A DNA stretch of 59,293 nucleotides, taken from NCBI GenBank assembly GCA_017436865.1, contig JAFSCH010000066.1, positions 1 to 59,293 on the forward strand, written 5' to 3'. A program made the position numbers and the translations under genes. This stretch comes from Lachnospiraceae bacterium (GTDB taxonomy: Bacteria > Bacillota > Clostridia > Lachnospirales > Lachnospiraceae). The notes beneath the pieces were generated by a model, which worked only from the letters and a program-made list of their open reading frames with translations, searched no databases and was not told the origin of the DNA. Below, piece after piece: positions 1 to 59,293 of the stretch (positions are counted from its first letter, which is position 1; each line of letters starts with the position of its first letter).

Positions 1-968
1 AAAATCTGAAAGCAGGCTATATTGGTACGGTAAGCGTACACCCAAAGGCTCGTGGGAAAAAATATATGATAACTCTTATGGAGCAAGTAGAAAAGCAGGC
101 AAGAGAAGATGGGATGGATATGTTGATATTAGATGGAAATCGTCATCGTTATCAGTATTATGGATTTGAAAAAGCAGGAATGAAGTATTGCTTTAATATT
201 ACTGAGGATAGTGTCAGACATGGTTGCCATGCGTTAAGTTGTGAAGAAAAAGATTATCAGTTTGTATTACTACAGGAAAAGGATCAAAAATGGATTGATG
301 TGGCATATGCACTTTATCAAAATAAAAATGTAATAACGCGAACAAGAGAGGATTTCTTTCTGTGTCTTAGTAGCTGGGAGGCGGATACCTTTGTTGTTTT
401 GGATGGAGAGGAATGTGTTGGCTATTTAAATGTAGCGGCAAATGAAAGAAATATTTTTGAATTTGAATTAGTAAATATTGCAGAATTGCCATTTATTATC
501 AAAGCATTTATGGACGAAATCGGGAGTGATGAGCTTGGAATACATGCAGCGATGGATGAACAACAGAAAATTGAACGATTGGATTGTATAGCTGATTATT
601 ATACGGTAAACACTTCACATCAGATAAAAATCTTGCATTATGAAAACGTTTTAAGCTTTATGTTAAAATGGAAACAGGCAATGTTCAAAAATGAAAATCT
701 GCTACAAGAAGGTAAGTACGTAATTGGTGTGTATTCAAAAGAGACTAAAACACAAAAAAGATTTCTGCTGCAATATATGTCAGGAGAGATAGAAGTGTTA
801 CAAACGGACTTAGAGGCGGATATCGTTTTAGAAGAAAAAGAACTGGTGAAAACATTAACGACTAGTTTTTATTATCATACAATGCAAAAGCCAAATTCAG
901 CATTGTCAAAAGCACCACAAGGTTGGTTTCCGCTTCCGTTTTTTCTGCCAGAAGCAGATGCATTTTAA
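1..968 (+). CDS. GNAT family N-acetyltransferase, 5' end outside window
   Basis: The frame is open from position 3 and contains VSVHPKARGKK before the first internal ATG at 66. That is the GNAT acetyl-CoA pyrophosphate-binding signature (V-x-P-x-x-R-G-x-x), so the true start lies upstream of the window and the gene is cut by the window edge. After the acetyltransferase core (ending near YYGFEKAGMKY, the usual second-half GNAT motif) come about 230 further residues. This resembles the Eis-like or two-domain GNAT layout with a non-catalytic C-terminal part; that comparison is inference. It is probably a cytosolic transfer enzyme of unknown substrate. A weak A/T-rich spacer with no clear T-run terminator follows. 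Confidence 0.75.
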   Translation, partial: NLKAGYIGTVSVHPKARGKKYMITLMEQVEKQAREDGMDMLILDGNRHRYQYYGFEKAGMKYCFNITEDSVRHGCHALSCEEKDYQFVLLQEKDQKWIDVAYALYQNKNVITRTREDFFLCLSSWEADTFVVLDGEECVGYLNVAANERNIFEFELVNIAELPFIIKAFMDEIGSDELGIHAAMDEQQKIERLDCIADYYTVNTSHQIKILHYENVLSFMLKWKQAMFKNENLLQEGKYVIGVYSKETKTQKRFLLQYMSGEIEVLQTDLEADIVLEEKELVKTLTTSFYYHTMQKPNSALSKAPQGWFPLPFFLPEADAF

Positions 969-1056
969 ATCTATAAAGTTTTATCAAAACTCTACCGATA
1001 TATACTATAACCCGTTTTAGCAGTATCAGGAATGGGAGAAGTTAGATTATAAATAA

Positions 1057-1078
1057 TCGGATAAAGGGATTTATCCGA
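1057..1078 (+). promoter_or_regulatory. Leader hairpin before the hypothetical gene at 1104
   Basis: A perfect 9-bp stem, TCGGATAAA with TTTATCCGA around a GGGA loop, sits 13 bases ahead of the GGAGG ribosome binding site of the next gene. It has no T-run, so it looks like a leader structure rather than a terminator. Role inferred. Confidence 0.4.
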
Positions 1079-1103
1079 CATAAGTCACATGGAGGTGGCA
1101 AGG

Positions 1104-1649
1104 ATGAACAGCAGGAAGCCGATGGAGCGGAATCTGCTACACAGGCTTTCCCATATTAATGACATCCACAGACAGACGGTGCTGCTTAACAGGAACATAA
1201 AGGATGCACGTATGGAAAGCATGTCGATGCAGGAAGCCATAGCAATGTATATGCAATGTGCGGTTGTAGAGACAATTTCACAGCCAAAAGAGAAGAAGCG
1301 GGTACGAAATCAAAAAGAAGAGGCAGAGCGTGCAAGCTGTGAAGCTCTGGCAATTGTGGAAGTGAGTCAGATTTCCAACCAGAGAAAAGAGGATGCGAAG
1401 GAACGTATCAAAGAAAAAAGAGAAAGGCAAAGAAAGTCCCCGGGAGTTCCCGTAGGCAGTATACCTGATCTGGAAGAAGAGATTATTCTGCCACAGACTC
1501 CCTATGATATGCTGGATGTGAATCGTTGTGCAGGCTTTCTTTTATATTCATATAATAAGCATGGAACGCATAGCATCCTTGGAGAGGATATAAAACCGGG
1601 AAGTTATGGTGGACGTATTACCAATGGTGAATTTGGGCGTAAAGCGTAG
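1104..1649 (+). CDS. Hypothetical protein, charged, 181 aa
   Basis: The start at 1104 is chosen because GGAGG at 1092-1096 has an 8-base spacing to it; the earlier in-frame ATG at 1089 overlaps that site. The protein is soluble and highly charged, with a long Lys/Glu/Arg-rich helical middle (about residues 60-120) that could be a coiled coil. No signal peptide, membrane segment or known catalytic motif is visible, and the family is not recognised. Its stop codon directly abuts the stop of the minus-strand remnant at 1650, so the two genes converge with no spacer. Confidence 0.6.
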   Translation: MNSRKPMERNLLHRLSHINDIHRQTVLLNRNIKDARMESMSMQEAIAMYMQCAVVETISQPKEKKRVRNQKEEAERASCEALAIVEVSQISNQRKEDAKERIKEKRERQRKSPGVPVGSIPDLEEEIILPQTPYDMLDVNRCAGFLLYSYNKHGTHSILGEDIKPGSYGGRITNGEFGRKA

Positions 1650-1829
1650 TTATTTTAAGGCACTTTTTACACTTTTTCGGGTACGACAGCGTTCTTCACG
1701 ATTGGCAAGCGCCTTTAAGCGACCTTCTAATAGAAGCATGCGCCCACGCTCATTGCGGGTATAGACAAGTTCATAATCACCGATATAAGGTTTTACGAAG
1801 ACGCTGAATTGTTCGGCGTCTTCTTTTTT
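1650..1829 (-). pseudogene. 3' remnant of a minus-strand gene
   Basis: The minus strand reads an open frame of about 60 codons ending in TAA at 1652-1650. It includes VKPYIGDYELVYTRNERGR and an Arg/Lys-rich tail ending KSALK. The amino-acid pattern and the stop placed exactly at the neighbour's stop argue for real coding sequence. There is no start codon: upstream the frame runs into a TAA inside the repeat array at 1825. It is most simply the 3' part of a gene whose 5' part may be the short frame at 2110-2229, split by the repeats. Family unknown. Confidence 0.5.
1797..1829 (+). terminator. Hairpin plus T-run at the head of the repeat array
   Basis: GAAGACGC pairs with GCGTCTTC, and the loop continues as T-GAA/TTC-G, giving a stem of about 12 bp followed by six T residues. 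It would terminate the plus-strand gene ending at 1649, and it lies inside the minus-strand remnant. The first repeat copy starts at its T-run. Confidence 0.55.
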
Positions 1830-2106
1830 ACTTTATAGGAAATTGCTGTAGCGTAGTGGCAGTTAGACAAGAATTTCGTAAGAAATTCTTGCCAAAGTGC
1901 GTGCGCTGGCACGCACTATTTTTACTTTATAGGAAAGTGCTGTAGCGTAGTGGCAGTTAGACAAGAATTTCGTAAGAAATTCTTGCCAAAGTGCGTGCGC
2001 TGGCACGCACTATTTTTACTTTATAGGAAATTGCTGTAGCGTAGTGGCAGTTAGACAAGAATTTCGTAAGAAATTCTTGCCAAAGTGCGTGCGCTGGCAC
2101 GCACTA
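1825..2106. repeat. Three tandem copies of a 94-bp double-hairpin repeat
   Basis: Copies lie at 1825-1918, 1919-2012 and 2013-2106. Copies 1 and 3 appear identical; copy 2 differs by one base (GGAAAGTGC for GGAAATTGC). Each unit has a linker (ACTTTATAGGAAATTGC onward), a 10-bp stem CAAGAATTTC/GAAATTCTTG with a GTAA loop, and a 9-bp stem AGTGCGTGC/GCACGCACT with a GCTG loop, then TATTTTT. Related copies occur at 6497 (linker only) and 45748 (complete, diverged). All directly follow a terminator-like hairpin. There is no coding capacity, so this is a dispersed intergenic element rather than a CRISPR. Confidence 0.85.
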
Positions 2107-2109
2107 TTT

Positions 2110-2229
2110 TTACTTTGCAAAGCATTCAGGAACACAGTAAAAGCCATCGAGACCTTCATGACTGCCGTTTTCAATGGTATTTTCCGTGTAATGTAGTCCG
2201 AGAAAATGCTCCATACGTTCGTAATTCAT
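2110..2229 (-). CDS. Small 39-aa protein or 5' remnant
   Basis: On the minus strand an ATG at 2229 has a GAGG-type ribosome binding site 6-7 bases upstream. It encodes 39 residues beginning MNYERMEHFLGLHYTENTI and ending in PECFAK. The TAA stop is made by the boundary bases of the 94-bp repeat, so the frame may have been longer before the repeats were inserted, continuing into the remnant at 1829-1650. If it is a genuine small gene, its function is unknown. Confidence 0.45.
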   Translation of the reverse strand: MNYERMEHFLGLHYTENTIENGSHEGLDGFYCVPECFAK

Positions 2230-2370
2230 GAAGTACCTCTTTCTATTTGTGCAAATAATCTAAGATTCATTTTACATGATAAATCTATCTAGGGAAAGGG
2301 GATTTCTATTTCAACCGTATCGAATGCATTAAATGATGTAAATGTGTTAGCTTCTTTTTTGAAAAAGTAG

Positions 2371-2399
2371 TAGAATTTTAGAAAACAGCGTTGTATAAT
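2371..2399 (+). promoter_or_regulatory. Candidate sigma-A promoter for the DUF1846 gene
   Basis: TAGAAT and TATAAT are separated by 17 bases; the -10 box is perfect and the -35 box weak. It lies 48 bases before the DUF1846 start in an otherwise gene-free stretch. Confidence 0.5.
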
Positions 2400-2446
2400 A
2401 CTCAAATGTGAATGGAAAACCACGTATTTAGAAAGGCATGAGTGTT

Positions 2447-3916
2447 ATGAAGATAGGATTTGATAATGAAAAATACCTAAAGATACAATCAGAGTATATA
2501 AAAGAAAGAATTGGTAAATTCGGAGACAAGCTGTATCTGGAATTTGGAGGAAAGTTATTTGATGATTTTCATGCCTCCAGAGTGCTTCCGGGATTTGCGC
2601 CTGACAGTAAGTTAAAGATGCTTTTACAGTTATCAGAGCAGGCTGAGGTTGTGATTGTAATTGGTGCTGATGCCATTGAAAAGAATAAGAAACGCGAAGA
2701 TTTGGGAATAACTTATGATAAAGATGTTTTGAGATTGATTGAGGAATATAGAAGTGTTGGTTTGTATGTGGGAAGCGTTGTAGTAACCATGTATTCCGGT
2801 CAGCCGGCAGCAGCGGCCTTTAAGGAAAAACTGGAAAATAAGGGAATTAAGGTATATCGTCATTATGCGATTGAAGGTTATCCGACCAATGTTGCTCATA
2901 TCGTAAGTGACGAAGGCTTTGGTAAGAATGATTATGTAGAAACAACAAGACCATTGGTAGTTATTACAGCACCGGGACCGGGAAGTGGTAAGATGGCAAC
3001 TTGTTTGTCTCAGCTCTATCATGAGAATAAGAGAGGAATTAAGGCGGGATATGCGAAGTTTGAAACTTTCCCAGTATGGAATCTGCCATTGAAGCATCCG
3101 GTAAACTTAGCTTATGAAGCTGCGACTGCTGATTTGAATGACTTAAATATGATTGATCCATTCCATTTGGAAGCTTATGGAGAGACAACGGTTAATTATA
3201 ATAGAGATATTGAGATTTTCCCTGTACTAAATGGTGTCTTTGAAGAAATCTATGGAGAGAATCCATATAAGTCACCAACCGATATGGGTGTTAATATGGT
3301 AGGAAATTGTATTTTTGATGATGAAGCAGTTTCTGAAGCATCCCGTATGGAGATTATCAGAAGATATTATAAGGCACTGAATGCATTATCACTTGGTGAG
3401 GATGTAAAGAATCAGATTTACAAGATGGAGCTTCTGATGAAGCAGGCTAAGATTACTACGGATGACAGAAAGGTAACGGTTGCAGCCAAGGAACGTGCGG
3501 CAGATCTTGGTGTACCAACTGCAGCAATCGAATTGTATGATGGAACGATTATCACTTCTAAAACAAGTGAATTGTTAGGAGCTTCGGCGGCTTTGTTACT
3601 GAATGCGTTAAAGTATTTAGGTGGTATTGATGATGAAGCACATTTGATTGCACCAAATGCCTTTGAGCCGATTCAGGCATTAAAGACTTCTTATCTAGGT
3701 AGCAAGAATCCAAGACTGCACTCAGATGAGGTGTTAATTGCACTTGCATTATCCGCATTAAATGATGAAAATGCCAAAAAAGCAATGGAACAGCTTCCAA
3801 AGCTTTCCGGTTGTCAGGTGCATACTTCTGATATGTTAACAGATGTAGATATCAAAACTTTTAAGAAATTAAATGTTGATTTAACAAGTGAACCTGTATT
3901 AATAGATGGGAAATAG
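2447..3916 (+). CDS. DUF1846 (UPF0371) family protein
   Basis: The 489-residue product starts MKIGFDNEKYLKIQSEYIKE, the usual beginning of DUF1846 proteins, and has the family's normal length. ATG 2447 is preferred over ATG 2438, because AGAAAGG at about 2430 has normal spacing to 2447 and almost none to 2438. The Gly-rich stretch ITAPGPGSGKMATCLSQLY near residues 175-195 resembles a nucleotide or phosphate loop. The family is widespread in Firmicutes and structurally known, but its reaction is not established. It is monocistronic, with its own promoter and terminator. Confidence 0.9.
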   Translation: MKIGFDNEKYLKIQSEYIKERIGKFGDKLYLEFGGKLFDDFHASRVLPGFAPDSKLKMLLQLSEQAEVVIVIGADAIEKNKKREDLGITYDKDVLRLIEEYRSVGLYVGSVVVTMYSGQPAAAAFKEKLENKGIKVYRHYAIEGYPTNVAHIVSDEGFGKNDYVETTRPLVVITAPGPGSGKMATCLSQLYHENKRGIKAGYAKFETFPVWNLPLKHPVNLAYEAATADLNDLNMIDPFHLEAYGETTVNYNRDIEIFPVLNGVFEEIYGENPYKSPTDMGVNMVGNCIFDDEAVSEASRMEIIRRYYKALNALSLGEDVKNQIYKMELLMKQAKITTDDRKVTVAAKERAADLGVPTAAIELYDGTIITSKTSELLGASAALLLNALKYLGGIDDEAHLIAPNAFEPIQALKTSYLGSKNPRLHSDEVLIALALSALNDENAKKAMEQLPKLSGCQVHTSDMLTDVDIKTFKKLNVDLTSEPVLIDGK

Positions 3917-3925
3917 GAATGTATG

Positions 3926-3958
3926 AAAAAGTGGTTGTCGATTAGATAATCACTTTTT
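3926..3958 (+). terminator. Terminator after the DUF1846 gene
   Basis: AAAAAGTGGTT pairs with AATCACTTTTT (one G-T wobble) around a loop of about 11 bases. The 3' arm supplies the T-run. Confidence 0.75.
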
Positions 3959-4005
3959 GTTTATAAAATCTTAATAATTGCTATTTTTATTTCAGAAAGA
4001 AAATG

Positions 4006-4034
4006 TTGATTTATAAAGAAGCAATCTCTATAAT
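4006..4034 (+). promoter_or_regulatory. Promoter of ftsH
   Basis: TTGATT, a 17-base spacer and a perfect TATAAT lie about 105 bases upstream of the ftsH start. This leaves a long untranslated leader. Confidence 0.65.
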
Positions 4035-4138
4035 TATATATGTGAAATTATATTCAGGGGAATACTAATGATAGCATGAAAATATTTTGTCTGTAGAATA
4101 GAGACTGGCAGGCAATAGAGAGGCATGGATATTTTATT

Positions 4139-6436
4139 ATGGATAACAATCAAATGAACAATTATGACAACAATTCGGGAAGGAATCCGAATGGTCAGGG
4201 AAATGGTAATGGAAATGGAGGAAACAATAACGGAAATGGGCAGAATCCGAAAAAGCAGAATTTGCTGATTCTTTTGGTTGCTGCTTTGATTTCATTATTG
4301 TGCATCAGTTATTTTATGAGAGCCATTACCGGGGCAACGAATAAGGAAATCACATACAATGAATTTGTGACGATGATTGAAAATGGCGAGATAGAGAGTG
4401 TAAAAATTGAATCCAGCCAGATTACGATTTATCCAAAGGTGAAGGAGACAAATGTTTTCTTTTATGCGCAACCGACAATTACGTACTATACCGGCAAGGT
4501 GGAAGATGATAGTATCCTAACACAGAGACTGTTAGATGCAAAGGTTGAAGTGAAAGGAACAGTGCCGGATGGCTCTGGGTTGATTATATCTATTTTGACT
4601 TATATTTTACCAATCCTGTTGATGTGGGGCCTATTAAGTATGCTGTTGAAGAAAATGACAGGTGGTGGAGGAGCCTTTAGCATGGGTAAGAGTAATGCTA
4701 AGGTTTATGTACAGAAGGAAACAGGCATTACTTTTAGGGATGTAGCAGGTGAAGAGGAAGCAAAGGAATCCTTACAGGAAATCGTAGACTTCCTGCACAA
4801 TCCTGGAAAATATTCAAAGATTGGTGCAAAACTTCCGAAGGGTGCACTTTTGGTAGGACCTCCTGGAACAGGTAAGACACTTCTTGCAAAAGCAGTAGCC
4901 GGTGAAGCACATGTACCGTTCTTCTCTTTGGCGGGTTCTGATTTTATTGAGTTATATGTAGGTGTTGGTGCATCACGAGTAAGAGACTTATTTAAGGAAG
5001 CAGAGAAAAATGCGCCTTGTATTATCTTCATTGATGAAATTGATGCCATTGGTAGAAGCCGTGATTCTAAGTATGGCGGTGGAAACGAAGAACGTGAACA
5101 GACCTTGAATCAGTTGCTTTCCGAAATGGATGGTTTTGATGGCAAGAAAGGTATTATTATTCTTGCAGCAACTAACAGACCGGAGATTTTGGATAAGGCA
5201 CTTCTTCGTCCGGGACGTTTTGACAGAAGAGTTATTGTTGATAAGCCTGACTTAAAGGGGCGTGTTGATATTTTAAAGGTTCATGCAAAGGATGTTCTGA
5301 TGGATGAAACCGTAGATTTACAAGAGATTGCTTTAGCAACTAGTGGTGCGGTAGGTTCTGACCTTGCCAATATGATTAACGAGGCTGCGATTAATGCAGT
5401 TAAGGAAGGCAGAGAATTTGTAAGTCAGAAAGACTTATTTACCGCAGTAGAAGTAGTTTTGGTTGGTAAAGAGAAAAAGGACAGAATCATGAGCAAGAAG
5501 GAACGAGAAATTGTTTCTTATCATGAAGTTGGTCATGCATTAGTCAGTGCATTGCAGAAAAATTCTGAGCCGGTACAAAAGATTACGATCGTTCCTAGAA
5601 CCATGGGAGCGCTGGGATATGTTATGCATGTTCCGGAGGATGAGAAGTATCTGAATACGCAGGCAGAGTTACATGATATGATAGTAGGATTGCTTGGTGG
5701 TCGTGCAGCAGAAGAAATTATGTTTGATACCGTAACGACAGGTGCTTCCAATGATATCGAAAAGGCAACCAGTATTGCACGTTCTATGGTTACCAGATAT
5801 GGTATGAGTAAAAAGTTTGGTCTGATAGGTTTAGAAACAGTAGAAGGTAAGTATTTGGATGGCAGAAGTGCGCTAAACTGTGCGGAACAGACGGCATCTG
5901 AAATAGACAGCGAAGTAATGTTGATTTTAAAGGATGCTTATGAAGAAGCATTGCAGTTACTCCGTGAAAACAAAGAGGTTATGGAGAAAATTGCGGCCTA
6001 CTTAATCGAAAAAGAAACGATTACGGGTAAAGAATTTATGAAGATATTCCGTAAGGAAAAGGGATTACCAGAGCCGGAGGAAGAAAAAAAGGATTCTGAT
6101 TCAGAGGAAAGCAAACAAGAAATGGCTTCTGAGGAGATGCGTGCACAGGAAGATGTGGAAGTAACACAGGAACCGGAGAAAGCAGTTGAGATTAAGATGC
6201 ATGAGGAGCACAATTCTTATGTACCAACGCCGGAAGAGATTAGGAGTAATCCACAGATTCAGCAGCAGGCACCACCACAGTCACAGAACTATGTCTGGAG
6301 TCAGCCAAATCCGCAGATGGAGCAACCGAAGCAGGAAATGCAGAATAGTATACAGACAGAAGCATCAGAACAGGAAGAAAACAGTGAGGTTTCAAAGTAT
6401 GGTTCTGCGTGGGATCAAAATGTAAATGGAAAATAA
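4139..6436 (+). CDS. ftsH: ATP-dependent zinc metalloprotease FtsH
   Basis: Membrane-anchored AAA+ protease (765 aa) that degrades misfolded membrane proteins and regulators. An Asn/Gly-rich N-terminal tail of about 35 residues precedes a first membrane helix (about 41-62), an external domain, and a second helix (about 147-168). The Walker A box GPPGTGKT is at 240-247, Walker B IIFIDEID follows, and the zinc site is HEVGH at 462-466, with Val where many FtsH have Ala. The C-terminus has a Glu/Gln/Pro-rich extension of over 120 residues beyond the protease domain, longer than in E. coli FtsH. The start is uncertain because the AGAGAGG at about 4117 is 15 bases away; ATG 4154 is an alternative. 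Confidence 0.97.
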   Translation: MDNNQMNNYDNNSGRNPNGQGNGNGNGGNNNGNGQNPKKQNLLILLVAALISLLCISYFMRAITGATNKEITYNEFVTMIENGEIESVKIESSQITIYPKVKETNVFFYAQPTITYYTGKVEDDSILTQRLLDAKVEVKGTVPDGSGLIISILTYILPILLMWGLLSMLLKKMTGGGGAFSMGKSNAKVYVQKETGITFRDVAGEEEAKESLQEIVDFLHNPGKYSKIGAKLPKGALLVGPPGTGKTLLAKAVAGEAHVPFFSLAGSDFIELYVGVGASRVRDLFKEAEKNAPCIIFIDEIDAIGRSRDSKYGGGNEEREQTLNQLLSEMDGFDGKKGIIILAATNRPEILDKALLRPGRFDRRVIVDKPDLKGRVDILKVHAKDVLMDETVDLQEIALATSGAVGSDLANMINEAAINAVKEGREFVSQKDLFTAVEVVLVGKEKKDRIMSKKEREIVSYHEVGHALVSALQKNSEPVQKITIVPRTMGALGYVMHVPEDEKYLNTQAELHDMIVGLLGGRAAEEIMFDTVTTGASNDIEKATSIARSMVTRYGMSKKFGLIGLETVEGKYLDGRSALNCAEQTASEIDSEVMLILKDAYEEALQLLRENKEVMEKIAAYLIEKETITGKEFMKIFRKEKGLPEPEEEKKDSDSEESKQEMASEEMRAQEDVEVTQEPEKAVEIKMHEEHNSYVPTPEEIRSNPQIQQQAPPQSQNYVWSQPNPQMEQPKQEMQNSIQTEASEQEENSEVSKYGSAWDQNVNGK

Positions 6437-6472
6437 TAAGAACTTGATGAAATTCTTCAGCAAGTATATGAT

Positions 6473-6496
6473 AAAGGTACGCTAAGGCGTACCTTT
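6473..6496 (+). terminator. Terminator after ftsH
   Basis: A perfect 10-bp stem, AAAGGTACGC/GCGTACCTTT, with a TAAG loop, 36 bases after the ftsH stop. A partial copy of the 94-bp repeat family begins immediately downstream. Confidence 0.75.
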
Positions 6497-6528
6497 ATTA
6501 CTTTATAGGAAATTGCTGTAGCGTAGTT
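6497..6528 (+). repeat. Partial copy of the 94-bp repeat (linker only)
   Basis: About 30 bases match the first part of the 94-bp element (ACTTTATAGGAAATTGC and onward to GCGTAGT). The two hairpins are missing, and the sequence runs straight into the AAGGAG site of the next gene. As elsewhere, it follows a terminator hairpin. Confidence 0.7.
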
Positions 6529-6547
6529 GCTATAAGGAGTATAACAG

Positions 6548-6754
6548 ATGAACGAGAAAGATATAGAAAACATGATAAAGCTTTTGGATGGTTTTGCGCA
6601 GTCAGAAGAAAGTAGATTAAAGGTAAATGCAAGTGAAGAATTAGAACAGGGAGAAACCAAGAAGCAGTATCATCATGGACGATGCGATATAGGAAGTCCA
6701 TGGGCAAAAGGGTTGTGCTTTGACGTATTGGAGGATAATGAAATAAATCCATAG
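6548..6754 (+). CDS. Small hypothetical protein, 68 aa
   Basis: ATG 6548 has a good AAGGAG ribosome binding site at 6535-6540. The product is acidic and soluble, with a Lys-Gln-Tyr-His-His-Gly segment and [15 protein letters not shown] near the C-terminus. The two Cys and one Gly-rich turn are the only motif-like features. It has no signal peptide or membrane helix and I do not recognise the family. It lies between ftsH and uvrC in its own unit. Confidence 0.6.
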
Positions 6755-6773
6755 GCGGAAGATTTTTTTCATG

Positions 6774-6798
6774 CAAATATGTGCAGAGCACATATTTG
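6774..6798 (+). promoter_or_regulatory. Leader hairpin of uvrC
   Basis: Perfect 11-bp stem CAAATATGTGC/GCACATATTTG with an AGA triloop, ending 8 bases before the GGAAGG ribosome binding site. A sister hairpin with the same GTGC-NGA-GCAC heart precedes glcK at 9768. Confidence 0.6.
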
Positions 6799-6822
6799 AA
6801 GATATTGGAAGGAAGAAAAAGT

Positions 6823-8709
6823 ATGCAGGAATTTGATGTAAAGGAAGAGTTGAAAAAGCTTCCGAATAGGCCAGGTGTCTATATTATGCATGACAGTGAT
6901 GACACGATTTTATATGTAGGCAAGGCGATTAATCTGCATAATCGTGTGAGGTCATATTTTAAGGATAATATTGGGCGTGGCCCTCAGATTGATAAAATGG
7001 TGTCGCTGATAGCCCGATTCGAATATATTGTTACAGATTCTGAGCTGGAAGCGCTGGTATTAGAGAATAATCTGATTAAGGAACATCGGCCAAAGTATAA
7101 TACTATGTTGAAAGATGACAAGACCTATCCATATATCAAGGTAACAACAGGTGATGCCTATCCGAGATTACAGCTTGTTCGTCAGATGAAAAAGGATAAG
7201 GCTAGATATTTTGGGCCATATATGGGCGGAAATGTAAAGGAAACCATAGATTTTCTCAATAAGCTCTATAAGCTTAGGACCTGTAACCGTAAGTTACCAG
7301 CGGATATCGGTAAGGAGCGCCCTTGTCTGAATCATCATATAGACCAGTGCTGTGCGCCATGTCAGGGGTGCATTTCACAGGAGGAATATGGAAAGCGTAT
7401 TGAGCAGGTGATTGACTTTTTAAATGGGAAATATCAGCCGATTATAAAGGATTTACGGGAGAAAATGCTTGCTGCTTCCGAGAAGATGGAATACGAAGAG
7501 GCGATGAAATATAGAGACTTAATCGAGACCGTAAAGAAACTCGGAGAGACACAGAAGATTTCAGACAACGTGGGAGAAGATAAGGATATTATTGCTCTTG
7601 CCATTGATGGAAATGAGACAGTGGTACAAATCTTTTTCCTTAGAAATGGAAAGCTAATTGGACGTGAGCATTTTTATATGACACAGATAGAAGAGCCGGT
7701 TGCAGATAAAATTTTGACCAGTTTTGTAAAACAGTTTTATGCAGGAACGCCATTTATACCAAGAGAAATCATGCTACAGGAACCGATTGAAGATATGGAG
7801 CTGGTAGAGAACTGGTTAAGCAATAAAAAGGGAGCCAAGGTACGTTTGCGAGTTCCGTTAAGAGGTTCGAAAGAAAAGTTTGTGGAGCTTGCCGCAAAAA
7901 ATGCAGCCCTCGTTTTAAGTCAGGATAGAGAGCGCATCCGCAGGGAAGAGGGAAGGACCATTGGTGCAGTAAAAGAAATTGAGGAAATACTAGGACTTCA
8001 AGGCTTAGTGCGTATGGAGGCGTTTGATATTTCCAATACGAGTGGTTTTGCGAATGTTGGTTCCATGGTTGTTTATGAAAAAGGTAAGCCAAAACGAAGT
8101 GATTATCGAAAGTTTCGTATGAAGACCGTAGCAGGACCGGATGATTATGCCTGCATGCAGGAGGTTTTAACCAGAAGATTTCAGCATGGAATTGATGAAA
8201 AACAGGAAATGCAGGAAAAAGACATGGATGAGAGCTTTGGCAGCTTTACTAAGTTCCCGGATTTGCTGTTAATGGATGGTGGACGAGGACAGGTAAATAT
8301 CGCGTTACAGGTATTAGATGAGTTAGGCCTGGATATTCCAGTCTGTGGTATGGTAAAGGATGATAATCATAGAACAAGAGGCTTGTATTTTAATAATGTG
8401 GAATTGCCAATTGACCGTAATTCTGAGGCTTTTAAGCTGATTACTAGAATTCAGGACGAAGCACATCGCTTTGCGATTACGTATCATCGTTCTCTTAGAA
8501 CGAAGGCTCAGGTTCATTCGGTGTTAGATGAGATTCCGGGAATTGGTCCAAGCAGAAGACGAGCGTTGATGAAGTATTTTAAGTCAATAGAAGAACTGAG
8601 GGCAGCAGATGCTGCAACCATTGCAGAGGCACCAGGAATTCCGATGTCAGTTGCTGAGGAGATTTACACCTTTTTCCGAAAAGATAGAAACAATAATGAT
8701 AACACCTAA
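6823..8709 (+). CDS. uvrC: Excinuclease ABC subunit C
   Basis: UvrC (628 aa) makes the two incisions around UvrB-bound DNA damage. The order is standard: GIY-YIG nuclease domain at the N-terminus ([19 protein letters not shown]), the Cys-rich CCAPCQG segment near residues 182-190, a UVR UvrB-binding helix pair ([17 protein letters not shown]), the C-terminal RNase H-like nuclease domain ([11 protein letters not shown]), and helix-hairpin-helix repeats ([13 protein letters not shown]). ATG 6823 follows GGAAGGAAG; the upstream GTG at 6781 is in the leader hairpin and is rejected. Confidence 0.97.
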
Positions 8710-8719
8710 GATGAAAGGG

Positions 8720-8748
8720 TAGAAACGATTTTAAAGATATGCTATACT
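8720..8748 (+). promoter_or_regulatory. Candidate promoter of the hprK gene run
   Basis: TAGAAA, a 17-base spacer and TATACT end 37 bases before the hprK start, in the short gap after uvrC. Confidence 0.45.
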
Positions 8749-8785
8749 ATTTTAAATAACCCTGCAGAGAGGAAGGTCAAAAGAT

Positions 8786-9727
8786 ATGCCAAATGTTCGT
8801 ATTCAAACCTTAATTGACAAGTTTAATTTGAAAAATTTAACACCGGATGTGGATATTACGTTAAAGAAGATTACCCTGCCGGATATTAATAGACCGGCAT
8901 TACAGCTGGCTGGCTATTTTGAACATTATGAAGAAACAAGAACAGAGATTATTGGTTTTGTTGAATATTCCTATATGGAGCATATGGATGAGGAGAAGAA
9001 AAAAGAAGTCTATCCTAGAGTATTAACGAGTAAGGTTCCATGTGTTGTTTTCTGTAGGGATTTACAGCCGGATGAGCTGTTTATCAAGACAGCAACAGAG
9101 AATAATGTTGCCGTTCTTTCTACGGATATATCAACTTCTGCTTTTATGTCAGAGATTATCCGTTGGTTAAATGTAAAACTGGCTCCATGTATTTCTGTGC
9201 ATGGCGTTTTAGTTGATATTTATGGTGAAGGTGTACTGATTACCGGTGAAAGTGGCATTGGTAAGAGTGAAGCAGCGTTAGAGCTTATTCGAAGAGGACA
9301 CCGTCTTGTGTCTGATGACGTAGTAGAGATTCGCAAGGTAAGTGATGAGACATTGGTAGGCTCTGCGCCGGATATTACCAGACATTTTATCGAGCTTCGT
9401 GGTATCGGTATTGTGGATGTTAAGACCTTATATGGTGTTTCCAGCGTAATGGATACGACCAATATTAATCTTGTAATCCGTCTAGAAGATTGGGATAAGG
9501 AAAAGAAATATGACAGACTTGGTCTTGAAGAGAGCTATACCGAATATCTTGGTAATAAGGTAGTATGTCATAATATTCCGATTAGACCGGGACGTAATCT
9601 TGCAGTTATCTGTGAATCGGCAGCAGTTAACCATAGACAGAAGAAAATGGGCTATAATGCTGCGCAAGAGCTGTATCAGCGTGTGCAGAATTCATTAAGC
9701 AAAAAAAGAGATGAGGATGAGGAGTAA
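8786..9727 (+). CDS. hprK: HPr kinase/phosphorylase
   Basis: Bifunctional sensor enzyme (313 aa, normal length) that phosphorylates and dephosphorylates Ser46 of HPr and Crh to drive CcpA-dependent catabolite repression. The N-terminal regulatory domain is followed by the catalytic P-loop GESGIGKSE (near 154-162) and the HprK signature around RRGHRLVSDDVVEI, then ELRGIGIVDVKTLYG. Position: first of a run hprK-glcK-murB-rapZ-whiA-crh-like, so its likely substrate, or a Crh-type partner, is encoded 4 kb downstream at 13560. Confidence 0.97.
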   Translation: MPNVRIQTLIDKFNLKNLTPDVDITLKKITLPDINRPALQLAGYFEHYEETRTEIIGFVEYSYMEHMDEEKKKEVYPRVLTSKVPCVVFCRDLQPDELFIKTATENNVAVLSTDISTSAFMSEIIRWLNVKLAPCISVHGVLVDIYGEGVLITGESGIGKSEAALELIRRGHRLVSDDVVEIRKVSDETLVGSAPDITRHFIELRGIGIVDVKTLYGVSSVMDTTNINLVIRLEDWDKEKKYDRLGLEESYTEYLGNKVVCHNIPIRPGRNLAVICESAAVNHRQKKMGYNAAQELYQRVQNSLSKKRDEDEE

Positions 9728-9730
9728 AAA

Positions 9731-9765
9731 AATTGCAAAATCCATATATGGAAGATTTTGCAATT
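9731..9765. terminator. Strong hairpin after hprK
   Basis: AATTGCAAAATC pairs with GATTTTGCAATT (12 bp). The loop holds a small CCATATATGG palindrome. The T-run would be on the minus strand, so on the plus strand this is more likely a processing or partial termination structure. Confidence 0.5.
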
Positions 9766-9767
9766 AA

Positions 9768-9790
9768 CAAGTTGTGCTGAGCACAACTTG
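9768..9790 (+). promoter_or_regulatory. Leader hairpin of glcK
   Basis: Perfect 10-bp stem CAAGTTGTGC/GCACAACTTG with a TGA triloop, about 10 bases before the AAAGGA site of glcK. It is related in design to the uvrC leader hairpin at 6774. Confidence 0.6.
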
Positions 9791-9816
9791 AGGATAAGAG
9801 AAAGGATGTATAAGTA

Positions 9817-10755
9817 ATGAACCAGTATTGTTTTGGCGTTGATCTTGGAGGCACAACAGTAAAAATCGGTCTTTTTGACCCAAAAGGAACTGTTTTGGAG
9901 AAGTGGGAGATTCCAACCAGAAAGGACAACAATGGAAGTAACATTTTACCTGATATTGCAGCAGCAGTTCTTGGTAAGATGGAAGAGAGAAAGATTCAAA
10001 AAGAGGCAGTTATCGGTGTAGGTATCGGTGTACCAGGTCCGGTAAATGACGAAGGTGTCATTTTTAAAGCAGTAAATCTTGGTTGGGATGTTATGAATAT
10101 CAGTGAGGTATTAGGCGGTTTATTACAGCTTCCTGTTAAGGCTGGAAATGATGCCAATGTTGCTGCATTAGGTGAAATGTGGTGCGGTGGCGGTAAGGGC
10201 TACGACAACATGGTACTTGTTACACTTGGAACAGGTGTTGGCGGTGGTATTATCGTAAATGGCAAGATTCTTACCGGTGCAACAGGTGCAGGTGGAGAAA
10301 TTGGTCATATTCATATGGCTGATGGTGAACCGGATACTTGTGGATGTGGAAATCATGGTTGTCTTGAACAGTATGCATCTGCAACAGGAATTGTTAGACT
10401 TGCTACCAGAAAACTTGCGTCAACAACAGAAGAAACTGTTCTTCGTAATGGAGAATTGAGTGCAAAAGCAGTATTTGATGCTGTAAAAGCAGGAGATAAG
10501 GTTGCTTGTGAAATTGCTGAACAGTTTGGCGAATATTTGGGCAAGGGATTAGCAGCGATTGCATGTGTTGTGAATCCGGAAGCTTTTGTAATCGGAGGTG
10601 GTGTATCTAAGGCCGGAGACATTCTTCTTGATTATGTAGCAAAGAATTATGTGAAATATGTATTCCATAGATGCGAGGATGCGGCATTTAAGTTAGCAAC
10701 ACTTGGAAATGATGCAGGTATCTATGGTGCTGCTAAGTTAGTACTTGATAAATAA
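9817..10755 (+). CDS. glcK: ROK family glucokinase
   Basis: ATP-dependent glucokinase of the ROK family (312 aa), converting glucose to glucose-6-phosphate in the cytosol. It shows the ATP-binding start FGVDLGGTTVKIGLFD, the ROK phosphate motif GTGVGGGIIVNG, the catalytic region EIGHIHM, and the zinc-binding CGCGNHGCLEQYAS cluster. The start is supported by AAAGGA 10 bases upstream. It sits between hprK and murB, tying sugar entry to catabolite control. Confidence 0.93.
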   Translation: MNQYCFGVDLGGTTVKIGLFDPKGTVLEKWEIPTRKDNNGSNILPDIAAAVLGKMEERKIQKEAVIGVGIGVPGPVNDEGVIFKAVNLGWDVMNISEVLGGLLQLPVKAGNDANVAALGEMWCGGGKGYDNMVLVTLGTGVGGGIIVNGKILTGATGAGGEIGHIHMADGEPDTCGCGNHGCLEQYASATGIVRLATRKLASTTEETVLRNGELSAKAVFDAVKAGDKVACEIAEQFGEYLGKGLAAIACVVNPEAFVIGGGVSKAGDILLDYVAKNYVKYVFHRCEDAAFKLATLGNDAGIYGAAKLVLDK

Positions 10756-10770
10756 GAGAGGATTATAGAC

Positions 10771-11691
10771 TTGAAACAGAATTTAATTCAGAAAATAAGT
10801 CAATATATTCCGAAAGACCGTATTATGCAGAACGAGCCGATGAAGAATCATACAACCTTTCGTGTTGGTGGTCCTGCGGCACTTTATTTAGAATTGAAAA
10901 CGGAGCAGGAGTTTGGAGATATCCTTCGCCTGCTCCATGCAGAAGAAGAAGATTACTTTACCGTAGGAAATGGTAGTAATCTTCTTATTAGTGATACGGG
11001 GTATGATGGAATTATCCTTCATCCGTCTAAGGAATTTAGCGATGTAAGGATAGAAGGAGAAAGACTCATTTGTGAGTCAGGAGCAACCTTGGCAGCAATT
11101 GCAAGAGTGGCATTAGAACAGGGGCTTACAGGCTTTGAATTTGCAGCAGGGATTCCGGGAAGCCTTGGTGGTGCAATTGTGATGAATGCCGGAGCTTATG
11201 ATGGAGAGATGAAGCAGGTGGTAGAGTCGGTGAGACTAATTACCTCTGAGGGAGAGATTGTTACGAAAAGCTGTGAGGAGATGGGATTTTCCTACCGTCA
11301 CAGTATTTTAAAGGAAGAGCCCTATCTGGTATTGAGCGTTGTGATTAAGCTGGACAAGGGCAATCGGGAACAGATTAAGGCAAGAATGGATGAGCTTGCC
11401 ATGAAAAGAAGAGAAAAACAGCCATTAGAATATCCAAGTGCAGGTTCTACATTTAAGAGACCAGAGGGATATTTTGCAGCTAAGCTGATACAGGATGCAG
11501 GCTTACGAGGATTTACGGTAGGTGGAGCACAGGTATCAGAGAAACATTGTGGCTTTGTCATTAATAGAGAAAATGCGACAGCACAGGACATTCATGAGTT
11601 GATGAAGCAGGTGCAGCAGAAAGTACAGGATGCTTTTGGCGTAAAGCTGGAGCCAGAGGTTATCCGCTTGGGAGAGTTTGAGAAAGGCTAG
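10771..11691 (+). CDS. murB: UDP-N-acetylenolpyruvoylglucosamine reductase MurB
   Basis: Flavoenzyme (306 aa) reducing UDP-GlcNAc-enolpyruvate to UDP-MurNAc in peptidoglycan synthesis. FAD-binding VGNGSNLLISD and GIPGSLGGAIVMNAGAYDGE are present, and the type IIB signature YPSAGSTFKRPEG carries the catalytic Ser. The start is TTG at 10771 after GAGGA, 15 bases behind the glcK stop, so it is probably co-transcribed with glcK. Confidence 0.96.
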   Translation: MKQNLIQKISQYIPKDRIMQNEPMKNHTTFRVGGPAALYLELKTEQEFGDILRLLHAEEEDYFTVGNGSNLLISDTGYDGIILHPSKEFSDVRIEGERLICESGATLAAIARVALEQGLTGFEFAAGIPGSLGGAIVMNAGAYDGEMKQVVESVRLITSEGEIVTKSCEEMGFSYRHSILKEEPYLVLSVVIKLDKGNREQIKARMDELAMKRREKQPLEYPSAGSTFKRPEGYFAAKLIQDAGLRGFTVGGAQVSEKHCGFVINRENATAQDIHELMKQVQQKVQDAFGVKLEPEVIRLGEFEKG

Positions 11692-11700
11692 GTTATTTAC

Positions 11701-12555
11701 ATGAGATTTGTAATAGTAACTGGTATGAGTGGAGGCGGAAAGAGTACAGCAATGAAAATGCTGGAGGACGCAGGGTTTTATTGTGCGGACAATATGCCGG
11801 TAGCTTTGATTGATAAGTTTGCAGAGCTGCTTGCCATGCCAAACAGTGGGATACAGAAGGCAGCCTTAGGACTGGACGTTAGAGCGGATCAGTCCTTTAA
11901 GGATATTAAAAAGATTATTGCAAGCTTGCAGGCATCTCAATATTCCGTTGAGGTTTTGTTTCTAGAATCGTCAGATCAGGTGCTGTTAAAGCGTTATAAA
12001 GAAACAAGAAGATTGCATCCGTTATCAAGTGATGGAGATATTATGCAGGGGATTACTGCAGAACGTCAGTTACTGACAAGTATTAGGGAAACAGCAGATT
12101 ATGTCATTGATACGACGAATCTTCTGACGCGGGAATTAAAAGCAGAGTTGGATCGTATTTTTGTAAATAATGAAAAATACAACAGTCTTATGATTAACAT
12201 TATGTCTTTTGGGTTTAAGCACGGAATTCCACAGGATGCCGATTTGGTATTTGATGTGCGTTTCTTGCCGAATCCATTCTATATTGATGAATTGAAGCAT
12301 AAGACAGGACTTGATAAAGAAGTACAGGATTATGTCATGGCATACTCTGAGGCGCATGAGTTTTTGGATAAGCTTTCGGATATGATAAGCTTCTTGATTC
12401 CGAATTATGTAAAAGAGGGCAAGTATCAGCTGGTGGTAGCAATCGGTTGTACCGGAGGTCAGCATAGAAGTGTTACACTTGCAGGAGAATTATTCAACCG
12501 TTTCCGTAATCAGGGAGAGTACGGTCTGACCTTACGCCATCGTGATATTAGATAG
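11701..12555 (+). CDS. rapZ: RNase adapter / nucleotide-binding protein RapZ
   Basis: RapZ/YvcJ family P-loop protein (284 aa). The Walker A site is GMSGGGKST at residues 8-16. The C-terminal metabolite-binding domain has IGCTGGQHRSVTLA and ends near LRHRDIR. In E. coli RapZ steers decay of the glmS-activating RNA; in Firmicutes its role is less defined. It starts 9 bases after murB and precedes whiA, the conserved Firmicutes order, but the usual yvcK/glmR gene between rapZ and whiA is missing here. Confidence 0.95.
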   Translation: MRFVIVTGMSGGGKSTAMKMLEDAGFYCADNMPVALIDKFAELLAMPNSGIQKAALGLDVRADQSFKDIKKIIASLQASQYSVEVLFLESSDQVLLKRYKETRRLHPLSSDGDIMQGITAERQLLTSIRETADYVIDTTNLLTRELKAELDRIFVNNEKYNSLMINIMSFGFKHGIPQDADLVFDVRFLPNPFYIDELKHKTGLDKEVQDYVMAYSEAHEFLDKLSDMISFLIPNYVKEGKYQLVVAIGCTGGQHRSVTLAGELFNRFRNQGEYGLTLRHRDIR

Positions 12556-12595
12556 GAAATGGTTACTAGTTACGTTTGATTGAAAAGGAAAGGAC

Positions 12596-13507
12596 ATGGG
12601 GATTGGTATGTCATTTTCGGGAGAGGTTAAGGAAGAATTAGTAAAACAACTGACAACGGCGAGACATTGTCAGCTTGCGGAGCTTGCAGCTATTATAGAA
12701 TATACAGGTGCAGTATGCCAAAGGGAAGATGGGACAAGTCTGTTGGAAATACAGCAGGAAGCACCGTTTGTAGCACAAAAATGCGTTACATTATTAAAGA
12801 AACTATTTTGTGTTGAAACCAGAATGGAAGAAGATGAAAATCACTTTTATTTTGATAACAAGGAGCAGGTAATAAAGATCTTACAGGCGATTAAGTATAC
12901 TCCACAGGATGATAGAGTGGTTAATGCGTTGGTCATGAAAAGCCTTTGTTGTAAACGTGCTTTTTTGCGAGGGGCTTTTTTAAGTCTTGGTTCCATGAGT
13001 AATCCGGAAAAGGGCTATCATTTGGAATTTGTTTGTGAAAATGAGACCCAGGCAAAGCAGATACAGGATACATTGTCAATTTTTGATGTAGAAGCAAAAA
13101 TTGTTGCAAGAAAGCGTTATCAAGTGGTATATATAAAAGAGAGTGAAGGAATTGTAGAAGTGTTGAATATTATGGGAGCCCATATTTCACTTATGAATCT
13201 GGAGAATTTACGAATATTAAAGGATATGCGTAATTCCATTAACAGAAGAGTAAATTGTGAGGCTGCTAACATTACAAAAACCGTAAATGCAGCAACCAAG
13301 CAGATTGATGATATTTTATATATTAGGGATCATTATGGGTTTGACAATCTTTCTGAGAATCTACGGGAAATCGCAGAGGTCAGACTTGATTATCCGGATG
13401 CAACTTTGAAAGAATTAGGAGAGTACTTAGAACCCAAGGTTGGAAAATCGGGAGTCAATCACAGGCTAAGGAAACTTAGTGAACTGGCTGACAGATTGAA
13501 AAAATAG
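12596..13507 (+). CDS. whiA: DNA-binding protein WhiA
   Basis: WhiA (303 aa) joins a LAGLIDADG-like N-terminal domain to a C-terminal helix-turn-helix (ATLKELGEYLEPKVGKSGV). In Gram-positives it influences division and chromosome segregation, and sporulation in actinomycetes. Two starts fit: ATG 12596 with AAAGGA 6 bases upstream, or ATG 12608, which gives the typical MSFSGEVKEEL beginning. The next gene encodes an HPr-like protein, the same order as whiA-crh in Bacillus. Confidence 0.94.
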   Translation: MGIGMSFSGEVKEELVKQLTTARHCQLAELAAIIEYTGAVCQREDGTSLLEIQQEAPFVAQKCVTLLKKLFCVETRMEEDENHFYFDNKEQVIKILQAIKYTPQDDRVVNALVMKSLCCKRAFLRGAFLSLGSMSNPEKGYHLEFVCENETQAKQIQDTLSIFDVEAKIVARKRYQVVYIKESEGIVEVLNIMGAHISLMNLENLRILKDMRNSINRRVNCEAANITKTVNAATKQIDDILYIRDHYGFDNLSENLREIAEVRLDYPDATLKELGEYLEPKVGKSGVNHRLRKLSELADRLKK

Positions 13508-13559
13508 TTGTTTGAATAAGATAACAGAGAGAGGATTATGGAAAGGATAGGTGTGTAAA

Positions 13560-13820
13560 GTGATTCAGAAAACTATGACAGTTAGGCTGGATAAGGGTTT
13601 GGATGCAAGACCGATTGCGGTGTTTGTACAGATTGCCAGTCAGTACGAAAGTACGGTTCATGTGGAAGTGGATGGAAAGAAGATTAATGCAAAGAGTATC
13701 ATGGGTATGATGAGTCTTGGATTAGCAAACGGCGGTGAACTTACCGTTATCACAGATGGCTCTGATGAGAGTGCAGCTGTAGAACATATTGAGAGATTTT
13801 TAAATGGAGAAGCAGTTTAA
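13560..13820 (+). CDS. crh: Crh-like HPr paralogue lacking the phosphocarrier histidine
   Basis: An HPr-fold protein of 86 residues when started at GTG 13560; GTG 13551 is the alternative. With the 13560 start the HPr numbering fits exactly: position 15, normally the catalytic His, is Asp (GLDARPIAVF), while Arg17 and Pro18 are kept. Ser46 is in a perfect regulatory site (AKSIMGMMSL). It therefore cannot relay phosphate through His15 in the PTS but could be phosphorylated by HprK on Ser46. Bacillus Crh has Gln at position 15 and also follows whiA. Naming by analogy is inference. It overlaps the next gene by 17 bases. Confidence 0.8.
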   Translation: MIQKTMTVRLDKGLDARPIAVFVQIASQYESTVHVEVDGKKINAKSIMGMMSLGLANGGELTVITDGSDESAAVEHIERFLNGEAV

Positions 13821-14703
13821 AAAAGCACTTTTTATTGTGAATCCTCATGCTGGAAAAGGACTTATTAAAAATCATCTGTTATCAGTGGTAAATACACTGA
13901 CTAAGGAAGGGTATCTGGTAACTACTTATATTACGCAGAGTCGTGGAGATGCGATACAGGTTACGCGTGAGCGGGAACGTGACTATGACCTTGTAGTATG
14001 TAGTGGTGGGGATGGTACTCTTGATGAGATTGTAACAGGAATGATGCAGTCTGGATTTCAAACAAAGATAGGTTATATTCCAGCAGGTAGCACCAATGAT
14101 TTTGCAAAAAGCTTAAAACTTCCATCATCAATGAAAAAAGCTGCAGAAATTGTGGCAGCAGATAATACCTATGCATGTGATGTAGGAGTATTTAATGAAG
14201 ATGTATTTGTATATGTAGCAGCGTTTGGTATTTTTACTGAGGTTTCTTATGGAACACCTCAGGAATTGAAGAATATGCTGGGACATACGGCATATCTGCT
14301 AGAGGGTATGAAACAGATACAGAATATCAAGTCTTATCACATGAAGGTTACAAGCAATGAATGTGTGATAGAGGGAGATTTTATCTATGGAATGATAACG
14401 AATTCGTATTCCATAGGTGGTATCAAAAATATTACGGGAAGAGAGGTTGCCTTGAACGATGGATTGTTTGAGGTTACTTTGATTCGACGTCCCAATAATT
14501 TGATAGAGCTAAATAAAGTATTGGTAGCACTGGTTAGTGACAAGATAGATGCAGATTGTATGTATACATTTAAGACATCTTCCATTGTATTAGAGTCAAT
14601 GGAAGAAGTTGCATGGACACTGGACGGTGAGTTTGGTGGCAAGCATACGAAAGTAGAATTGTTCAATAAACAGGAAGCAATGGAAATTATAGTAAAAGGA
14701 TAA
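13804..14703 (+). CDS. Diacylglycerol kinase-like lipid kinase (YegS/BmrU family)
   Basis: The 299-residue product has the DAGK catalytic domain: IVNPHAGKG near the N-terminus, the nucleotide-binding VVCSGGDGTLDEIV at about 60-73, and IPAGSTNDFAKSL. The family phosphorylates diacylglycerol or related lipids at the inner membrane face and recycles lipids from envelope synthesis. The start overlaps the crh-like gene, so translation is probably coupled. Confidence 0.88.
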   Translation: MEKQFKKALFIVNPHAGKGLIKNHLLSVVNTLTKEGYLVTTYITQSRGDAIQVTRERERDYDLVVCSGGDGTLDEIVTGMMQSGFQTKIGYIPAGSTNDFAKSLKLPSSMKKAAEIVAADNTYACDVGVFNEDVFVYVAAFGIFTEVSYGTPQELKNMLGHTAYLLEGMKQIQNIKSYHMKVTSNECVIEGDFIYGMITNSYSIGGIKNITGREVALNDGLFEVTLIRRPNNLIELNKVLVALVSDKIDADCMYTFKTSSIVLESMEEVAWTLDGEFGGKHTKVELFNKQEAMEIIVKG

Positions 14704-14708
14704 AGTAG

Positions 14709-14830
14709 TAAGGCGGTTTACAATTTGTTTTGTAAGCCGTCTATATGTATCTATCGTTACTGTTCACTCCGTTCCAGTAACAAGTAGAAATCCATCCTAA
14801 ATTTGCTTCGCAAATGGATTTTTACTGGCT
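14709..14830. repeat. Hairpin-rich intergenic stretch with a 26-bp dispersed repeat
   Basis: A hairpin at 14710-14741 (GGCGGTTTACAA with TTGTAAGCCGTC) probably ends the kinase transcript. At 14756-14781 is a 26-bp sequence bounded by GTTACTG/CAGTAAC. It reappears inverted at 30455-30480 with one base changed, and part of it recurs at 14880-14890. A further stem, ATTTGC-TTC-GCAAAT, lies at about 14799-14813 within AAATCCAT/ATGGATTT. No gene is visible from 14704 to 15097. Confidence 0.6.
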
Positions 14831-15003
14831 TATGACACATTTTCTCACGTATTTAGCAGTAAATGCTAAGTACTGTCTGAACAGTAACTATCTATCATAT
14901 AACAAATGATAAAATATGAAATAGTACTTGCTATATTTTTGAATAAAGTGTAAGATAACAACAAGGAGTTTGATAACAGACACCTTTATTTTTTACATCG
15001 CTT

Positions 15004-15017
15004 GGAAAACGTTTTCC
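15004..15017. promoter_or_regulatory. 14-bp LacI/CcpA-type operator
   Basis: GGAAAACGTTTTCC is a perfect palindrome with the central CG typical of LacI-family sites, including catabolite-responsive elements. It lies 81 bases before the GH13 start, so the GH13 gene is probably controlled by a maltose-type LacI regulator or CcpA. Confidence 0.6.
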
Positions 15018-15097
15018 GAAGCATAAATACTGAATTAGAGAATGTTAAAAACAGGATTGGTAATAAAAGGGTATTACAAGAAAGGCAGGTATTTCGT

Positions 15098-16876
15098 ATG
15101 GAATTTGCATCCGTATTTCACAGAGCAACAGATAATTATTGTTATGCATTAGATGAGAATCAATTAATTATAAATCTGAAAACAGGATACGATGTGAAGG
15201 AGGTAAACATTGTTTATGGTGATCCCTTTGCAAATGGTATCTTAGGTGGTGGCGAGGAATGGAATGGTGAAAAGGCAGGAATTCCTTTCAAGAAGAAGTT
15301 AAAGAATCAGATTTGGTGGACAACAACTATTGTACCGAAATTCAAGAGATTAAAATATTATTTTGAATTAATTACTGAGGATGAAAAGTGGTATTATTTC
15401 GAAGATGGTTTTGTAAGCGAGGAACAGATGCACTTAAAGGGCAGAAGCCGTCAGTGCTTTACAATGCCTTGGTTGAATCCATGTGATGTGAACCGAACAC
15501 CACATTGGGTAAATGATACCATTTGGTATCAGATTTTCCCAGACCGTTTCTGTAATGGTAATCCTTCCATTAATCCGGAAAATTGTTTAGAGTGGGGAAG
15601 CAAAAAAGAAATTGGTCACATGGATTTATATGGTGGCGATTTGCAGGGTATTATTGATAAGCTTGATTATTTACAGGAGCTTGGCATCAGTGGAATCTAT
15701 CTGACACCAATTAATGAAGCACCTTCTAATCATAAATATGACACAACAGATTATGAGAAGATAGACCCACATTTTGGTGATGTTGAGACAATGAAAGAGC
15801 TCGTACAGAAAGCACATGATAAGGGAATCCGCATTATGTTGGATGCGGTTTTCAATCATAGTGGCTATTTCTTCAAGCCATGGCAGGATGTGTTAGAGAA
15901 GGGCAGAGAATCTGAGTATTTTGACTGGTTTATGATTAACGAGTGGCCGTTGACAAAAGAGGGTGGTGCAGCAAAAAAAGGACAGCTTTATACCTTTGCA
16001 TTCTTTGATAATATGCCAAAGCTTAATACCAACAATCCGGTTGTAAGAGATTATCTTGTTGGTGTCGTTTCCGGTTGGGTAAGAGATTATGATGTAGATG
16101 GTATTCGTATTGATGTAGCAAATGAGATTTCACATACTTTCTGTAAGGAATTGCGAGCTGCCCTAAAGGCAATCAAACCTGACATTTATATTTTGGGTGA
16201 GATATGGCATGACGCTATTGCATGGCTTCGTGGTGATGAATATGATGCGGTTATGAACTATCCGCTTGCAGGAAGTATGAAGGACTTCTTCATTGATAAG
16301 AGCCTGTCAGGTGAGGATTTTGAGTTCATGATTAACCGTTGCTATACCAACTATATGCAGCAAACCAATGATGTTCTTTTCAATTTATTAGACTCTCATG
16401 ATACGATTCGTTTACGAAATGTGGTTCAGAACATGAGCGAATATCGTGCGCTTTTGACCTTGCTGTTTACGATGCCGGGAAGTGTATGTATCTATTACGG
16501 AACGGAGCTTGGCATGGAGGGTGGCTTTGACCCGGATTGTAGAAGATGTATGCCTTGGGAAGAGATAGAAAAAGGAAAATATAACGAACAGATAGAATTT
16601 ATTCAAAAGCTAACAGGGCTAAGAAAAACGGAGAAGCTTATGCGTGAGCGTAATTTCCATTTCCCTAGTGAATACGAGAATCCAAGAATTGTACAGTTCC
16701 AGAAGATTGGATGGACGGAAGCGCTCGATATCGTAGTGAACAGCAGCGATGAGGATATAGAACTGCTTCATACGGAACATGGAAAGGTGATTTTCTCACA
16801 ACATCTGGAAGGCAATATTTTAAGAGCAGGCGGTGTATGTATTCGTTTCTATGAGGATAAAGCACAGTGCTCCTAG
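15098..16876 (+). CDS. GH13 alpha-glucanase (neopullulanase/cyclomaltodextrinase-like)
   Basis: Cytosolic glycoside hydrolase family 13 enzyme (592 aa) with an N-terminal beta-sandwich domain, then the barrel motifs DAVFNHSG (region I), DGIRIDVAN (region II, nucleophile Asp), GEIW (region III, acid/base Glu) and LLDSHDT (region IV). No signal peptide, so it likely degrades imported maltodextrins or cyclodextrins. ATG 15098 has an AGAAAGG site; the longer frame from TTG 15002 runs through the operator at 15004 and is unlikely to be translated. It stands alone before fba. Confidence 0.9.
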   Translation: MEFASVFHRATDNYCYALDENQLIINLKTGYDVKEVNIVYGDPFANGILGGGEEWNGEKAGIPFKKKLKNQIWWTTTIVPKFKRLKYYFELITEDEKWYYFEDGFVSEEQMHLKGRSRQCFTMPWLNPCDVNRTPHWVNDTIWYQIFPDRFCNGNPSINPENCLEWGSKKEIGHMDLYGGDLQGIIDKLDYLQELGISGIYLTPINEAPSNHKYDTTDYEKIDPHFGDVETMKELVQKAHDKGIRIMLDAVFNHSGYFFKPWQDVLEKGRESEYFDWFMINEWPLTKEGGAAKKGQLYTFAFFDNMPKLNTNNPVVRDYLVGVVSGWVRDYDVDGIRIDVANEISHTFCKELRAALKAIKPDIYILGEIWHDAIAWLRGDEYDAVMNYPLAGSMKDFFIDKSLSGEDFEFMINRCYTNYMQQTNDVLFNLLDSHDTIRLRNVVQNMSEYRALLTLLFTMPGSVCIYYGTELGMEGGFDPDCRRCMPWEEIEKGKYNEQIEFIQKLTGLRKTEKLMRERNFHFPSEYENPRIVQFQKIGWTEALDIVVNSSDEDIELLHTEHGKVIFSQHLEGNILRAGGVCIRFYEDKAQCS

Positions 16877-16925
16877 TATAAAAAGTCATAAATAAACAAA
16901 TCATGTTAAAAAAAAGACAATTTTA

Positions 16926-16954
16926 TTTACAATTTGCGGGTTTTGCGATATGAT
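16926..16954 (+). promoter_or_regulatory. Promoter of the aldolase gene
   Basis: TTTACA, a 17-base spacer and TATGAT end about 90 bases before the aldolase start. The spacing is ideal and both boxes are near consensus. Confidence 0.65.
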
Positions 16955-17045
16955 AAATGTGGTATTAAAATAAGATTAATGTAACAGTTCGGCAGACATT
17001 TGGTATGTTGTGGAAGTGTTACAAAAAATAACGGAGGTTTTCATT

Positions 17046-17912
17046 ATGTTAGTTTCAGCTTCAGAAATGCTTAAAAAAGCAAAAGCAGGTCACTATGCAG
17101 TTGGTCAGTTCAACATCAACAATCTTGAGTGGACAAAGGCTATCCTTTTAACAGCACAGGAATTAAACAGCCCTGTAATCTTAGGTGTATCCGAAGGTGC
17201 TGGAAAATATATGGCAGGTGTTGAGACAGTTGCAGCTATGGTTAAGGCTATGGATAAGTCTCTTGGAATCACAGTTCCAGTTGCATTACATTTAGATCAT
17301 GGTACATATGACGGATGCTACAAGTGCGTAAAGGCTGGTTTCACATCCATCATGTTCGATGGTTCTCACTATGCAATCGAAGAGAACGTAGAAAAGACTA
17401 AGGAATTAGTTGCTGTAGCTCATGCTATGGGAATGTCTATCGAAGCAGAAGTAGGTTCTATCGGTGGAGAAGAAGATGGTGTTGTAGGTGCTGGTGAATG
17501 TGCAGATCCTGCAGAGTGTAAGGCAATCGCTGATCTTGGTGTAGACATGCTTGCAGCAGGTATCGGTAACATCCATGGAAAGTATCCTGAAAACTGGGCT
17601 GGACTTAGCTTTGATACATTAGATGCTATTCAGCAGAAGACAGGAGATATGCCATTAGTTCTTCACGGTGGTACAGGTATCCCTGAGGATATGATTAAGA
17701 AGGCAATCTCTCTTGGTGTTGCTAAGATCAACGTTAACACAGAATGTCAGTTATCTTTCGCAGATGCTACACGTAAGTATGTAGAAGCAGGTAAGGACTT
17801 AGAAGGAAAGGGATTCGATCCTCGTAAGCTCTTAGCTCCAGGTTTTGAAGCAATCAAGGCTACCGTTAAGGAAAAGATGGAACTCTTCGGTTCTGTTGGA
17901 AAGGCTGAATAA
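17046..17912 (+). CDS. fba: Class II fructose-1,6-bisphosphate aldolase
   Basis: Zinc-dependent glycolytic aldolase (288 aa) splitting fructose-1,6-bisphosphate to DHAP and glyceraldehyde-3-phosphate. Zinc ligands and signatures are visible: ALHLDHG (catalytic Asp and zinc His), SIEAEVGSIGGEEDG, GNIHGKY and LVLHGGTGIP. ATG 17046 follows an ideal GGAGG, so the 12 extra upstream codons are rejected. Codon choice shifts to the GCT/ATC/TTC-rich pattern of a highly expressed gene compared with its neighbours. Confidence 0.97.
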   Translation: MLVSASEMLKKAKAGHYAVGQFNINNLEWTKAILLTAQELNSPVILGVSEGAGKYMAGVETVAAMVKAMDKSLGITVPVALHLDHGTYDGCYKCVKAGFTSIMFDGSHYAIEENVEKTKELVAVAHAMGMSIEAEVGSIGGEEDGVVGAGECADPAECKAIADLGVDMLAAGIGNIHGKYPENWAGLSFDTLDAIQQKTGDMPLVLHGGTGIPEDMIKKAISLGVAKINVNTECQLSFADATRKYVEAGKDLEGKGFDPRKLLAPGFEAIKATVKEKMELFGSVGKAE

Positions 17913-17940
17913 GAATAAGCGTACATTACGCCTTGTATAG

Positions 17941-17981
17941 AAAAAATCGGTTATACTTCTTATAAGTATAGCCGATTTTTT
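17941..17981 (+). terminator. Terminator after fba
   Basis: An 18-bp stem with one G-T wobble: AAAAAATCGGTTATACTT against AAGTATAGCCGATTTTTT, with a 5-base loop. Very strong. Confidence 0.92.
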
Positions 17982-18005
17982 GTTTTAAAACAGAGAGGAA
18001 AGATT

Positions 18006-18038
18006 ATGAAAAAGACAAAAGGTATTTATATACTGTAA
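18006..18038 (+). other. Ten-codon open frame before the Fic gene
   Basis: GAGGAAAG precedes an ATG encoding MKKTKGIYIL and a stop. The site is good, but the frame is so short that it may be a remnant or leader peptide. No function can be claimed. Confidence 0.2.
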
Positions 18039-18041
18039 TTA

Positions 18042-18119
18042 AATCTGCATATTTTTTTTATTCTATATGCAGATAGATATTGATTATCTGCATATAAAAA
18101 GATAAAATATATGCAGATA
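18042..18119. promoter_or_regulatory. Four-site operator array and promoter of the Fic gene
   Basis: The 12-mer TATATGCAGATA or its complement occurs at 18042-18053 (imperfect, reverse), 18064-18075 (forward), 18085-18096 (reverse) and 18108-18119 (forward). The spacing is 21-23 bases, so all sites lie on about one helix face. A promoter, TTGATT at 18080-18085 with a 17-base spacer and TAAAAT at 18103-18108, is embedded in the array. Binding would block RNA polymerase. The last site overlaps the region just before AAGGAGG of the Fic gene. Confidence 0.75.
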
Positions 18120-18133
18120 CAAGGAGGAAATGT

Positions 18134-19192
18134 ATGCATATATTTGATTATTCTTTTTTAGATAATGGTTTATTGCCAACAGGAATTGTAAATTTGACAT
18201 CTACCATCAGTGCATTAAAAGCTTTGGCAAGTGAACGAAGAGACAAAAATCAGACGATATATACGCAATTAGAGTCGATTGCTAGAGTACAGTCTGTTAA
18301 GAATTCGAATGCAATCGAAGGAATTGTAACAACAGATGCGCGTATTAAAGAAATTGTAAATGGAAATAGTGCGCCCATAAATCACAATGAAATGGAAATT
18401 GCAGGATACAGGGATGTACTTGATGAAATATACCGTGCTCATGAAATGCTGACGATAAGTGAGGATACGATTCTTCATATGCACAAAACAATGCTTGATA
18501 TTGCAAACTATCCTTATGGTGGTCAGTACAAAACAGAGGACAATCTGATTATGTCGATTGACGATTTCGGAAGAAGAAGCGTTCGTTTTAAACCAGTTCC
18601 TGCAAACGAAACAAAGGATGCCATGGAGCAATTGGTTCTTGCCTATATGGATGCTCGGGCGAACTCGAATATTAATCAGCTATTATTGATACCTTGTGTT
18701 ATTTTAGACTTTTTGTGTATTCACCCATTTAGTGACGGAAATGGACGAGTTTCCCGATTGCTATCACTTTTATTGTTATATAAAAATGAATATGATATTT
18801 GTAAGTATGTATCTTTTGAAGAACAAATCAATTATTCGAAAGAGTCTTATTATCAGGCATTATATGAATCGTCTCAAGGATGGCATGAAAATAAAAATTC
18901 CTATATCCCCTTTATGGAAAATTTTCTTATGACACTATATAAGTGTTATAAAGAATTAGACCAACGGTTTTCGACCATAAATGGTAAACGCTTAAAGAAA
19001 AGTGAGCGAATTGAACAGACAGTATTGAATAGCATATTACCGATATCAAAGGCTGATGTTTGTGAAATTCTTCCAGATGTCAGTGCAACTACAGTAGAAG
19101 CTGTGCTGGGAAAAATGGTAAAAGAAGGAAGTGTGAAAAAGCTTGGGCAAGCCAGAGCAACTAAGTATGTAAATGCAAAATATGTGAAATAA
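18134..19192 (+). CDS. Fic family AMPylase with N-terminal inhibitory helix
   Basis: Fic/DOC protein (352 aa) expected to transfer AMP to target proteins. The active site is HPFSDGNGRVSR near residues 197-208, matching HPFx(D/E)GN(G/K)R. The N-terminal SNAIEG (about residues 56-61) fits the class II inhibitory motif (S/T)xxxE(G/N), so the enzyme should be self-inhibited. The C-terminal 60 residues (SKADVCEILPDVSATTVEA) look like a winged helix-turn-helix, as in many Fic proteins, and could bind the operator array upstream. AAGGAGG lies just before ATG 18134. No antitoxin gene is adjacent, as expected for a class II Fic. Confidence 0.9.
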   Translation: MHIFDYSFLDNGLLPTGIVNLTSTISALKALASERRDKNQTIYTQLESIARVQSVKNSNAIEGIVTTDARIKEIVNGNSAPINHNEMEIAGYRDVLDEIYRAHEMLTISEDTILHMHKTMLDIANYPYGGQYKTEDNLIMSIDDFGRRSVRFKPVPANETKDAMEQLVLAYMDARANSNINQLLLIPCVILDFLCIHPFSDGNGRVSRLLSLLLLYKNEYDICKYVSFEEQINYSKESYYQALYESSQGWHENKNSYIPFMENFLMTLYKCYKELDQRFSTINGKRLKKSERIEQTVLNSILPISKADVCEILPDVSATTVEAVLGKMVKEGSVKKLGQARATKYVNAKYVK

Positions 19193-19260
19193 AGCAAGCT
19201 GAATTTAATCTGCTGTAAAGTTGCAGTAGGCAGGAATTATAATTTATTGTATGCCAATGT

Positions 19261-19316
19261 CAATTGAGGGACAAAAAAAGACAGATAAGGGAAACGAACA
19301 CACAAATATGTTGAAT
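19261..19316 (+). promoter_or_regulatory. LytTR-type direct repeat and promoter, copy 1
   Basis: CAATTGAGG, 12 bases, CAGATAAGG: the 9-12-9 direct repeat layout of AgrA/ComE-like LytTR regulators. A weak -10 (TTGAAT, 19311-19316) follows 20 bases later. About 75 bases here align with the promoter at 25806, including the transcribed ATATCAAGTGC. It drives the two genes at 19427 and 19693. Confidence 0.65.
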
Positions 19317-19426
19317 TGTACGAAAATATAAATATCAAGTGCCTTAGAAGCATTATAAAATAAACTAAGAATGACGATATATCTATAGATTGATTCAAAG
19401 ATAAATATCGTATAAGGAGATTCACA

Positions 19427-19708
19427 GTGTTTTTTTCATGGACAGAGTTATATAGTGGTATGGATTATAAAGAATATACCCGTATACAGAAGCTAATGGA
19501 TACTAACAATATTCCAATGAAGGCAAAGGTAAACAACTTGCGTGGCAGAATGGCTGATAATGCAAGATTCGGAGGAAATCCTCTAGTGACAAATACGGTA
19601 GGTGTTTGTTCTATGAATGAAGAATATAGAATCAAGGTAAAAAAGAATGATTATGAAAAGGCAAAAGCCATACTAAGAAAGGAGGTTGTTATGTGGAACT
19701 TGGATTAG
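19427..19708 (+). CDS. Small protein resembling DUF2007 signal-transducing proteins
   Basis: The 93-residue product starts at GTG 19427 after AAGGAG. YKEYTRIQKLMDTNNIPMKAK and YRIKVKKNDYEKAKAIL resemble the two halves of the DUF2007 domain, a small fold proposed to have a signalling role; this match is by eye. It overlaps the next gene by 16 bases and lies behind a LytTR-type site, so it probably belongs to the lanthipeptide regulon. Confidence 0.55.
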   Translation: MFFSWTELYSGMDYKEYTRIQKLMDTNNIPMKAKVNNLRGRMADNARFGGNPLVTNTVGVCSMNEEYRIKVKKNDYEKAKAILRKEVVMWNLD

Positions 19709-20442
19709 TTGTAAATAATACTAGATGTTTTGAGAACAATTATTTGATGAGTGATAAATACAGTGGTGCAGAAACATCAGCATTTAAGCATCTGATTTTT
19801 TTCAGTAATGATGATAGACTAGACAAAGATATGAGTAGTTGTTCATCTGGAAGAGAGATGAGCAAACAGGAGTTGTTTGAAAAGCTTAAAGCTTCATCTG
19901 CGGGAGTCCAGAGCCGCATTCAAAAGAAGAGTGCGATTGAAGCTATAGCAATTGAGGAAGAGGTTTCTGATTCTGAATTGAAAAACATAGGACTTACTAG
20001 TTTTGAATTATCCGATACAGCAAGTCAGTTAGTTGTAGCTTCGCTTGTGAAAAATTCTGAGCCTGACAATCCTATTATTCAGGTTTCTTATGGTCGGGGC
20101 GATGCTAGAAAGGTTTATCATGTTCATGTGAATGATATTGATACTACGAATGCATCAGATTTGGAAATGTTTGCGCTGCTTTCGTATGAAGGATATAAAG
20201 GAAGGACTGCACCAGATGCCATTAATAATTATGCGGCATATAAAACAATGAAATTCGGAGCAGGATTAGGAATGTCCTCTAGTAGCGAAAACAGTTTTGT
20301 GAATGAAAAAATAAATATAGATGAGCTATTACAACAAGTGTATGAGTTATTAAAGGATGGAAAATCGGCAGAAGAAAAAAAGAGTGCTGAAAATTGTGAC
20401 TATTTGATTCAATTGCTTAAGAACCATTCCGATCCTGTTTAG
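19693..20442 (+). CDS. Hypothetical protein, 249 aa, in the LytTR regulon
   Basis: Start GTG 19693 with AAAGGAGG 7 bases upstream, inside the end of the previous gene, so the two are coupled. The protein is soluble, Ser-rich and acidic, without signal peptide or membrane helices. The stretch IIQVSYGRGDARKVYHVHVN looks like a small beta domain, and a Gly/Ser/Met-rich turn follows (GAGLGMSSSSENSF). It ends in a charged helix. I do not recognise the family. The shared promoter suggests a role linked to the peptide system, perhaps as a target or response protein. Confidence 0.6.
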   Translation: MELGLVVNNTRCFENNYLMSDKYSGAETSAFKHLIFFSNDDRLDKDMSSCSSGREMSKQELFEKLKASSAGVQSRIQKKSAIEAIAIEEEVSDSELKNIGLTSFELSDTASQLVVASLVKNSEPDNPIIQVSYGRGDARKVYHVHVNDIDTTNASDLEMFALLSYEGYKGRTAPDAINNYAAYKTMKFGAGLGMSSSSENSFVNEKINIDELLQQVYELLKDGKSAEEKKSAENCDYLIQLLKNHSDPV

Positions 20443-20469
20443 AATCATAACGAAAATGTTCATCATATG

Positions 20470-20507
20470 AAAAGAGCCGGTCTTGATTTATAGACGGGTT
20501 CTTTTTG
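20470..20507 (+). terminator. Terminator after the 19693 gene
   Basis: AAAAGAGCCGGTCT against AGACGGGTTCTTTT with one mismatch and one wobble, followed by T residues. It separates the two regulon units. Confidence 0.7.
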
Positions 20508-20519
20508 TATACAAAATAA

Positions 20520-20576
20520 CAATTTGCGGACAAAAATCGACAATTAAAGGACAAAAGCAACATGATGTGATATATT
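20520..20576 (+). promoter_or_regulatory. LytTR-type direct repeat and promoter, copy 2
   Basis: CAATTTGCG, 12 bases, CAATTAAAG, then TATATT 21 bases after the second half-site. It is upstream of the response regulator gene, so the regulator probably activates its own operon. The spacer shares GACAAAAA..GA with the other two copies. Confidence 0.65.
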
Positions 20577-20608
20577 ATGTTAATATACAAAAAATAAGTG
20601 GGGAATAT

Positions 20609-21325
20609 ATGTATCGGGTTGCGATTGTAGATGATAATGATATGGATAGAAGTCTGATAGAGAGATTATCAGATGAATATTTCAGAAAAAAGGAATACGA
20701 ATATGAGATAAAGACCTTTGAACGAAGTGAGCGTGCAATTATGGAACTTCAGGAGGGCGGCTATTATGATGTCTTTCTGTTGGATATGGATATGCCGGAC
20801 AAGACAGGCTTGCAGGTGGCAAAAGAGATACGCCAATATTACAATGAGCCAATTATTGTCTATGTAACTAACCATGTAGAATATGCCATACAGGCATTTG
20901 AGGTAAATGCATTCCGTTATATACCAAAGGCGTTATTGAGAGAGAAGCTGCCAGAGGCATATGATGTGCTGTTGCCGAAGATAGATGCGTTAGATCAAAG
21001 AGCGTATATCGTAGATTCTATATATGGTCTGGAAAAAATATTATATCGAAATATTTTCTATATCAGTAAGGATGGAAAATATATCACCATTGTACATAGA
21101 AATGGCGAAAGCAGAGTAAGAACATCGTTGCAGAAGATTTATGAGGAGCTTGCTTCGAAAGAATTTATATTTATAGATAAGAGCTATATTGCAAATATTG
21201 AGCATGTGACCTCTTGTCAAAGAGGTGAACTGTTTATGAGAAGTGGTGACGTATTACCGATTAGCAGACCTCGATATCAGGAAGTCAGAAAGGCGATTGC
21301 TGATTATTGGAGGGGGATGAGGTAA
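20609..21325 (+). CDS. LytTR-family response regulator (AgrA/ComE-like)
   Basis: 238 aa. The receiver domain has acidic residues D8/D9, phospho-acceptor D59 (FLLDMDMPDKTG) and the conserved Lys in RYIPKALL. A LytTR DNA-binding domain follows from about residue 145 (FYISKDGKYITIVHRNGES), ending IEHVTSC...LPISRPRYQEV. ATG 20609 is chosen because the receiver fold begins right there; the longer frame would run through the promoter. The stop overlaps the start of the kinase gene (TAATG). Confidence 0.9.
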   Translation: MYRVAIVDDNDMDRSLIERLSDEYFRKKEYEYEIKTFERSERAIMELQEGGYYDVFLLDMDMPDKTGLQVAKEIRQYYNEPIIVYVTNHVEYAIQAFEVNAFRYIPKALLREKLPEAYDVLLPKIDALDQRAYIVDSIYGLEKILYRNIFYISKDGKYITIVHRNGESRVRTSLQKIYEELASKEFIFIDKSYIANIEHVTSCQRGELFMRSGDVLPISRPRYQEVRKAIADYWRGMR

Positions 21326-22623
21326 TGGAGCTATATATATTATCCTTTATAGAGATATTATTTCAAACGCTCTGTGGTCTGGGAATATTTATTGAGGCGT
21401 ATGGAACGGATGTATCCCATAAAAAGTGGACAAAGTGGATATTAGTCTTATTTTTGATACTGGATTTTGATTCTAATGTTAGAAATAATACTCGTTGCTT
21501 AATATCGACAAGTAATTTCCTGATAGAAGTACCTGTTATTTCACTTTGGTTATGGGGTTGGACGCAGACATCATTAAGTAGAGTATCTGCATGGACTGTA
21601 TTTTACTTGGCGACTTGTTTGCTGCTAAAAATGCCGGTATTAATCTTAGGTGGGATTGTATACGGAACCGGATTAGGAGATACGAATTTAAATCCATATC
21701 CATGGGAAATGCTGATTAATATAGGAATTATAATCAGTGTGTATCTGTTGAGTCGAAAATATAGGACACGAATTATTTCTTTTCTACGACAGATGCCGCA
21801 TCAAAGAGCAATTTTAAGTGGGATCGGTGCATTAGAGTTTGCGGTTGTTATATATCTTATGAACCTTGGTGTCGAGCGGTTTTCTGCTTCCATTTTTATT
21901 ATGGCATGTGTGTTTATTATTTGTTTGCTTCTTGCGATGATATTGTCTGTGACTACAATGGAATATCAGTTGATTTGCAAGAATAAGCAGATGATGGAGT
22001 CGAAGGAAAGCTCACTGAGAGAGAACTATACATTGCTAAGTCAGGAAATAGAGCGTAATCGGAAGATAAACCATGACAGAAAACATGATTTTTCTTATCT
22101 GTATGATTGTTTTCTAAGAAATGATTATGCAAGTGGGATTCAATACATAGAAACAAAAAATGCATTCCATGAACAACAGAAGCAAAGAGAAGTCTGGACT
22201 GGGCATGGAGGAATTGATTTCCTGCTTAACAAGGCGAAGCAGAGAGCAGAAGCGTTACAGGCAAATTTTTATCTGGAAATTGATTTACTGGAGCTTCCTA
22301 TGGCGGAATATGATATTTTTTATGCACTGGGAAATTTGCTTGATAATGCCATAGAAGCGATAGAAAAATGTGATGCAGGTAATAGATTTATACATATAAA
22401 AATGATGAACAAAAATAATGTATTTCAGTTATATATAGAGAATAGTTACAAAATTGAACCTCATAAAAAAGGAAAAAGATTCCTTTCAACAAAAGAGAAT
22501 GAAAAAAATGAACATGGTTGGGGAATTGAGAATGTGAAGGAGATTGTAGAGCGATATAAGGGGATGCTGGATATAAGCTATCAAAATCAAAGGTTTCAAG
22601 TAGATTTGGTTTTGATAAAATAG
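21325..22623 (+). CDS. AgrC-like peptide-sensing histidine kinase (HPK10 type)
   Basis: 432 aa. The first roughly 210 residues hold about six hydrophobic segments, the polytopic sensor typical of AgrC/ComD-like kinases. A coiled linker leads to the His region NHDRKHDFSYLYD and the ATP-binding domain with NLLDNAIEAIEKC (N box) and GWGIENVKEIVERY (G box). The usual Asn after the H-D in AgrC kinases is not kept. ATG 21325 overlaps the regulator stop. The signal is probably a peptide, plausibly the lanthipeptide itself. Confidence 0.87.
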   Translation: MELYILSFIEILFQTLCGLGIFIEAYGTDVSHKKWTKWILVLFLILDFDSNVRNNTRCLISTSNFLIEVPVISLWLWGWTQTSLSRVSAWTVFYLATCLLLKMPVLILGGIVYGTGLGDTNLNPYPWEMLINIGIIISVYLLSRKYRTRIISFLRQMPHQRAILSGIGALEFAVVIYLMNLGVERFSASIFIMACVFIICLLLAMILSVTTMEYQLICKNKQMMESKESSLRENYTLLSQEIERNRKINHDRKHDFSYLYDCFLRNDYASGIQYIETKNAFHEQQKQREVWTGHGGIDFLLNKAKQRAEALQANFYLEIDLLELPMAEYDIFYALGNLLDNAIEAIEKCDAGNRFIHIKMMNKNNVFQLYIENSYKIEPHKKGKRFLSTKENEKNEHGWGIENVKEIVERYKGMLDISYQNQRFQVDLVLIK

Positions 22624-22641
22624 ATATAAGGAGAAAGTGGC

Positions 22642-22776
22642 ATGGAAGACTTAATGCTTTATGCAGGAGATACTGTGAAAGAATTACAGGAGGCAGAAAA
22701 GTTATCTGCAAAAACAGAAGAAGTTATTTCGCTTACAGTAGGATGTGGAGGAGGAAAAACCTTACTGTGTTGTTAA
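22642..22776 (+). CDS. Candidate lanthipeptide precursor (LanA), 44 aa
   Basis: Too short for ordinary gene finders, but it has AAGGAG 8 bases before ATG 22642, lies 18 bases after the kinase gene, and is followed by an attenuator and LanM. The acidic leader includes VKELQEAEKLSAKTEEV, and the C-terminal part is ISLTVGCGGGKTLLCC. Ser30, Thr32 and Thr40 could be dehydrated and Cys35, Cys43 and Cys44 could close up to three (methyl)lanthionine rings. The only Gly-Gly lies inside the Cys region (36-38), so the cleavage point is unclear. I do not recognise it as a known lantibiotic. Confidence 0.8.
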   Translation: MEDLMLYAGDTVKELQEAEKLSAKTEEVISLTVGCGGGKTLLCC

Positions 22777-22786
22777 GTAGGAAGAG

Positions 22787-22821
22787 GACTGGAGATATTT
22801 CGATATCGAAAGTCTTTTTTT
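22787..22821 (+). terminator. Attenuator between lanA and lanM
   Basis: GACT...AGTC encloses GATAT-TTCG-ATATC, followed by seven T residues. A partial terminator at this place would make much more precursor than synthetase, a usual arrangement in lantibiotic operons. Confidence 0.7.
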
Positions 22822-22854
22822 CTTGATATAAATGTGATGATATAGGTGATTATA

Positions 22855-25833
22855 ATGATACGAATAAAAGAAATGACAGAAGAACAAAAGGTGTATTGGA
22901 AGAAAATCTTAGGAGAAAAGTTATATGAAAGACTTATGAATAACTATGAGCAAGAGCTTATAGGTATACCGTTTGACGGAGTAGAGGAAACACAACATTT
23001 TTTGAGTTGTTGGTCGGAAACAGATAAGAAAAAAGAAGTAAAAGCATTAAAAGGTTTAAAGGATGAAGTGTTTTCACCATTTTATCGGTTGATGATTCGA
23101 GGATATCTTGATTTTGTACAAGTAAAATGGGAAGAATTTGATAGTATACAGAATGCCAAAAAAGTAATTGTGAAAACATTGTTCGACAGCATTTATCATA
23201 TTCCATTGCGTGTGTGCATCTATGATATGCAGCTTTGTAAGAGAAAGGGAGAGTTAAACGGTGATACCGGTTATCAGGAATATTTGGCATATTGCGAGAA
23301 GCTGACAGATAAGGAATATGTCATAAAGCTATGTCAGGAGTATCCTGAAATGACGAGACTGCTTTATACAAGAATGAAGTATGCATATCATAATCTGCGA
23401 AGCTTTGTGAAAAGATTACAAGAGGATAAAGAACTAATAGAAGAACAGCTATGCTTGGGAAAAAGGTTTAAACGGGTTCAGAGTATACAGCTTGGTGGTT
23501 CTGACAGCCATAAGCAAGGGCAACAGGTTATACAGTGTTTGCTGGATAATGGGTGCAGAATAATTTATAAACCACATAGCATGAATAAAGAGATACAGTA
23601 TCAATATCTATGTAATATGTTCTGTAAGAAAATAGGACTGCCGTCATATTCCTATAGCATAATAAATCAACAAGAATATGGCTGGGAAGCATATTTACAC
23701 AGTAAGGAGTGTGAAAGTGAGGAAGCGGTTAAAAGATATTATAAGAGAATGGGGATTCATTTGTTTCTTTGCTATTTGTTGCGGATTACGGATATGCATC
23801 AGGAGAATATATTGGCTGTTGGAGAGTTCCCGGTTGCAGTTGATGTGGAGACTATGCCGGGAATCGCAATGAGGCAGGAAAAAGAGAATGCAGAAGAATC
23901 GATAAAATGTAAGATCAGTACGACAGTTCTCACATCGGGCATTTTGCCGACACCAGTATGGAGTAATGGACAGGAAGGGGTTATTATCAGTGCCTTGTAC
24001 TGTAATGATGAAGTAAAGGCCACAGTAAAACTGCCAGTTATTCGAAAACCAAAAACTTCAGAAATGTACATAGATTATGAATTTAGAAAAATAAAAAGGA
24101 CAAATAGTATTCCTACATATCGGGGTGAGAAACAGTATGTAGATACTTATTTAGAAGATATTTGTGAAGGTTTTGATGGGGCATATAAACTGTTTCTGAG
24201 AGAAAAAACGAGTCTAAATACAATAATAGAACCAATATGGAAGGAGAAGACAAGATATCTTGTCAGACATACACAGCAATACAGTATGTATTTATCAAGC
24301 TCCTTGCATCCAATATTTTTGAAAAGTTCAGAGTATCGTTTGCTTATGTTGCAGATATTGCAGAAAGAGGATATTGACAGAGACGTGATAAAGCAGGAAA
24401 TATCCGCAATGATAAATTTGGATATTCCTTTATTAGAATGTGATGCGAAAGAGGAGTTATCTGTTTTTAGTCAGTCTGCTCATGTAACATACATGAATAA
24501 GGTTAAAAGCTTAAATGAGAGGGATTTGCAGGAGCAGCTAGAACTAATCAGACTTTCTGTTGAAATGATGGATTTCCAACACATACAAAATGAATATTTC
24601 AAACCGAAAATGAAGCCAATGGAAAGCAATAAAATAGATAAAGCAAAGGTTAAAAAGGCTTTAAATATCATAATAGAACGAATTATTAAAACGAGTGTAA
24701 TAGAGCGAGAGGATATTAGCTGGCAGACTATGAAACTCGAAGGAACCAATCTGTGGAGAATGGAACCTATCACATATGATTTCTATCATGGGATTAGTGG
24801 TTTGACTTTGTTTGTTGCAGTGGCATATCAGGAAGGATATTTTACGGATAGTAGTATTTATAAGCTGTTAATGAAGAGGTTATATAGGTATGTAGATGAT
24901 ATTTGCGATTGTCGAAATGAAGCAGTGTTGAGTGAGCAGAATGGACTAATGTTAGGAAGTAGTTCTGTTTTATATACGTTTTTGTTTCTTTATCAGAGTT
25001 TAGGAGAAGAAGAATTCTTGAGTTATGCAAAGAAGCTGGCATCGCATGTGGTGTCAAGTTATCAACAGGATAAGGAGCATGACTTATTAGCCGGAAACGC
25101 AGGAATAATCTTTGTATTATCCAAACTTTATGAAATTACCAAAGAAAAGGAATATATAGACCTTGCAATAACGATTGGTGACTATCTCATGAAGCGTATG
25201 GAAGAACAGAGTGTAGGCTATGGATTTCGAGGACAAACCTGTAAAGAAGTGCTTTCAGGAATGGCGCATGGAAATAGCGGATTTATCGTGGCTTATGCAG
25301 AACTGCTAAAGCACACAAAAGACAAGAAATATTGCAAAGTAATTGATGAACTATTGGCATACGAAGATTCGCTATACGATGAAGAAGTAGGGAACTGGAG
25401 GGATTTACGCTATGCACAGCAGAATTCCTATGCCAATGCATGGTGTCATGGTGCTGCGGGAATATTGCTTTCCAGATTGCAATTATTACAATTACCGGAA
25501 TATCAGCAGAATATTGTTGTTCAGCGTGATTTGGAAAATGCAGCTAAGGTATTGTTCTCACAGTCTATGCGAAAAGGGTTATGCATCTGTCATGGAATGT
25601 CAGGCAATTACCTGATCATGAGAGAATATCAGAAGTACTATAATCTTACGACAGAACAAAAAGAATATATGGAACAATTAAAAAGGGAGATTGTTCATGC
25701 AGTATGTGCGGATTCTTTACTGCCACAGGATAAATATATGATGGGATTCATGATTGGAATATCAGGAATTGGGTATACATTGCTGCAAATATTGTCGGAT
25801 TATGTCAATTGGGGGACAAAAAAAGACAGATAA
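22855..25833 (+). CDS. lanM: Class II lanthipeptide synthetase LanM
   Basis: 992 aa, full length for LanM. The N-terminal dehydratase (DUF4135) half carries LGGSDSHKQGQQV near 212-224, IYKPHSM and DMHQENILAVGEFPVAVDVE, the expected active-site segments. The C-terminal LanC-like cyclase has GMAHGNSGF (His805), WCHGAAG (Cys864) and CHGMSG (Cys912, His913), so the three zinc ligands are intact. ATG 22855 follows AGGTG; GTG 22846 is the alternative. The last residues NWGTKKDR are encoded by the LytTR-type site of the next promoter, so the C-terminus may have been reshaped by a promoter duplication. Confidence 0.95.
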   Translation: MIRIKEMTEEQKVYWKKILGEKLYERLMNNYEQELIGIPFDGVEETQHFLSCWSETDKKKEVKALKGLKDEVFSPFYRLMIRGYLDFVQVKWEEFDSIQNAKKVIVKTLFDSIYHIPLRVCIYDMQLCKRKGELNGDTGYQEYLAYCEKLTDKEYVIKLCQEYPEMTRLLYTRMKYAYHNLRSFVKRLQEDKELIEEQLCLGKRFKRVQSIQLGGSDSHKQGQQVIQCLLDNGCRIIYKPHSMNKEIQYQYLCNMFCKKIGLPSYSYSIINQQEYGWEAYLHSKECESEEAVKRYYKRMGIHLFLCYLLRITDMHQENILAVGEFPVAVDVETMPGIAMRQEKENAEESIKCKISTTVLTSGILPTPVWSNGQEGVIISALYCNDEVKATVKLPVIRKPKTSEMYIDYEFRKIKRTNSIPTYRGEKQYVDTYLEDICEGFDGAYKLFLREKTSLNTIIEPIWKEKTRYLVRHTQQYSMYLSSSLHPIFLKSSEYRLLMLQILQKEDIDRDVIKQEISAMINLDIPLLECDAKEELSVFSQSAHVTYMNKVKSLNERDLQEQLELIRLSVEMMDFQHIQNEYFKPKMKPMESNKIDKAKVKKALNIIIERIIKTSVIEREDISWQTMKLEGTNLWRMEPITYDFYHGISGLTLFVAVAYQEGYFTDSSIYKLLMKRLYRYVDDICDCRNEAVLSEQNGLMLGSSSVLYTFLFLYQSLGEEEFLSYAKKLASHVVSSYQQDKEHDLLAGNAGIIFVLSKLYEITKEKEYIDLAITIGDYLMKRMEEQSVGYGFRGQTCKEVLSGMAHGNSGFIVAYAELLKHTKDKKYCKVIDELLAYEDSLYDEEVGNWRDLRYAQQNSYANAWCHGAAGILLSRLQLLQLPEYQQNIVVQRDLENAAKVLFSQSMRKGLCICHGMSGNYLIMREYQKYYNLTTEQKEYMEQLKREIVHAVCADSLLPQDKYMMGFMIGISGIGYTLLQILSDYVNWGTKKDR

Positions 25834-25860
25834 AGGAAATAATCACATAAATTATATAAT
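25806..25860 (+). promoter_or_regulatory. LytTR-type direct repeat and promoter, copy 3
   Basis: CAATTGGGG, 12 bases, CAGATAAAG and a perfect TATAAT at 25855-25860, 19 bases after the second half-site. The direct repeat overlaps the last codons and stop of lanM. It drives the secreted protein at 25914. Confidence 0.7.
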
Positions 25861-25913
25861 TTGTGTAAAAATAGGAATATCAAGTGCTTGAATAAGAAAA
25901 GGAGGAAATAGAA

Positions 25914-26417
25914 ATGAAGAAAATGGCAATAGTATTAATGGTGTTTGTAATGAGTATGGGAACTGGTGTGACAACATATGCTTCTGAGGAACAAAAAACA
26001 GTTAATGAAGATGTTGTTATTATTCGAGAAGATGTAGCAAGAGAAGAAGCGATGCAGGATGCTACGTTTAGTGTAGGTAAAGCGAATAAGCTTAAAAAGT
26101 TAGAAAAGGCGCCCAATGATTTTATGAGTATTTTTTCAGCAGATGAGCCAGTATCATGGAAAGTATGGGGAGAAAGAAAATATAAACAAATAGACGGTAA
26201 AGAAGGTTACATTCCATATGGATATTCAGCACATATGAAAGGTGAAACGGTGTTAGACACTTATCATTATACAAGAACGTATTTCGGAGCGATAATGAAA
26301 TATGGAGATTCAGATAGGCGGTGGGGAACGGGAACTGTTTGTGCACCAGGAACTTGGGTTGACAAAGAAACTGCATCAAATAAAACATTATATGTTAAAT
26401 ATGGAACAGAAGATTAA
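25914..26417 (+). CDS. Secreted protein of unknown function in the lanthipeptide island
   Basis: 167 aa with a clear signal peptide (MKKMAIVLMVFVMSMGTG, cleavage near YAS-EE). AAGGAGG lies just upstream. The mature part has an acidic first section, then an aromatic and Gly-rich C-terminal domain (YKQIDGKEGYIPYGYSAHM, YHYTRTYFGAIMKYGDSDRR, WGTGTVCAPGTW) with a single Cys. The Trp/Tyr/Gly-rich pattern after a signal peptide recalls lactococcin 972-type secreted proteins, but I cannot confirm that. It is likely a secreted effector or bacteriocin-like product with the two following genes as partners. Confidence 0.7.
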   Translation: MKKMAIVLMVFVMSMGTGVTTYASEEQKTVNEDVVIIREDVAREEAMQDATFSVGKANKLKKLEKAPNDFMSIFSADEPVSWKVWGERKYKQIDGKEGYIPYGYSAHMKGETVLDTYHYTRTYFGAIMKYGDSDRRWGTGTVCAPGTWVDKETASNKTLYVKYGTED

Positions 26418-27312
26418 TATATCAAAAAAATATATAATAAAAATTGTGATGCTTTTTTTGAATATCATGTGTTTGATAGTAGGGATTTGGGGAATACATG
26501 GACTTTGGATAGATGGAAAAGTAGTAAGGAGAGATGAAGGATTTATTTTCTTCTCATTGCAGCATGAGAGTTCCCCTTTTTCAGTGGATATTCAGAATTT
26601 TAGGCAATTGCAAAAAGAATTGTTGGATACGGAATGGTATGAGTACTATGAAATATATGGACAACCTTTATTCTTAGAGGAAAATATTTTTCAAGATAAG
26701 GAAAATGATTGGAAAACAGATGATGGGAAACATATCATAAATGCAGTACAAATAGGGCAGAATGTATGTGATGATTTTGGCATTGAAATATATAAAGGAA
26801 GAGAATTTATAAAATCGGATTTTTTATATAAATCCAAAGAAAAATTGCCAATCTTAATAGGATATGAATGGGTAAATAAGTTGTCAATTGGAGATATTGT
26901 TTGTGTAGAGTATTTATATGATACCTATGAATGTGTGGTAATTGGTGTTTTGGCTCCTGAATCTATGATATATATGACGAATAAAACATATCTTTTAGAT
27001 AATTGCATTGTTATGCCTAGTTTTGAGGTCTTACAAGGAAGTAATATTACAGATGGATTGAAGATTCACTACGCAAATAAGGTTAGTGGAATAATCAAAG
27101 CTGAAAAAGGGAAAGAGAGACAGGCAATAAAATATTTGAATTCTTGCATTAAGAATACATCTACGGGGGAATATTCATGGTACTCTACTTTGATGGATAT
27201 TAATCTTAGACATACATTTCATGTTGGAATTTACGAAATACTTGTTATGGATATAGTAGTTTGTTTTCTTATGAATGCTTTTATACGAAGAAAGGTTAGA
27301 AGAAATAAATGA
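26401..27312 (+). CDS. Membrane protein with MacB/FtsX-like external domain
   Basis: 303 aa starting at ATG 26401, overlapping the previous gene by 17 bases. One helix lies near residues 11-31 and one near the C-terminus (ILVMDIVVCFLMNAFI), with a large external domain between. IYKGREFIKSDF, LPILIGYEWVNKLSIGDIV and CVVIGVLAPESM follow the pattern of the MacB periplasmic core domain. ABC permeases of this type have three C-terminal helices; only one is left, so this is a truncated permease or a stand-alone relative. No ATPase gene is nearby. Its stop overlaps the start of the next frame (ATGA). Confidence 0.6.
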   Translation: MEQKINISKKYIIKIVMLFLNIMCLIVGIWGIHGLWIDGKVVRRDEGFIFFSLQHESSPFSVDIQNFRQLQKELLDTEWYEYYEIYGQPLFLEENIFQDKENDWKTDDGKHIINAVQIGQNVCDDFGIEIYKGREFIKSDFLYKSKEKLPILIGYEWVNKLSIGDIVCVEYLYDTYECVVIGVLAPESMIYMTNKTYLLDNCIVMPSFEVLQGSNITDGLKIHYANKVSGIIKAEKGKERQAIKYLNSCIKNTSTGEYSWYSTLMDINLRHTFHVGIYEILVMDIVVCFLMNAFIRRKVRRNK

Positions 27313-28073
27313 CGAAGGATACGTATATGAGAAGTAGCATATTGTTAGTAGGAATTATAATTGCTTTATTAGCAGGATGTACACAGGATGTCAAAAGGTG
27401 CAGGGGGATTGTGATATATCGGTAAGTAGTGATGGGAAAAAATATATGGATAAAACCAAAGAAGGAAGAAGATAGTTATCTTTTCTCGTAGGATAAGGAT
27501 TTATTAGTGGAGTCAGAGGGAGAAGAGAAAAATATTTTTTCTGATATAGTGTCCAAATGGGATGTGTTACGGGATGCGTTGGGAAGTAGAATAAGGCTAT
27601 GTAGTGATGATGTAGTGAAATTCACAGATGGAACGTATGGATATCTTTTGATAGAGGATGCTAGAATAACAACACTAACTTATCAGAGTGGAGATCATGT
27701 GTGGAGAATATTTACCGAAGAAGCTTGCAGTGAGCCGATGTTATTAAAGCAGGATGATAGTTATTATGAAGCGTATCGAATCTGTGCTCAGGAATCTTTA
27801 GATGATTTTTTGTATACATATGGTATGTTTTATGGTGTAGGTGATTATGCTGGAATTTGCGTATTATCAAAAGGAATTGAATATTCAGATGAGCAACAGA
27901 TAGAGTGGGAAAAACAGAATATTCGCATAACGCAAATGGAAGTAGAAGAAGGAAAAAGTGAAGATGAAAAGAAAGTAAAGTGTGTATTTCGATTTGCAGA
28001 CGGCGAGAAAGTGTTATATTTACACTTGGTAAGAGAAAATAATAATTGGTATGTAAATGGATTGCCACAGTAA
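27309..28073 (+). pseudogene. Frameshifted lipoprotein gene
   Basis: ATG 27309 overlaps the preceding stop. The first frame gives a lipoprotein signal ending LLAGC, then fails after TQDVKR. The sequence continues in a second frame (VQGDCDISVSSDGKKYMDKT) and then a third frame (EDSYLFS, a TAG at 27489, DKDLLVESEGEEKNIFSDI), which runs open to 28073. Restoring two frameshifts and one stop gives a single lipoprotein of about 250 residues. The 188-residue frame from 27507 lacks a signal peptide and is only the 3' part. It probably worked with the FtsX-like neighbour, for example as an immunity protein; that is inference. Confidence 0.75.
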
Positions 28074-28098
28074 GAAAGGGACGTTAAGCGTCCCTTTC
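28074..28098. terminator. Bidirectional terminator between converging genes
   Basis: GAAAGGGACG/CGTCCCTTTC, a perfect 10-bp stem with a TTAAG loop. It overlaps the last codons of the minus-strand symporter gene. Confidence 0.75.
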
Positions 28099-29481
28099 GC
28101 TCGTTATCCGCACTACTGTCCCGGAAAGTGCCAGCACACCAATCAGATTCGGGATTGCCATTAATCCGTTAAAGGCATCGGAGATATTCCACACAAGGTC
28201 AAGGTTCATGGTTGCGCCTATCATAATAAAGAGCACAAAGATTCCTTTATAGATTATGGTAGACCGTGTTCCGAAGAGGAATTCCCAAGCCTTTGCGCCG
28301 TAATAGCTCCAGCCAAGTATGGTGGCAAAGGCAAAGAATAAAATAGCAATGGCAATGAAGATACTGCCAAACCGAATATCACCAATATGGAAAACCGTGC
28401 CAAAGGCTTCACTCACAAGGGCGGTGGGCTTAGCATTGGTCAAGACTTCTCCTGTTTGCAGGTCGATTAACCCGGAGGAGAGAATGGCAAAGGCGGTTAA
28501 GGTACATACAACTATGGTATCGGCAAATACTTCAAAGATGCCCCACATGCCTTGTCTTACAGGATCAGATACATTGGCAGCAGCGTGAACGATGACTGAG
28601 GAGCCAAGTCCTGCTTCGTTAGAAAAAATTCCTCGTTTTAAGCCCCATGTGACGGCATTCTGAATAGCAATGCCAATAGCAGCCCCACCTAAGGCACGAG
28701 AACCGAAGGCAAAAGAGATGATAGAGTGAAATACCTCTCCAAGCATGGAGAAATTACCTAACAGAACGAGTAAGGTGCCAAGGATATAGGCACAAGCCAT
28801 AAAGGGAACCAGCTTCTCTGTAATCTGGGATATACGCTGGATGCCACCTAAGATAACCATTCCGATTAGAAGCATGAGGATAAATCCAATGGTTAGGGCA
28901 TAAAGATTCACATAGAGAGAGCCAAAAGAGATAGTTTTATCTAAGGCAGGAAAGCGAAAAACAGAGATGATATTGTGAGCGATGGTATTTGCCTGACTCA
29001 TATTTCCCATGCCAAAGGAGGCAAGAACGCAGAAGATAGAAAAGAGATAGGCAAGAGCTTTTCCAAGTGTCTGAAAGCCTTTGATAGAACCAAGCCCATC
29101 CCGTAGATAATACATAGCACCGCCACACCATTCACCATCGGCATTTTTGCAACGGTAATGGATACCGAGTACGATTTCGCAGTAATGAGTCATCATGCCG
29201 AAAAACGCAGATACCCACATCCAGAATACAGCACCGGGACCACCGGAGACAATGGCAGCAGCGACACCTGCGATATTGCCGACTCCCATGGTTCCTGCAA
29301 GAGCGGTACAAAGCGCCTGAAAGGGGGAGATGGAAGAGGTTTCAGTAATAGAGGTATTATTTAAAGGTTTTTTAAACAAACTTCCAAATGTTTTTGAAAG
29401 TATTTGCCCAATATGTGTAAGTTGGAAAAATTTTGTCTGTATGGTAAGATAAATTCCGGCTATAAAGATAAAGAGGAACAT
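28084..29481 (-). CDS. Alanine/sodium symporter (AGCS family)
   Basis: Polytopic membrane transporter (465 aa, about 11 helices) importing alanine or glycine with Na+. The family signatures are evident: GTMGVGNIAGVAAAIVSGGP, GGAMYYLRDGLG and GIFSNEAGLGSS. The N-terminus starts MFLFIFIAGIYLTIQTKFFQ, a little shorter than usual. An in-frame TAA 15 bases upstream rules out a longer start, and the ribosome binding site (AACAGG) is weak. It is a single gene on the minus strand, ended by the hairpin at 28074. Confidence 0.92.
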   Translation of the reverse strand: MFLFIFIAGIYLTIQTKFFQLTHIGQILSKTFGSLFKKPLNNTSITETSSISPFQALCTALAGTMGVGNIAGVAAAIVSGGPGAVFWMWVSAFFGMMTHYCEIVLGIHYRCKNADGEWCGGAMYYLRDGLGSIKGFQTLGKALAYLFSIFCVLASFGMGNMSQANTIAHNIISVFRFPALDKTISFGSLYVNLYALTIGFILMLLIGMVILGGIQRISQITEKLVPFMACAYILGTLLVLLGNFSMLGEVFHSIISFAFGSRALGGAAIGIAIQNAVTWGLKRGIFSNEAGLGSSVIVHAAANVSDPVRQGMWGIFEVFADTIVVCTLTAFAILSSGLIDLQTGEVLTNAKPTALVSEAFGTVFHIGDIRFGSIFIAIAILFFAFATILGWSYYGAKAWEFLFGTRSTIIYKGIFVLFIMIGATMNLDLVWNISDAFNGLMAIPNLIGVLALSGTVVRITSERDA

Positions 29482-29577
29482 GGAGTACCTGTTTTAGAAT
29501 TTACTTAGTATATAATCTATACTTATTTGGTTCAGAAAATGCAGAATACATAAAAAAAGCCCCATAAAAGGGAGGAT

Positions 29578-29603
29578 GCCAAGTAATCAACCGATTACTT
29601 GGC
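29578..29603. promoter_or_regulatory. Hairpin in the leader region of the symporter gene
   Basis: GCCAAGTAATC/GATTACTTGGC, an 11-bp perfect stem with a 4-base loop. On the minus strand it is followed by CTCCC-TTTTAT-GGGGC and seven T residues, about 70 bases before the symporter start. This could be a two-hairpin attenuator. No glycine riboswitch motif is visible. The rest of 29604-29812 is plain AT-rich sequence. Confidence 0.4.
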
Positions 29604-29812
29604 ATTATTATGAAAAAGTTATTATAAGTAATGCTATCATTTATTGTGTTATATATCGAATGTCGTTTCATTTACTTATCTTATGAACTTAGTATATACA
29701 AAGTTCGTGACTAAATCGTGTTAATTTTTTGAATAATTATAAAAATAATTATGAACGAAATATGAATGGGAACACACAAAAATTTGTAGAAATAACTGAA
29801 AAAATAAAAATA

Positions 29813-29834
29813 CCCGTCAGCATAAACTGACGGG
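29813..29834 (-). terminator. Terminator of the cyclophilin gene
   Basis: CCCGTCAG/CTGACGGG with a 6-base loop; on the minus strand it is followed by TATTTTTATTTT. It lies just after the stop of the minus-strand gene. Confidence 0.85.
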
Positions 29835-29842
29835 TTCGCTAT

Positions 29843-30364
29843 TTAGTACTGTTCTGGTTCTGCATATTCTACGCCGAAGCAGTCAACCGTAACGGTTTTC
29901 ATCATCTGCTTAGCGAGTGGTCTGTCAGAGTAATCAGTCTGTGTGGTTGCGATTTTGTTCACAATATTCTGGCCTTCGATTACTTTACCGAATGCAGCAT
30001 AAGCACCATCAAGATGTGGAGAATTCTTATGCATAATGAAGAACTGGGAGCCTGCTGAGTTAGGCATCATGCTTCTAGCCATAGATAACACACCTTCGGT
30101 ATGTTTTAAGTCATTCTGGAAGCCGTTCTGAGCAAATTCACCTGCGATAGAGTAGCCTGGGCCGCCCATACCTGTTCCGTCAGGACATCCGCCTTGAATC
30201 ATAAAGCCGTTGATGACTCTGTGGAAGATTAATCCATCATAGTAGCCTTTTTTTACAAGACTGATGAAGTTATTTACCGTATTAGGAGCGATTTCAGGAT
30301 AAAGCTCTGCTTTGATGATATCGCCATTTTCCATTTCGATTGTTACAACTGGATTCTGTGCCAT
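29843..30364 (-). CDS. Cyclophilin-type peptidyl-prolyl isomerase
   Basis: Cytosolic cyclophilin (173 aa, single domain, no signal peptide) catalysing cis-trans isomerisation of prolyl bonds. Core motifs: FHRVINGFMIQGGCPDGTGMGG (catalytic Arg and Gln), LSMARSMMPNSAGSQFFI and LDGAYAAFGKV. The ribosome binding site AAGGAG lies upstream on the minus strand. It is a single gene with its own terminator. Confidence 0.95.
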   Translation of the reverse strand: MAQNPVVTIEMENGDIIKAELYPEIAPNTVNNFISLVKKGYYDGLIFHRVINGFMIQGGCPDGTGMGGPGYSIAGEFAQNGFQNDLKHTEGVLSMARSMMPNSAGSQFFIMHKNSPHLDGAYAAFGKVIEGQNIVNKIATTQTDYSDRPLAKQMMKTVTVDCFGVEYAEPEQY

Positions 30365-30454
30365 AAAATAGATCTCCTTTTCAAAGTATTCTACATGATA
30401 GTTTACTTGAAAACATCCTTAACGTAAAGTAAAATGTTTATAATGTGAAATAAG

Positions 30455-30480
30455 GTTACTGGAACGGAGAGAACAGTAAC
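30455..30480. repeat. 26-bp dispersed repeat, inverted copy
   Basis: Bounded by GTTACTG and CAGTAAC with the heart GAACGGAGAGAA. It is the reverse complement of 14756-14781 except for one central base. It sits in the gap between the cyclophilin gene and the divergent GNAT gene. Confidence 0.7.
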
Positions 30481-30563
30481 TGTCTACCAAAACACAATTA
30501 AAGGAAAAAGTGTAGAATTTGACAACTTATGAATGATATGGCTAAATATAAGAGGCACCAATA

Positions 30564-31292
30564 ATGCAAAAGAAATTTTATATAAATATAGATAAAGAAA
30601 TGGAAAAAGATGAATATGTCCTTTTGACGGACGAAACAGAGGTTGCGATAGAATGTAGCGAACAACAGCAGCCCTATCTGTTTTTGCTGACAGAGGAGAA
30701 TAAACATGAGAGTCTTCCGACAGGAGTGTATTGTATTGAGAGGATGGAAGATGCGAGCGAAGACTATCTGAAAAAGGTTTACCAACGGGCAAAGGGGCTT
30801 CCGTGGGAGATTCTGACAACGGAGAGGTTATTGATTCGTGAGATTACTGTAGAGGATGTGCCACGCCTTTATGAGTTGTATGCAGAGGATTCGATTACTC
30901 GTTACATGGAGCCATTGTTCCCGACACGGCAGCAGGAAGAAGAGTATACGAGAGATTACATTAAGAATGTTTATCACTTTTATGGCTATGGGATGTGGCT
31001 TATTACGTTGAAGGAAAGTGGAGAAGTAATAGGCAGGGCTGGTTTAGAATATAAAGAGGGTTTTGAAGGTTTGGAAATGGGGTTTATGTTGGGAAAAGAG
31101 TACCAGCATAAAGGATATGCTTATGAGGCATGTAAGGCGATTTTGGAATATGCCAAATCAGAATTAGAGCAGAATGATATTTATGCGGTTGTTCATAAAG
31201 AAAATCTCGCATCGATATCGTTGTGTGAAAGAATAGGCCTAAAAGAAAAGAGAGAGTATACCGTTCACACAGAATTTAACATTTATTACTAA
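30564..31292 (+). CDS. GNAT family acetyltransferase (RimJ/RimL type)
   Basis: 242 aa. An N-terminal segment of about 85 residues with no recognised fold precedes the acetyltransferase domain, which starts at LTTERLLIREITVEDVPRLY, the usual RimJ/RimL beginning. Acetyl-CoA contacts are expected at LGKEYQHKGYAYEA, and the C-terminal half has NLASISLCERIGLKEK. It likely acetylates a small molecule or an N-terminal amine; the substrate is unknown. The ribosome binding site is weak (AGAGG). Confidence 0.8.
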   Translation: MQKKFYINIDKEMEKDEYVLLTDETEVAIECSEQQQPYLFLLTEENKHESLPTGVYCIERMEDASEDYLKKVYQRAKGLPWEILTTERLLIREITVEDVPRLYELYAEDSITRYMEPLFPTRQQEEEYTRDYIKNVYHFYGYGMWLITLKESGEVIGRAGLEYKEGFEGLEMGFMLGKEYQHKGYAYEACKAILEYAKSELEQNDIYAVVHKENLASISLCERIGLKEKREYTVHTEFNIYY

Positions 31293-31300
31293 TAGCATAT

Positions 31301-32048
31301 ATGGAATCCAGTAAATATGTAGAACAGATGGTTTATGGAATTCCGTCTTCTGCGTATTTATCAGGAATCGTTTATAACAAGGATGTTTTCTATCAGGCAG
31401 GGATTTCACAGCCACCAAAAGGGAGATGTTCAGTGGTATAAGATGTTATCCTATGTAGTATATGATAGCAATCATAAGCCACAGCATTTGATTGGTAAAT
31501 TGATAAATGTGCAGAAGGAAATTGTGGAAAAGCAGCAGATTGAAAATAAAGCATACCGTGATCCGCTTACGGGCATTTATAATCGTGAAGGATTTCGTAG
31601 CAAGTTGGATTCGATTTATGATGAATTGGAACAAAAATTACCAGTCACGATAGTGGTTATGGATTTTGATAGCTTTAAGAGTGTGAATGATATGCTTGGA
31701 CATGCGGGTGGTGATGCGGCTTTAAAATTTCTTGCGGATACACTCTCTAAAATTTTTGCTAGAAATGCGATTGTTGCACGCTATGGCGGTGATGAGTTTA
31801 TGCTTTGCCTCTATGAGACACAGGAGGAGAAGGTTCGGGAATTGCTCGAAGAGCTTGTAAAGGAGATGGATAGGGTATTTACTTATCAAGCATTGTCGCA
31901 TAAGATTTCTATTAGTGTCGGAGCGGTCTTGACCAACGAGCCGGTTGGATTTGAGATATTATACAAAGAGGCAGATAAAGTATTGTACTATACGAAGAAT
32001 CATGGCAAGAATGGCTATCATCTGATTCAACATTTAGAAGAAATATAG
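31301..32048 (+). pseudogene. PAS-GGDEF diguanylate cyclase remnant joined to a solute-binding-protein fragment
   Basis: From 31301 one frame encodes GIPSSAYLSGIVYNKDVFYQ and AGISQPPK, typical of a sugar-ABC solute-binding protein, and stops at 31441. Near 31415 the coding sense moves to another frame (GDVQWYKMLSYVVYD), the end of a PAS domain, followed by a complete GGDEF domain (RDPLTGIYNREGF, active site YGGDEFML). The GGDEF frame begins at 31335 only by reading the first part out of frame. A deletion has therefore fused two genes. The cyclase half may still be made from an internal start, but the original sensor is lost. Confidence 0.7.
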
Positions 32049-32058
32049 TAACTATTAT

Positions 32059-32098
32059 AAACAAAAAAACAAGTTCGTAAGGACTTGTTTTTTTGTTT
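32059..32098. terminator. Bidirectional terminator
   Basis: A 16-bp stem with A-run and T-run arms (AAACAAAAAAACAAGT against ACTTGTTTTTTTGTTT). It serves both the GGDEF remnant and the converging HD-GYP gene. Confidence 0.9.
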
Positions 32099-33239
32099 AT
32101 ATAATGGTTTCAATTGAAACGCTCTTTTGTTTTCGTAGGCTCATGATACCTTGATAGTATTCATTCTGAAGGTCGATAATCTCATCGGTTGATGTACGGA
32201 TAACTGGTCGTGAAAAGCTATCTCGGTTGATAAAAATAACATCGCCTTCCATGCCGTTTGTAAGTGTTACATGGTGGTTTAGATAAGAATTTGCAACGTT
32301 TTCTAAAAAAGTGAGAATATATTTCATTTCGTATTTCTGAATACCCTCATCTTCAAAAGTTTTAATAACAGAAAATGGACACATAGCTTTTCGGTAGACA
32401 CGTTCGCTTGTCATGGCGTCAAAAATATCAGCAATGGTAACGATTTTTGCAAACTTGTCAATTTCGTCTCCTGAGAGACCGTAAGGATATCCGCTTCCAT
32501 CGCATTTTTCGTGATGCATGAGAGCTGCATTTTTTACTGAAAGAGGTATGTTTTCAAAACGACTTAATAGATGAAAGCCTTCAACGGTATGAGTCTTGAT
32601 GATGGAAAATTCATCAGGAGTCAGTTTTCCGGGTTTTCTTAATACACCTGAAGGAAGTAAAAACTTTCCAACATCATGAAAGAGACCACAGGCGGTTGCC
32701 ATTCTTTGGTCTTCTTCGGAAAAATGTAACCATTTTGATAAAATATTAGAAATTAATGCAACATCAATGCAGTGTGCATAAACGGAATCATCATGGTTTT
32801 TCGTATTGAGGAGCATATCAAAAACACTGATGTCAGAGTCTTCCTGTTTCATCAGTTGCATGGTTTCTTCTATTAATTCATTTGCAAAAAGCGGCTGATT
32901 GTGATATAAGGATTTCATCAGATTGTCACGGAAATGTTCCGCACATTTTGTGAAATCATTGCTGAAATGCTGAAATTGTAAACTGTTGCGAATACGCTCT
33001 TTGCTGGTCTGAATGGAAGAAGAGTCTTGCAGCTGTGGGAAATCAGAAATCGGTTTTGACAAATCATCTGCGATTTCATCATTGATAAAAATGTAATAGA
33101 CGGAATATCCTTCCAAACGTGATATGATATTTTCTGTTAATACGATGCCCTTTGGAACAAGTGTCGTAAGGTCGTAGGTTAGGACATCCTCAGCGGTTAC
33201 CATACCGGGAATGAGTTCGGAGACTGGTATCTGTTTCAT
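32097..33239 (-). CDS. HD-GYP domain c-di-GMP phosphodiesterase
   Basis: 380 aa soluble protein. The N-terminal region has no recognised sensor fold. The HD-GYP domain shows the first HD in GLFHDVGKFLLP, then the long HHEKCDGSGYPYGLSGDEI signature and IADIFDAMTSERVYRKA. It would hydrolyse cyclic di-GMP and is placed opposite the diguanylate cyclase remnant, suggesting a former synthesis/degradation pair. The start at 33239 has AGAAAGGTG upstream. Confidence 0.9.
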   Translation of the reverse strand: MKQIPVSELIPGMVTAEDVLTYDLTTLVPKGIVLTENIISRLEGYSVYYIFINDEIADDLSKPISDFPQLQDSSSIQTSKERIRNSLQFQHFSNDFTKCAEHFRDNLMKSLYHNQPLFANELIEETMQLMKQEDSDISVFDMLLNTKNHDDSVYAHCIDVALISNILSKWLHFSEEDQRMATACGLFHDVGKFLLPSGVLRKPGKLTPDEFSIIKTHTVEGFHLLSRFENIPLSVKNAALMHHEKCDGSGYPYGLSGDEIDKFAKIVTIADIFDAMTSERVYRKAMCPFSVIKTFEDEGIQKYEMKYILTFLENVANSYLNHHVTLTNGMEGDVIFINRDSFSRPVIRTSTDEIIDLQNEYYQGIMSLRKQKSVSIETII

Positions 33240-33326
33240 GGGCCTTCACCTTTCTAAATAACAATATGTTCATCTTTAAGTTTACGTGTTAATAGTACAA
33301 AAGTCAATAAAAAAGGAGGCAATTGA

Positions 33327-33938
33327 GTGAAAAAATATACATCAATAAATAAAATATCAGATAATAAGTTTCTAAATCTTTTTCATATGCATGCATTAAC
33401 AGATGCGGGAAGGCCATTTGATTATTTCTTTGTATCAAGAAGAAAGGAAGAGAGGTTGAAGCTGTATACCAAAGATATAGAGGCGGAAGGGGTTGTTATC
33501 TATCCGATATGCAAGGAAGAACCGGATAAAATCATAATGATTCGCCAGTATCGATACCCGTTGGATGATTATTTGTATGAGTTACCAGCTGGTTTGATTG
33601 ATGCAGGTGAGACACCTTCTGAGGCAGCAGTTCGCGAGATGAAAGAAGAAACAGGGATGGATTTTGAAGTATATGAAGCTGGAAATGCTGCGTATCGCAG
33701 GCCGTTTTTTATGGGAGCAGGATTTACAGATGAGAGCTGTAATGCTGTTTTTGGGTTTGCAAGTGGTGCGATTAGTAGAGATGAGATGGAGGATACAGAA
33801 AACATACAGGTATTAATTGTTGATAAGCAGGAAGCGAAAAGGATTTTAGCAGAGGAAAAGGTATCTATTCGTGCGGCATATTTGCTGATGCACTTTATTC
33901 ATGCTGACAATAATAATGCATTTGCCTTTTTAGAGTGA
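33327..33938 (+). CDS. NUDIX hydrolase, ADP-ribose pyrophosphatase-like
   Basis: 203 aa. The NUDIX box reads GLIDAGETPSEAAVREMKEE then TGM, a full match to Gx5Ex7REUxEExGU. The upstream MIRQYRYPLDDYLYELPAG is typical of ADP-ribose pyrophosphatases. It would clear ADP-ribose or related dinucleotides. GTG 33327 is supported by AAAGGAGG with 7-base spacing. It is divergent from the HD-GYP gene, with an 87-base shared control region. Confidence 0.9.
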   Translation: MKKYTSINKISDNKFLNLFHMHALTDAGRPFDYFFVSRRKEERLKLYTKDIEAEGVVIYPICKEEPDKIIMIRQYRYPLDDYLYELPAGLIDAGETPSEAAVREMKEETGMDFEVYEAGNAAYRRPFFMGAGFTDESCNAVFGFASGAISRDEMEDTENIQVLIVDKQEAKRILAEEKVSIRAAYLLMHFIHADNNNAFAFLE

Positions 33939-33973
33939 AAATAAACATAAAATGTAAAAAGAGTATATAAAAA

Positions 33974-34026
33974 GTGCACAAAAAATGCACACTGTATTGA
34001 CAAATAAGCCGTGCGATTTCTATACT
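33974..34026 (+). promoter_or_regulatory. Strong promoter with inverted repeat before the lacI-GH36 operon
   Basis: TTGACA (33997-34002), an 18-base spacer and TATACT (34021-34026). An inverted repeat GTGCA-N7-TGCAC lies directly upstream at 33974-33990 and may be an operator. The first long frame from 34011 runs through this promoter, which supports the later start of the regulator. Confidence 0.7.
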
Positions 34027-34085
34027 TGAATTATGTAATGGTAAAAGGGGTAATTAGTGTTAGCAGAAAACGGAAAGGGATGATT

Positions 34086-35108
34086 ATGAACATGAAAAAG
34101 GTTACGATACAAGATATCGCAAAAGAGATGGGGCTTAGTCGTAATACAGTTGCGAAAGCATTGAGTAATGGTGCCGTTGCGCCGGAAACAAGAAATGCGG
34201 TTATACAAAAGGCATGGCAGATGGGCTATGCAAAACTTGCAGATGATGTACAACAGGAGATGGAGATTCAGTATAAGAAGGAACAAAGTGGAACGATTTT
34301 GGTCTTATTCAATCGTTCAGAATCGGTATTTTGGAACAGAACAATGGTAGGAATCAGCAATGCAGTAGCAGAGGAAGGGTTCCGTATGCAGTTGCATATT
34401 GTGGATGAACAGGATCAGGATGGAGATGGTGTGCTTGCACAGCTTGCGGATGATGTAAAGGGAATTATATTTTTGTGTGTATTTCCAATTCGTTTTGTGC
34501 AGGGGATTGCCAGAGCCGGGCTTCCGATGACTTTTTTTAATACTCCGGTTGATGCACAGGAGTATATTGCGCTGGGTGATGTGTATAACCTGGAGGGGTT
34601 CTATTCCATGAAGCGTCTTACAAGTTATTGTATTGAGAAAAAGGGCTGTCGTAGTTTTGCGTTTATTGGCTATGCGGAAGGGTCGCGAGTGGTGCAGGCA
34701 AGATATCTTGGTTTTTTGGGAGCATGCAATCGCTATAGTATTCAGCCGGATGAAAATATGCTGTTTACTTGTCCTTCTAATAAGAGTTATTTTAATTACA
34801 GCATGGTAGAAGAGGTAATACAGCAAATGCGTATTGTGCCGGATGCCATTGTGTGTGAGAATGATGACGTTGCTAAGTATGCTGCTCTTGCATTACTGCA
34901 AAAGGATCCTGTACTTGCGAAAAAAACAGTTATTACAGGGTTTGACAATACTATCGAAGATGATTTTTTTAAGAAAGATATTCTAACAGTAGATGTCAGA
35001 GTAGAAGAATTAGGAAGAAGATTGGTAAAATCAGTTATAGATCGTGTAAGAGATCCACGTCTTGGGATTGTGTTTGCAACACTTACCACTTATCCTAAGT
35101 TGTTATAG
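34086..35108 (+). CDS. LacI family transcriptional regulator
   Basis: 340 aa with the N-terminal LacI helix-turn-helix VTIQDIAKEMGLSRNTVAKA and a periplasmic-binding-protein-like effector domain. ATG 34086 has GGAAAGGG 6 bases upstream; 34092 is close behind. The gene lies 36 bases before the GH36 alpha-galactosidase and is probably its repressor, with the effector a galactoside such as raffinose or melibiose. One oddity is the Asn-Thr in place of the usual Ser/Thr-Val in the recognition helix (SRNTVAKAL). Confidence 0.9.
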   Translation: MNMKKVTIQDIAKEMGLSRNTVAKALSNGAVAPETRNAVIQKAWQMGYAKLADDVQQEMEIQYKKEQSGTILVLFNRSESVFWNRTMVGISNAVAEEGFRMQLHIVDEQDQDGDGVLAQLADDVKGIIFLCVFPIRFVQGIARAGLPMTFFNTPVDAQEYIALGDVYNLEGFYSMKRLTSYCIEKKGCRSFAFIGYAEGSRVVQARYLGFLGACNRYSIQPDENMLFTCPSNKSYFNYSMVEEVIQQMRIVPDAIVCENDDVAKYAALALLQKDPVLAKKTVITGFDNTIEDDFFKKDILTVDVRVEELGRRLVKSVIDRVRDPRLGIVFATLTTYPKLL

Positions 35109-35144
35109 AGTTAGAAAAAATATAAAAATAAAGGAAGAAAAAAT

Positions 35145-37334
35145 ATGAAGATTACATATTTTGAGAAAGAGAGGATTTTTAAGCTGGATACACCAAAGAC
35201 CAGCTATTTGATGGGAGTTGTAGACGAGGAAAATTTCCTTGGACATATTTACTATGGAAAACGTATAGAGGATTATAACATTGGATATTTGATGAGGACG
35301 GATGAGCCTCCATTTGTACCAAGTAAAAATAATAGAGAAAGAGGCTCTTTTTACGATACATTTCCATTTGAATATCCTACAGGAGGACTTGGGGATTACA
35401 GAGAGAGTTGTATTTCGATTAGAACAGAGGGAGGACATGTTGGGTGTTCTTTCTCCTATGTGTCTCACAATATAGTAAAGGGAAAGCCGGACCTTACTGG
35501 TCTTCCTGCTACTTTTGGTGATCAGGATAGTTGTATGACGCTTGAGGTAATTGGTGAAGATAAGCATGCTGGAATGAAGGTTGCTCTTTATTATACGGTA
35601 TTTGCTGATACGGATGCGATAACTAGGAGTGTAAAGATAGAAAATATGGGGGAAAATCCTTTTTATTTGACCAAGGTATTTTCTGCATGTTTAGACATGG
35701 ATAATCAGGACTTTGACATGATTTCTTTGCATGGAAGCTGGGCAAGAGAACGTCATATTCAGAGAAAAACATTAGGCTATGGTATTCAGAATGTTAGCTC
35801 ATTCCGTGGGGAATCCAGTCATCAGGATCATCCGTTCCTTGCACTGGCAACGAAGAATACGACACAGGAAAATGGTGAAGTGTATGCCATGAATTTTGTT
35901 TATTCCGGCAATTTCCGTGCACAAGCGGAGGTGTCTCAGTTTGATGGTGTTCGTATGTCTATGGGAATTCATCCGGAGCATTTTTGTTGGAAACTGATGC
36001 CGGGAGCAGAATTTCAGGCACCGGAAGTTGTTATGATTTATTCGGCAGAAGGACTTGATGGCATGACAACTTCTTTCCACCATTTATATAAAAAGCATTT
36101 AATTCGTGGAGAATATAAGGACAAAAAACGTCCAATTTTAATTAATAACTGGGAAGCAACCTATTTTGATTTTACGACAGAGAAGTTGTTAAGTATTGCA
36201 AAGGAGGCGTCTTCTCTTGGTATTGAGATGCTTGTTATGGATGATGGCTGGTTTGGTAAGAGAAGCAGTGATAATTGCGCGCTCGGAGACTGGGTGGTAA
36301 ATGAAGAGAAGATTCAGGGAGGTTTAAAATATCTGGTTGATGAGGTAAATAAGCTTGGAATGAAGTTTGGTATTTGGTTTGAACCGGAGATGATATCACC
36401 TGATTCGGACTTGTACAGAGAACATCCGGATTGGGCAATTGCGATTCCGGGACGTGTGGCAACAGAGTCAAGACAACAGTATGTGCTCGATTTGTCACGC
36501 AAAGAGGTAGTAGATTATGTGTATGAATGTGTGGCTAGGATTTTAAGAAGTGCAAATATTGAATACGTTAAGTGGGATATGAACAGGCAGTTGTCTGATC
36601 TTGGAAGCTATGAGCTTTCAGCAGACAGACAGGGTGAACTGTATCATAGATACGTGTTGGCTGTATATGAATTGCAGGATAGATTGACGAAGGAATTTCC
36701 ACATCTGCTTTTGGAAAACTGTTCTGGTGGAGGTGCGCGTTTTGATCCTGGTATGTTGTATTATAGTCCACAAATCTGGTGTTCTGATGATACGGATGCG
36801 GTTGAAAGACTGGAGATTCAAGAAGGAACAGCTTTGATTTATCCACTTTCTACTATGGGAGCACATGTTTCAGATTGCCCAAATCACACGGTTGGAAGAG
36901 TAACACCATTTGAAACAAGGGGAATTGTTGCACTTGCCGGAACTTTTGGCTACGAACTCGATGTAACAAAGATTCCACAGGAAGACCGTGACATGATTCC
37001 AAAACAGGTTGCCATGTATCATAAGTATAACGATTTGGTACGAAGAGGAGATTATTATCGAATCGCTTCTTATTCACAGAATCATAAGTATGATTGTTGG
37101 GAAGTTGTCAGCGAGGATAAGAAGGAAGTATTGGTTACATTTGTACAGGTATTAAATAGAGCTAATTTTAAGTCAAGAAGAATTCGTTTAAAAGAGCTTG
37201 ACCCTAACAAGCAGTATCACATTGAGGGTGAGGAGAGAACCTATAGTGGAGAGGCTTTGATGTATGCAGGATTGCAGATTCCTAACCCTTGGGGAGACTT
37301 TAAAGCGATGCTGATTCACCTCGTAGAAGCATAA
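35145..37334 (+). CDS. GH36 alpha-galactosidase
   Basis: 729 aa, normal for the large GH36 enzymes, with no signal peptide, so it acts inside the cell on imported raffinose-type sugars. A beta-supersandwich precedes the barrel with LVMDDGWFG, the nucleophile Asp in YVKWDMNR, and the acid/base Asp in QIWCSDDTDA; ENCSGGGARFDPGML is the family signature. It shares a transcript with the LacI gene upstream. No transporter remains nearby: the solute-binding-protein gene at 39199 is broken. Confidence 0.95.
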   Translation: MKITYFEKERIFKLDTPKTSYLMGVVDEENFLGHIYYGKRIEDYNIGYLMRTDEPPFVPSKNNRERGSFYDTFPFEYPTGGLGDYRESCISIRTEGGHVGCSFSYVSHNIVKGKPDLTGLPATFGDQDSCMTLEVIGEDKHAGMKVALYYTVFADTDAITRSVKIENMGENPFYLTKVFSACLDMDNQDFDMISLHGSWARERHIQRKTLGYGIQNVSSFRGESSHQDHPFLALATKNTTQENGEVYAMNFVYSGNFRAQAEVSQFDGVRMSMGIHPEHFCWKLMPGAEFQAPEVVMIYSAEGLDGMTTSFHHLYKKHLIRGEYKDKKRPILINNWEATYFDFTTEKLLSIAKEASSLGIEMLVMDDGWFGKRSSDNCALGDWVVNEEKIQGGLKYLVDEVNKLGMKFGIWFEPEMISPDSDLYREHPDWAIAIPGRVATESRQQYVLDLSRKEVVDYVYECVARILRSANIEYVKWDMNRQLSDLGSYELSADRQGELYHRYVLAVYELQDRLTKEFPHLLLENCSGGGARFDPGMLYYSPQIWCSDDTDAVERLEIQEGTALIYPLSTMGAHVSDCPNHTVGRVTPFETRGIVALAGTFGYELDVTKIPQEDRDMIPKQVAMYHKYNDLVRRGDYYRIASYSQNHKYDCWEVVSEDKKEVLVTFVQVLNRANFKSRRIRLKELDPNKQYHIEGEERTYSGEALMYAGLQIPNPWGDFKAMLIHLVEA

Positions 37335-37349
37335 AATGAAATAAATATC

Positions 37350-37378
37350 TTTACAAATTAATTTATTTAACTTATATT
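37350..37378 (+). promoter_or_regulatory. Promoter of the second lacI gene
   Basis: TTTACA, a 17-base spacer and TATATT, 58 bases before the regulator start. Confidence 0.55.
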
Positions 37379-37435
37379 ATAGTTAGCTAAAAAAGATTAA
37401 AGTAAAGATTAAATATACGTACGATGGAGGGGAAA

Positions 37436-38455
37436 ATGGTTAAAGCAGTAAAGCTTGCTGATATCGCAGCAGAATTGAATGTTAGCATAGTGACGGTTTC
37501 CAAAGCGTTATCCGGTCAGAAGGGTGTTAGTGAAGAACTTAGAAAAAAGATTAAGGAACTTGCAGATGAAATGGGGTATGTGCCAGTGCATTCTGCCCAG
37601 AAGAATAGAAGTAAGTCTTATACGATAGGTATTATCAGTTTAGAAAGTTATTTTACTAAGTTTGCCTCTTTTTACTGGAAGATGTATCAGGAGGTGGCGA
37701 CCAAGGCAGTAAAGAAGAACTGTTTTACGATGTTGGAGATTATCAATGCTGCGGCAGAAGAAGCTTTAGAACCACCGAAGCTGTTCGAAGAGGAAAGAGT
37801 AGATGGTATTGTCATTATAGGAAAGCCGAAAAAGGAATATCTTAAAATGTTATATCAATATAAGAGAATTCCGATGGTGTTTTTGGATTTTTATGATGAT
37901 GAGCTGGTATGTGATTCTGTAGTTTCTTCTGGCTATATTGGAAGCTATCAGATGACACATTATCTGATTGAAAAGGGACATAGGAAGATTGCTTATGTCG
38001 GAACGTTGATGTATACAGAGAGTATTACGGATCGTTATTTTGGTTATTGCAAGGCGCTGATGGAGAGTAATATCGAGATTCGTAAAGATTGGATTATTCC
38101 GGACCGTGAGAAGAACAATGGTATTATTGGTATGGATTATACATTCCGATTACCACATGAGATGCCGACAGCCTTTGTATGCAACAATGATGTAACGGCT
38201 TATGCTCTAATTCAGACTTTAGAAAAAGCAGGATACCGTGTGCCGGAAGATATTTCGGTGGTAGGCTATGATAATTATTTGTATCCGGAATATGGTGATT
38301 CCAGAATCACTACTTATGCGGTTGATATGGGAGAAATGGCAAGAATCGCCATGCATAGTCTGGTAAAAAAAATAGAGAATGTTTTATATAACGAGAGTAT
38401 TCATACCGTACCAGGACGGATGATCGTCCGGGATACGGTAAGAGATATTAATTAA
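37436..38455 (+). CDS. LacI family transcriptional regulator
   Basis: 339 aa. The N-terminal helix-turn-helix is KLADIAAELNVSIVTVSKAL, with the classic VTVSKALSG recognition helix. The effector domain includes FVCNNDVTAYALIQTLEKAG and EDISVVGYDNYLYPEYG. ATG 37436 is preceded by GGAGGGG; ATG 37424 lies within that site and is rejected. It has its own promoter and faces the wreck of a sugar uptake and glucosidase gene set, which was probably its regulon. Confidence 0.92.
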   Translation: MVKAVKLADIAAELNVSIVTVSKALSGQKGVSEELRKKIKELADEMGYVPVHSAQKNRSKSYTIGIISLESYFTKFASFYWKMYQEVATKAVKKNCFTMLEIINAAAEEALEPPKLFEEERVDGIVIIGKPKKEYLKMLYQYKRIPMVFLDFYDDELVCDSVVSSGYIGSYQMTHYLIEKGHRKIAYVGTLMYTESITDRYFGYCKALMESNIEIRKDWIIPDREKNNGIIGMDYTFRLPHEMPTAFVCNNDVTAYALIQTLEKAGYRVPEDISVVGYDNYLYPEYGDSRITTYAVDMGEMARIAMHSLVKKIENVLYNESIHTVPGRMIVRDTVRDIN

Positions 38456-38830
38456 GAATATTAGAATCAAGAATGGGTGTTTCCCTGCGGAAAGCAAGTG
38501 GGGTAACACCCGTTTTTTCTTTGGATAAATGATTCCATATCACAGAAAAGTCGCTAAAGGTGTCGGGGGTAAAGAAACAGTTGTGCTCGGGATAACAGAG
38601 TTTATAGTAGAAGGTTGTCACAGCAGGGGACAAAAAGCAAATAGTGTATTCCCATTTTCCTCTGGGGCAACTGATACAGTGTAGTTGATGGCAATTAATA
38701 AAAGCAAAAGTGTTAGTTTCTAAGACGTAGGATTGATTGGATAGTCATAATGAAGAATCCTTTCGTAAGTAAATGATACGGTCAGCAAAAATTCTATTGC
38801 TGAAAGCGATTTTAAATGGATTTTTGCATC
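38448..38830 (-). pseudogene. AraC-family regulator with stop codon and internal deletion
   Basis: On the minus strand a single frame reads FSNRIFADRIIYLRKDSSL, a TGA (38747-38745, probably from TGG), LSNQSYVLETNTFAFINCHQ and LHCISCPRGKWEYTICFLSP. It then jumps to FSDFSVIWNHLSKEKTGVTP and LAFRRE, the very end of an AraC DNA-binding domain. About 150 residues between the sensor domain and the second helix-turn-helix are missing. The reading overlaps the last 8 bases of the LacI gene. A dead regulator of the former sugar locus. Confidence 0.8.
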
Positions 38831-39198
38831 GTAATTATGAAGGTACTGAATAAATTATGTTTATATTATACTAATTTACGGTAAAAAAGACAAGAAAGGA
38901 TGATAAAAATAAATATATGAAGATAAATAGGGACATTAAAAAAGAAAAAAGGTTAAAACTTAAAACAAAAGCTAAAAATAGCTAAAAAGAACTGCGGCAT
39001 GCTATGCGAATTGGCTATAATAGACAAAATGCTGATGTAATAATTGTAAAAATAGAAGAATTAACAAAAAAACGCAAGAAAAGGTGATAAAAGTTAATAT
39101 TAAGTGATGACTAAAATAAGATTTTGGATTGAAGTAAATTTAAGCTAACAACGAGTTAACGAGTGGTAAAAACATAATTTATATGGGAGGTTAACAAC
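38831..39198. other. AT-rich gene-free stretch before the broken sugar locus
   Basis: Very A-rich DNA with short repeats such as AGCTAAAAATAGCT (about 38980). There is a perfect TATAAT at about 39015, the probable -10 of the promoter for the lipoprotein remnant. I see no gene. Confidence 0.4.
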
Positions 39199-39468
39199 AT
39201 GGAAATTAAGAAAGTAACAGCACTTGGAATGGCAGCTGTAATGACAATGTCCTTAGCAGCATGTGGTAGCAGCGATGCAACAACAAACACAGACACTAAG
39301 ACAGATACAACAACAACTACAGATGCAGCAAAAAAAGATGCAGTAGCAACAGACACAGAAACTGTTGATACAGCAGAGTCCGGATTCTGTAGAATGGTTT
39401 GCAGAATATGCAAGAGTGGTAGCAGAGAACTTTACCGATTTAGCAGAATATTTCTTTACCTTAAATGA
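39199..39468 (+). pseudogene. 5' remnant of a sugar-binding lipoprotein gene
   Basis: GGGAGG precedes ATG 39199. The product has a lipoprotein signal (MEIKKVTALGMAAVMTMS, lipobox LAAC) and a Thr/Asp/Ala-rich linker typical of ABC solute-binding proteins. After about 62 residues the frame enters GH1 coding DNA out of register and stops at 39468. The rest of the binding protein and the permease genes expected behind it are missing. The start and promoter are intact, so a short meaningless lipopeptide may still be made. Confidence 0.8.
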
Positions 39469-40351
39469 GCCACAGTGTTTCGTGGGGCTTGGACACTTAA
39501 GCGGTGTGCATGCACCAGGATTAAAGTTAGATCCGAAAGAAGTATTTCAGATTGCTCATAATGCACTGAAAGCGCATGGTAGAGCTGTTCAGGAGCTAAG
39601 AAAACATGCAAAGCAGCCAATTAAGATTGGTTATGCACCAACTTGTGGTGTCGCTTATCCTTATACAGAGAGTCCGGAGGATATTGAAGCTGCAAGAAAA
39701 ATTTACTTTGGATTTGACCAGTCAATTAGTAACTGGACTTGGAATGTAGCATGGTTCAATGATCCTGTCTTTTTAGGAAAATATCCGGAGGAAGGCTTGA
39801 AGAAGTATGCAGAGTATCTTCCTGAGATTACGGACGAGGATATGGAGCTGATTCACCAACCGCTTGATTTCATGGGACAGAATATCTATAATGGTTACTG
39901 GGTTCGAGCCGGTAAAAATGGAGAGCCAGAATATGTGGATAGACCGGATGGATTCCCGAAGACGGCGACCAACTGGCCGGTAACACCGGAATGTCTCTAT
40001 TGGGGTGTTAGATTCCTATATGAGAGATATCAGATGCCAATTTATATTACTGAAAATGGTATGTCTTGCCATGATCAGGTGTCGGCAGATGGTAGGGTGC
40101 GTGATTCGAATCGAATTGATTTTTTAGATAAGTATCTTTCAGGTATACAGCGTGCGGCGGATGAAGGAATTGGTATTGCGGGTTATTTCCTGTGGACCAT
40201 TTTAGATAATTTTGAGTGGGATAAGGGTTACAATGAACGTTTTGGCCTCGTTTATGTGGATTATGCGACGCAGAAACGTATTGTAAAGGATTCAGCTTTC
40301 TGGTATCAGAAGGTTATGGAAACAAATGGAAGGATTTTAAGTGTGAATCAG
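39376..40351 (+). pseudogene. GH1 beta-glucosidase lacking its N-terminus
   Basis: The frame runs from SPDSVEWFAEYARVVAENF through the acid/base motif TLNEP and the nucleophile motif YITENGMS to VYVDYATQKR and WYQKVME, the normal GH1 end. The first 130 or so residues of the barrel are absent and no ribosome binding site is present, so an active enzyme is not expected. At its 3' end the frame runs without a stop into the ManA coding sequence. Confidence 0.8.
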
Positions 40352-41293
40352 ATGAAAAAAGAAATACTACATATGGAGCCTGTTTTTAAGCAGATGATTT
40401 GGGGCGGTGAGAAGCTAGGTACTGAGTGGAATTACGCGGTTCCGGGAGAAAAGACAGGAGAATGTTGGGGTGTTGCAGCTCATCCAAATGGAGACTGTGT
40501 GATTCAAGGTGGAAGCTTTGATGGAAAAACATTAAGTAAGATGTGGACAGAACAGCCGGAAATGTTTGGGAATGTGGATAGCAAAGTATTCCCGTTATTA
40601 ATTAAGATTATTGACGCAGAGCAGGATTTAAGTATTCAGGTACATCCGAATGATGCCTATGCAGAGGTAAATGAAAACGGTTCTCTTGGTAAGACGGAGT
40701 GCTGGTATATTTTAGATGCACAGGAAGGAGCCAGCTTAGTAATTGGTCATAACGCACAGAATAAGGATGAGTTAGTAGCCATGGTTCGCGAAGGAAAGTG
40801 GTCTGAGTTTATCCGTGAAGTTCCTGTGAAAAAGGGTGATTTTATCCAGATTGATCCGGGAACCGTTCATGCAATCAAGGGTGGCTTGCAGATCTTAGAG
40901 ACTCAGCAGAATTCCGATATTACTTATCGTGTATATGATTATGATAGACTTTCTGATGGTAAGCCTAGAGAGCTTCATATTGAAAAGAGTATTGATGTCA
41001 TTACTGTTCCTGCAAAGTCGGCAGAAGATAGTGTAAAGCATGTAGGAGAAGTGGAGCCAAATAAGATGAATCTTCTCATTTCTTGTGATTATTATCAGGT
41101 ATGGAAGCTGGATGTAGCAGGTAATGCAGAGATAAATCAGGATTATCCGTTCTTAATTATGAGTGTCATCGAGGGTGATGGTATCATTGATGGACAGTTT
41201 ATTAAGAAGGGTGACCATTTCATCCTTCCGAATGGATATGGAAAGGTAGAGCTGCAGGGCGATATGCAGTTGATTTGTTCAACAGTTTCATAA
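40352..41293 (+). CDS. manA: Mannose-6-phosphate isomerase, class I
   Basis: 313 aa from ATG 40352 (ATG 40373 also possible). MEPVFKQMIWGGEKLGTEW is the usual N-terminus. Zinc ligands are visible in QVHPND, the Glu after GKTE, and GTVHAIKGG. The enzyme interconverts mannose- and fructose-6-phosphate. The sequence is in frame with the GH1 remnant, with no stop between them: either a stop was lost or the two were once a fusion. No good ribosome binding site precedes ATG 40352, so expression is doubtful unless coupled. Confidence 0.8.
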   Translation: MKKEILHMEPVFKQMIWGGEKLGTEWNYAVPGEKTGECWGVAAHPNGDCVIQGGSFDGKTLSKMWTEQPEMFGNVDSKVFPLLIKIIDAEQDLSIQVHPNDAYAEVNENGSLGKTECWYILDAQEGASLVIGHNAQNKDELVAMVREGKWSEFIREVPVKKGDFIQIDPGTVHAIKGGLQILETQQNSDITYRVYDYDRLSDGKPRELHIEKSIDVITVPAKSAEDSVKHVGEVEPNKMNLLISCDYYQVWKLDVAGNAEINQDYPFLIMSVIEGDGIIDGQFIKKGDHFILPNGYGKVELQGDMQLICSTVS

Positions 41294-41302
41294 GTTAATT
41301 TA

Positions 41303-41343
41303 TTATAGTGAATTATGTTTCCGTGAAATGTAATTCACTATAA
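41303..41343. terminator. Strong hairpin after manA
   Basis: A 13-bp perfect stem, TTATAGTGAATTA/TAATTCACTATAA, with a 15-base loop but no clear T-run. Confidence 0.55.
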
Positions 41344-41430
41344 GTGTTTATAGGATAAAAGGATTATGGCATGGGAATAACGAAAAATAAGCAGACGAAT
41401 GAAAAAATGAAATATGAATGAAAAAATGAA

Positions 41431-42285
41431 ATGTTAACAGTAAGTGTGGATAGCTTTGGGGCAGAATTGACCTCGATTGTGGATAAGAATGGTACAGAAT
41501 ATCTTTGGTGTGGAGACAGTAAGTATTGGGGAAGACATTCTCCTGTTTTGTTCCCGGTAGTTGGTAAGCCAAGAGATGGCAAGTTCACCTATGAGGGTAA
41601 GGAATATACCATGGGACAGCACGGATTTGCAAGAGATATGGAATTTACATGCACAAAGCAGGAGCAGGAAGAAATCTGGTTTGCACTGAATTCTACAGAA
41701 GAGACATTGGCAAAATATCCGTTTGCTTTTTGTTTGGAGATTGGTTACCGCCTGACGGAAAATACGGTTAAGGTAATGTGGAAGGTAACAAACCGTGAGC
41801 AGGAGAAGGATATGCATTTTTCGATTGGTGCACATCCTGCATTTATGTGTCCTTTAGATGAAAAAGAAGAAAAGACAGCTTACAGCCTTCAGATGGATGC
41901 AAAGGATAAGGTGACTTATTTCTTTTTAAATGCGGCAAATGGATTATTGGTAGATAAAGAATATGAATTAAAGCTGGAAAATGGAGTTCATAAGATAACA
42001 GAAGATTTCTTTGACGAGAGCGCTTATGTCATTGAGAATAATCAGGTAAGTGAGGTTTCGTTGGTAAATCCTAAAGGAAAAGCCTACATTACGGTAAAGT
42101 TCGATGCACCGCTTGTGGGAATTTGGTCACCGGAGAAGAAGAACGCACCATTTGTCTGCATTGAACCTTGGTATGGAAGATGTGATAAAGAGAATTTTGC
42201 AGGAACCTTGGAAGAGAGAGAATGGAGCAATCAGCTTGCAGCAGGCGGAGTATTTGAGGCCGCTTATGATATTTGTGTAGGATAA
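41431..42285 (+). CDS. Aldose 1-epimerase family protein
   Basis: 284 aa, galactose-mutarotase-like beta-sandwich, LacX-type. GAELTSIVDKNGTEYLW begins the fold, with FPVVGKPRDGKF, GQHGFARDMEF, FSIGAHPAF (catalytic His) and CIEPWYGRCD. It would interconvert anomers of sugars or sugar phosphates. The start is uncertain: ATG 41431 has no ribosome binding site and lies at the end of a 19-bp tandem duplication (41397-41434), while an in-frame TGA at 41419 blocks a longer start. Regulation may have been lost with the neighbouring deletions. Confidence 0.85.
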   Translation: MLTVSVDSFGAELTSIVDKNGTEYLWCGDSKYWGRHSPVLFPVVGKPRDGKFTYEGKEYTMGQHGFARDMEFTCTKQEQEEIWFALNSTEETLAKYPFAFCLEIGYRLTENTVKVMWKVTNREQEKDMHFSIGAHPAFMCPLDEKEEKTAYSLQMDAKDKVTYFFLNAANGLLVDKEYELKLENGVHKITEDFFDESAYVIENNQVSEVSLVNPKGKAYITVKFDAPLVGIWSPEKKNAPFVCIEPWYGRCDKENFAGTLEEREWSNQLAAGGVFEAAYDICVG

Positions 42286-42339
42286 AAATAAAGAAAAGTG
42301 CTGGAAAAATCTCTGTAGTTAAGATTCAGTGAAAGTTAG

Positions 42340-42401
42340 CACCCCACAAAATAATCTTCATATACTAAATAAGTAAATGAAGAAAATTGTGGGGTGTTTT
42401 T
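42340..42401 (+). terminator. Large hairpin plus T-run overlapping the start region of dpaA
   Basis: CACCCCACAA/TTGTGGGGTG (10 bp) with an inner 7-bp stem TCTTCAT/ATGAAGA, followed by TTTTTATTTTT. It looks like a complete terminator and lies where the dpaA leader should be. Confidence 0.75.
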
Positions 42402-43250
42402 ATTTTTGCTTATCAGTATTCTGTGATTGGTGGAGATAGACGTCAGGAGATACTCTTAAAAGAGCTTAGGGAAAAAGCTTCCTGCATACGATTTGGAGTA
42501 GGAACGCAGGGAGACAAAGCGGTTTCTTTGGAATTAGCGGTTTCTCTTGCGGAGAATCTTCTTCTTCCGATACCAATGTGTAAAGGGAACAGGATTAATA
42601 TACAGCAACAAGATATAGTGGTTACGAAGGAGGATGTTTTAAAATATTTAAAAAAAGGACAGTGTGTTTTTGCAGGCTGTATGGATAAGGTATGGTCGGA
42701 ACGGGCAAAGGAGAAAGGTGTTGCATGTTATGACTATATGGAAGAAAAGTCGATTGCTATATACAATTCTATAGCAACCGCCGAGGGAACGATAGCTGAA
42801 ATTCTTCTGAGTTACCCGCGTAATCTTCATGGAATAAAGGTAATGGTGTTGGGGTATGGAATCTGTGCAAAGACTTTGGCAGCAAAGCTAAGGGGGCTGT
42901 CAGCCAAGGTGTGCATTGCAGCAAGGTCTGAACATGCTCTAATGGAAGCTTATGCAAACGGATACTGTAAGATAAGGTTAGAAAAAATCTCAGAAGTAAT
43001 AGGGGAATATCCTCTTATCATAAATACCATCCCAGCAAGAGTTGTTACGCGTAAGGAACTAGAATCTGTGGATAAAGAAGTAGAAATTTATGAAATTGCA
43101 TCTTTTCCGTATGGTGTGGACATTGATACTGCCAACGAGCTTGGTATAACAGTCAGAATCTGTCCTTCACTTCCGGCAAAATATGCACCGATTTCGTCAG
43201 CAGAGATACTAAAGCAATATATTTTGGAAAAAACAGGGGGTAATGTATGA
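42387..43250 (+). CDS. dpaA: Dipicolinate synthase subunit A, start unresolved
   Basis: Subunit A of the mother-cell enzyme making dipicolinic acid for spores (SpoVFA). YQYSVIGGDRRQEILLKELR opens the fold; KVMVLGYGICAKTLAAKL is the Rossmann dinucleotide site; INTIPARVV and SLPAKYAPISSAEIL follow as in the family. TTG 42387 and GTG 42423 both lack a ribosome binding site, and the region coincides with a terminator hairpin. An ATG at 42377 (MKKIVG) is one base out of frame, so a single-base deletion in AAAA would restore a normal start. It overlaps dpaB by 4 bases. Confidence 0.85.
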   Translation: MWGVFIFAYQYSVIGGDRRQEILLKELREKASCIRFGVGTQGDKAVSLELAVSLAENLLLPIPMCKGNRINIQQQDIVVTKEDVLKYLKKGQCVFAGCMDKVWSERAKEKGVACYDYMEEKSIAIYNSIATAEGTIAEILLSYPRNLHGIKVMVLGYGICAKTLAAKLRGLSAKVCIAARSEHALMEAYANGYCKIRLEKISEVIGEYPLIINTIPARVVTRKELESVDKEVEIYEIASFPYGVDIDTANELGITVRICPSLPAKYAPISSAEILKQYILEKTGGNV

Positions 43251-43828
43251 AGCTAGCAGGGTTAAAGATAGGAGTGGCATTTACGGGCTCTTTTTGCACA
43301 TTTGCAGAGGCCATAGAAGCATTAAAAATGTTAAAAGAGGAAGGTGCTGAGCTATATCCAATTTTGTCGTTTCAGACACAAACGATAGATAGTAGATTTG
43401 GTACGGCAGAAGAATTTCGTAAAAGGATTGAAAAGGTTTGCGGAAGGAGAGCTATGGATTCTATAGAAACAGCAGAACCGATTGGCCCTAAGGCGTTACT
43501 GGATTTACTGATTATTATGCCGTGTACAGGTAATACCATTGCCAAGCTTGCCTGTGCGATTACGGACAGCCCGGTTCTGATGGCAGCCAAAGCACATTTA
43601 AGAAATGAAAAACCGCTATTGTTATCCATTTCAACCAATGATGCGTTAAGTATGAACTTGAAAAATATAGGCATTCTTATGAATGTGAAGAATATATATT
43701 TCGTTCCATTTGGGCAGGATGCGCCACACAAGAAGCATAATTCTATGATTGCACATTTGGATAGGTTACTTCCGGCAGCAGAGGCAGCATTGGACGGAAA
43801 ACAGTTTCAACCTGTTATTTGCGGATAA
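43247..43828 (+). CDS. dpaB: Dipicolinate synthase subunit B
   Basis: Flavoprotein-fold subunit B (SpoVFB), 193 aa, normal length. LKIGVAFTGSFCTF begins the fold, with IMPCTGNTIAKLA and the tail VPFGQDAPHKKHNSMIAHLD highly typical. It forms the dipicolinate synthase with DpaA. Translation is coupled by the ATGA overlap. Its presence implies a spore-forming organism. Confidence 0.95.
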   Translation: MKLAGLKIGVAFTGSFCTFAEAIEALKMLKEEGAELYPILSFQTQTIDSRFGTAEEFRKRIEKVCGRRAMDSIETAEPIGPKALLDLLIIMPCTGNTIAKLACAITDSPVLMAAKAHLRNEKPLLLSISTNDALSMNLKNIGILMNVKNIYFVPFGQDAPHKKHNSMIAHLDRLLPAAEAALDGKQFQPVICG

Positions 43829-43879
43829 AATCCATACAAAGCGGGTATGATGAAAGAAGCAGAAAAGGAGTGAGGCTGT

Positions 43880-45733
43880 ATGTGCGGAATTAGTGGTATT
43901 TATCGACGAGTAGGGGGAATGAAGCAAGAAGAGAGATATTATCGGAATGCGCTTCTGGCAATGAATAAGGTACAAAGGCATAGAGGGCCAGATGAAGAGG
44001 GAATTTATGTGAGCGATGCATGTGGGCTTGCACATGTAAGACTATCGATTCTGGATTTGAAGATGGGTACACAACCAATGTATTATAATACGGGTGCGGA
44101 AAAATACGCTATTGTATATAATGGCGAAATCTATAACATGCATGAAATTCGTGAGGAATTAATAGATCATGGTATTACTTTTGAGACCACTTGTGACACG
44201 GAGGTAATTTTAAAAGGCTATGCGGCTTGGGGAAAAGAGATTGTAAAGCATTTAAATGGTATTTTTGCTTTTGCTATTTGGGAGGAAAATGCAAAAAGGC
44301 TCATTCTTTGTAGAGATAGATTGGGAGTAAAGCCTTTGTTTTATATGGTTCATGGAGAAGAGGTGCTCTTTGCATCCGAGATAAAGGCTATGCTTGCTTA
44401 CGACAAAAAGATTGCAAACGTAGACCGGCAAGGTTTGTGTGAACTGTTGGCTTTAGGACCTGCACATACTTATGGGAGAACAGTGTATCAGGGTGTGACA
44501 GAGGTAAAGCCTGGAATGATTTGCCAATTGGATGGGCAAGGAATTCGGGAAGAGGCATATTGGCAATTGGAAGGGCATGAGCATGAAGATAGTGAGGAAA
44601 AGACCGTGGAAAAGGTAGCTTTTCTGATTCGTGATGCCATTCGAATGCAGCTTTTGTCTGATATTCCGGTGTGTACATTTTTGTCAGGTGGCCTGGACAG
44701 TAGTATTGTAACATCTGTGGCGAGCGAGTGTATGAAGGAAAAAGGGATGAAATTGTCCACGTATTCCTTTGATTTTGAGGGGAATGAGGAATATTTTGCA
44801 GCAAGTAGTTTCCAACCATCTCAAGATGCTCCGTTTGCAAAGGAGATGTCAGAGTATCTCGGTACAGAGCACACGATTTTGATTTGTAGCAATAAGAATC
44901 TGTTTTCTCATTTGTATGCTGCTATGAAGGCAAGAGATTATCCATGTATGGCTGATGTGGAATCGTCCTTATTGTATTTTTGTGGGGAGGTAAGCAAACG
45001 CTTTAAGGTAACCTTGACAGGGGAATGTGCAGATGAAATATTTGGTGGCTATCCATGGTTTTATCGTAAGGATATGTTTGAACGCCATGCATTTCCATGG
45101 AGCTATGACATGGAGGCAAGGACAGCACTGTTAAAGCCGGAATTGATAGAGGAACTAAAGCTTGCACAATATTCGATAGAAGCATATGAGAATACCATTG
45201 CTAAGACACCTCGTTTGGCAGGAGAATCAGGGGAGGAAGCAAGACGTAGAGAGTTATCTTATCTGAATTTGAGATGGTTTATGGCAACGTTGCTAGAGCG
45301 TATGGATCGCACCAGTATGTATCATGGTTTGGAGGCAAGAGTTCCGTTTGCAGACCATAGAATTGTGGAGTATTTATATAATGTTCCTTGGCGTATTAAG
45401 TTTATGGGAGATATGGAAAAAGGGCTGTTACGTCATGCGGCAAAGGGGTTACTACCGGACAGCGTATTGTTTCGGAAGAAAAGCCCATATCCAAAGACCT
45501 ATCATCCAGCGTATGAAAGACTGCTTAAGGAAGAGGTTGTCAAGATACTCAAGAGTGAGGATGAACCAATAAGACAATTGCTTGATGTAGACAAAGTAAA
45601 AAAATATTTAGAAATACCAATGGCCTATGCAAAACCGTGGTATGGTCAGCTGATGGCAGGACCACAGATGTTAGCGTATTATTTACAGATTAATATGTGG
45701 ATGAAAGAATATGATGTTAAAATTCAAGTGTAG
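43880..45733 (+). CDS. asnB: Asparagine synthase (glutamine-hydrolysing)
   Basis: 617 aa. Class II glutamine amidotransferase domain with catalytic Cys2 (MCGISGIYRR) and HRGPDEEGIY, then the synthetase domain with the PP-loop FLSGGLDSSIVTS and GECADEIFGGYPWFY. It makes asparagine and glutamate from aspartate, glutamine and ATP. The ribosome binding site AAAAGGAG lies upstream. It follows the dipicolinate genes and may be sporulation-linked like Bacillus asnO; that is inference. Confidence 0.95.
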   Translation: MCGISGIYRRVGGMKQEERYYRNALLAMNKVQRHRGPDEEGIYVSDACGLAHVRLSILDLKMGTQPMYYNTGAEKYAIVYNGEIYNMHEIREELIDHGITFETTCDTEVILKGYAAWGKEIVKHLNGIFAFAIWEENAKRLILCRDRLGVKPLFYMVHGEEVLFASEIKAMLAYDKKIANVDRQGLCELLALGPAHTYGRTVYQGVTEVKPGMICQLDGQGIREEAYWQLEGHEHEDSEEKTVEKVAFLIRDAIRMQLLSDIPVCTFLSGGLDSSIVTSVASECMKEKGMKLSTYSFDFEGNEEYFAASSFQPSQDAPFAKEMSEYLGTEHTILICSNKNLFSHLYAAMKARDYPCMADVESSLLYFCGEVSKRFKVTLTGECADEIFGGYPWFYRKDMFERHAFPWSYDMEARTALLKPELIEELKLAQYSIEAYENTIAKTPRLAGESGEEARRRELSYLNLRWFMATLLERMDRTSMYHGLEARVPFADHRIVEYLYNVPWRIKFMGDMEKGLLRHAAKGLLPDSVLFRKKSPYPKTYHPAYERLLKEEVVKILKSEDEPIRQLLDVDKVKKYLEIPMAYAKPWYGQLMAGPQMLAYYLQINMWMKEYDVKIQV

Positions 45734-45747
45734 TTTAGGCTACACTT
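45726..45747 (+). terminator. Terminator overlapping the asnB stop
   Basis: AAGTGTAG/CTACACTT with a 6-base loop, then TTT. The stop codon TAG is part of the stem. Confidence 0.7.
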
Positions 45748-45845
45748 TTTCTATGTAATAGGAAATTGCTGTAACGTAGTGAGTATTAAACAAGAATTTC
45801 GACAGAAATTCTTGCCAAAGTGCGTGCGCTGGCACGCACTATTTT
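45748..45845. repeat. Full, diverged copy of the 94-bp double-hairpin repeat
   Basis: The linker (ATAGGAAATTGCTGTAACG), the stem CAAGAATTTC/GAAATTCTTG and the stem AGTGCGTGC/GCACGCACT are all present. The first loop is GACA rather than GTAA while both stem arms are unchanged. As with the other copies, it directly follows a terminator hairpin. The remaining gap to 45999 is AT-rich, with no gene seen. Confidence 0.8.
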
Positions 45846-45999
45846 CAAGGAAAAAACATAAAAAAGATTAAATTCAGGTAATAACAAAATAGTGATTGAT
45901 TAGATGTACAAAATAATATAAAATATATTTAATGACAGAATATAGACACGTATAGGGAGAAGAGTTTGCAATATTAATTATAATACAAGGAGGTATGCT

Positions 46000-48174
46000 A
46001 TGAAAAAGCTCCCAAAACTGCCAAAGAATATAAAAACTTTGCCGAAGGTAGACCTAAAAAAAATACATATGCCAAAGGTAAATGTGAAAATGATACCTTT
46101 GCCAAAGTTTTTGACTAGAGGTAAAACTCGAAAAATACAGAATGTATTAATTAGTTCTTTTATGGTACCCGTGTTTTTTATCATAATTCTTGGAGTCGTT
46201 TCTTATCAAAAAGCGTCTGAAATAATTGTGGAAAAGTATAAGGAATCTTCTGTGAGTGCTATTTCGGCAGAAGGATTATATTTTGAACTTTTATGTGAGA
46301 CTGTAGCGAGTAAGGCTAATGAGATTATTATGGATGATAATACCTCCGGATATTATGAAAAATATTATAAGGGAAAAAAAGCAGCGGATTCTTTCCGTGA
46401 GATGAGGCAAAATCTTATTTATACGCTTGGAAGTTCCAATTTTATACAAGAATATGATATGCTGTCAGCAACAGGTATACAGTTTTCTTCAAGGTCTGGA
46501 ACGTTACCGGAAGGAGCGTATGATGCGTTTATGGCATCGCCAGAGGCTGTTTATTTAGAAGGCAGAAATGCATGGATTGGTAATAATGTTTATTTAGATA
46601 GTATATATGGACAGAATGCAGAAGAGAGTGGAATTGTATTTTATCAGAAGTTCTTAAAAGCAAAAGCAGTTGTTTCGATAGAGATAAAGAAAAAAATGAT
46701 TTTAGATGCCCTTGCAGAGATGGATTTTGGTGAAGGGAGCTTTAAGGCGATTGTAACGCAAGATGGCAGAGAAATCTGCGTACGGGACGTGTTGGGGGAA
46801 GATGGCGTTTCGATGGCGCAGCAGAGCATGGAACAAAATATATTTGCCGGAAATCGTTTTTATGAAGAAATGCGAAATGTAGAACAAGGAGGAAGCGCAG
46901 AGATTAAGCATCAAGGAAAGAGCTATCTTTATGTGTATGCTCCGGTTGGTACAACTGGTATTACTATTTGTGGTCTGATTCCATATGCCAATATTATGGA
47001 GGATGCAAAGGCAATACGTAATATCACGGTTATCTTGGTGATTCTTGCAGCAGCAGTAGCTTTGGTTGTAGGAAATAGAATTGCGGTTAGTATTAGTAAA
47101 ACACTTCATGGAATGGTTGCTTCTTTGGAAAAGGTTGCAGAGGGAGATTTAACAACAGACTTTGTGACGAAGAGAAAAGATGAATTCTTGCGGTTAAATG
47201 ATGGGCTCAATCACATGTTAAGTGGTGTCAGGGATATTATGACGGATGTGAAGGGCTTTGGTAAAGAAGTGGAGGATTTGTCAGGAACAGTTGCTCAGAC
47301 AGCAGATTCTATCCATATTTCTATGGCGGGAATCTCGGATTCTGTAGATGAAGTTGCAAAAGGTGTCGTATCCCAGTCTGAGGATGCAGAGAATTGTAAT
47401 ATGAAGATGATGGAATTCTCAAATCAGATTATTGCGGTTTGTGAACAGGCAGAGAATATGGGAAGTATGACAGACAAGGCAATTGATGCAGTACAGCATG
47501 GAAAGGTTATTATTGAGAATCTGAATCAACAGTCAGAGACAATTGTGAAGCTTGCTAATGAGTTGGGGCAGGATATTGAGAATGTAAAAAAACGTTCTGA
47601 CGATATTGAAAATATTATTGATACAATTAATGAGATTGCATCACAGACGAATCTACTATCATTAAATGCTTCGATAGAGGCAGCTAGAGCAGGAGAACAT
47701 GGAAGAGGATTTTCTGTTGTAGCAGATGAGATTAGAAAGCTTGCAAGCCAGTCGATGGAGGCAGCAGATCAGATTAAGGATATTGTAGAAAATATTCGTA
47801 AGACGACAAAACAGACAACAGATTCTGCGAAAAAAACAGAAGAATATATATTCAAGCAGGCAGATTCCCTAGAGGAAACGATTACTATTTTTGGTTCTAT
47901 TAATATTTGTGTAGATGAGTTAGTTACAGGATTAAATCTGATGCTTATGGATATGCGAGGTATTAGTGGAGAACGTAATCAGATGGAGGATTCTATTCGA
48001 AGTATTTCTGCTGTTTCGCAGGAAGTTGCGGCATCAACTGGAGGTGTAGCAGATACTTTGGGTGAACAGGTACAATTGTTGTCGAAGCTTACTGAGCAGG
48101 CAGAGAGACTTGCGAGAAGAGTAGCATCCCTAGAAAAGGCGATGTCTAAGTTCAAAATAGATATCGAAGAATAA
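46000..48174 (+). CDS. Methyl-accepting chemotaxis protein
   Basis: 724 aa chemoreceptor. A cytosolic N-terminal head of about 45 residues is built of Lys-Pro-rich near-repeats ([22 protein letters not shown]), unusual for this family. The first membrane helix lies near 49-70, with an external dCache-like sensor domain to about residue 325 and the second helix near 343-363. HAMP follows ([17 protein letters not shown]), then the signalling domain with the kinase-contact tip [27 protein letters not shown] lies upstream. It implies flagellar motility; the ligand is unknown. Confidence 0.95.
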
Positions 48175-48177
48175 ACG

Positions 48178-48213
48178 AAAACCTGAATGTTTGAAAAAGA
48201 ACATTCAGGTTTT
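48178..48213 (+). terminator. Terminator after the chemoreceptor gene
   Basis: AAAACCTGAATGTT/AACATTCAGGTTTT with an 8-base loop and a T-run. Confidence 0.9.
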
Positions 48214-48343
48214 TTCGTGTTATTGAAAGGGAGTAAAGGTTAAGCAATACTTGACGAATATGGGAAAATGGAGTAACTTAAACGAGGAACATAAGTATAG
48301 AAGAAACGTGTATTTTTATTTGATAGAAGAAAGGGTATAATTT

Positions 48344-49531
48344 ATGATATCTCAAGATTATAAGTCTATGTTAAATGGAAAATCGGTAATTCGTGAAATG
48401 TCTGCGTGGGCAACAAAGAGAGGCACAGAGATAGGTTATGAGAATGTGTTTGACTACAGTCTTGGTAATCCGTCTGTTGCAGTACCACAGGAATTTACAG
48501 ATAAGATGATAGAATTGCTACAGACTAAGAGTCCGATGGAGCTTCATGGCTACAGTCAGTCGCAGGGAATTCCGGCAGTACGTGCAAAGCTTGCAGAGCA
48601 TTTGAATAAAACATATGGAATGAATTACACAGCAGAGCATATATTTATGACAACAGGTGCGGCAGGAGCGGTTGCACATGCGGCAAGAGTCGTAACAAAG
48701 CCGGGAGATGAAGTGATTACGTTTGCACCATATTTTCCGGAATATCAGCAGTACATAAATAGAACAGGTGCTGTATTGAAGGTGGTTGCGGCAGATACAG
48801 AGAAGTTCCAGATTAATTTTGAAGAGTTTGAAAAGACCATTAATGAAAAGACAGCAGCTATTTTAATCAATACACCAAATAATCCATCTGGTATTGTGTA
48901 TTCAACAGAGACCTTGGAGAAGCTCGCAGCGTTACTCTATGCAAAGCAGGAAGAATATGGTCATGATATTTTCATTATTTCTGATGAACCATATCGTGAA
49001 ATCGTATTTGAGGGTGTTGATGCGCCTTACGTATCAAAAATGTATGACAATACCTTGTCTTGCTACTCTTATTCCAAGTCATTGTCCTTACCGGGAGAAC
49101 GTATTGGCTATGTAGCAGCCAATCCAAAATGTACAGACGCAGAATTGATTTCTGTTATTTGTAGTCAGATTTCAAGAGGAATCGGACATAACTGTCCTCC
49201 TTCTATTATTCAGATTGCAGTAGCAGAAGTAGGTGGATTAACAGCAGACCTTGGTGTATATGAGACAAATATGAAGTTAATCTATGATGAGCTTGTAAAG
49301 TTAGGTTTTACTTGTGTAAAGCCGGGTGGAACCTTCTATATTTTCCCCAAAGCTTTAGAAGAGGATTCTGTTGCATTCTGCCAGAAGGCATTGAAGTATG
49401 ACCTTGTTTTGGTACCAGGTGATTCTTTTGGATGCCCTGGATTCTTCCGTATGGCATATTGTATTGAAACAGAGAAGGTAGAGCGTTCTCTTGCGGCACT
49501 CAGAAAATTTGTAGAAGCAGAATATAAATAA
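48344..49531 (+). CDS. Class I/II PLP-dependent aminotransferase
   Basis: 395 aa fold-type I aminotransferase, aspartate aminotransferase-like. Substrate and PLP motifs are visible: NTPNNPSGIVY, ISDEPYREIVF, and the PLP lysine in SYSKSLSLPGERIGY; the C-terminal GGTFYIFPKA is also typical. It would transfer amino groups between an amino acid and 2-oxoglutarate; exact specificity cannot be read. AGAAAGGG lies upstream. It is close to uppP (41-base gap) and may share its transcript. Confidence 0.9.
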   Translation: MISQDYKSMLNGKSVIREMSAWATKRGTEIGYENVFDYSLGNPSVAVPQEFTDKMIELLQTKSPMELHGYSQSQGIPAVRAKLAEHLNKTYGMNYTAEHIFMTTGAAGAVAHAARVVTKPGDEVITFAPYFPEYQQYINRTGAVLKVVAADTEKFQINFEEFEKTINEKTAAILINTPNNPSGIVYSTETLEKLAALLYAKQEEYGHDIFIISDEPYREIVFEGVDAPYVSKMYDNTLSCYSYSKSLSLPGERIGYVAANPKCTDAELISVICSQISRGIGHNCPPSIIQIAVAEVGGLTADLGVYETNMKLIYDELVKLGFTCVKPGGTFYIFPKALEEDSVAFCQKALKYDLVLVPGDSFGCPGFFRMAYCIETEKVERSLAALRKFVEAEYK

Positions 49532-49572
49532 TAGTAATTTATAAATAGGAAGAAAGAAGATAAGGTGAAAAG

Positions 49573-50412
49573 ATGTTAGAGATTTTAAAAGCAATACTAT
49601 TTGGTATTGTAGAGGGAATCACAGAGTGGCTTCCTGTCAGCAGTACCGGTCACATGATTATTTTAGATGAGTTTATTAAGCTTAACTGTACACCGGAATT
49701 TTTAGAGATGTTTTTGGTAGTCATTCAGTTAGGTGCGATTTTAGCGGTTATTATCCTGTTTTGGAATAAAATATTCCCATTCCAGTTCAAGGATAAGAGC
49801 AAGCCGGTCATTGAGATGAATAAAATCATGCTGTGGTTTAAAATTGTGGTTGCCTGTATTCCGGCAGGAATGGTCGTAGTGCTTGGCTTGGATGAAGTTT
49901 GTGAAGAGAAGTTCTACCACGCAGTTCCGGTAGCGATTGCATTAATCGTATTTGGTATCGCCTTTATTATCATCGAGAGAAGAAATAAAGGTAAGACTGC
50001 ACAGGTGAATTCTTTAGAAGAGATTACTTTTAAAACAGCATTTATTATTGGTATGTTTCAGTTAATCGCAGCATTGTTTCCAGGTACCTCACGCTCAGGA
50101 GCAACGATTGTTGGAGCTTTACTGATTGGTGTATCTCGAACAGTATCTTCAGAGTTTACCTTTTTCCTTGCGATTCCGGTTATGCTCGGTGCAAGTCTTC
50201 TTAAAATGTTAAAGTTTGGTTTTGCCTTTACTGGAATGGAGCTTGCAATTCTTGGTGTAGGTACGGTTGTAGCTTTTGTGGTATCGATTGTAGTGATTAA
50301 ATTCTTGATGGATTATATTAAAAAACATGATTTTCAAGTATTTGGATGGTATCGAATTGTACTTGGAGCAATTGTTATTTTGCTTGGAGTAACCGGCGTG
50401 ATAGCGGCATAA
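49573..50412 (+). CDS. uppP: Undecaprenyl-diphosphatase UppP (BacA)
   Basis: 279 aa membrane enzyme recycling undecaprenyl pyrophosphate to the monophosphate carrier for peptidoglycan synthesis; loss or gain of copies affects bacitracin tolerance. Signatures: GIVEGITEWLPVSSTGHMI at the N-terminus and FPGTSRSGATIVGALLIGVS in the second half, with about seven helices. It is 36 bases ahead of a TetR gene. Confidence 0.96.
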   Translation: MLEILKAILFGIVEGITEWLPVSSTGHMIILDEFIKLNCTPEFLEMFLVVIQLGAILAVIILFWNKIFPFQFKDKSKPVIEMNKIMLWFKIVVACIPAGMVVVLGLDEVCEEKFYHAVPVAIALIVFGIAFIIIERRNKGKTAQVNSLEEITFKTAFIIGMFQLIAALFPGTSRSGATIVGALLIGVSRTVSSEFTFFLAIPVMLGASLLKMLKFGFAFTGMELAILGVGTVVAFVVSIVVIKFLMDYIKKHDFQVFGWYRIVLGAIVILLGVTGVIAA

Positions 50413-50448
50413 TAGCTGATAGAAATGAATGGATGGAAGGCGTAAACA

Positions 50449-51015
50449 ATGCCAAATACTACAAAAATAGCTTTGGAAGCATCTTTAAAGAAGCTCTTGC
50501 TACAAAAACCAATGGATAAGATAACAATCAATGATCTAACAACAGATTGTGGAATTAGTCGAATGGCTTTTTACTATCATTTTAAAGACATTTATGATCT
50601 TGTGGAATGGGTATGTGTAGAAGACGGAAAAAGAGTTTTACAGGATAAGAAAACGTATGATACATGGCAGGAAGGTCTAGAACAGGTATTTGAGGCAGTT
50701 CTTGAAAATAAGCCATTTATTCAAAACGTATACCGTTGTGTCAGTAGAGAAAAGGTGGAAAGCTATCTTTATAAGCTTACCTATAACCTTATAGCCGATG
50801 TTGTGAATGAGAAATGTGCAGGTGCTAAGCTTTCAGAAGAGAACAAAGCGTTTATTGCAGGTTTCTATAAATATGGATTTGTCGGGATTATGCTAGAATG
50901 GATTGACCATGGAATGAAGGAAGATTATCAGGAGATAGTCCGAAAAATAAGTATAACCCTTCATGGTAACATTGCAAATGCCATACATAATTTTGAACAG
51001 GAAAAGATAGGTTAA
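50449..51015 (+). CDS. TetR/AcrR family transcriptional regulator
   Basis: 188 aa. The N-terminal helix-turn-helix is MDKITINDLTTDCGISRMAF then YYHFKDIYDLVEW, matching TetR regulators with the DhaS-type C-terminal domain. ATG 50449 has GGAAGG upstream. It is followed by a strong terminator and then the oleate hydratase gene, which it may control by sensing a fatty acid; the link is inference from position. Confidence 0.88.
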   Translation: MPNTTKIALEASLKKLLLQKPMDKITINDLTTDCGISRMAFYYHFKDIYDLVEWVCVEDGKRVLQDKKTYDTWQEGLEQVFEAVLENKPFIQNVYRCVSREKVESYLYKLTYNLIADVVNEKCAGAKLSEENKAFIAGFYKYGFVGIMLEWIDHGMKEDYQEIVRKISITLHGNIANAIHNFEQEKIG

Positions 51016-51030
51016 AATATAGTTTTTATC

Positions 51031-51073
51031 AAAACAGGCGAAATGATAAGTTTTTTATCATTTCGCCTGTTTT
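51031..51073 (+). terminator. Terminator between the TetR gene and ohyA
   Basis: A 19-bp perfect stem, AAAACAGGCGAAATGATAA against its complement ending CGCCTGTTTT, with a 5-base loop. Confidence 0.93.
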
Positions 51074-51139
51074 GTAAATAGGAATGCAAAAACAGAAAGG
51101 ATATGATAGATACATAAAACAGAAAGGCGGAATACCAAT

Positions 51140-53104
51140 ATGGGAAAGAAAAAGAAGATAGGTTTAGGTATGGCAGCCATCGCTGCCAGTGCAGGTGTAG
51201 CGACATATGCTGTAAAGAATTATAAAAAGGCACAGAACACACCAGTAATTGATGAAGCGAAGGAAGAATATCGTAATACAGAAAGAGGAAAAAATGAGAA
51301 GAATAGTAAAGGAATTTATTATTCGAATGGAAATTATGAAGCATTTGCCAGACCGAAAAAGCCGGAAGGCGTAGAGGATAAGCAGGCGTATATCGTAGGA
51401 AGTGGCTTAGCAGCTCTTGCAGCAGCCTGCTTCTTGGTAAGAGACGGTCAAATGCCGGGTAAAAATATTCACATTCTGGAAGCAATGGATATTGCAGGCG
51501 GTGCATGTGATGGTATTTTTGATCCTGCAAGAGGTTATGTAATGCGTGGTGGTCGTGAGATGGAGAACCATTTCGAATGTTTGTGGGATTTGTTCCATAG
51601 CATACCTTCGATTGAAACACCGGGAGTATCCGTTTTGGATGAGTATTACTGGCTGAATAAGGAGGACCCTAATTATTCCTTGTGTAGAGCAACGATAAAT
51701 CGTGGTGAGGATGCTCATACAGATGGAAAATTTAATCTGAGTCAAAAGGGCTGCATGGAGATTATGAAGCTGTTTATGACAAAGGATGAAGACTTGTATG
51801 ACAAGACCATAGAGGATGTATTTGATGAAGAAGTTTTTGATTCTACGTTTTGGCTCTATTGGCGAACCATGTTTGCTTTTGAAAATTGGCATAGTGCATT
51901 AGAGATGAAGCTCTATTTTCAGAGATTCATTCATCATATTGCAGGACTACCTGATTTCAGCGCATTGAAATTTACCAAATACAATCAGTATGAATCTTTA
52001 ATTCTTCCAATGCAAAAATATCTGGAAGACGCAGGGGTTGATTTCCAATTTAATACAGAAGTAACAAATGTTATATTTGAATTCGAGGGTGGTAAGAAAG
52101 TAGCAAAAGCAATTGAATGTAAAGTTAAAGGTGTGGAAAAAGGAATCATGCTTACGGAAAATGATCTTGTGTTTGTTACCAATGGAAGTTGTACAGAAGG
52201 AACTATCTATGGCGACCAAAATCATGCACCAAATGGAGATGCAGAAGTAAGAACAAGTGGATGCTGGAGCTTGTGGAAAAACATTGCCAAGCAGGATGCT
52301 TCTTTTGGCCGTCCGGAAAAATTCTGTTCGGATGTGGCAAAGACAAATTGGGAGTCTGCAACCATAACAACCTTAGATGATAAGATTATTCCGTATATTA
52401 CGAATATTTGTAAGAGAGACCCAAGGAGCGGAAAAGTAGTAACGGGAGGTATTGTAAGCTGTCAGGATTCCAGTTGGCTATTAAGCTGGACAATTAACAG
52501 ACAGGGACAGTTTAAGACACAGGATAAGGACAAAGTATGTGTTTGGGTATATGGATTATTTACCGATGTACCGGGTGATTATGTGAAAAAGCCTATGAAG
52601 GAATGTACAGGTAAGGAAATTACACAGGAATGGTTGTATCATATAGGCGTACCTGTAGAGCAGATTGAAGAATTATCCGAAAACAGCGCAGTTTGTGTGC
52701 CGACTATGATGCCCTATATTACTGCATTTTTCATGCCTAGAACCAAGGGAGACCGACCAGATGTTATTCCAGATGGCTGTGTAAATTTTGCCTTTTTGGG
52801 GCAGTTTGCAGAGACACCAAGAGATACCATATTTACGACCGAATATTCCGTAAGAACTGCGATGGAAGCAGTATATGGTCTGTTAGGTGTAGACCGAGGT
52901 GTGCCAGAGGTATGGGGCAGTGTCTATGACATTCGCGAACTGCTTGATAGTACCGTGAAATTAATGGACGGAAAGTCACCATTAGAGATTTCACTTCCGG
53001 GACCACTTAACATGTTGAAAAAGCCAGTGCTTGGATTAATTAAGGGAACCGTGATAGAAAAAGTGCTACGAGATCATGAAGTATTAAAAGATGGTATGAT
53101 ATAA
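51140..53104 (+). CDS. ohyA: Oleate hydratase (myosin-cross-reactive antigen family)
   Basis: 654 aa FAD enzyme adding water to the cis-9 double bond of oleate and linoleate to give 10-hydroxy fatty acids, a detoxification reaction of gut bacteria. The FAD site is YIVGSGLAALAAACFL, and GGAMDIAGG-type contacts appear as EAMDIAGGACDG. RGGREMENHFECLWD, TVNYNR-like ITTLDDKI and VTGGIVSCQDSSWLLSWT are characteristic. The first 35 residues form an extra Lys-rich head with a hydrophobic stretch (GLGMAAIAASAGVATYAV), possibly a membrane anchor. AGAAAGGCGG precedes ATG 51140. Confidence 0.95.
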   Translation: MGKKKKIGLGMAAIAASAGVATYAVKNYKKAQNTPVIDEAKEEYRNTERGKNEKNSKGIYYSNGNYEAFARPKKPEGVEDKQAYIVGSGLAALAAACFLVRDGQMPGKNIHILEAMDIAGGACDGIFDPARGYVMRGGREMENHFECLWDLFHSIPSIETPGVSVLDEYYWLNKEDPNYSLCRATINRGEDAHTDGKFNLSQKGCMEIMKLFMTKDEDLYDKTIEDVFDEEVFDSTFWLYWRTMFAFENWHSALEMKLYFQRFIHHIAGLPDFSALKFTKYNQYESLILPMQKYLEDAGVDFQFNTEVTNVIFEFEGGKKVAKAIECKVKGVEKGIMLTENDLVFVTNGSCTEGTIYGDQNHAPNGDAEVRTSGCWSLWKNIAKQDASFGRPEKFCSDVAKTNWESATITTLDDKIIPYITNICKRDPRSGKVVTGGIVSCQDSSWLLSWTINRQGQFKTQDKDKVCVWVYGLFTDVPGDYVKKPMKECTGKEITQEWLYHIGVPVEQIEELSENSAVCVPTMMPYITAFFMPRTKGDRPDVIPDGCVNFAFLGQFAETPRDTIFTTEYSVRTAMEAVYGLLGVDRGVPEVWGSVYDIRELLDSTVKLMDGKSPLEISLPGPLNMLKKPVLGLIKGTVIEKVLRDHEVLKDGMI

Positions 53105-53116
53105 AAAGGATGCTGG

Positions 53117-53145
53117 AAAAAAGGAGTCAAGCTGACTCCTTTTTT
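53117..53145 (+). terminator. Terminator after ohyA
   Basis: AAAAAAGGAGTCA/TGACTCCTTTTTT, a 13-bp perfect stem with an AGC loop. Confidence 0.93.
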
Positions 53146-53181
53146 CAGATAGTGGGAAAAATCTGAGCTTACACTTTTTCA

Positions 53182-53210
53182 TTGCAAAAGTAAAATGATT
53201 GTGTTAGTAT
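53182..53210 (+). promoter_or_regulatory. Promoter of the pantothenate/CoA operon
   Basis: TTGCAA, a 17-base spacer and TAGTAT, 72 bases before panG. The frame beginning at 53220 lies in the untranslated leader. Confidence 0.55.
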
Positions 53211-53282
53211 GGGCACTGAGTGGTATTCAATAGAAACTGCATCAGTGTCAGGTGTTGTCACTTACATCTAGGAGGTGATGGC

Positions 53283-54161
53283 ATGAAAATAGGAATTATT
53301 GGTGCCGGAAAGGTAGGCTTTACCTTAGGGAAGTACCTAAGTATAAAAGATGTTCACATTACCGGATATTATAGTCGGAATGCAGAGCATGCGTTAGAGG
53401 CAGCCCAATTTATCGGTACAACATATTTTGAAAACATGAGAGAATTGGTAGACGCAAGCGATACCCTTTTTATTACGACGTCAGATGGGGCGATCGGAGA
53501 GGTATGGGATTGTATTGCAGAGTATCCATTAGAGAACAAGACGATTTGTCATTTTAGTGGCTCACTGTCATGTGATGTATTTTCTGATTATGAACAAAAG
53601 GACGTTCAAGTCTGTTCCGTTCATCCATTTTTTGCGTTCAGCAATAAATATTCCACTTATGAACAATTTCATAAAGCAATATTAACTATTGAGGGGACAC
53701 CATTAGCAATAGAAGCTATTGAGAATCTTTTTGTGAGCCTTGGACATTCTGTTGAGGTGATTCAAAGAGAAGATAAGGCAAAATATCATGCAGCAGCATG
53801 CTTAGCCAGTAATGCAATGCTAGGTGTACTTTATGAGGCAGTGGAATTGTTAGGAGAATGTGGTTTTTCCAAGGAGTCGGCATATCGCTTAATCACTCCT
53901 TTGGTTCGAGAAAATCTGAATAACGGACTCGAAAAAGGAGCGGTTGATGCATTGACGGGACCTGTTGAGCGTGGTGATTGTGAAACAGTGCAGAAGCATT
54001 TAGAGGTACTAAGAGAAGAAGAAAGGACACTCTATACCAGCATATCGGAATGTCTTTTACAGATGGCAAGGATAAAGAATCCAGATAGAGATTATGAAAG
54101 CATGGCAAAACTGCTAGCAGAGAGGAGCGTAAAAAGTGAAGAAAACAGTGAATACATTTAA
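53283..54161 (+). CDS. panG: DUF2520 Rossmann protein, probable ketopantoate reductase PanG
   Basis: 292 aa. The N-terminal NADP-binding Rossmann fold is [19 protein letters not shown], followed by [19 protein letters not shown] and the DUF2520 C-terminal helical domain ([28 protein letters not shown]). TAGGAGGTG directly precedes ATG 53283. It is first in the pan operon, where no panE or ilvC is seen. The DUF2520 protein PanG is established as a ketopantoate reductase in Francisella and some Clostridia, so the missing step is probably filled here. It overlaps panB by 26 bases. Confidence 0.85.
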
Positions 54162-54963
54162 ACAGGCAAAAGAAAATGGTGAAAAGCTGACGATGCTTAC
54201 GGCGTATGATTATTCAACAGCAAAGTTGATTGATGAGGCAGGAATTGATGCCATTTTAGTAGGGGATTCCTTAGGAATGGTATGTCTTGGCTATCCGGAT
54301 ACCTTATCTGTTACGATGGAAGATATGATTCATCATACCAAGGCAGTAACAAGAGGAGCAAAGGAAGCTTTTGTTGTTGCTGATATGCCATTTATGTCTT
54401 ATCAGACATCCGTTTATGATGCGGTAGTAAACGCAGGAAGATTGATTAAAGAGGGGCATGCTCATGCGGTGAAGCTAGAGGGTGGCATGGAAGTATGTGA
54501 ACAGATTCGTGCGATTGTAAAGGCTTCCATTCCGGTTTGTGCTCATATAGGACTTACACCTCAGTCTGTGAATGCCTTTGGCGGCTTTTCTGTACAGGGC
54601 AAAGGTGAGGAAGCAGCAAAGCGTCTGATAGAAGAAGCAAAGGCAGTGGAAGAAGCTGGTGCTTTTGCAGTCGTACTTGAGTGTGTGCCGGAAGCACTTG
54701 CAACCTTGATTACACAGCAGATAAGCATTCCGACGATTGGTATTGGAGCAGGAGCAGGCTGTGACGGACAGGTGCTCGTATATCAGGATATGTTAGGCTT
54801 GTATTCTGATTTTGTACCAAAGTTTGTAAAGCAGTTCAAGAAACTTGATTCTGAGATGAAGGATGGCTTCCGTGCATATCGTGAGGAAGTTCGTGCAGGA
54901 CTCTTCCCAGCGAAGGAGCATACCTTTAAAATTGATGAAACCGTATTAAATAAGCTTTATTAA
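54136..54963 (+). CDS. panB: 3-methyl-2-oxobutanoate hydroxymethyltransferase
   Basis: 275 aa. PanB adds a hydroxymethyl group from methylene-tetrahydrofolate to ketoisovalerate, forming ketopantoate. Motifs: [51 protein letters not shown] and [18 protein letters not shown] 54136 has AGGAG upstream and lies inside the end of panG. Confidence 0.97.
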
Positions 54964-54986
54964 TATAAAAAATGAGGAGTATGAAT

Positions 54987-55832
54987 ATGAAAGTAGTGAA
55001 AACGATAGCTGAAGTTAGAGAACAGGTGAAAGCATGGAAGGCAGAGGGCTTACGTGTAGGTTTAGTACCAACGATGGGATTTTTACATGAAGGACATCAG
55101 AGCCTAATCATAAAGGCGGTAGAAGAAAATGACAGGGTTGTCGTAAGTGATTTTGTAAATCCGACTCAGTTTGGACCGAAGGAAGATCTTGCAAGCTATC
55201 CGCGAGATATCGAACATGATGCAAAGCTGTGTGAAGAAGCAGGAGCAGATTTGATTTTCCATCCGGAACCAGAGGAAATGTATGCACAGGATTATTGTAC
55301 TTTTGTGGATATGGACGGTCTTACAAAAGGTCTTTGTGGAAAAACAAGACCAACTCATTTTCGTGGTGTGTGCTCTGTGGTTGCAAAGCTTTTCAATATT
55401 GTAACACCAGACAGTGCATATTTTGGACAAAAGGATGCACAGCAGCTTGCAGTAATACGTAGAATGGTAAGAGATTTGAACTTTGATATTCGTATCGTGG
55501 CATGTCCGATTATCCGCGAAGAGGATGGATTGGCAAAGAGCTCCCGTAATACTTATCTGAATACAGAAGAACGTGCGGCAGCAGTGGTTCTTAGCCGTGC
55601 CTTGAATAAGGGAAAAGCACTGATAGAGAGTGGAGAACAGAGCGCTGCTAAGGTAAAGGATGTTATTATGGAAGAGCTGTGTAAGGAACCTCTTGCCAGA
55701 GTAGATTATGTAGAAGTGGTTGATGCAGACAGTATAGAGCCAATCAAAGAGCTTAAAGGTAATGTATTAGTTGCGATTGCGGTATATATTGGAAAGACTA
55801 GACTGATAGATAACTTTATAGTGGAGGAGTAA
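54987..55832 (+). CDS. panC: Pantothenate synthetase
   Basis: 281 aa. PanC joins pantoate and beta-alanine using ATP. Motifs: VPTMGFLHEGHQSLI (HIGH-like), FVNPTQFGPKEDL, FGQKDAQQLAVIRRM and LAKSSRNTYL. GAGGAG at 54974-54979 favours ATG 54987 over ATG 54972 or 54981. The gene follows panB by 23 bases. Confidence 0.97.
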   Translation: MKVVKTIAEVREQVKAWKAEGLRVGLVPTMGFLHEGHQSLIIKAVEENDRVVVSDFVNPTQFGPKEDLASYPRDIEHDAKLCEEAGADLIFHPEPEEMYAQDYCTFVDMDGLTKGLCGKTRPTHFRGVCSVVAKLFNIVTPDSAYFGQKDAQQLAVIRRMVRDLNFDIRIVACPIIREEDGLAKSSRNTYLNTEERAAAVVLSRALNKGKALIESGEQSAAKVKDVIMEELCKEPLARVDYVEVVDADSIEPIKELKGNVLVAIAVYIGKTRLIDNFIVEE

Positions 55833-55835
55833 AAA

Positions 55836-56228
55836 ATGACAGTAACTATGTTAAAGGGAAAAATTCATCGTGCGGTGGTAAAGCAGGCAGAGTTGAATTA
55901 TGTAGGAAGTATTACCGTTGATCCGGAATTGATGGAGGCAGCAGGTATTTTTGAATATGAAAAAGTACATATTGTGGATGTAGAGAATGGAAATCGTTTT
56001 GAGACATATACGATAGCAGGAGAGCCGGGAAGTGGCATGATTTGCTTAAACGGAGCAGCAGCAAGACAGGTACAGGTAGGCGACCATGTTATCTTGATGG
56101 CATACTGCCAGATGGAAGCAGAAGAAGTGAAAGATCATAAGCCTTATGTTGTTTTTGTAGATGAGGACAATAGGATTGCTAAGACCTCCCGCTATGAGAA
56201 ATACGGTGAGTTGTCACCAATCTTATAG
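55836..56228 (+). CDS. panD: Aspartate 1-decarboxylase
   Basis: 130 aa pyruvoyl enzyme making beta-alanine from aspartate. The self-cleavage site is the Gly-Ser in [12 protein letters not shown], with [14 protein letters not shown] before it and [13 protein letters not shown] after it. It starts 3 bases after panC with AGGAG inside the panC end. Confidence 0.97.
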
Positions 56229-56246
56229 GCAGAAAGGAAGGGAAGC

Positions 56247-57443
56247 ATGCTAAAAGGAAAGTGTGTGGTACTTGGTGTAACAGGAAGCATTGCAGCATAT
56301 AAAATTGCAAATTTAGCAAGTATGCTGGTAAAGTTACATGCAGATGTACATGTAATTATGACTCAAAATGCGACCAATTTTATTAATCCGATAACCTTTG
56401 AGACTTTAACAAATCATAAGTGTCTGGTAGATACTTTTGATAGAAATTTTAATTATAATGTTGAGCATGTGGCGTTGGCTAAAAAAGCAGATGTGGTATT
56501 GATTGCCCCGGCTTCTGCAAACGTAATAGGAAAGCTTGCATGTGGGATTGCAGACGATATGCTGACTACAACAGTGCTTGCCTGCAAATGTAAGAAAATC
56601 ATTGCACCGGCCATGAATACGAATATGTACGAGAATCCGATTGTACAGGATAATTTGGAACGTTTGAAGAGATTTGGAATGGAAATCATCGAACCAGCAG
56701 TAGGTTATCTTGCCTGTGGTGATACTGGGGCAGGGAAGATGCCGGAGGAAAAGGTATTGCTTGATTATATCTTAAGAGAGATTCGGTATGAAAAGGATAT
56801 GACAGGAGTAAAGGTTCTTGTTACAGCAGGAGCAACAAGAGAAGCGATGGATCCGGTTCGTTTTATTACGAATCATTCCAGCGGTAAGATGGGCTGTGCA
56901 ATTGCCAGATGTGCCATGGAGCGCGGTGCAGAAGTTACTCTGATTGCGGCTTCAGTGAGTGTGGAGCTTCCACCATTTATGAAAATTATTCGTGTGGTAA
57001 GTGCACAGGATATGTATGAAGCAGTAAGAGAGCATTATGCCGAGCAGGATATTGTGATTAAAGTGGCAGCAGTTGCAGATTATACACCGATGATTACTGC
57101 AGAGGAGAAAATCAAGAAGCAGGATGGCGAATTGAATCTAGAGTTAAAGAAAACAACAGATATTTTAAAGTTCCTTGGTGAAAATCGAAAAGAGGGACAG
57201 TTCTTATGTGGATTCTCAATGGAAACAGAACATATGATAGAGAATTCCAAGGCAAAGCTTGTGAAAAAGAATGTGGATATGATTGTGGCAAATAATTTAA
57301 AAACAGAGGGAGCAGGCTTTGGAACAGATACGAACTGCGTAACCTTGATTACTAAGGATGAAGTAACTGAGCTTGCAAAGATGAGTAAGGATGAAGTTGC
57401 GGGCGAATTGTTGAAAGTAATTCAGGAAAAAAGAGCAATATAA
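56247..57443 (+). CDS. coaBC: Bifunctional CoaBC (phosphopantothenoylcysteine decarboxylase/synthase)
   Basis: 398 aa. The N-terminal CoaC flavin decarboxylase half has GVTGSIAAYKIANL, HVALAKKADVVLIAPASANV and the substrate motif PAMNTNMYENP. The C-terminal CoaB half has VLVTAGATREAMDPVRFITN, KVAAVADYTP and the lysine-rich KKTTDIL. It converts phosphopantothenate to phosphopantetheine through its cysteine adduct, completing the operon's route toward CoA. AGAAAGGAAGGG lies upstream. Confidence 0.96.
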   Translation: MLKGKCVVLGVTGSIAAYKIANLASMLVKLHADVHVIMTQNATNFINPITFETLTNHKCLVDTFDRNFNYNVEHVALAKKADVVLIAPASANVIGKLACGIADDMLTTTVLACKCKKIIAPAMNTNMYENPIVQDNLERLKRFGMEIIEPAVGYLACGDTGAGKMPEEKVLLDYILREIRYEKDMTGVKVLVTAGATREAMDPVRFITNHSSGKMGCAIARCAMERGAEVTLIAASVSVELPPFMKIIRVVSAQDMYEAVREHYAEQDIVIKVAAVADYTPMITAEEKIKKQDGELNLELKKTTDILKFLGENRKEGQFLCGFSMETEHMIENSKAKLVKKNVDMIVANNLKTEGAGFGTDTNCVTLITKDEVTELAKMSKDEVAGELLKVIQEKRAI

Positions 57444-57460
57444 AGTGATATAAATAAAAG

Positions 57461-57499
57461 GAAGAACCGTTATGCAGATAATCTGTGTGACGGTTCTTC
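57461..57499. terminator. Terminator of the pan-coa operon
   Basis: GAAGAACCGT/ACGGTTCTTC outer stem with an inner GCAGAT/TCTGT pairing. It lies 18 bases after coaBC. Confidence 0.75.
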
Positions 57500-57558
57500 T
57501 GGTATCATTTTCTTACGGTCTCAGCAGTAAATACTTCGACCTACCTGAATAGTTACAT

Positions 57559-58053
57559 TTAGTCAATATCTAATTCATTTTCTTCTTCATAGTAAGCCTT
57601 GATTCGGATAGCCTGATTATGGTCACCAAAATTTTCACCGAATAACGTACAGCCACCGCAGTTTGCTGTTTCACGAGGTACTTCAAAGCGAAGAGTGATA
57701 TAGCTGTTGTAATCAATGTTTAAGTCCTGAATTGTGGTATTGGAGAGCTTCTTCGTACCATCCATGAAGGTTCCTTCATTATTGATAATGAGAGTCTTCA
57801 ATAATCCATACTGGTTTAATGCCTCCGGCCACCATGCAGGAGAAACATAGCCTCTTCTTGCGCCGTAATCACCAGGGCTAATCCACATACCAAGAGGTAT
57901 GCCGTTAATAGAAAAGTAGATATCGGATGGATAGTCTTCATTCGTATCCGGGCATTCGGATGAAATTTCAAAAGAGATATGAAGCTCGGATAAGGTCTGA
58001 CCTGCCTGCAAATGATTTGGAAGATTGGTGTTTATACATGGAGAAAGGATAAA
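57559..58053 (-). pseudogene. C-terminal fragment of a regulator-like protein
   Basis: Minus-strand frame open from a TAA at 58056 to the stop at 57559, with no convincing start (TTG 58009-58011 has no ribosome binding site). It reads NLPNHLQAGQTLSELHISFE, YPSDIYFSINGIPLGMWISP, GDYGARRGYVSPAWWPEALN and QYGLLKTLIINNEGTFMDG. From memory this pattern is the C-terminal ligand-binding part of a family of ArsR/DeoR-like regulators whose N-terminal DNA-binding domain is missing here. The Cys pair in ANCGGC is also visible. A truncated, probably dead gene. Confidence 0.6.
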
Positions 58054-58056
58054 TTA

Positions 58057-58200
58057 GAGTCGATGAATATGCCTTTAAAGAGTGAGTGGAGGGTTACATT
58101 TACCAGAAAAGAAAATGTAACATTTACTCCTTCTGTTAAGTTGTATTATGTATATCCTATAACGTCTACGACAGCAGAAGATAACATTGTTTTTTCATAA
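58057..58200 (+). other. Possible 3' remnant of a plus-strand gene
   Basis: The frame reads MNMPLKSEWRVTFTRKENVT then FTPSVKLYYVYPI and a stop at 58200, with beta-strand-like alternation. It begins just where the minus-strand fragment loses its frame, suggesting a recombination joint between two damaged genes. No start or ribosome binding site; low certainty. Confidence 0.3.
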
Positions 58201-58254
58201 TTATTCAGTATAATAATTAATATAGCCTGTTGTAATGGAAAAGGGGGAATGATA

Positions 58255-59118
58255 ATGGCTTTGGATATTGATTTTTCAAATTTTGCACCATTACAGAGAA
58301 ATAGAAGTGAGTATTATAATAGAATGGCTCTGAAGTTATTAAATGGGCAGAGAAATAATAAGAAAGAAAAAGTGTTAAAGGATGAATTCATAAGAAGTGA
58401 AGCGACATTGGCGAAACAGGATTCTTTTACAGATATAACAACGCCATATATTTCAGAGGAATTACTGCTGGATATGAATAGTGCATGTAAATGTGTTGTC
58501 AATGATGACATATATGTAGAATATAATGGTTATCGTTTTCTGAAAAGCCAGATACCAGATATTGATACCTCGAAGCCGGAAACTGTAACTGCAAAGAATA
58601 ATGTTATAGATTTTGGGAAGAATAAATATTTTAAGTATGTTACATCAGATGGAAAAGAATGCAATCTGATTTCACGAGCACATTCGATAGGTACATTATC
58701 ATCAGAAGCAGTAAAATATGATTCAATAAACAAAGAAGCTGGTCGATATGCAGATTTTTGGGATTATATGATAAGTGAAGACCCTGTATATATAGAGCTA
58801 TCTTTTTCAAGAGAAGAAATAAAAGGGTACTTATCAGAAGCAGGTATTGAACCGGGATTTATAACCATTAAGATAGGCGATGAAGTAGCGACACAGTATT
58901 ATTCACAAAGCAAAATACAAGGACTTATACATTCGAAAGAGAGATATGATGTAGACTATAATAAGCTTACGTCACCACCGGGGTATTTAAAAGATTTCGA
59001 ACCGGGTGAGACTGTAAAGGTAGGCGGAGTGGAATACATCATTAATGAAAAACGATGTATAGACATACCGTATGGAGCTGATGTATTCGATATCGAATAT
59101 CCGAAAGTAAATTGGTAA
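58255..59118 (+). CDS. Hypothetical protein, 287 aa
   Basis: ATG 58255 follows GGGGGA at good spacing (ATG 58249 is too close). The protein is soluble and starts MALDIDFSNFAPLQRNRSEY, with a basic helical first third (NNKKEKVLKDEFIRSE). A middle section reads ISEELLLDMNSACKCVVNDD. The C-terminal part has SREEIKGYLSEAGIEPGFI and FEPGETVKVGGVEYIINEKR, a short beta-rich domain. No signal peptide or membrane helix. I do not recognise the family. The lone position between gene debris and an intron suggests accessory DNA. Confidence 0.65.
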   Translation: MALDIDFSNFAPLQRNRSEYYNRMALKLLNGQRNNKKEKVLKDEFIRSEATLAKQDSFTDITTPYISEELLLDMNSACKCVVNDDIYVEYNGYRFLKSQIPDIDTSKPETVTAKNNVIDFGKNKYFKYVTSDGKECNLISRAHSIGTLSSEAVKYDSINKEAGRYADFWDYMISEDPVYIELSFSREEIKGYLSEAGIEPGFITIKIGDEVATQYYSQSKIQGLIHSKERYDVDYNKLTSPPGYLKDFEPGETVKVGGVEYIINEKRCIDIPYGADVFDIEYPKVNW

Positions 59119-59124
59119 TTGGAG

Positions 59125-59150
59125 AAGGGAGTCAAAATGACTCCCTTTTT
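59125..59150 (+). terminator. Terminator after the 58255 gene
   Basis: AAGGGAGTCA/TGACTCCCTT, a 10-bp perfect stem with an AAA loop and T residues, just before the intron-like sequence. Confidence 0.9.
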
Positions 59151-59156
59151 CTTGCA

Positions 59157-59293
59157 GTGTGTCCAGCGAAGCTGGACCACACTTGCCGGTGTAAGTCCGG
59201 TCGCGGTAATCGCCAGTGAGCTGTGTAGCTAAACTCGGTGCGTTGCAGTAATGCAGGGTGCTAAGCGAGTGGATAAAGTAACCTTGATAAAAG
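59157..59293 (+). mobile_element. 5' end of a group II intron, cut by the window edge
   Basis: GTGTG matches the GUGYG start of group II introns. It is followed at once by the stem TCCAGC-GAA-GCTGGA, then CTTGCCGGTGTAAGTCCGG, which resembles the conserved GGUGNAAGUCC segment of domain I in bacterial group II introns. Several further stems follow (CGCGGTAATCGC, GTTGCAGTAATGCAGG). The reverse transcriptase gene would lie beyond the window. It is inserted about 10 bases after a terminator T-run. Identification is by motif recall and is not proven. Confidence 0.65.

What the first reader, a model, noticed from the sequence alone, without database searches (positions are those of the whole stretch)
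20520..28073. Compact AgrAC-type lanthipeptide locus with an undescribed-looking precursor
A LytTR response regulator, an AgrC-like kinase, a 44-residue peptide gene and a complete LanM lie in one operon. The peptide's C-terminal ISLTVGCGGGKTLLCC has three Ser/Thr and three Cys, enough for three rings in about 16 residues. It does not resemble mersacidin, nukacin or ruminococcin A cores that I recall. The Gly-rich hinge between the first Cys and the C-terminal T-L-L-C-C is distinctive. Seen in sequence: genes, spacing, motifs. Inference: the product is modified and sensed by its own kinase.
Basis: partly seen in the sequence, partly recalled or inferred. Interest (0 to 1): 0.85.

Follow-up and report, generated by a model that had tools for sequence, protein, structure and literature searches.

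The report
Lanthipeptide signal in place of agr
Gut-type bacteria carry a small quorum-sensing-like cassette in which a lanthipeptide and its ring-forming enzyme sit where the usual cyclic signal peptide and its processing enzyme would be, which points to a new chemical kind of bacterial signal that experiments still have to show.

Summary
Confirmed: LytTR regulator, AgrC-type kinase, 44-residue precursor, full-length LanM. The locus is one of a family: the window's LanM clade covers 51 loci, with a related precursor at 49. The precursors share a leader and a [ST]x[ST]xxC...[ST]xxCC-like core; no clade row is LanT-linked. The sister clade is LanT-linked with CTxTxEC cores (7 of 7 read); TxTxEC is kept in 2 of 48 here. 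A GGACA direct repeat of 21-bp period precedes the operon in 24 of 37 loci. In this 4.2-Mb genome the longer motif occurs exactly three times, all in the window. In a relative, both output proteins of the window lie behind RR-HK-AgrD-AgrB. Best reading: agr-like quorum sensing whose signal is a LanM-made thioether peptide. Rings, cleavage, export and sensing are inferred. Export is unexplained: of 16 other genomes with such a LanM, 12 have neither a strong C39 match nor AgrB over cut-off, 7 have neither by curated cut-offs. The window genome has both in trans.

The parts
19269..19294 (+). LytTR-type operator 1, GGACAAAAAAAGACAGATAAGGGAAA, before the 19427-20442 unit
   Evidence: one mismatch in the second GGACA
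19427..19708 (+). 93-aa ORF in the putative regulon (DUF2007 only at E 0.02, below cut-off)
   Evidence: regulation inferred
19747..20442 (+). ORF of about 231-249 aa (start uncertain), no Pfam match
   Evidence: regulation inferred
20528..20553 (+). LytTR-type operator 2, exact GGACA-N16-GGACA, 55 bp before the RR start
20571..20576 (+). probable -10 (TATATT), 17 bp after operator 2
   Evidence: read from the sequence; inference
20609..21325 (+). AgrA-type response regulator (receiver + LytTR)
21325..22623 (+). AgrC-type histidine kinase: multi-helix membrane part, long DHp helix, GHKL ATPase
   Evidence: AF2 model pLDDT 87.9; best PDB matches S. aureus AgrC
22642..22776 (+). predicted lanthipeptide precursor (44 aa), no double-glycine site before the core
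22855..25833 (+). LanM class II lanthipeptide synthetase (992 aa)
25814..25839 (+). LytTR-type operator 3, about 75 bp before the output gene start
   Evidence: one mismatch in the second GGACA
25855..25860 (+). probable -10 (TATAAT), about 16 bp after operator 3
   Evidence: read from the sequence; inference
25914..26417 (+). small secreted protein (167 aa, signal peptide judged by eye), probable output
   Evidence: relatives behind LanM in G040 and behind AgrB in G259
26401..27312 (+). membrane protein, related to a MacB_PCD protein in G040 and to a 367-aa protein in G259 (the window copy itself has no Pfam hit; start uncertain)

Best explanation
The locus is an agr-like quorum-sensing cassette whose signal is a lanthipeptide. 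LanM dehydrates S30, T32 and T40 of the precursor and closes thioether rings with C35, C43 and C44 (probably 30-35, 32-43, 40-44, by recalled analogy). An unlinked protease and exporter remove the leader and release the peptide. The AgrC-type kinase senses it and phosphorylates the LytTR regulator, which binds GGACA-repeat operators at 19269, 20528 and 25814, raises its own operon and switches on a secreted protein with a membrane partner and the two ORFs at 19427-20442. Shown here: gene order, family, LanM residue conservation, operator statistics, clade structure, the absence of linked LanT, of the double-glycine site and of CTxTxEC, and the AgrD-AgrB parallel. Inferred: ring pattern, export, cleavage, regulator binding, ligand-kinase pairing, function of the output genes.
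For: Order RR-HK-precursor-LanM recurs across the clade. Of the 52 rows of the LanM clade 46 are HK-linked, 6 unlabelled, none LanT-linked. Kinases beside LanM: 44 of 44 in one clade, SH-aLRT 99, apart from 10 AgrB-linked and 2 C39-linked ones; distances track LanM, r 0.93. The best fold matches of the kinase are S. aureus AgrC. Operator with 21-bp period: 33 sense hits in 37 loci (483 kb) against 0-5 at each other period from 12 to 39, and 0 in 38 other LanM loci (494 kb), where period 18 had 9 and 24 had 4. Three motif copies in 4.2 Mb, all here, 0 for the reversed control. Both output proteins are homologous to those behind LanM in G040 and behind RR-HK-AgrD-AgrB in G259. Several ordinary agr loci of the window genome and of G381 have the order RR-HK-AgrD-AgrB (L175, L178, L179, L185). 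LanM positions for dehydration and zinc are invariant in 17 of 17 rows, window included. TxTxEC in 2 of 48 against 7 of 7 sisters.
Against: No exporter or leader protease is identified, and no chemistry or sensing is shown. The window genome itself has 3 strong C39 matches and 8 AgrB matches, so export in trans is open there. By the curated cut-off 9 of 16 other genomes have some C39 match, 7 of them weak (21-28 bits). G259's LanM of this clade has no RR-HK beside it, only a 24-aa ORF with a similar core; for L023, on a contig that begins 1.2 kb upstream, no precursor or kinase was found. 13 of 37 loci lack the exact upstream operator, and G259's agr locus has no such repeat. 7 of 49 loci have an ABC ATPase family (6 of its 7 loci downstream, far from LanM), which could be immunity or export. 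Some cores have two Cys only (L069, L073). The AgrB-linked kinases come from three genomes, and the kinase model was seeded with the window's.
Confidence: 0.66

Rival explanations
1. An ordinary autoinduced class II lantibiotic: LanM makes an antimicrobial peptide that also induces its own kinase, as nisin does, exported by a transporter encoded elsewhere.
For: LanM is full length with conserved residues; LanT-linked sisters have mersacidin-like cores; G033 keeps TLTVEC; three C39 transporters are encoded elsewhere in the window's genome; 7 of 49 loci have an ABC ATPase family in the neighbourhood.
Against: No double-glycine site in the window precursor and no LanT-linked row in the clade; 14 of 16 other genomes lack a strong C39 match; the Glu of the motif is mostly lost; a separate output unit has its own operator. 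No dedicated search for LanFEG was made.
Confidence: 0.2
2. The lanthipeptide is one output of the two-component system, whose real ligand is another cue.
For: LanA-LanM is in the regulated operon; CA_C0082 shows that a LanM-like protein can be an effector of agr (PMC10301443: abstract, passages, section 3.1).
Against: LanA-LanM stands in the AgrD-AgrB slot; kinase and LanM are co-inherited, though co-inheritance alone does not prove ligand recognition.
Confidence: 0.12
3. LanM has become a regulatory protein without synthetase activity, as proposed for CA_C0082-type proteins.
For: Linkage with agr-type regulation.
Against: Catalytic and zinc positions invariant in 17 of 17 rows, full length, and a Ser/Thr/Cys precursor beside it at 49 of 51 loci; CA_C0082 homologues lack these residues and have 670-728 aa (PMC10301443, section 3.1).
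Confidence: 0.02

Closest known systems
agr quorum sensing (AgrBDCA)
   Same: AgrC-type kinase, LytTR regulator, small peptide gene in the same operon, direct-repeat operator; the same two output proteins behind RR-HK-AgrD-AgrB in G259
   Different: AgrD and AgrB replaced by a lanthipeptide precursor and LanM; predicted thioether rings instead of a thiolactone
LanT-linked class II loci of the sister clade with CTxTxEC cores (e.g. L024, L026, L088; mersacidin type)
   Same: homologous LanM; leader stretch like AGNxxxExxEA; similar Ser/Thr-Cys spacing, closest in L088 (CTFTVECDQFFTLICC)
   Different: here no Cys before the motif, mostly no Glu, no GG/GA site, no linked LanT; RR-HK upstream instead
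Lacticin 481 / salivaricin A group (recalled, not compared by a tool)
   Same: TxSxEC...CC or TxTxxC...CC core layout; autoinduction by a two-component system in some
   Different: they have double-glycine leaders, LanT and LanFEG (recalled)
CA_C0082 LanM-like effector of C. acetobutylicum agr (PMC10301443)
   Same: LanM-like gene beside agr genes; the paper notes that in C. hungatei such genes and agr lie within lanthipeptide clusters
   Different: there agrBD is kept, the LanM-like protein lacks catalytic and zinc residues, and C. acetobutylicum has no other lanthipeptide genes

Membership tests
Class II lanthipeptide system | LanM with dehydratase (DUF4135) and LanC-like cyclase domains | tested here: met
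Class II lanthipeptide system | conserved dehydratase and zinc-binding positions (roles assigned from recall) | tested here: met
   K239, D313, H315, N318, D330, E332, R467, T473, C864, C912, H913 invariant in 17 of 17 rows, window included
Class II lanthipeptide system | precursor with leader and Ser/Thr/Cys core next to LanM | tested here: met
   49 of 51 loci of the clade
Class II lanthipeptide system | double-glycine leader site and linked C39 LanT (usual, not class-defining) | tested here: not met
   no GG/GA site before the window core; no LanT-linked row among 52; a loose pattern flagged 4 of 48 precursors as possible, not the window's
Class II lanthipeptide system | thioether rings in the product | not testable with these tools
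   needs mass spectrometry
agr quorum sensing | AgrC-type kinase | tested here: met
agr quorum sensing | AgrA-type LytTR regulator with direct-repeat operator | tested here: met
   binding itself not tested
agr quorum sensing | AgrB and AgrD in the locus | tested here: not met
   none among the ORFs of the locus; AgrB over cut-off in 3 of 17 genomes with a clade LanM
Lipid-II-type lantibiotic (mersacidin/lacticin 481 kind) | TxTxEC motif with Glu (role of Glu recalled) | tested here: not met
   window has SLTVGC; TxTxEC 2 of 48, TxTxDC 2 of 48, preceded by Cys 0 of 48

The most novel reading that the evidence does not exclude
A separate kind of quorum sensing: a lantibiotic pathway of Lachnospiraceae and related Clostridia lost its LanT, its double-glycine site and its lipid-II motif once, coupled to an AgrC-AgrA pair, and became a family of thioether-ring pheromones that stand in for AgrD-AgrB and leave the cell by a non-LanT route.
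Probability: 0.48. Interest if true: 0.9.

Novelty: new variant of a known kind. Interest (0 to 1): 0.8.

Why it matters
It would extend cyclic autoinducers from thiolactones and lactones to stable thioether rings, show an antibiotic pathway turned into a signalling pathway, and give a signal class for cultured gut commensals (named records with the cassette include Blautia wexlerae, Blautia caecimuris, Faecalicatena orotica and contorta, Schaedlerella arabinosiphila, Sellimonas caecigallum, Frisingicoccus caecimuris). It also poses a clear open problem: how a leader-bearing lanthipeptide leaves the cell without a linked LanT.

Tried and rejected
Structure of the secreted output protein: AF2 with two rows gave pLDDT 33.5, uninformative. 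A lactococcin-972-like nature of that protein was considered from memory; Pfam and NCBIfam gave no significant match, so it is dropped. In other loci the small secreted protein matched DUF2712 (L085, 121 bits; L104 only E 0.15), and one paper search for DUF2712 found none. A first operator pattern (ACAnTT repeats) was too loose; the GGACA period emerged. The first control for the operator wrongly contained clade loci (L084, L099) and had one hit; redone without them (0 hits). In one search three of the nine sites after LanM are in L076, two of them a palindromic pair, and may be unrelated. The genome-contig scan with the single LanM found nothing; with the alignment it kept the best 80 of 511. 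LanM relatives in a class-wide sample: 8 of 391 genomes besides the window at E 1e-100; I read the flanks of 7 (6 outside the family, G190 inside; not G629) and none had an RR-HK cassette. The LanM tree is FastTree with SH-like support, midpoint root and long branches flagged by the tool; 'sister' depends on that root. PDB sequence search with the kinase gave nothing at E 0.01. No tRNA in the window. Prior-art searches in the held open library; no listed paper was seen to describe this cassette. Most were read as listings only; subscription papers are missing. Walker 2020 (PMC7268733), passages only: the terms LytTR, quorum, histidine kinase, Lachnospir and Blautia do not occur in its main text; its supplements were not seen, so these precursors may be listed there. 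PMC13289728, PMC12715929, PMC10885120: passages only. PMC10301443: abstract, passages, section 3.1.

Full report

2. A family, not a singleton. LanM matches occur in 11 of 38 genomes of the genus and in 25 of 397 sampled genomes of the family at E 1e-50, the window included in both. A scan of named genomes kept the best 80 of 511 loci. Record titles of the clade name mostly Lachnospiraceae, but also plain Clostridia or Eubacteriales, a Ruminococcus and Candidatus Onthocola. The LanM clade of the window holds 52 rows, which are 51 loci (two rows are one G381 gene). A precursor was found at 48 by script (whose end pattern was set with the peptides in view, including two exceptions, L020 and L091) and at L075 by a closer look. 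The two left are L023 (contig begins 1.2 kb upstream) and G259's LanM, beside which only a 24-aa ORF ends in a similar core (described, not altered). Of the 48, 45 end in [ST]xxCC plus at most three residues and 31 fit [ST]x[ST]xxC-x4-5-[ST]xxC(C). Some lack the first Cys (e.g. L065, L066, L069, L073), so two rings may be the minimum.

3. LanT and the double-glycine site are gone. In a FastTree of 106 LanMs, all 46 rows with a kinase just upstream and no LanT lie in the clade of 52 (support 99). The other six are L023, L036, L054, L064 and L082, limited by contig ends or fetched flanks, and G259's LanM, a true exception. No row of the clade is LanT-linked; for loci fetched with 1.5-kb flanks this covers the near neighbourhood only. 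The neighbouring group of 9 has 7 LanT-linked rows; one row elsewhere (L047) has both. From the 9 neighbouring loci I read 7 precursors (none at L025 and L027); all are CTxTxEC with a GG/GA-type leader end, and most share an AG-N-V-(M) ... E-(A/I)-(D/E)-L leader stretch with the window's family. They were filtered for TxTxxC and G[GA], so only the Glu and the preceding Cys are unselected; L013 and L026 are close relatives. Glu is kept in 2 of 48 of the new family (Asp in 2 more, preceding Cys in 0); L020 has a Glu but not the second Ser/Thr. Fisher 1.8e-7, not corrected for kinship. By recalled knowledge this Glu matters for lipid II binding, so that antibiotic action is probably not what selection keeps.

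4. No obvious exporter. In 16 other genomes with a LanM of the clade, C39 matches above 100 bits occur in 2 (G376, G052). Seven more have a weak match over the curated cut-off (21-28 bits); 7 have none over it. AgrB over cut-off occurs in 3 of 17 (G000, G381, G069). So 12 of 16 have neither a strong C39 nor AgrB, and 7 of 16 have neither by curated cut-offs. G122 is a single contig (95% complete), the others mostly drafts. General ABC exporters occur in 10 of 10 genomes tested, so a housekeeping route is possible. The window genome has 3 strong C39 and 8 AgrB matches.

5. A dedicated operator. GG[AT]CA-N16-GG[AT]CA (21-bp period) occurs 33 times on the sense strand of 37 cassette loci (483 kb), 0-5 times at every other period from 12 to 39, and 6 times antisense. 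38 other LanM loci (494 kb) have 0, though 9 at period 18 and 4 at period 24. 24 of 37 loci have one upstream of the operon, 13 do not. Nine sense sites lie after LanM, among them before the secreted-protein genes of L101 and L104. In 5 loci the upstream site lies beyond an antisense XRE-like gene, about 470-600 bp from the operon. In the window a longer motif fits 19269, 20528 and 25814 with 0 expected and has no other site at zero or one mismatch in the genome (one further site with two mismatches; reversed control 0). The motif was written from these three sites, so the in-window figure is partly circular; the genome-wide count and the other loci are not. A -10-like box follows about 16-17 bp after operators 2 and 3.

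6. The agr parallel. The secreted protein at 25914 has relatives in 2 of 396 other sampled family genomes: in G040 behind LanM, and in G259 behind RR, HK, a 50-aa AgrD-like ORF (read by eye) and AgrB (129 bits). The second output protein is also conserved: 36% over 259 columns to G040, 34% over 218 columns to G259; the first is 43% and 42%. MacB_PCD is over cut-off only in G040. G259's agr region has no GGACA repeat. Among 12 other AgrB loci fetched, L175, L178, L179 and L185 clearly show RR-HK-AgrD-AgrB; L181, L182 and L183 differ. Thus LanA-LanM occupies the AgrD-AgrB slot of a cassette with the same output. The kinases beside LanM (300 aa or longer) form one clade, 44 of 44, apart from 10 AgrB-linked ones from three genomes and 2 C39-linked ones. 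Their distances track LanM (r 0.93, 39 loci, p 0.0005), as expected of a co-inherited unit; that does not prove ligand recognition.

7. Literature. The nearest case seen is CA_C0082 of C. acetobutylicum, a LanM-like effector beside complete agr that lacks catalytic residues (PMC10301443). No paper listed was seen to describe the cassette. That is one open library, mostly read as listings.

8. Verdict. A new variant: agr-like signalling with a predicted lanthipeptide pheromone. Signal function is likely but inferred; chemistry, export and sensing are untested.

Noticed in passing
L062, L068, L070, L073, L075: about -3700 to -3350 relative to LanM: The operator lies beyond an antisense XRE-like gene, so the operon promoter may read across it; possible antisense control.
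   Followed up: no
upstream of RR in 18 of the 19 loci that hold it (e.g. L068 -2923, L096 -3098): A conserved protein of about 190 aa (no significant Pfam match for the L096 copy) heads many of these operons; not seen in the window.
   Followed up: partly
window 27312-28073: A short lipoprotein-like start near 27328 ends early and a 188-aa frame follows at 27507; possibly a decayed gene. Described only.
   Followed up: no
L085 8828-9313; similar downstream genes in L090, L101, L104: Small secreted proteins with a C-terminal WSPDS[IV] motif, one matching DUF2712, with membrane proteins and in some loci an ABC ATPase after them.
   Followed up: partly
L059 (G259:C26): A LanM of the clade without kinase and regulator, beside a 24-aa ORF with a similar core, while that genome's output genes stand behind AgrD-AgrB on another contig.
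   Followed up: partly
window 19331 and 25876: The 12-mer AATATCAAGTGC follows both operator 1 and operator 3, suggesting duplicated promoter regions.
   Followed up: no
window 20501-26000: GC 35.5% against 38.6-39.0% in two flanking stretches, perhaps a horizontally gained cassette.
   Followed up: no
L028 (G000:C108): A second LanM (888 aa) with its own C39 transporter in the window's genome.
   Followed up: no
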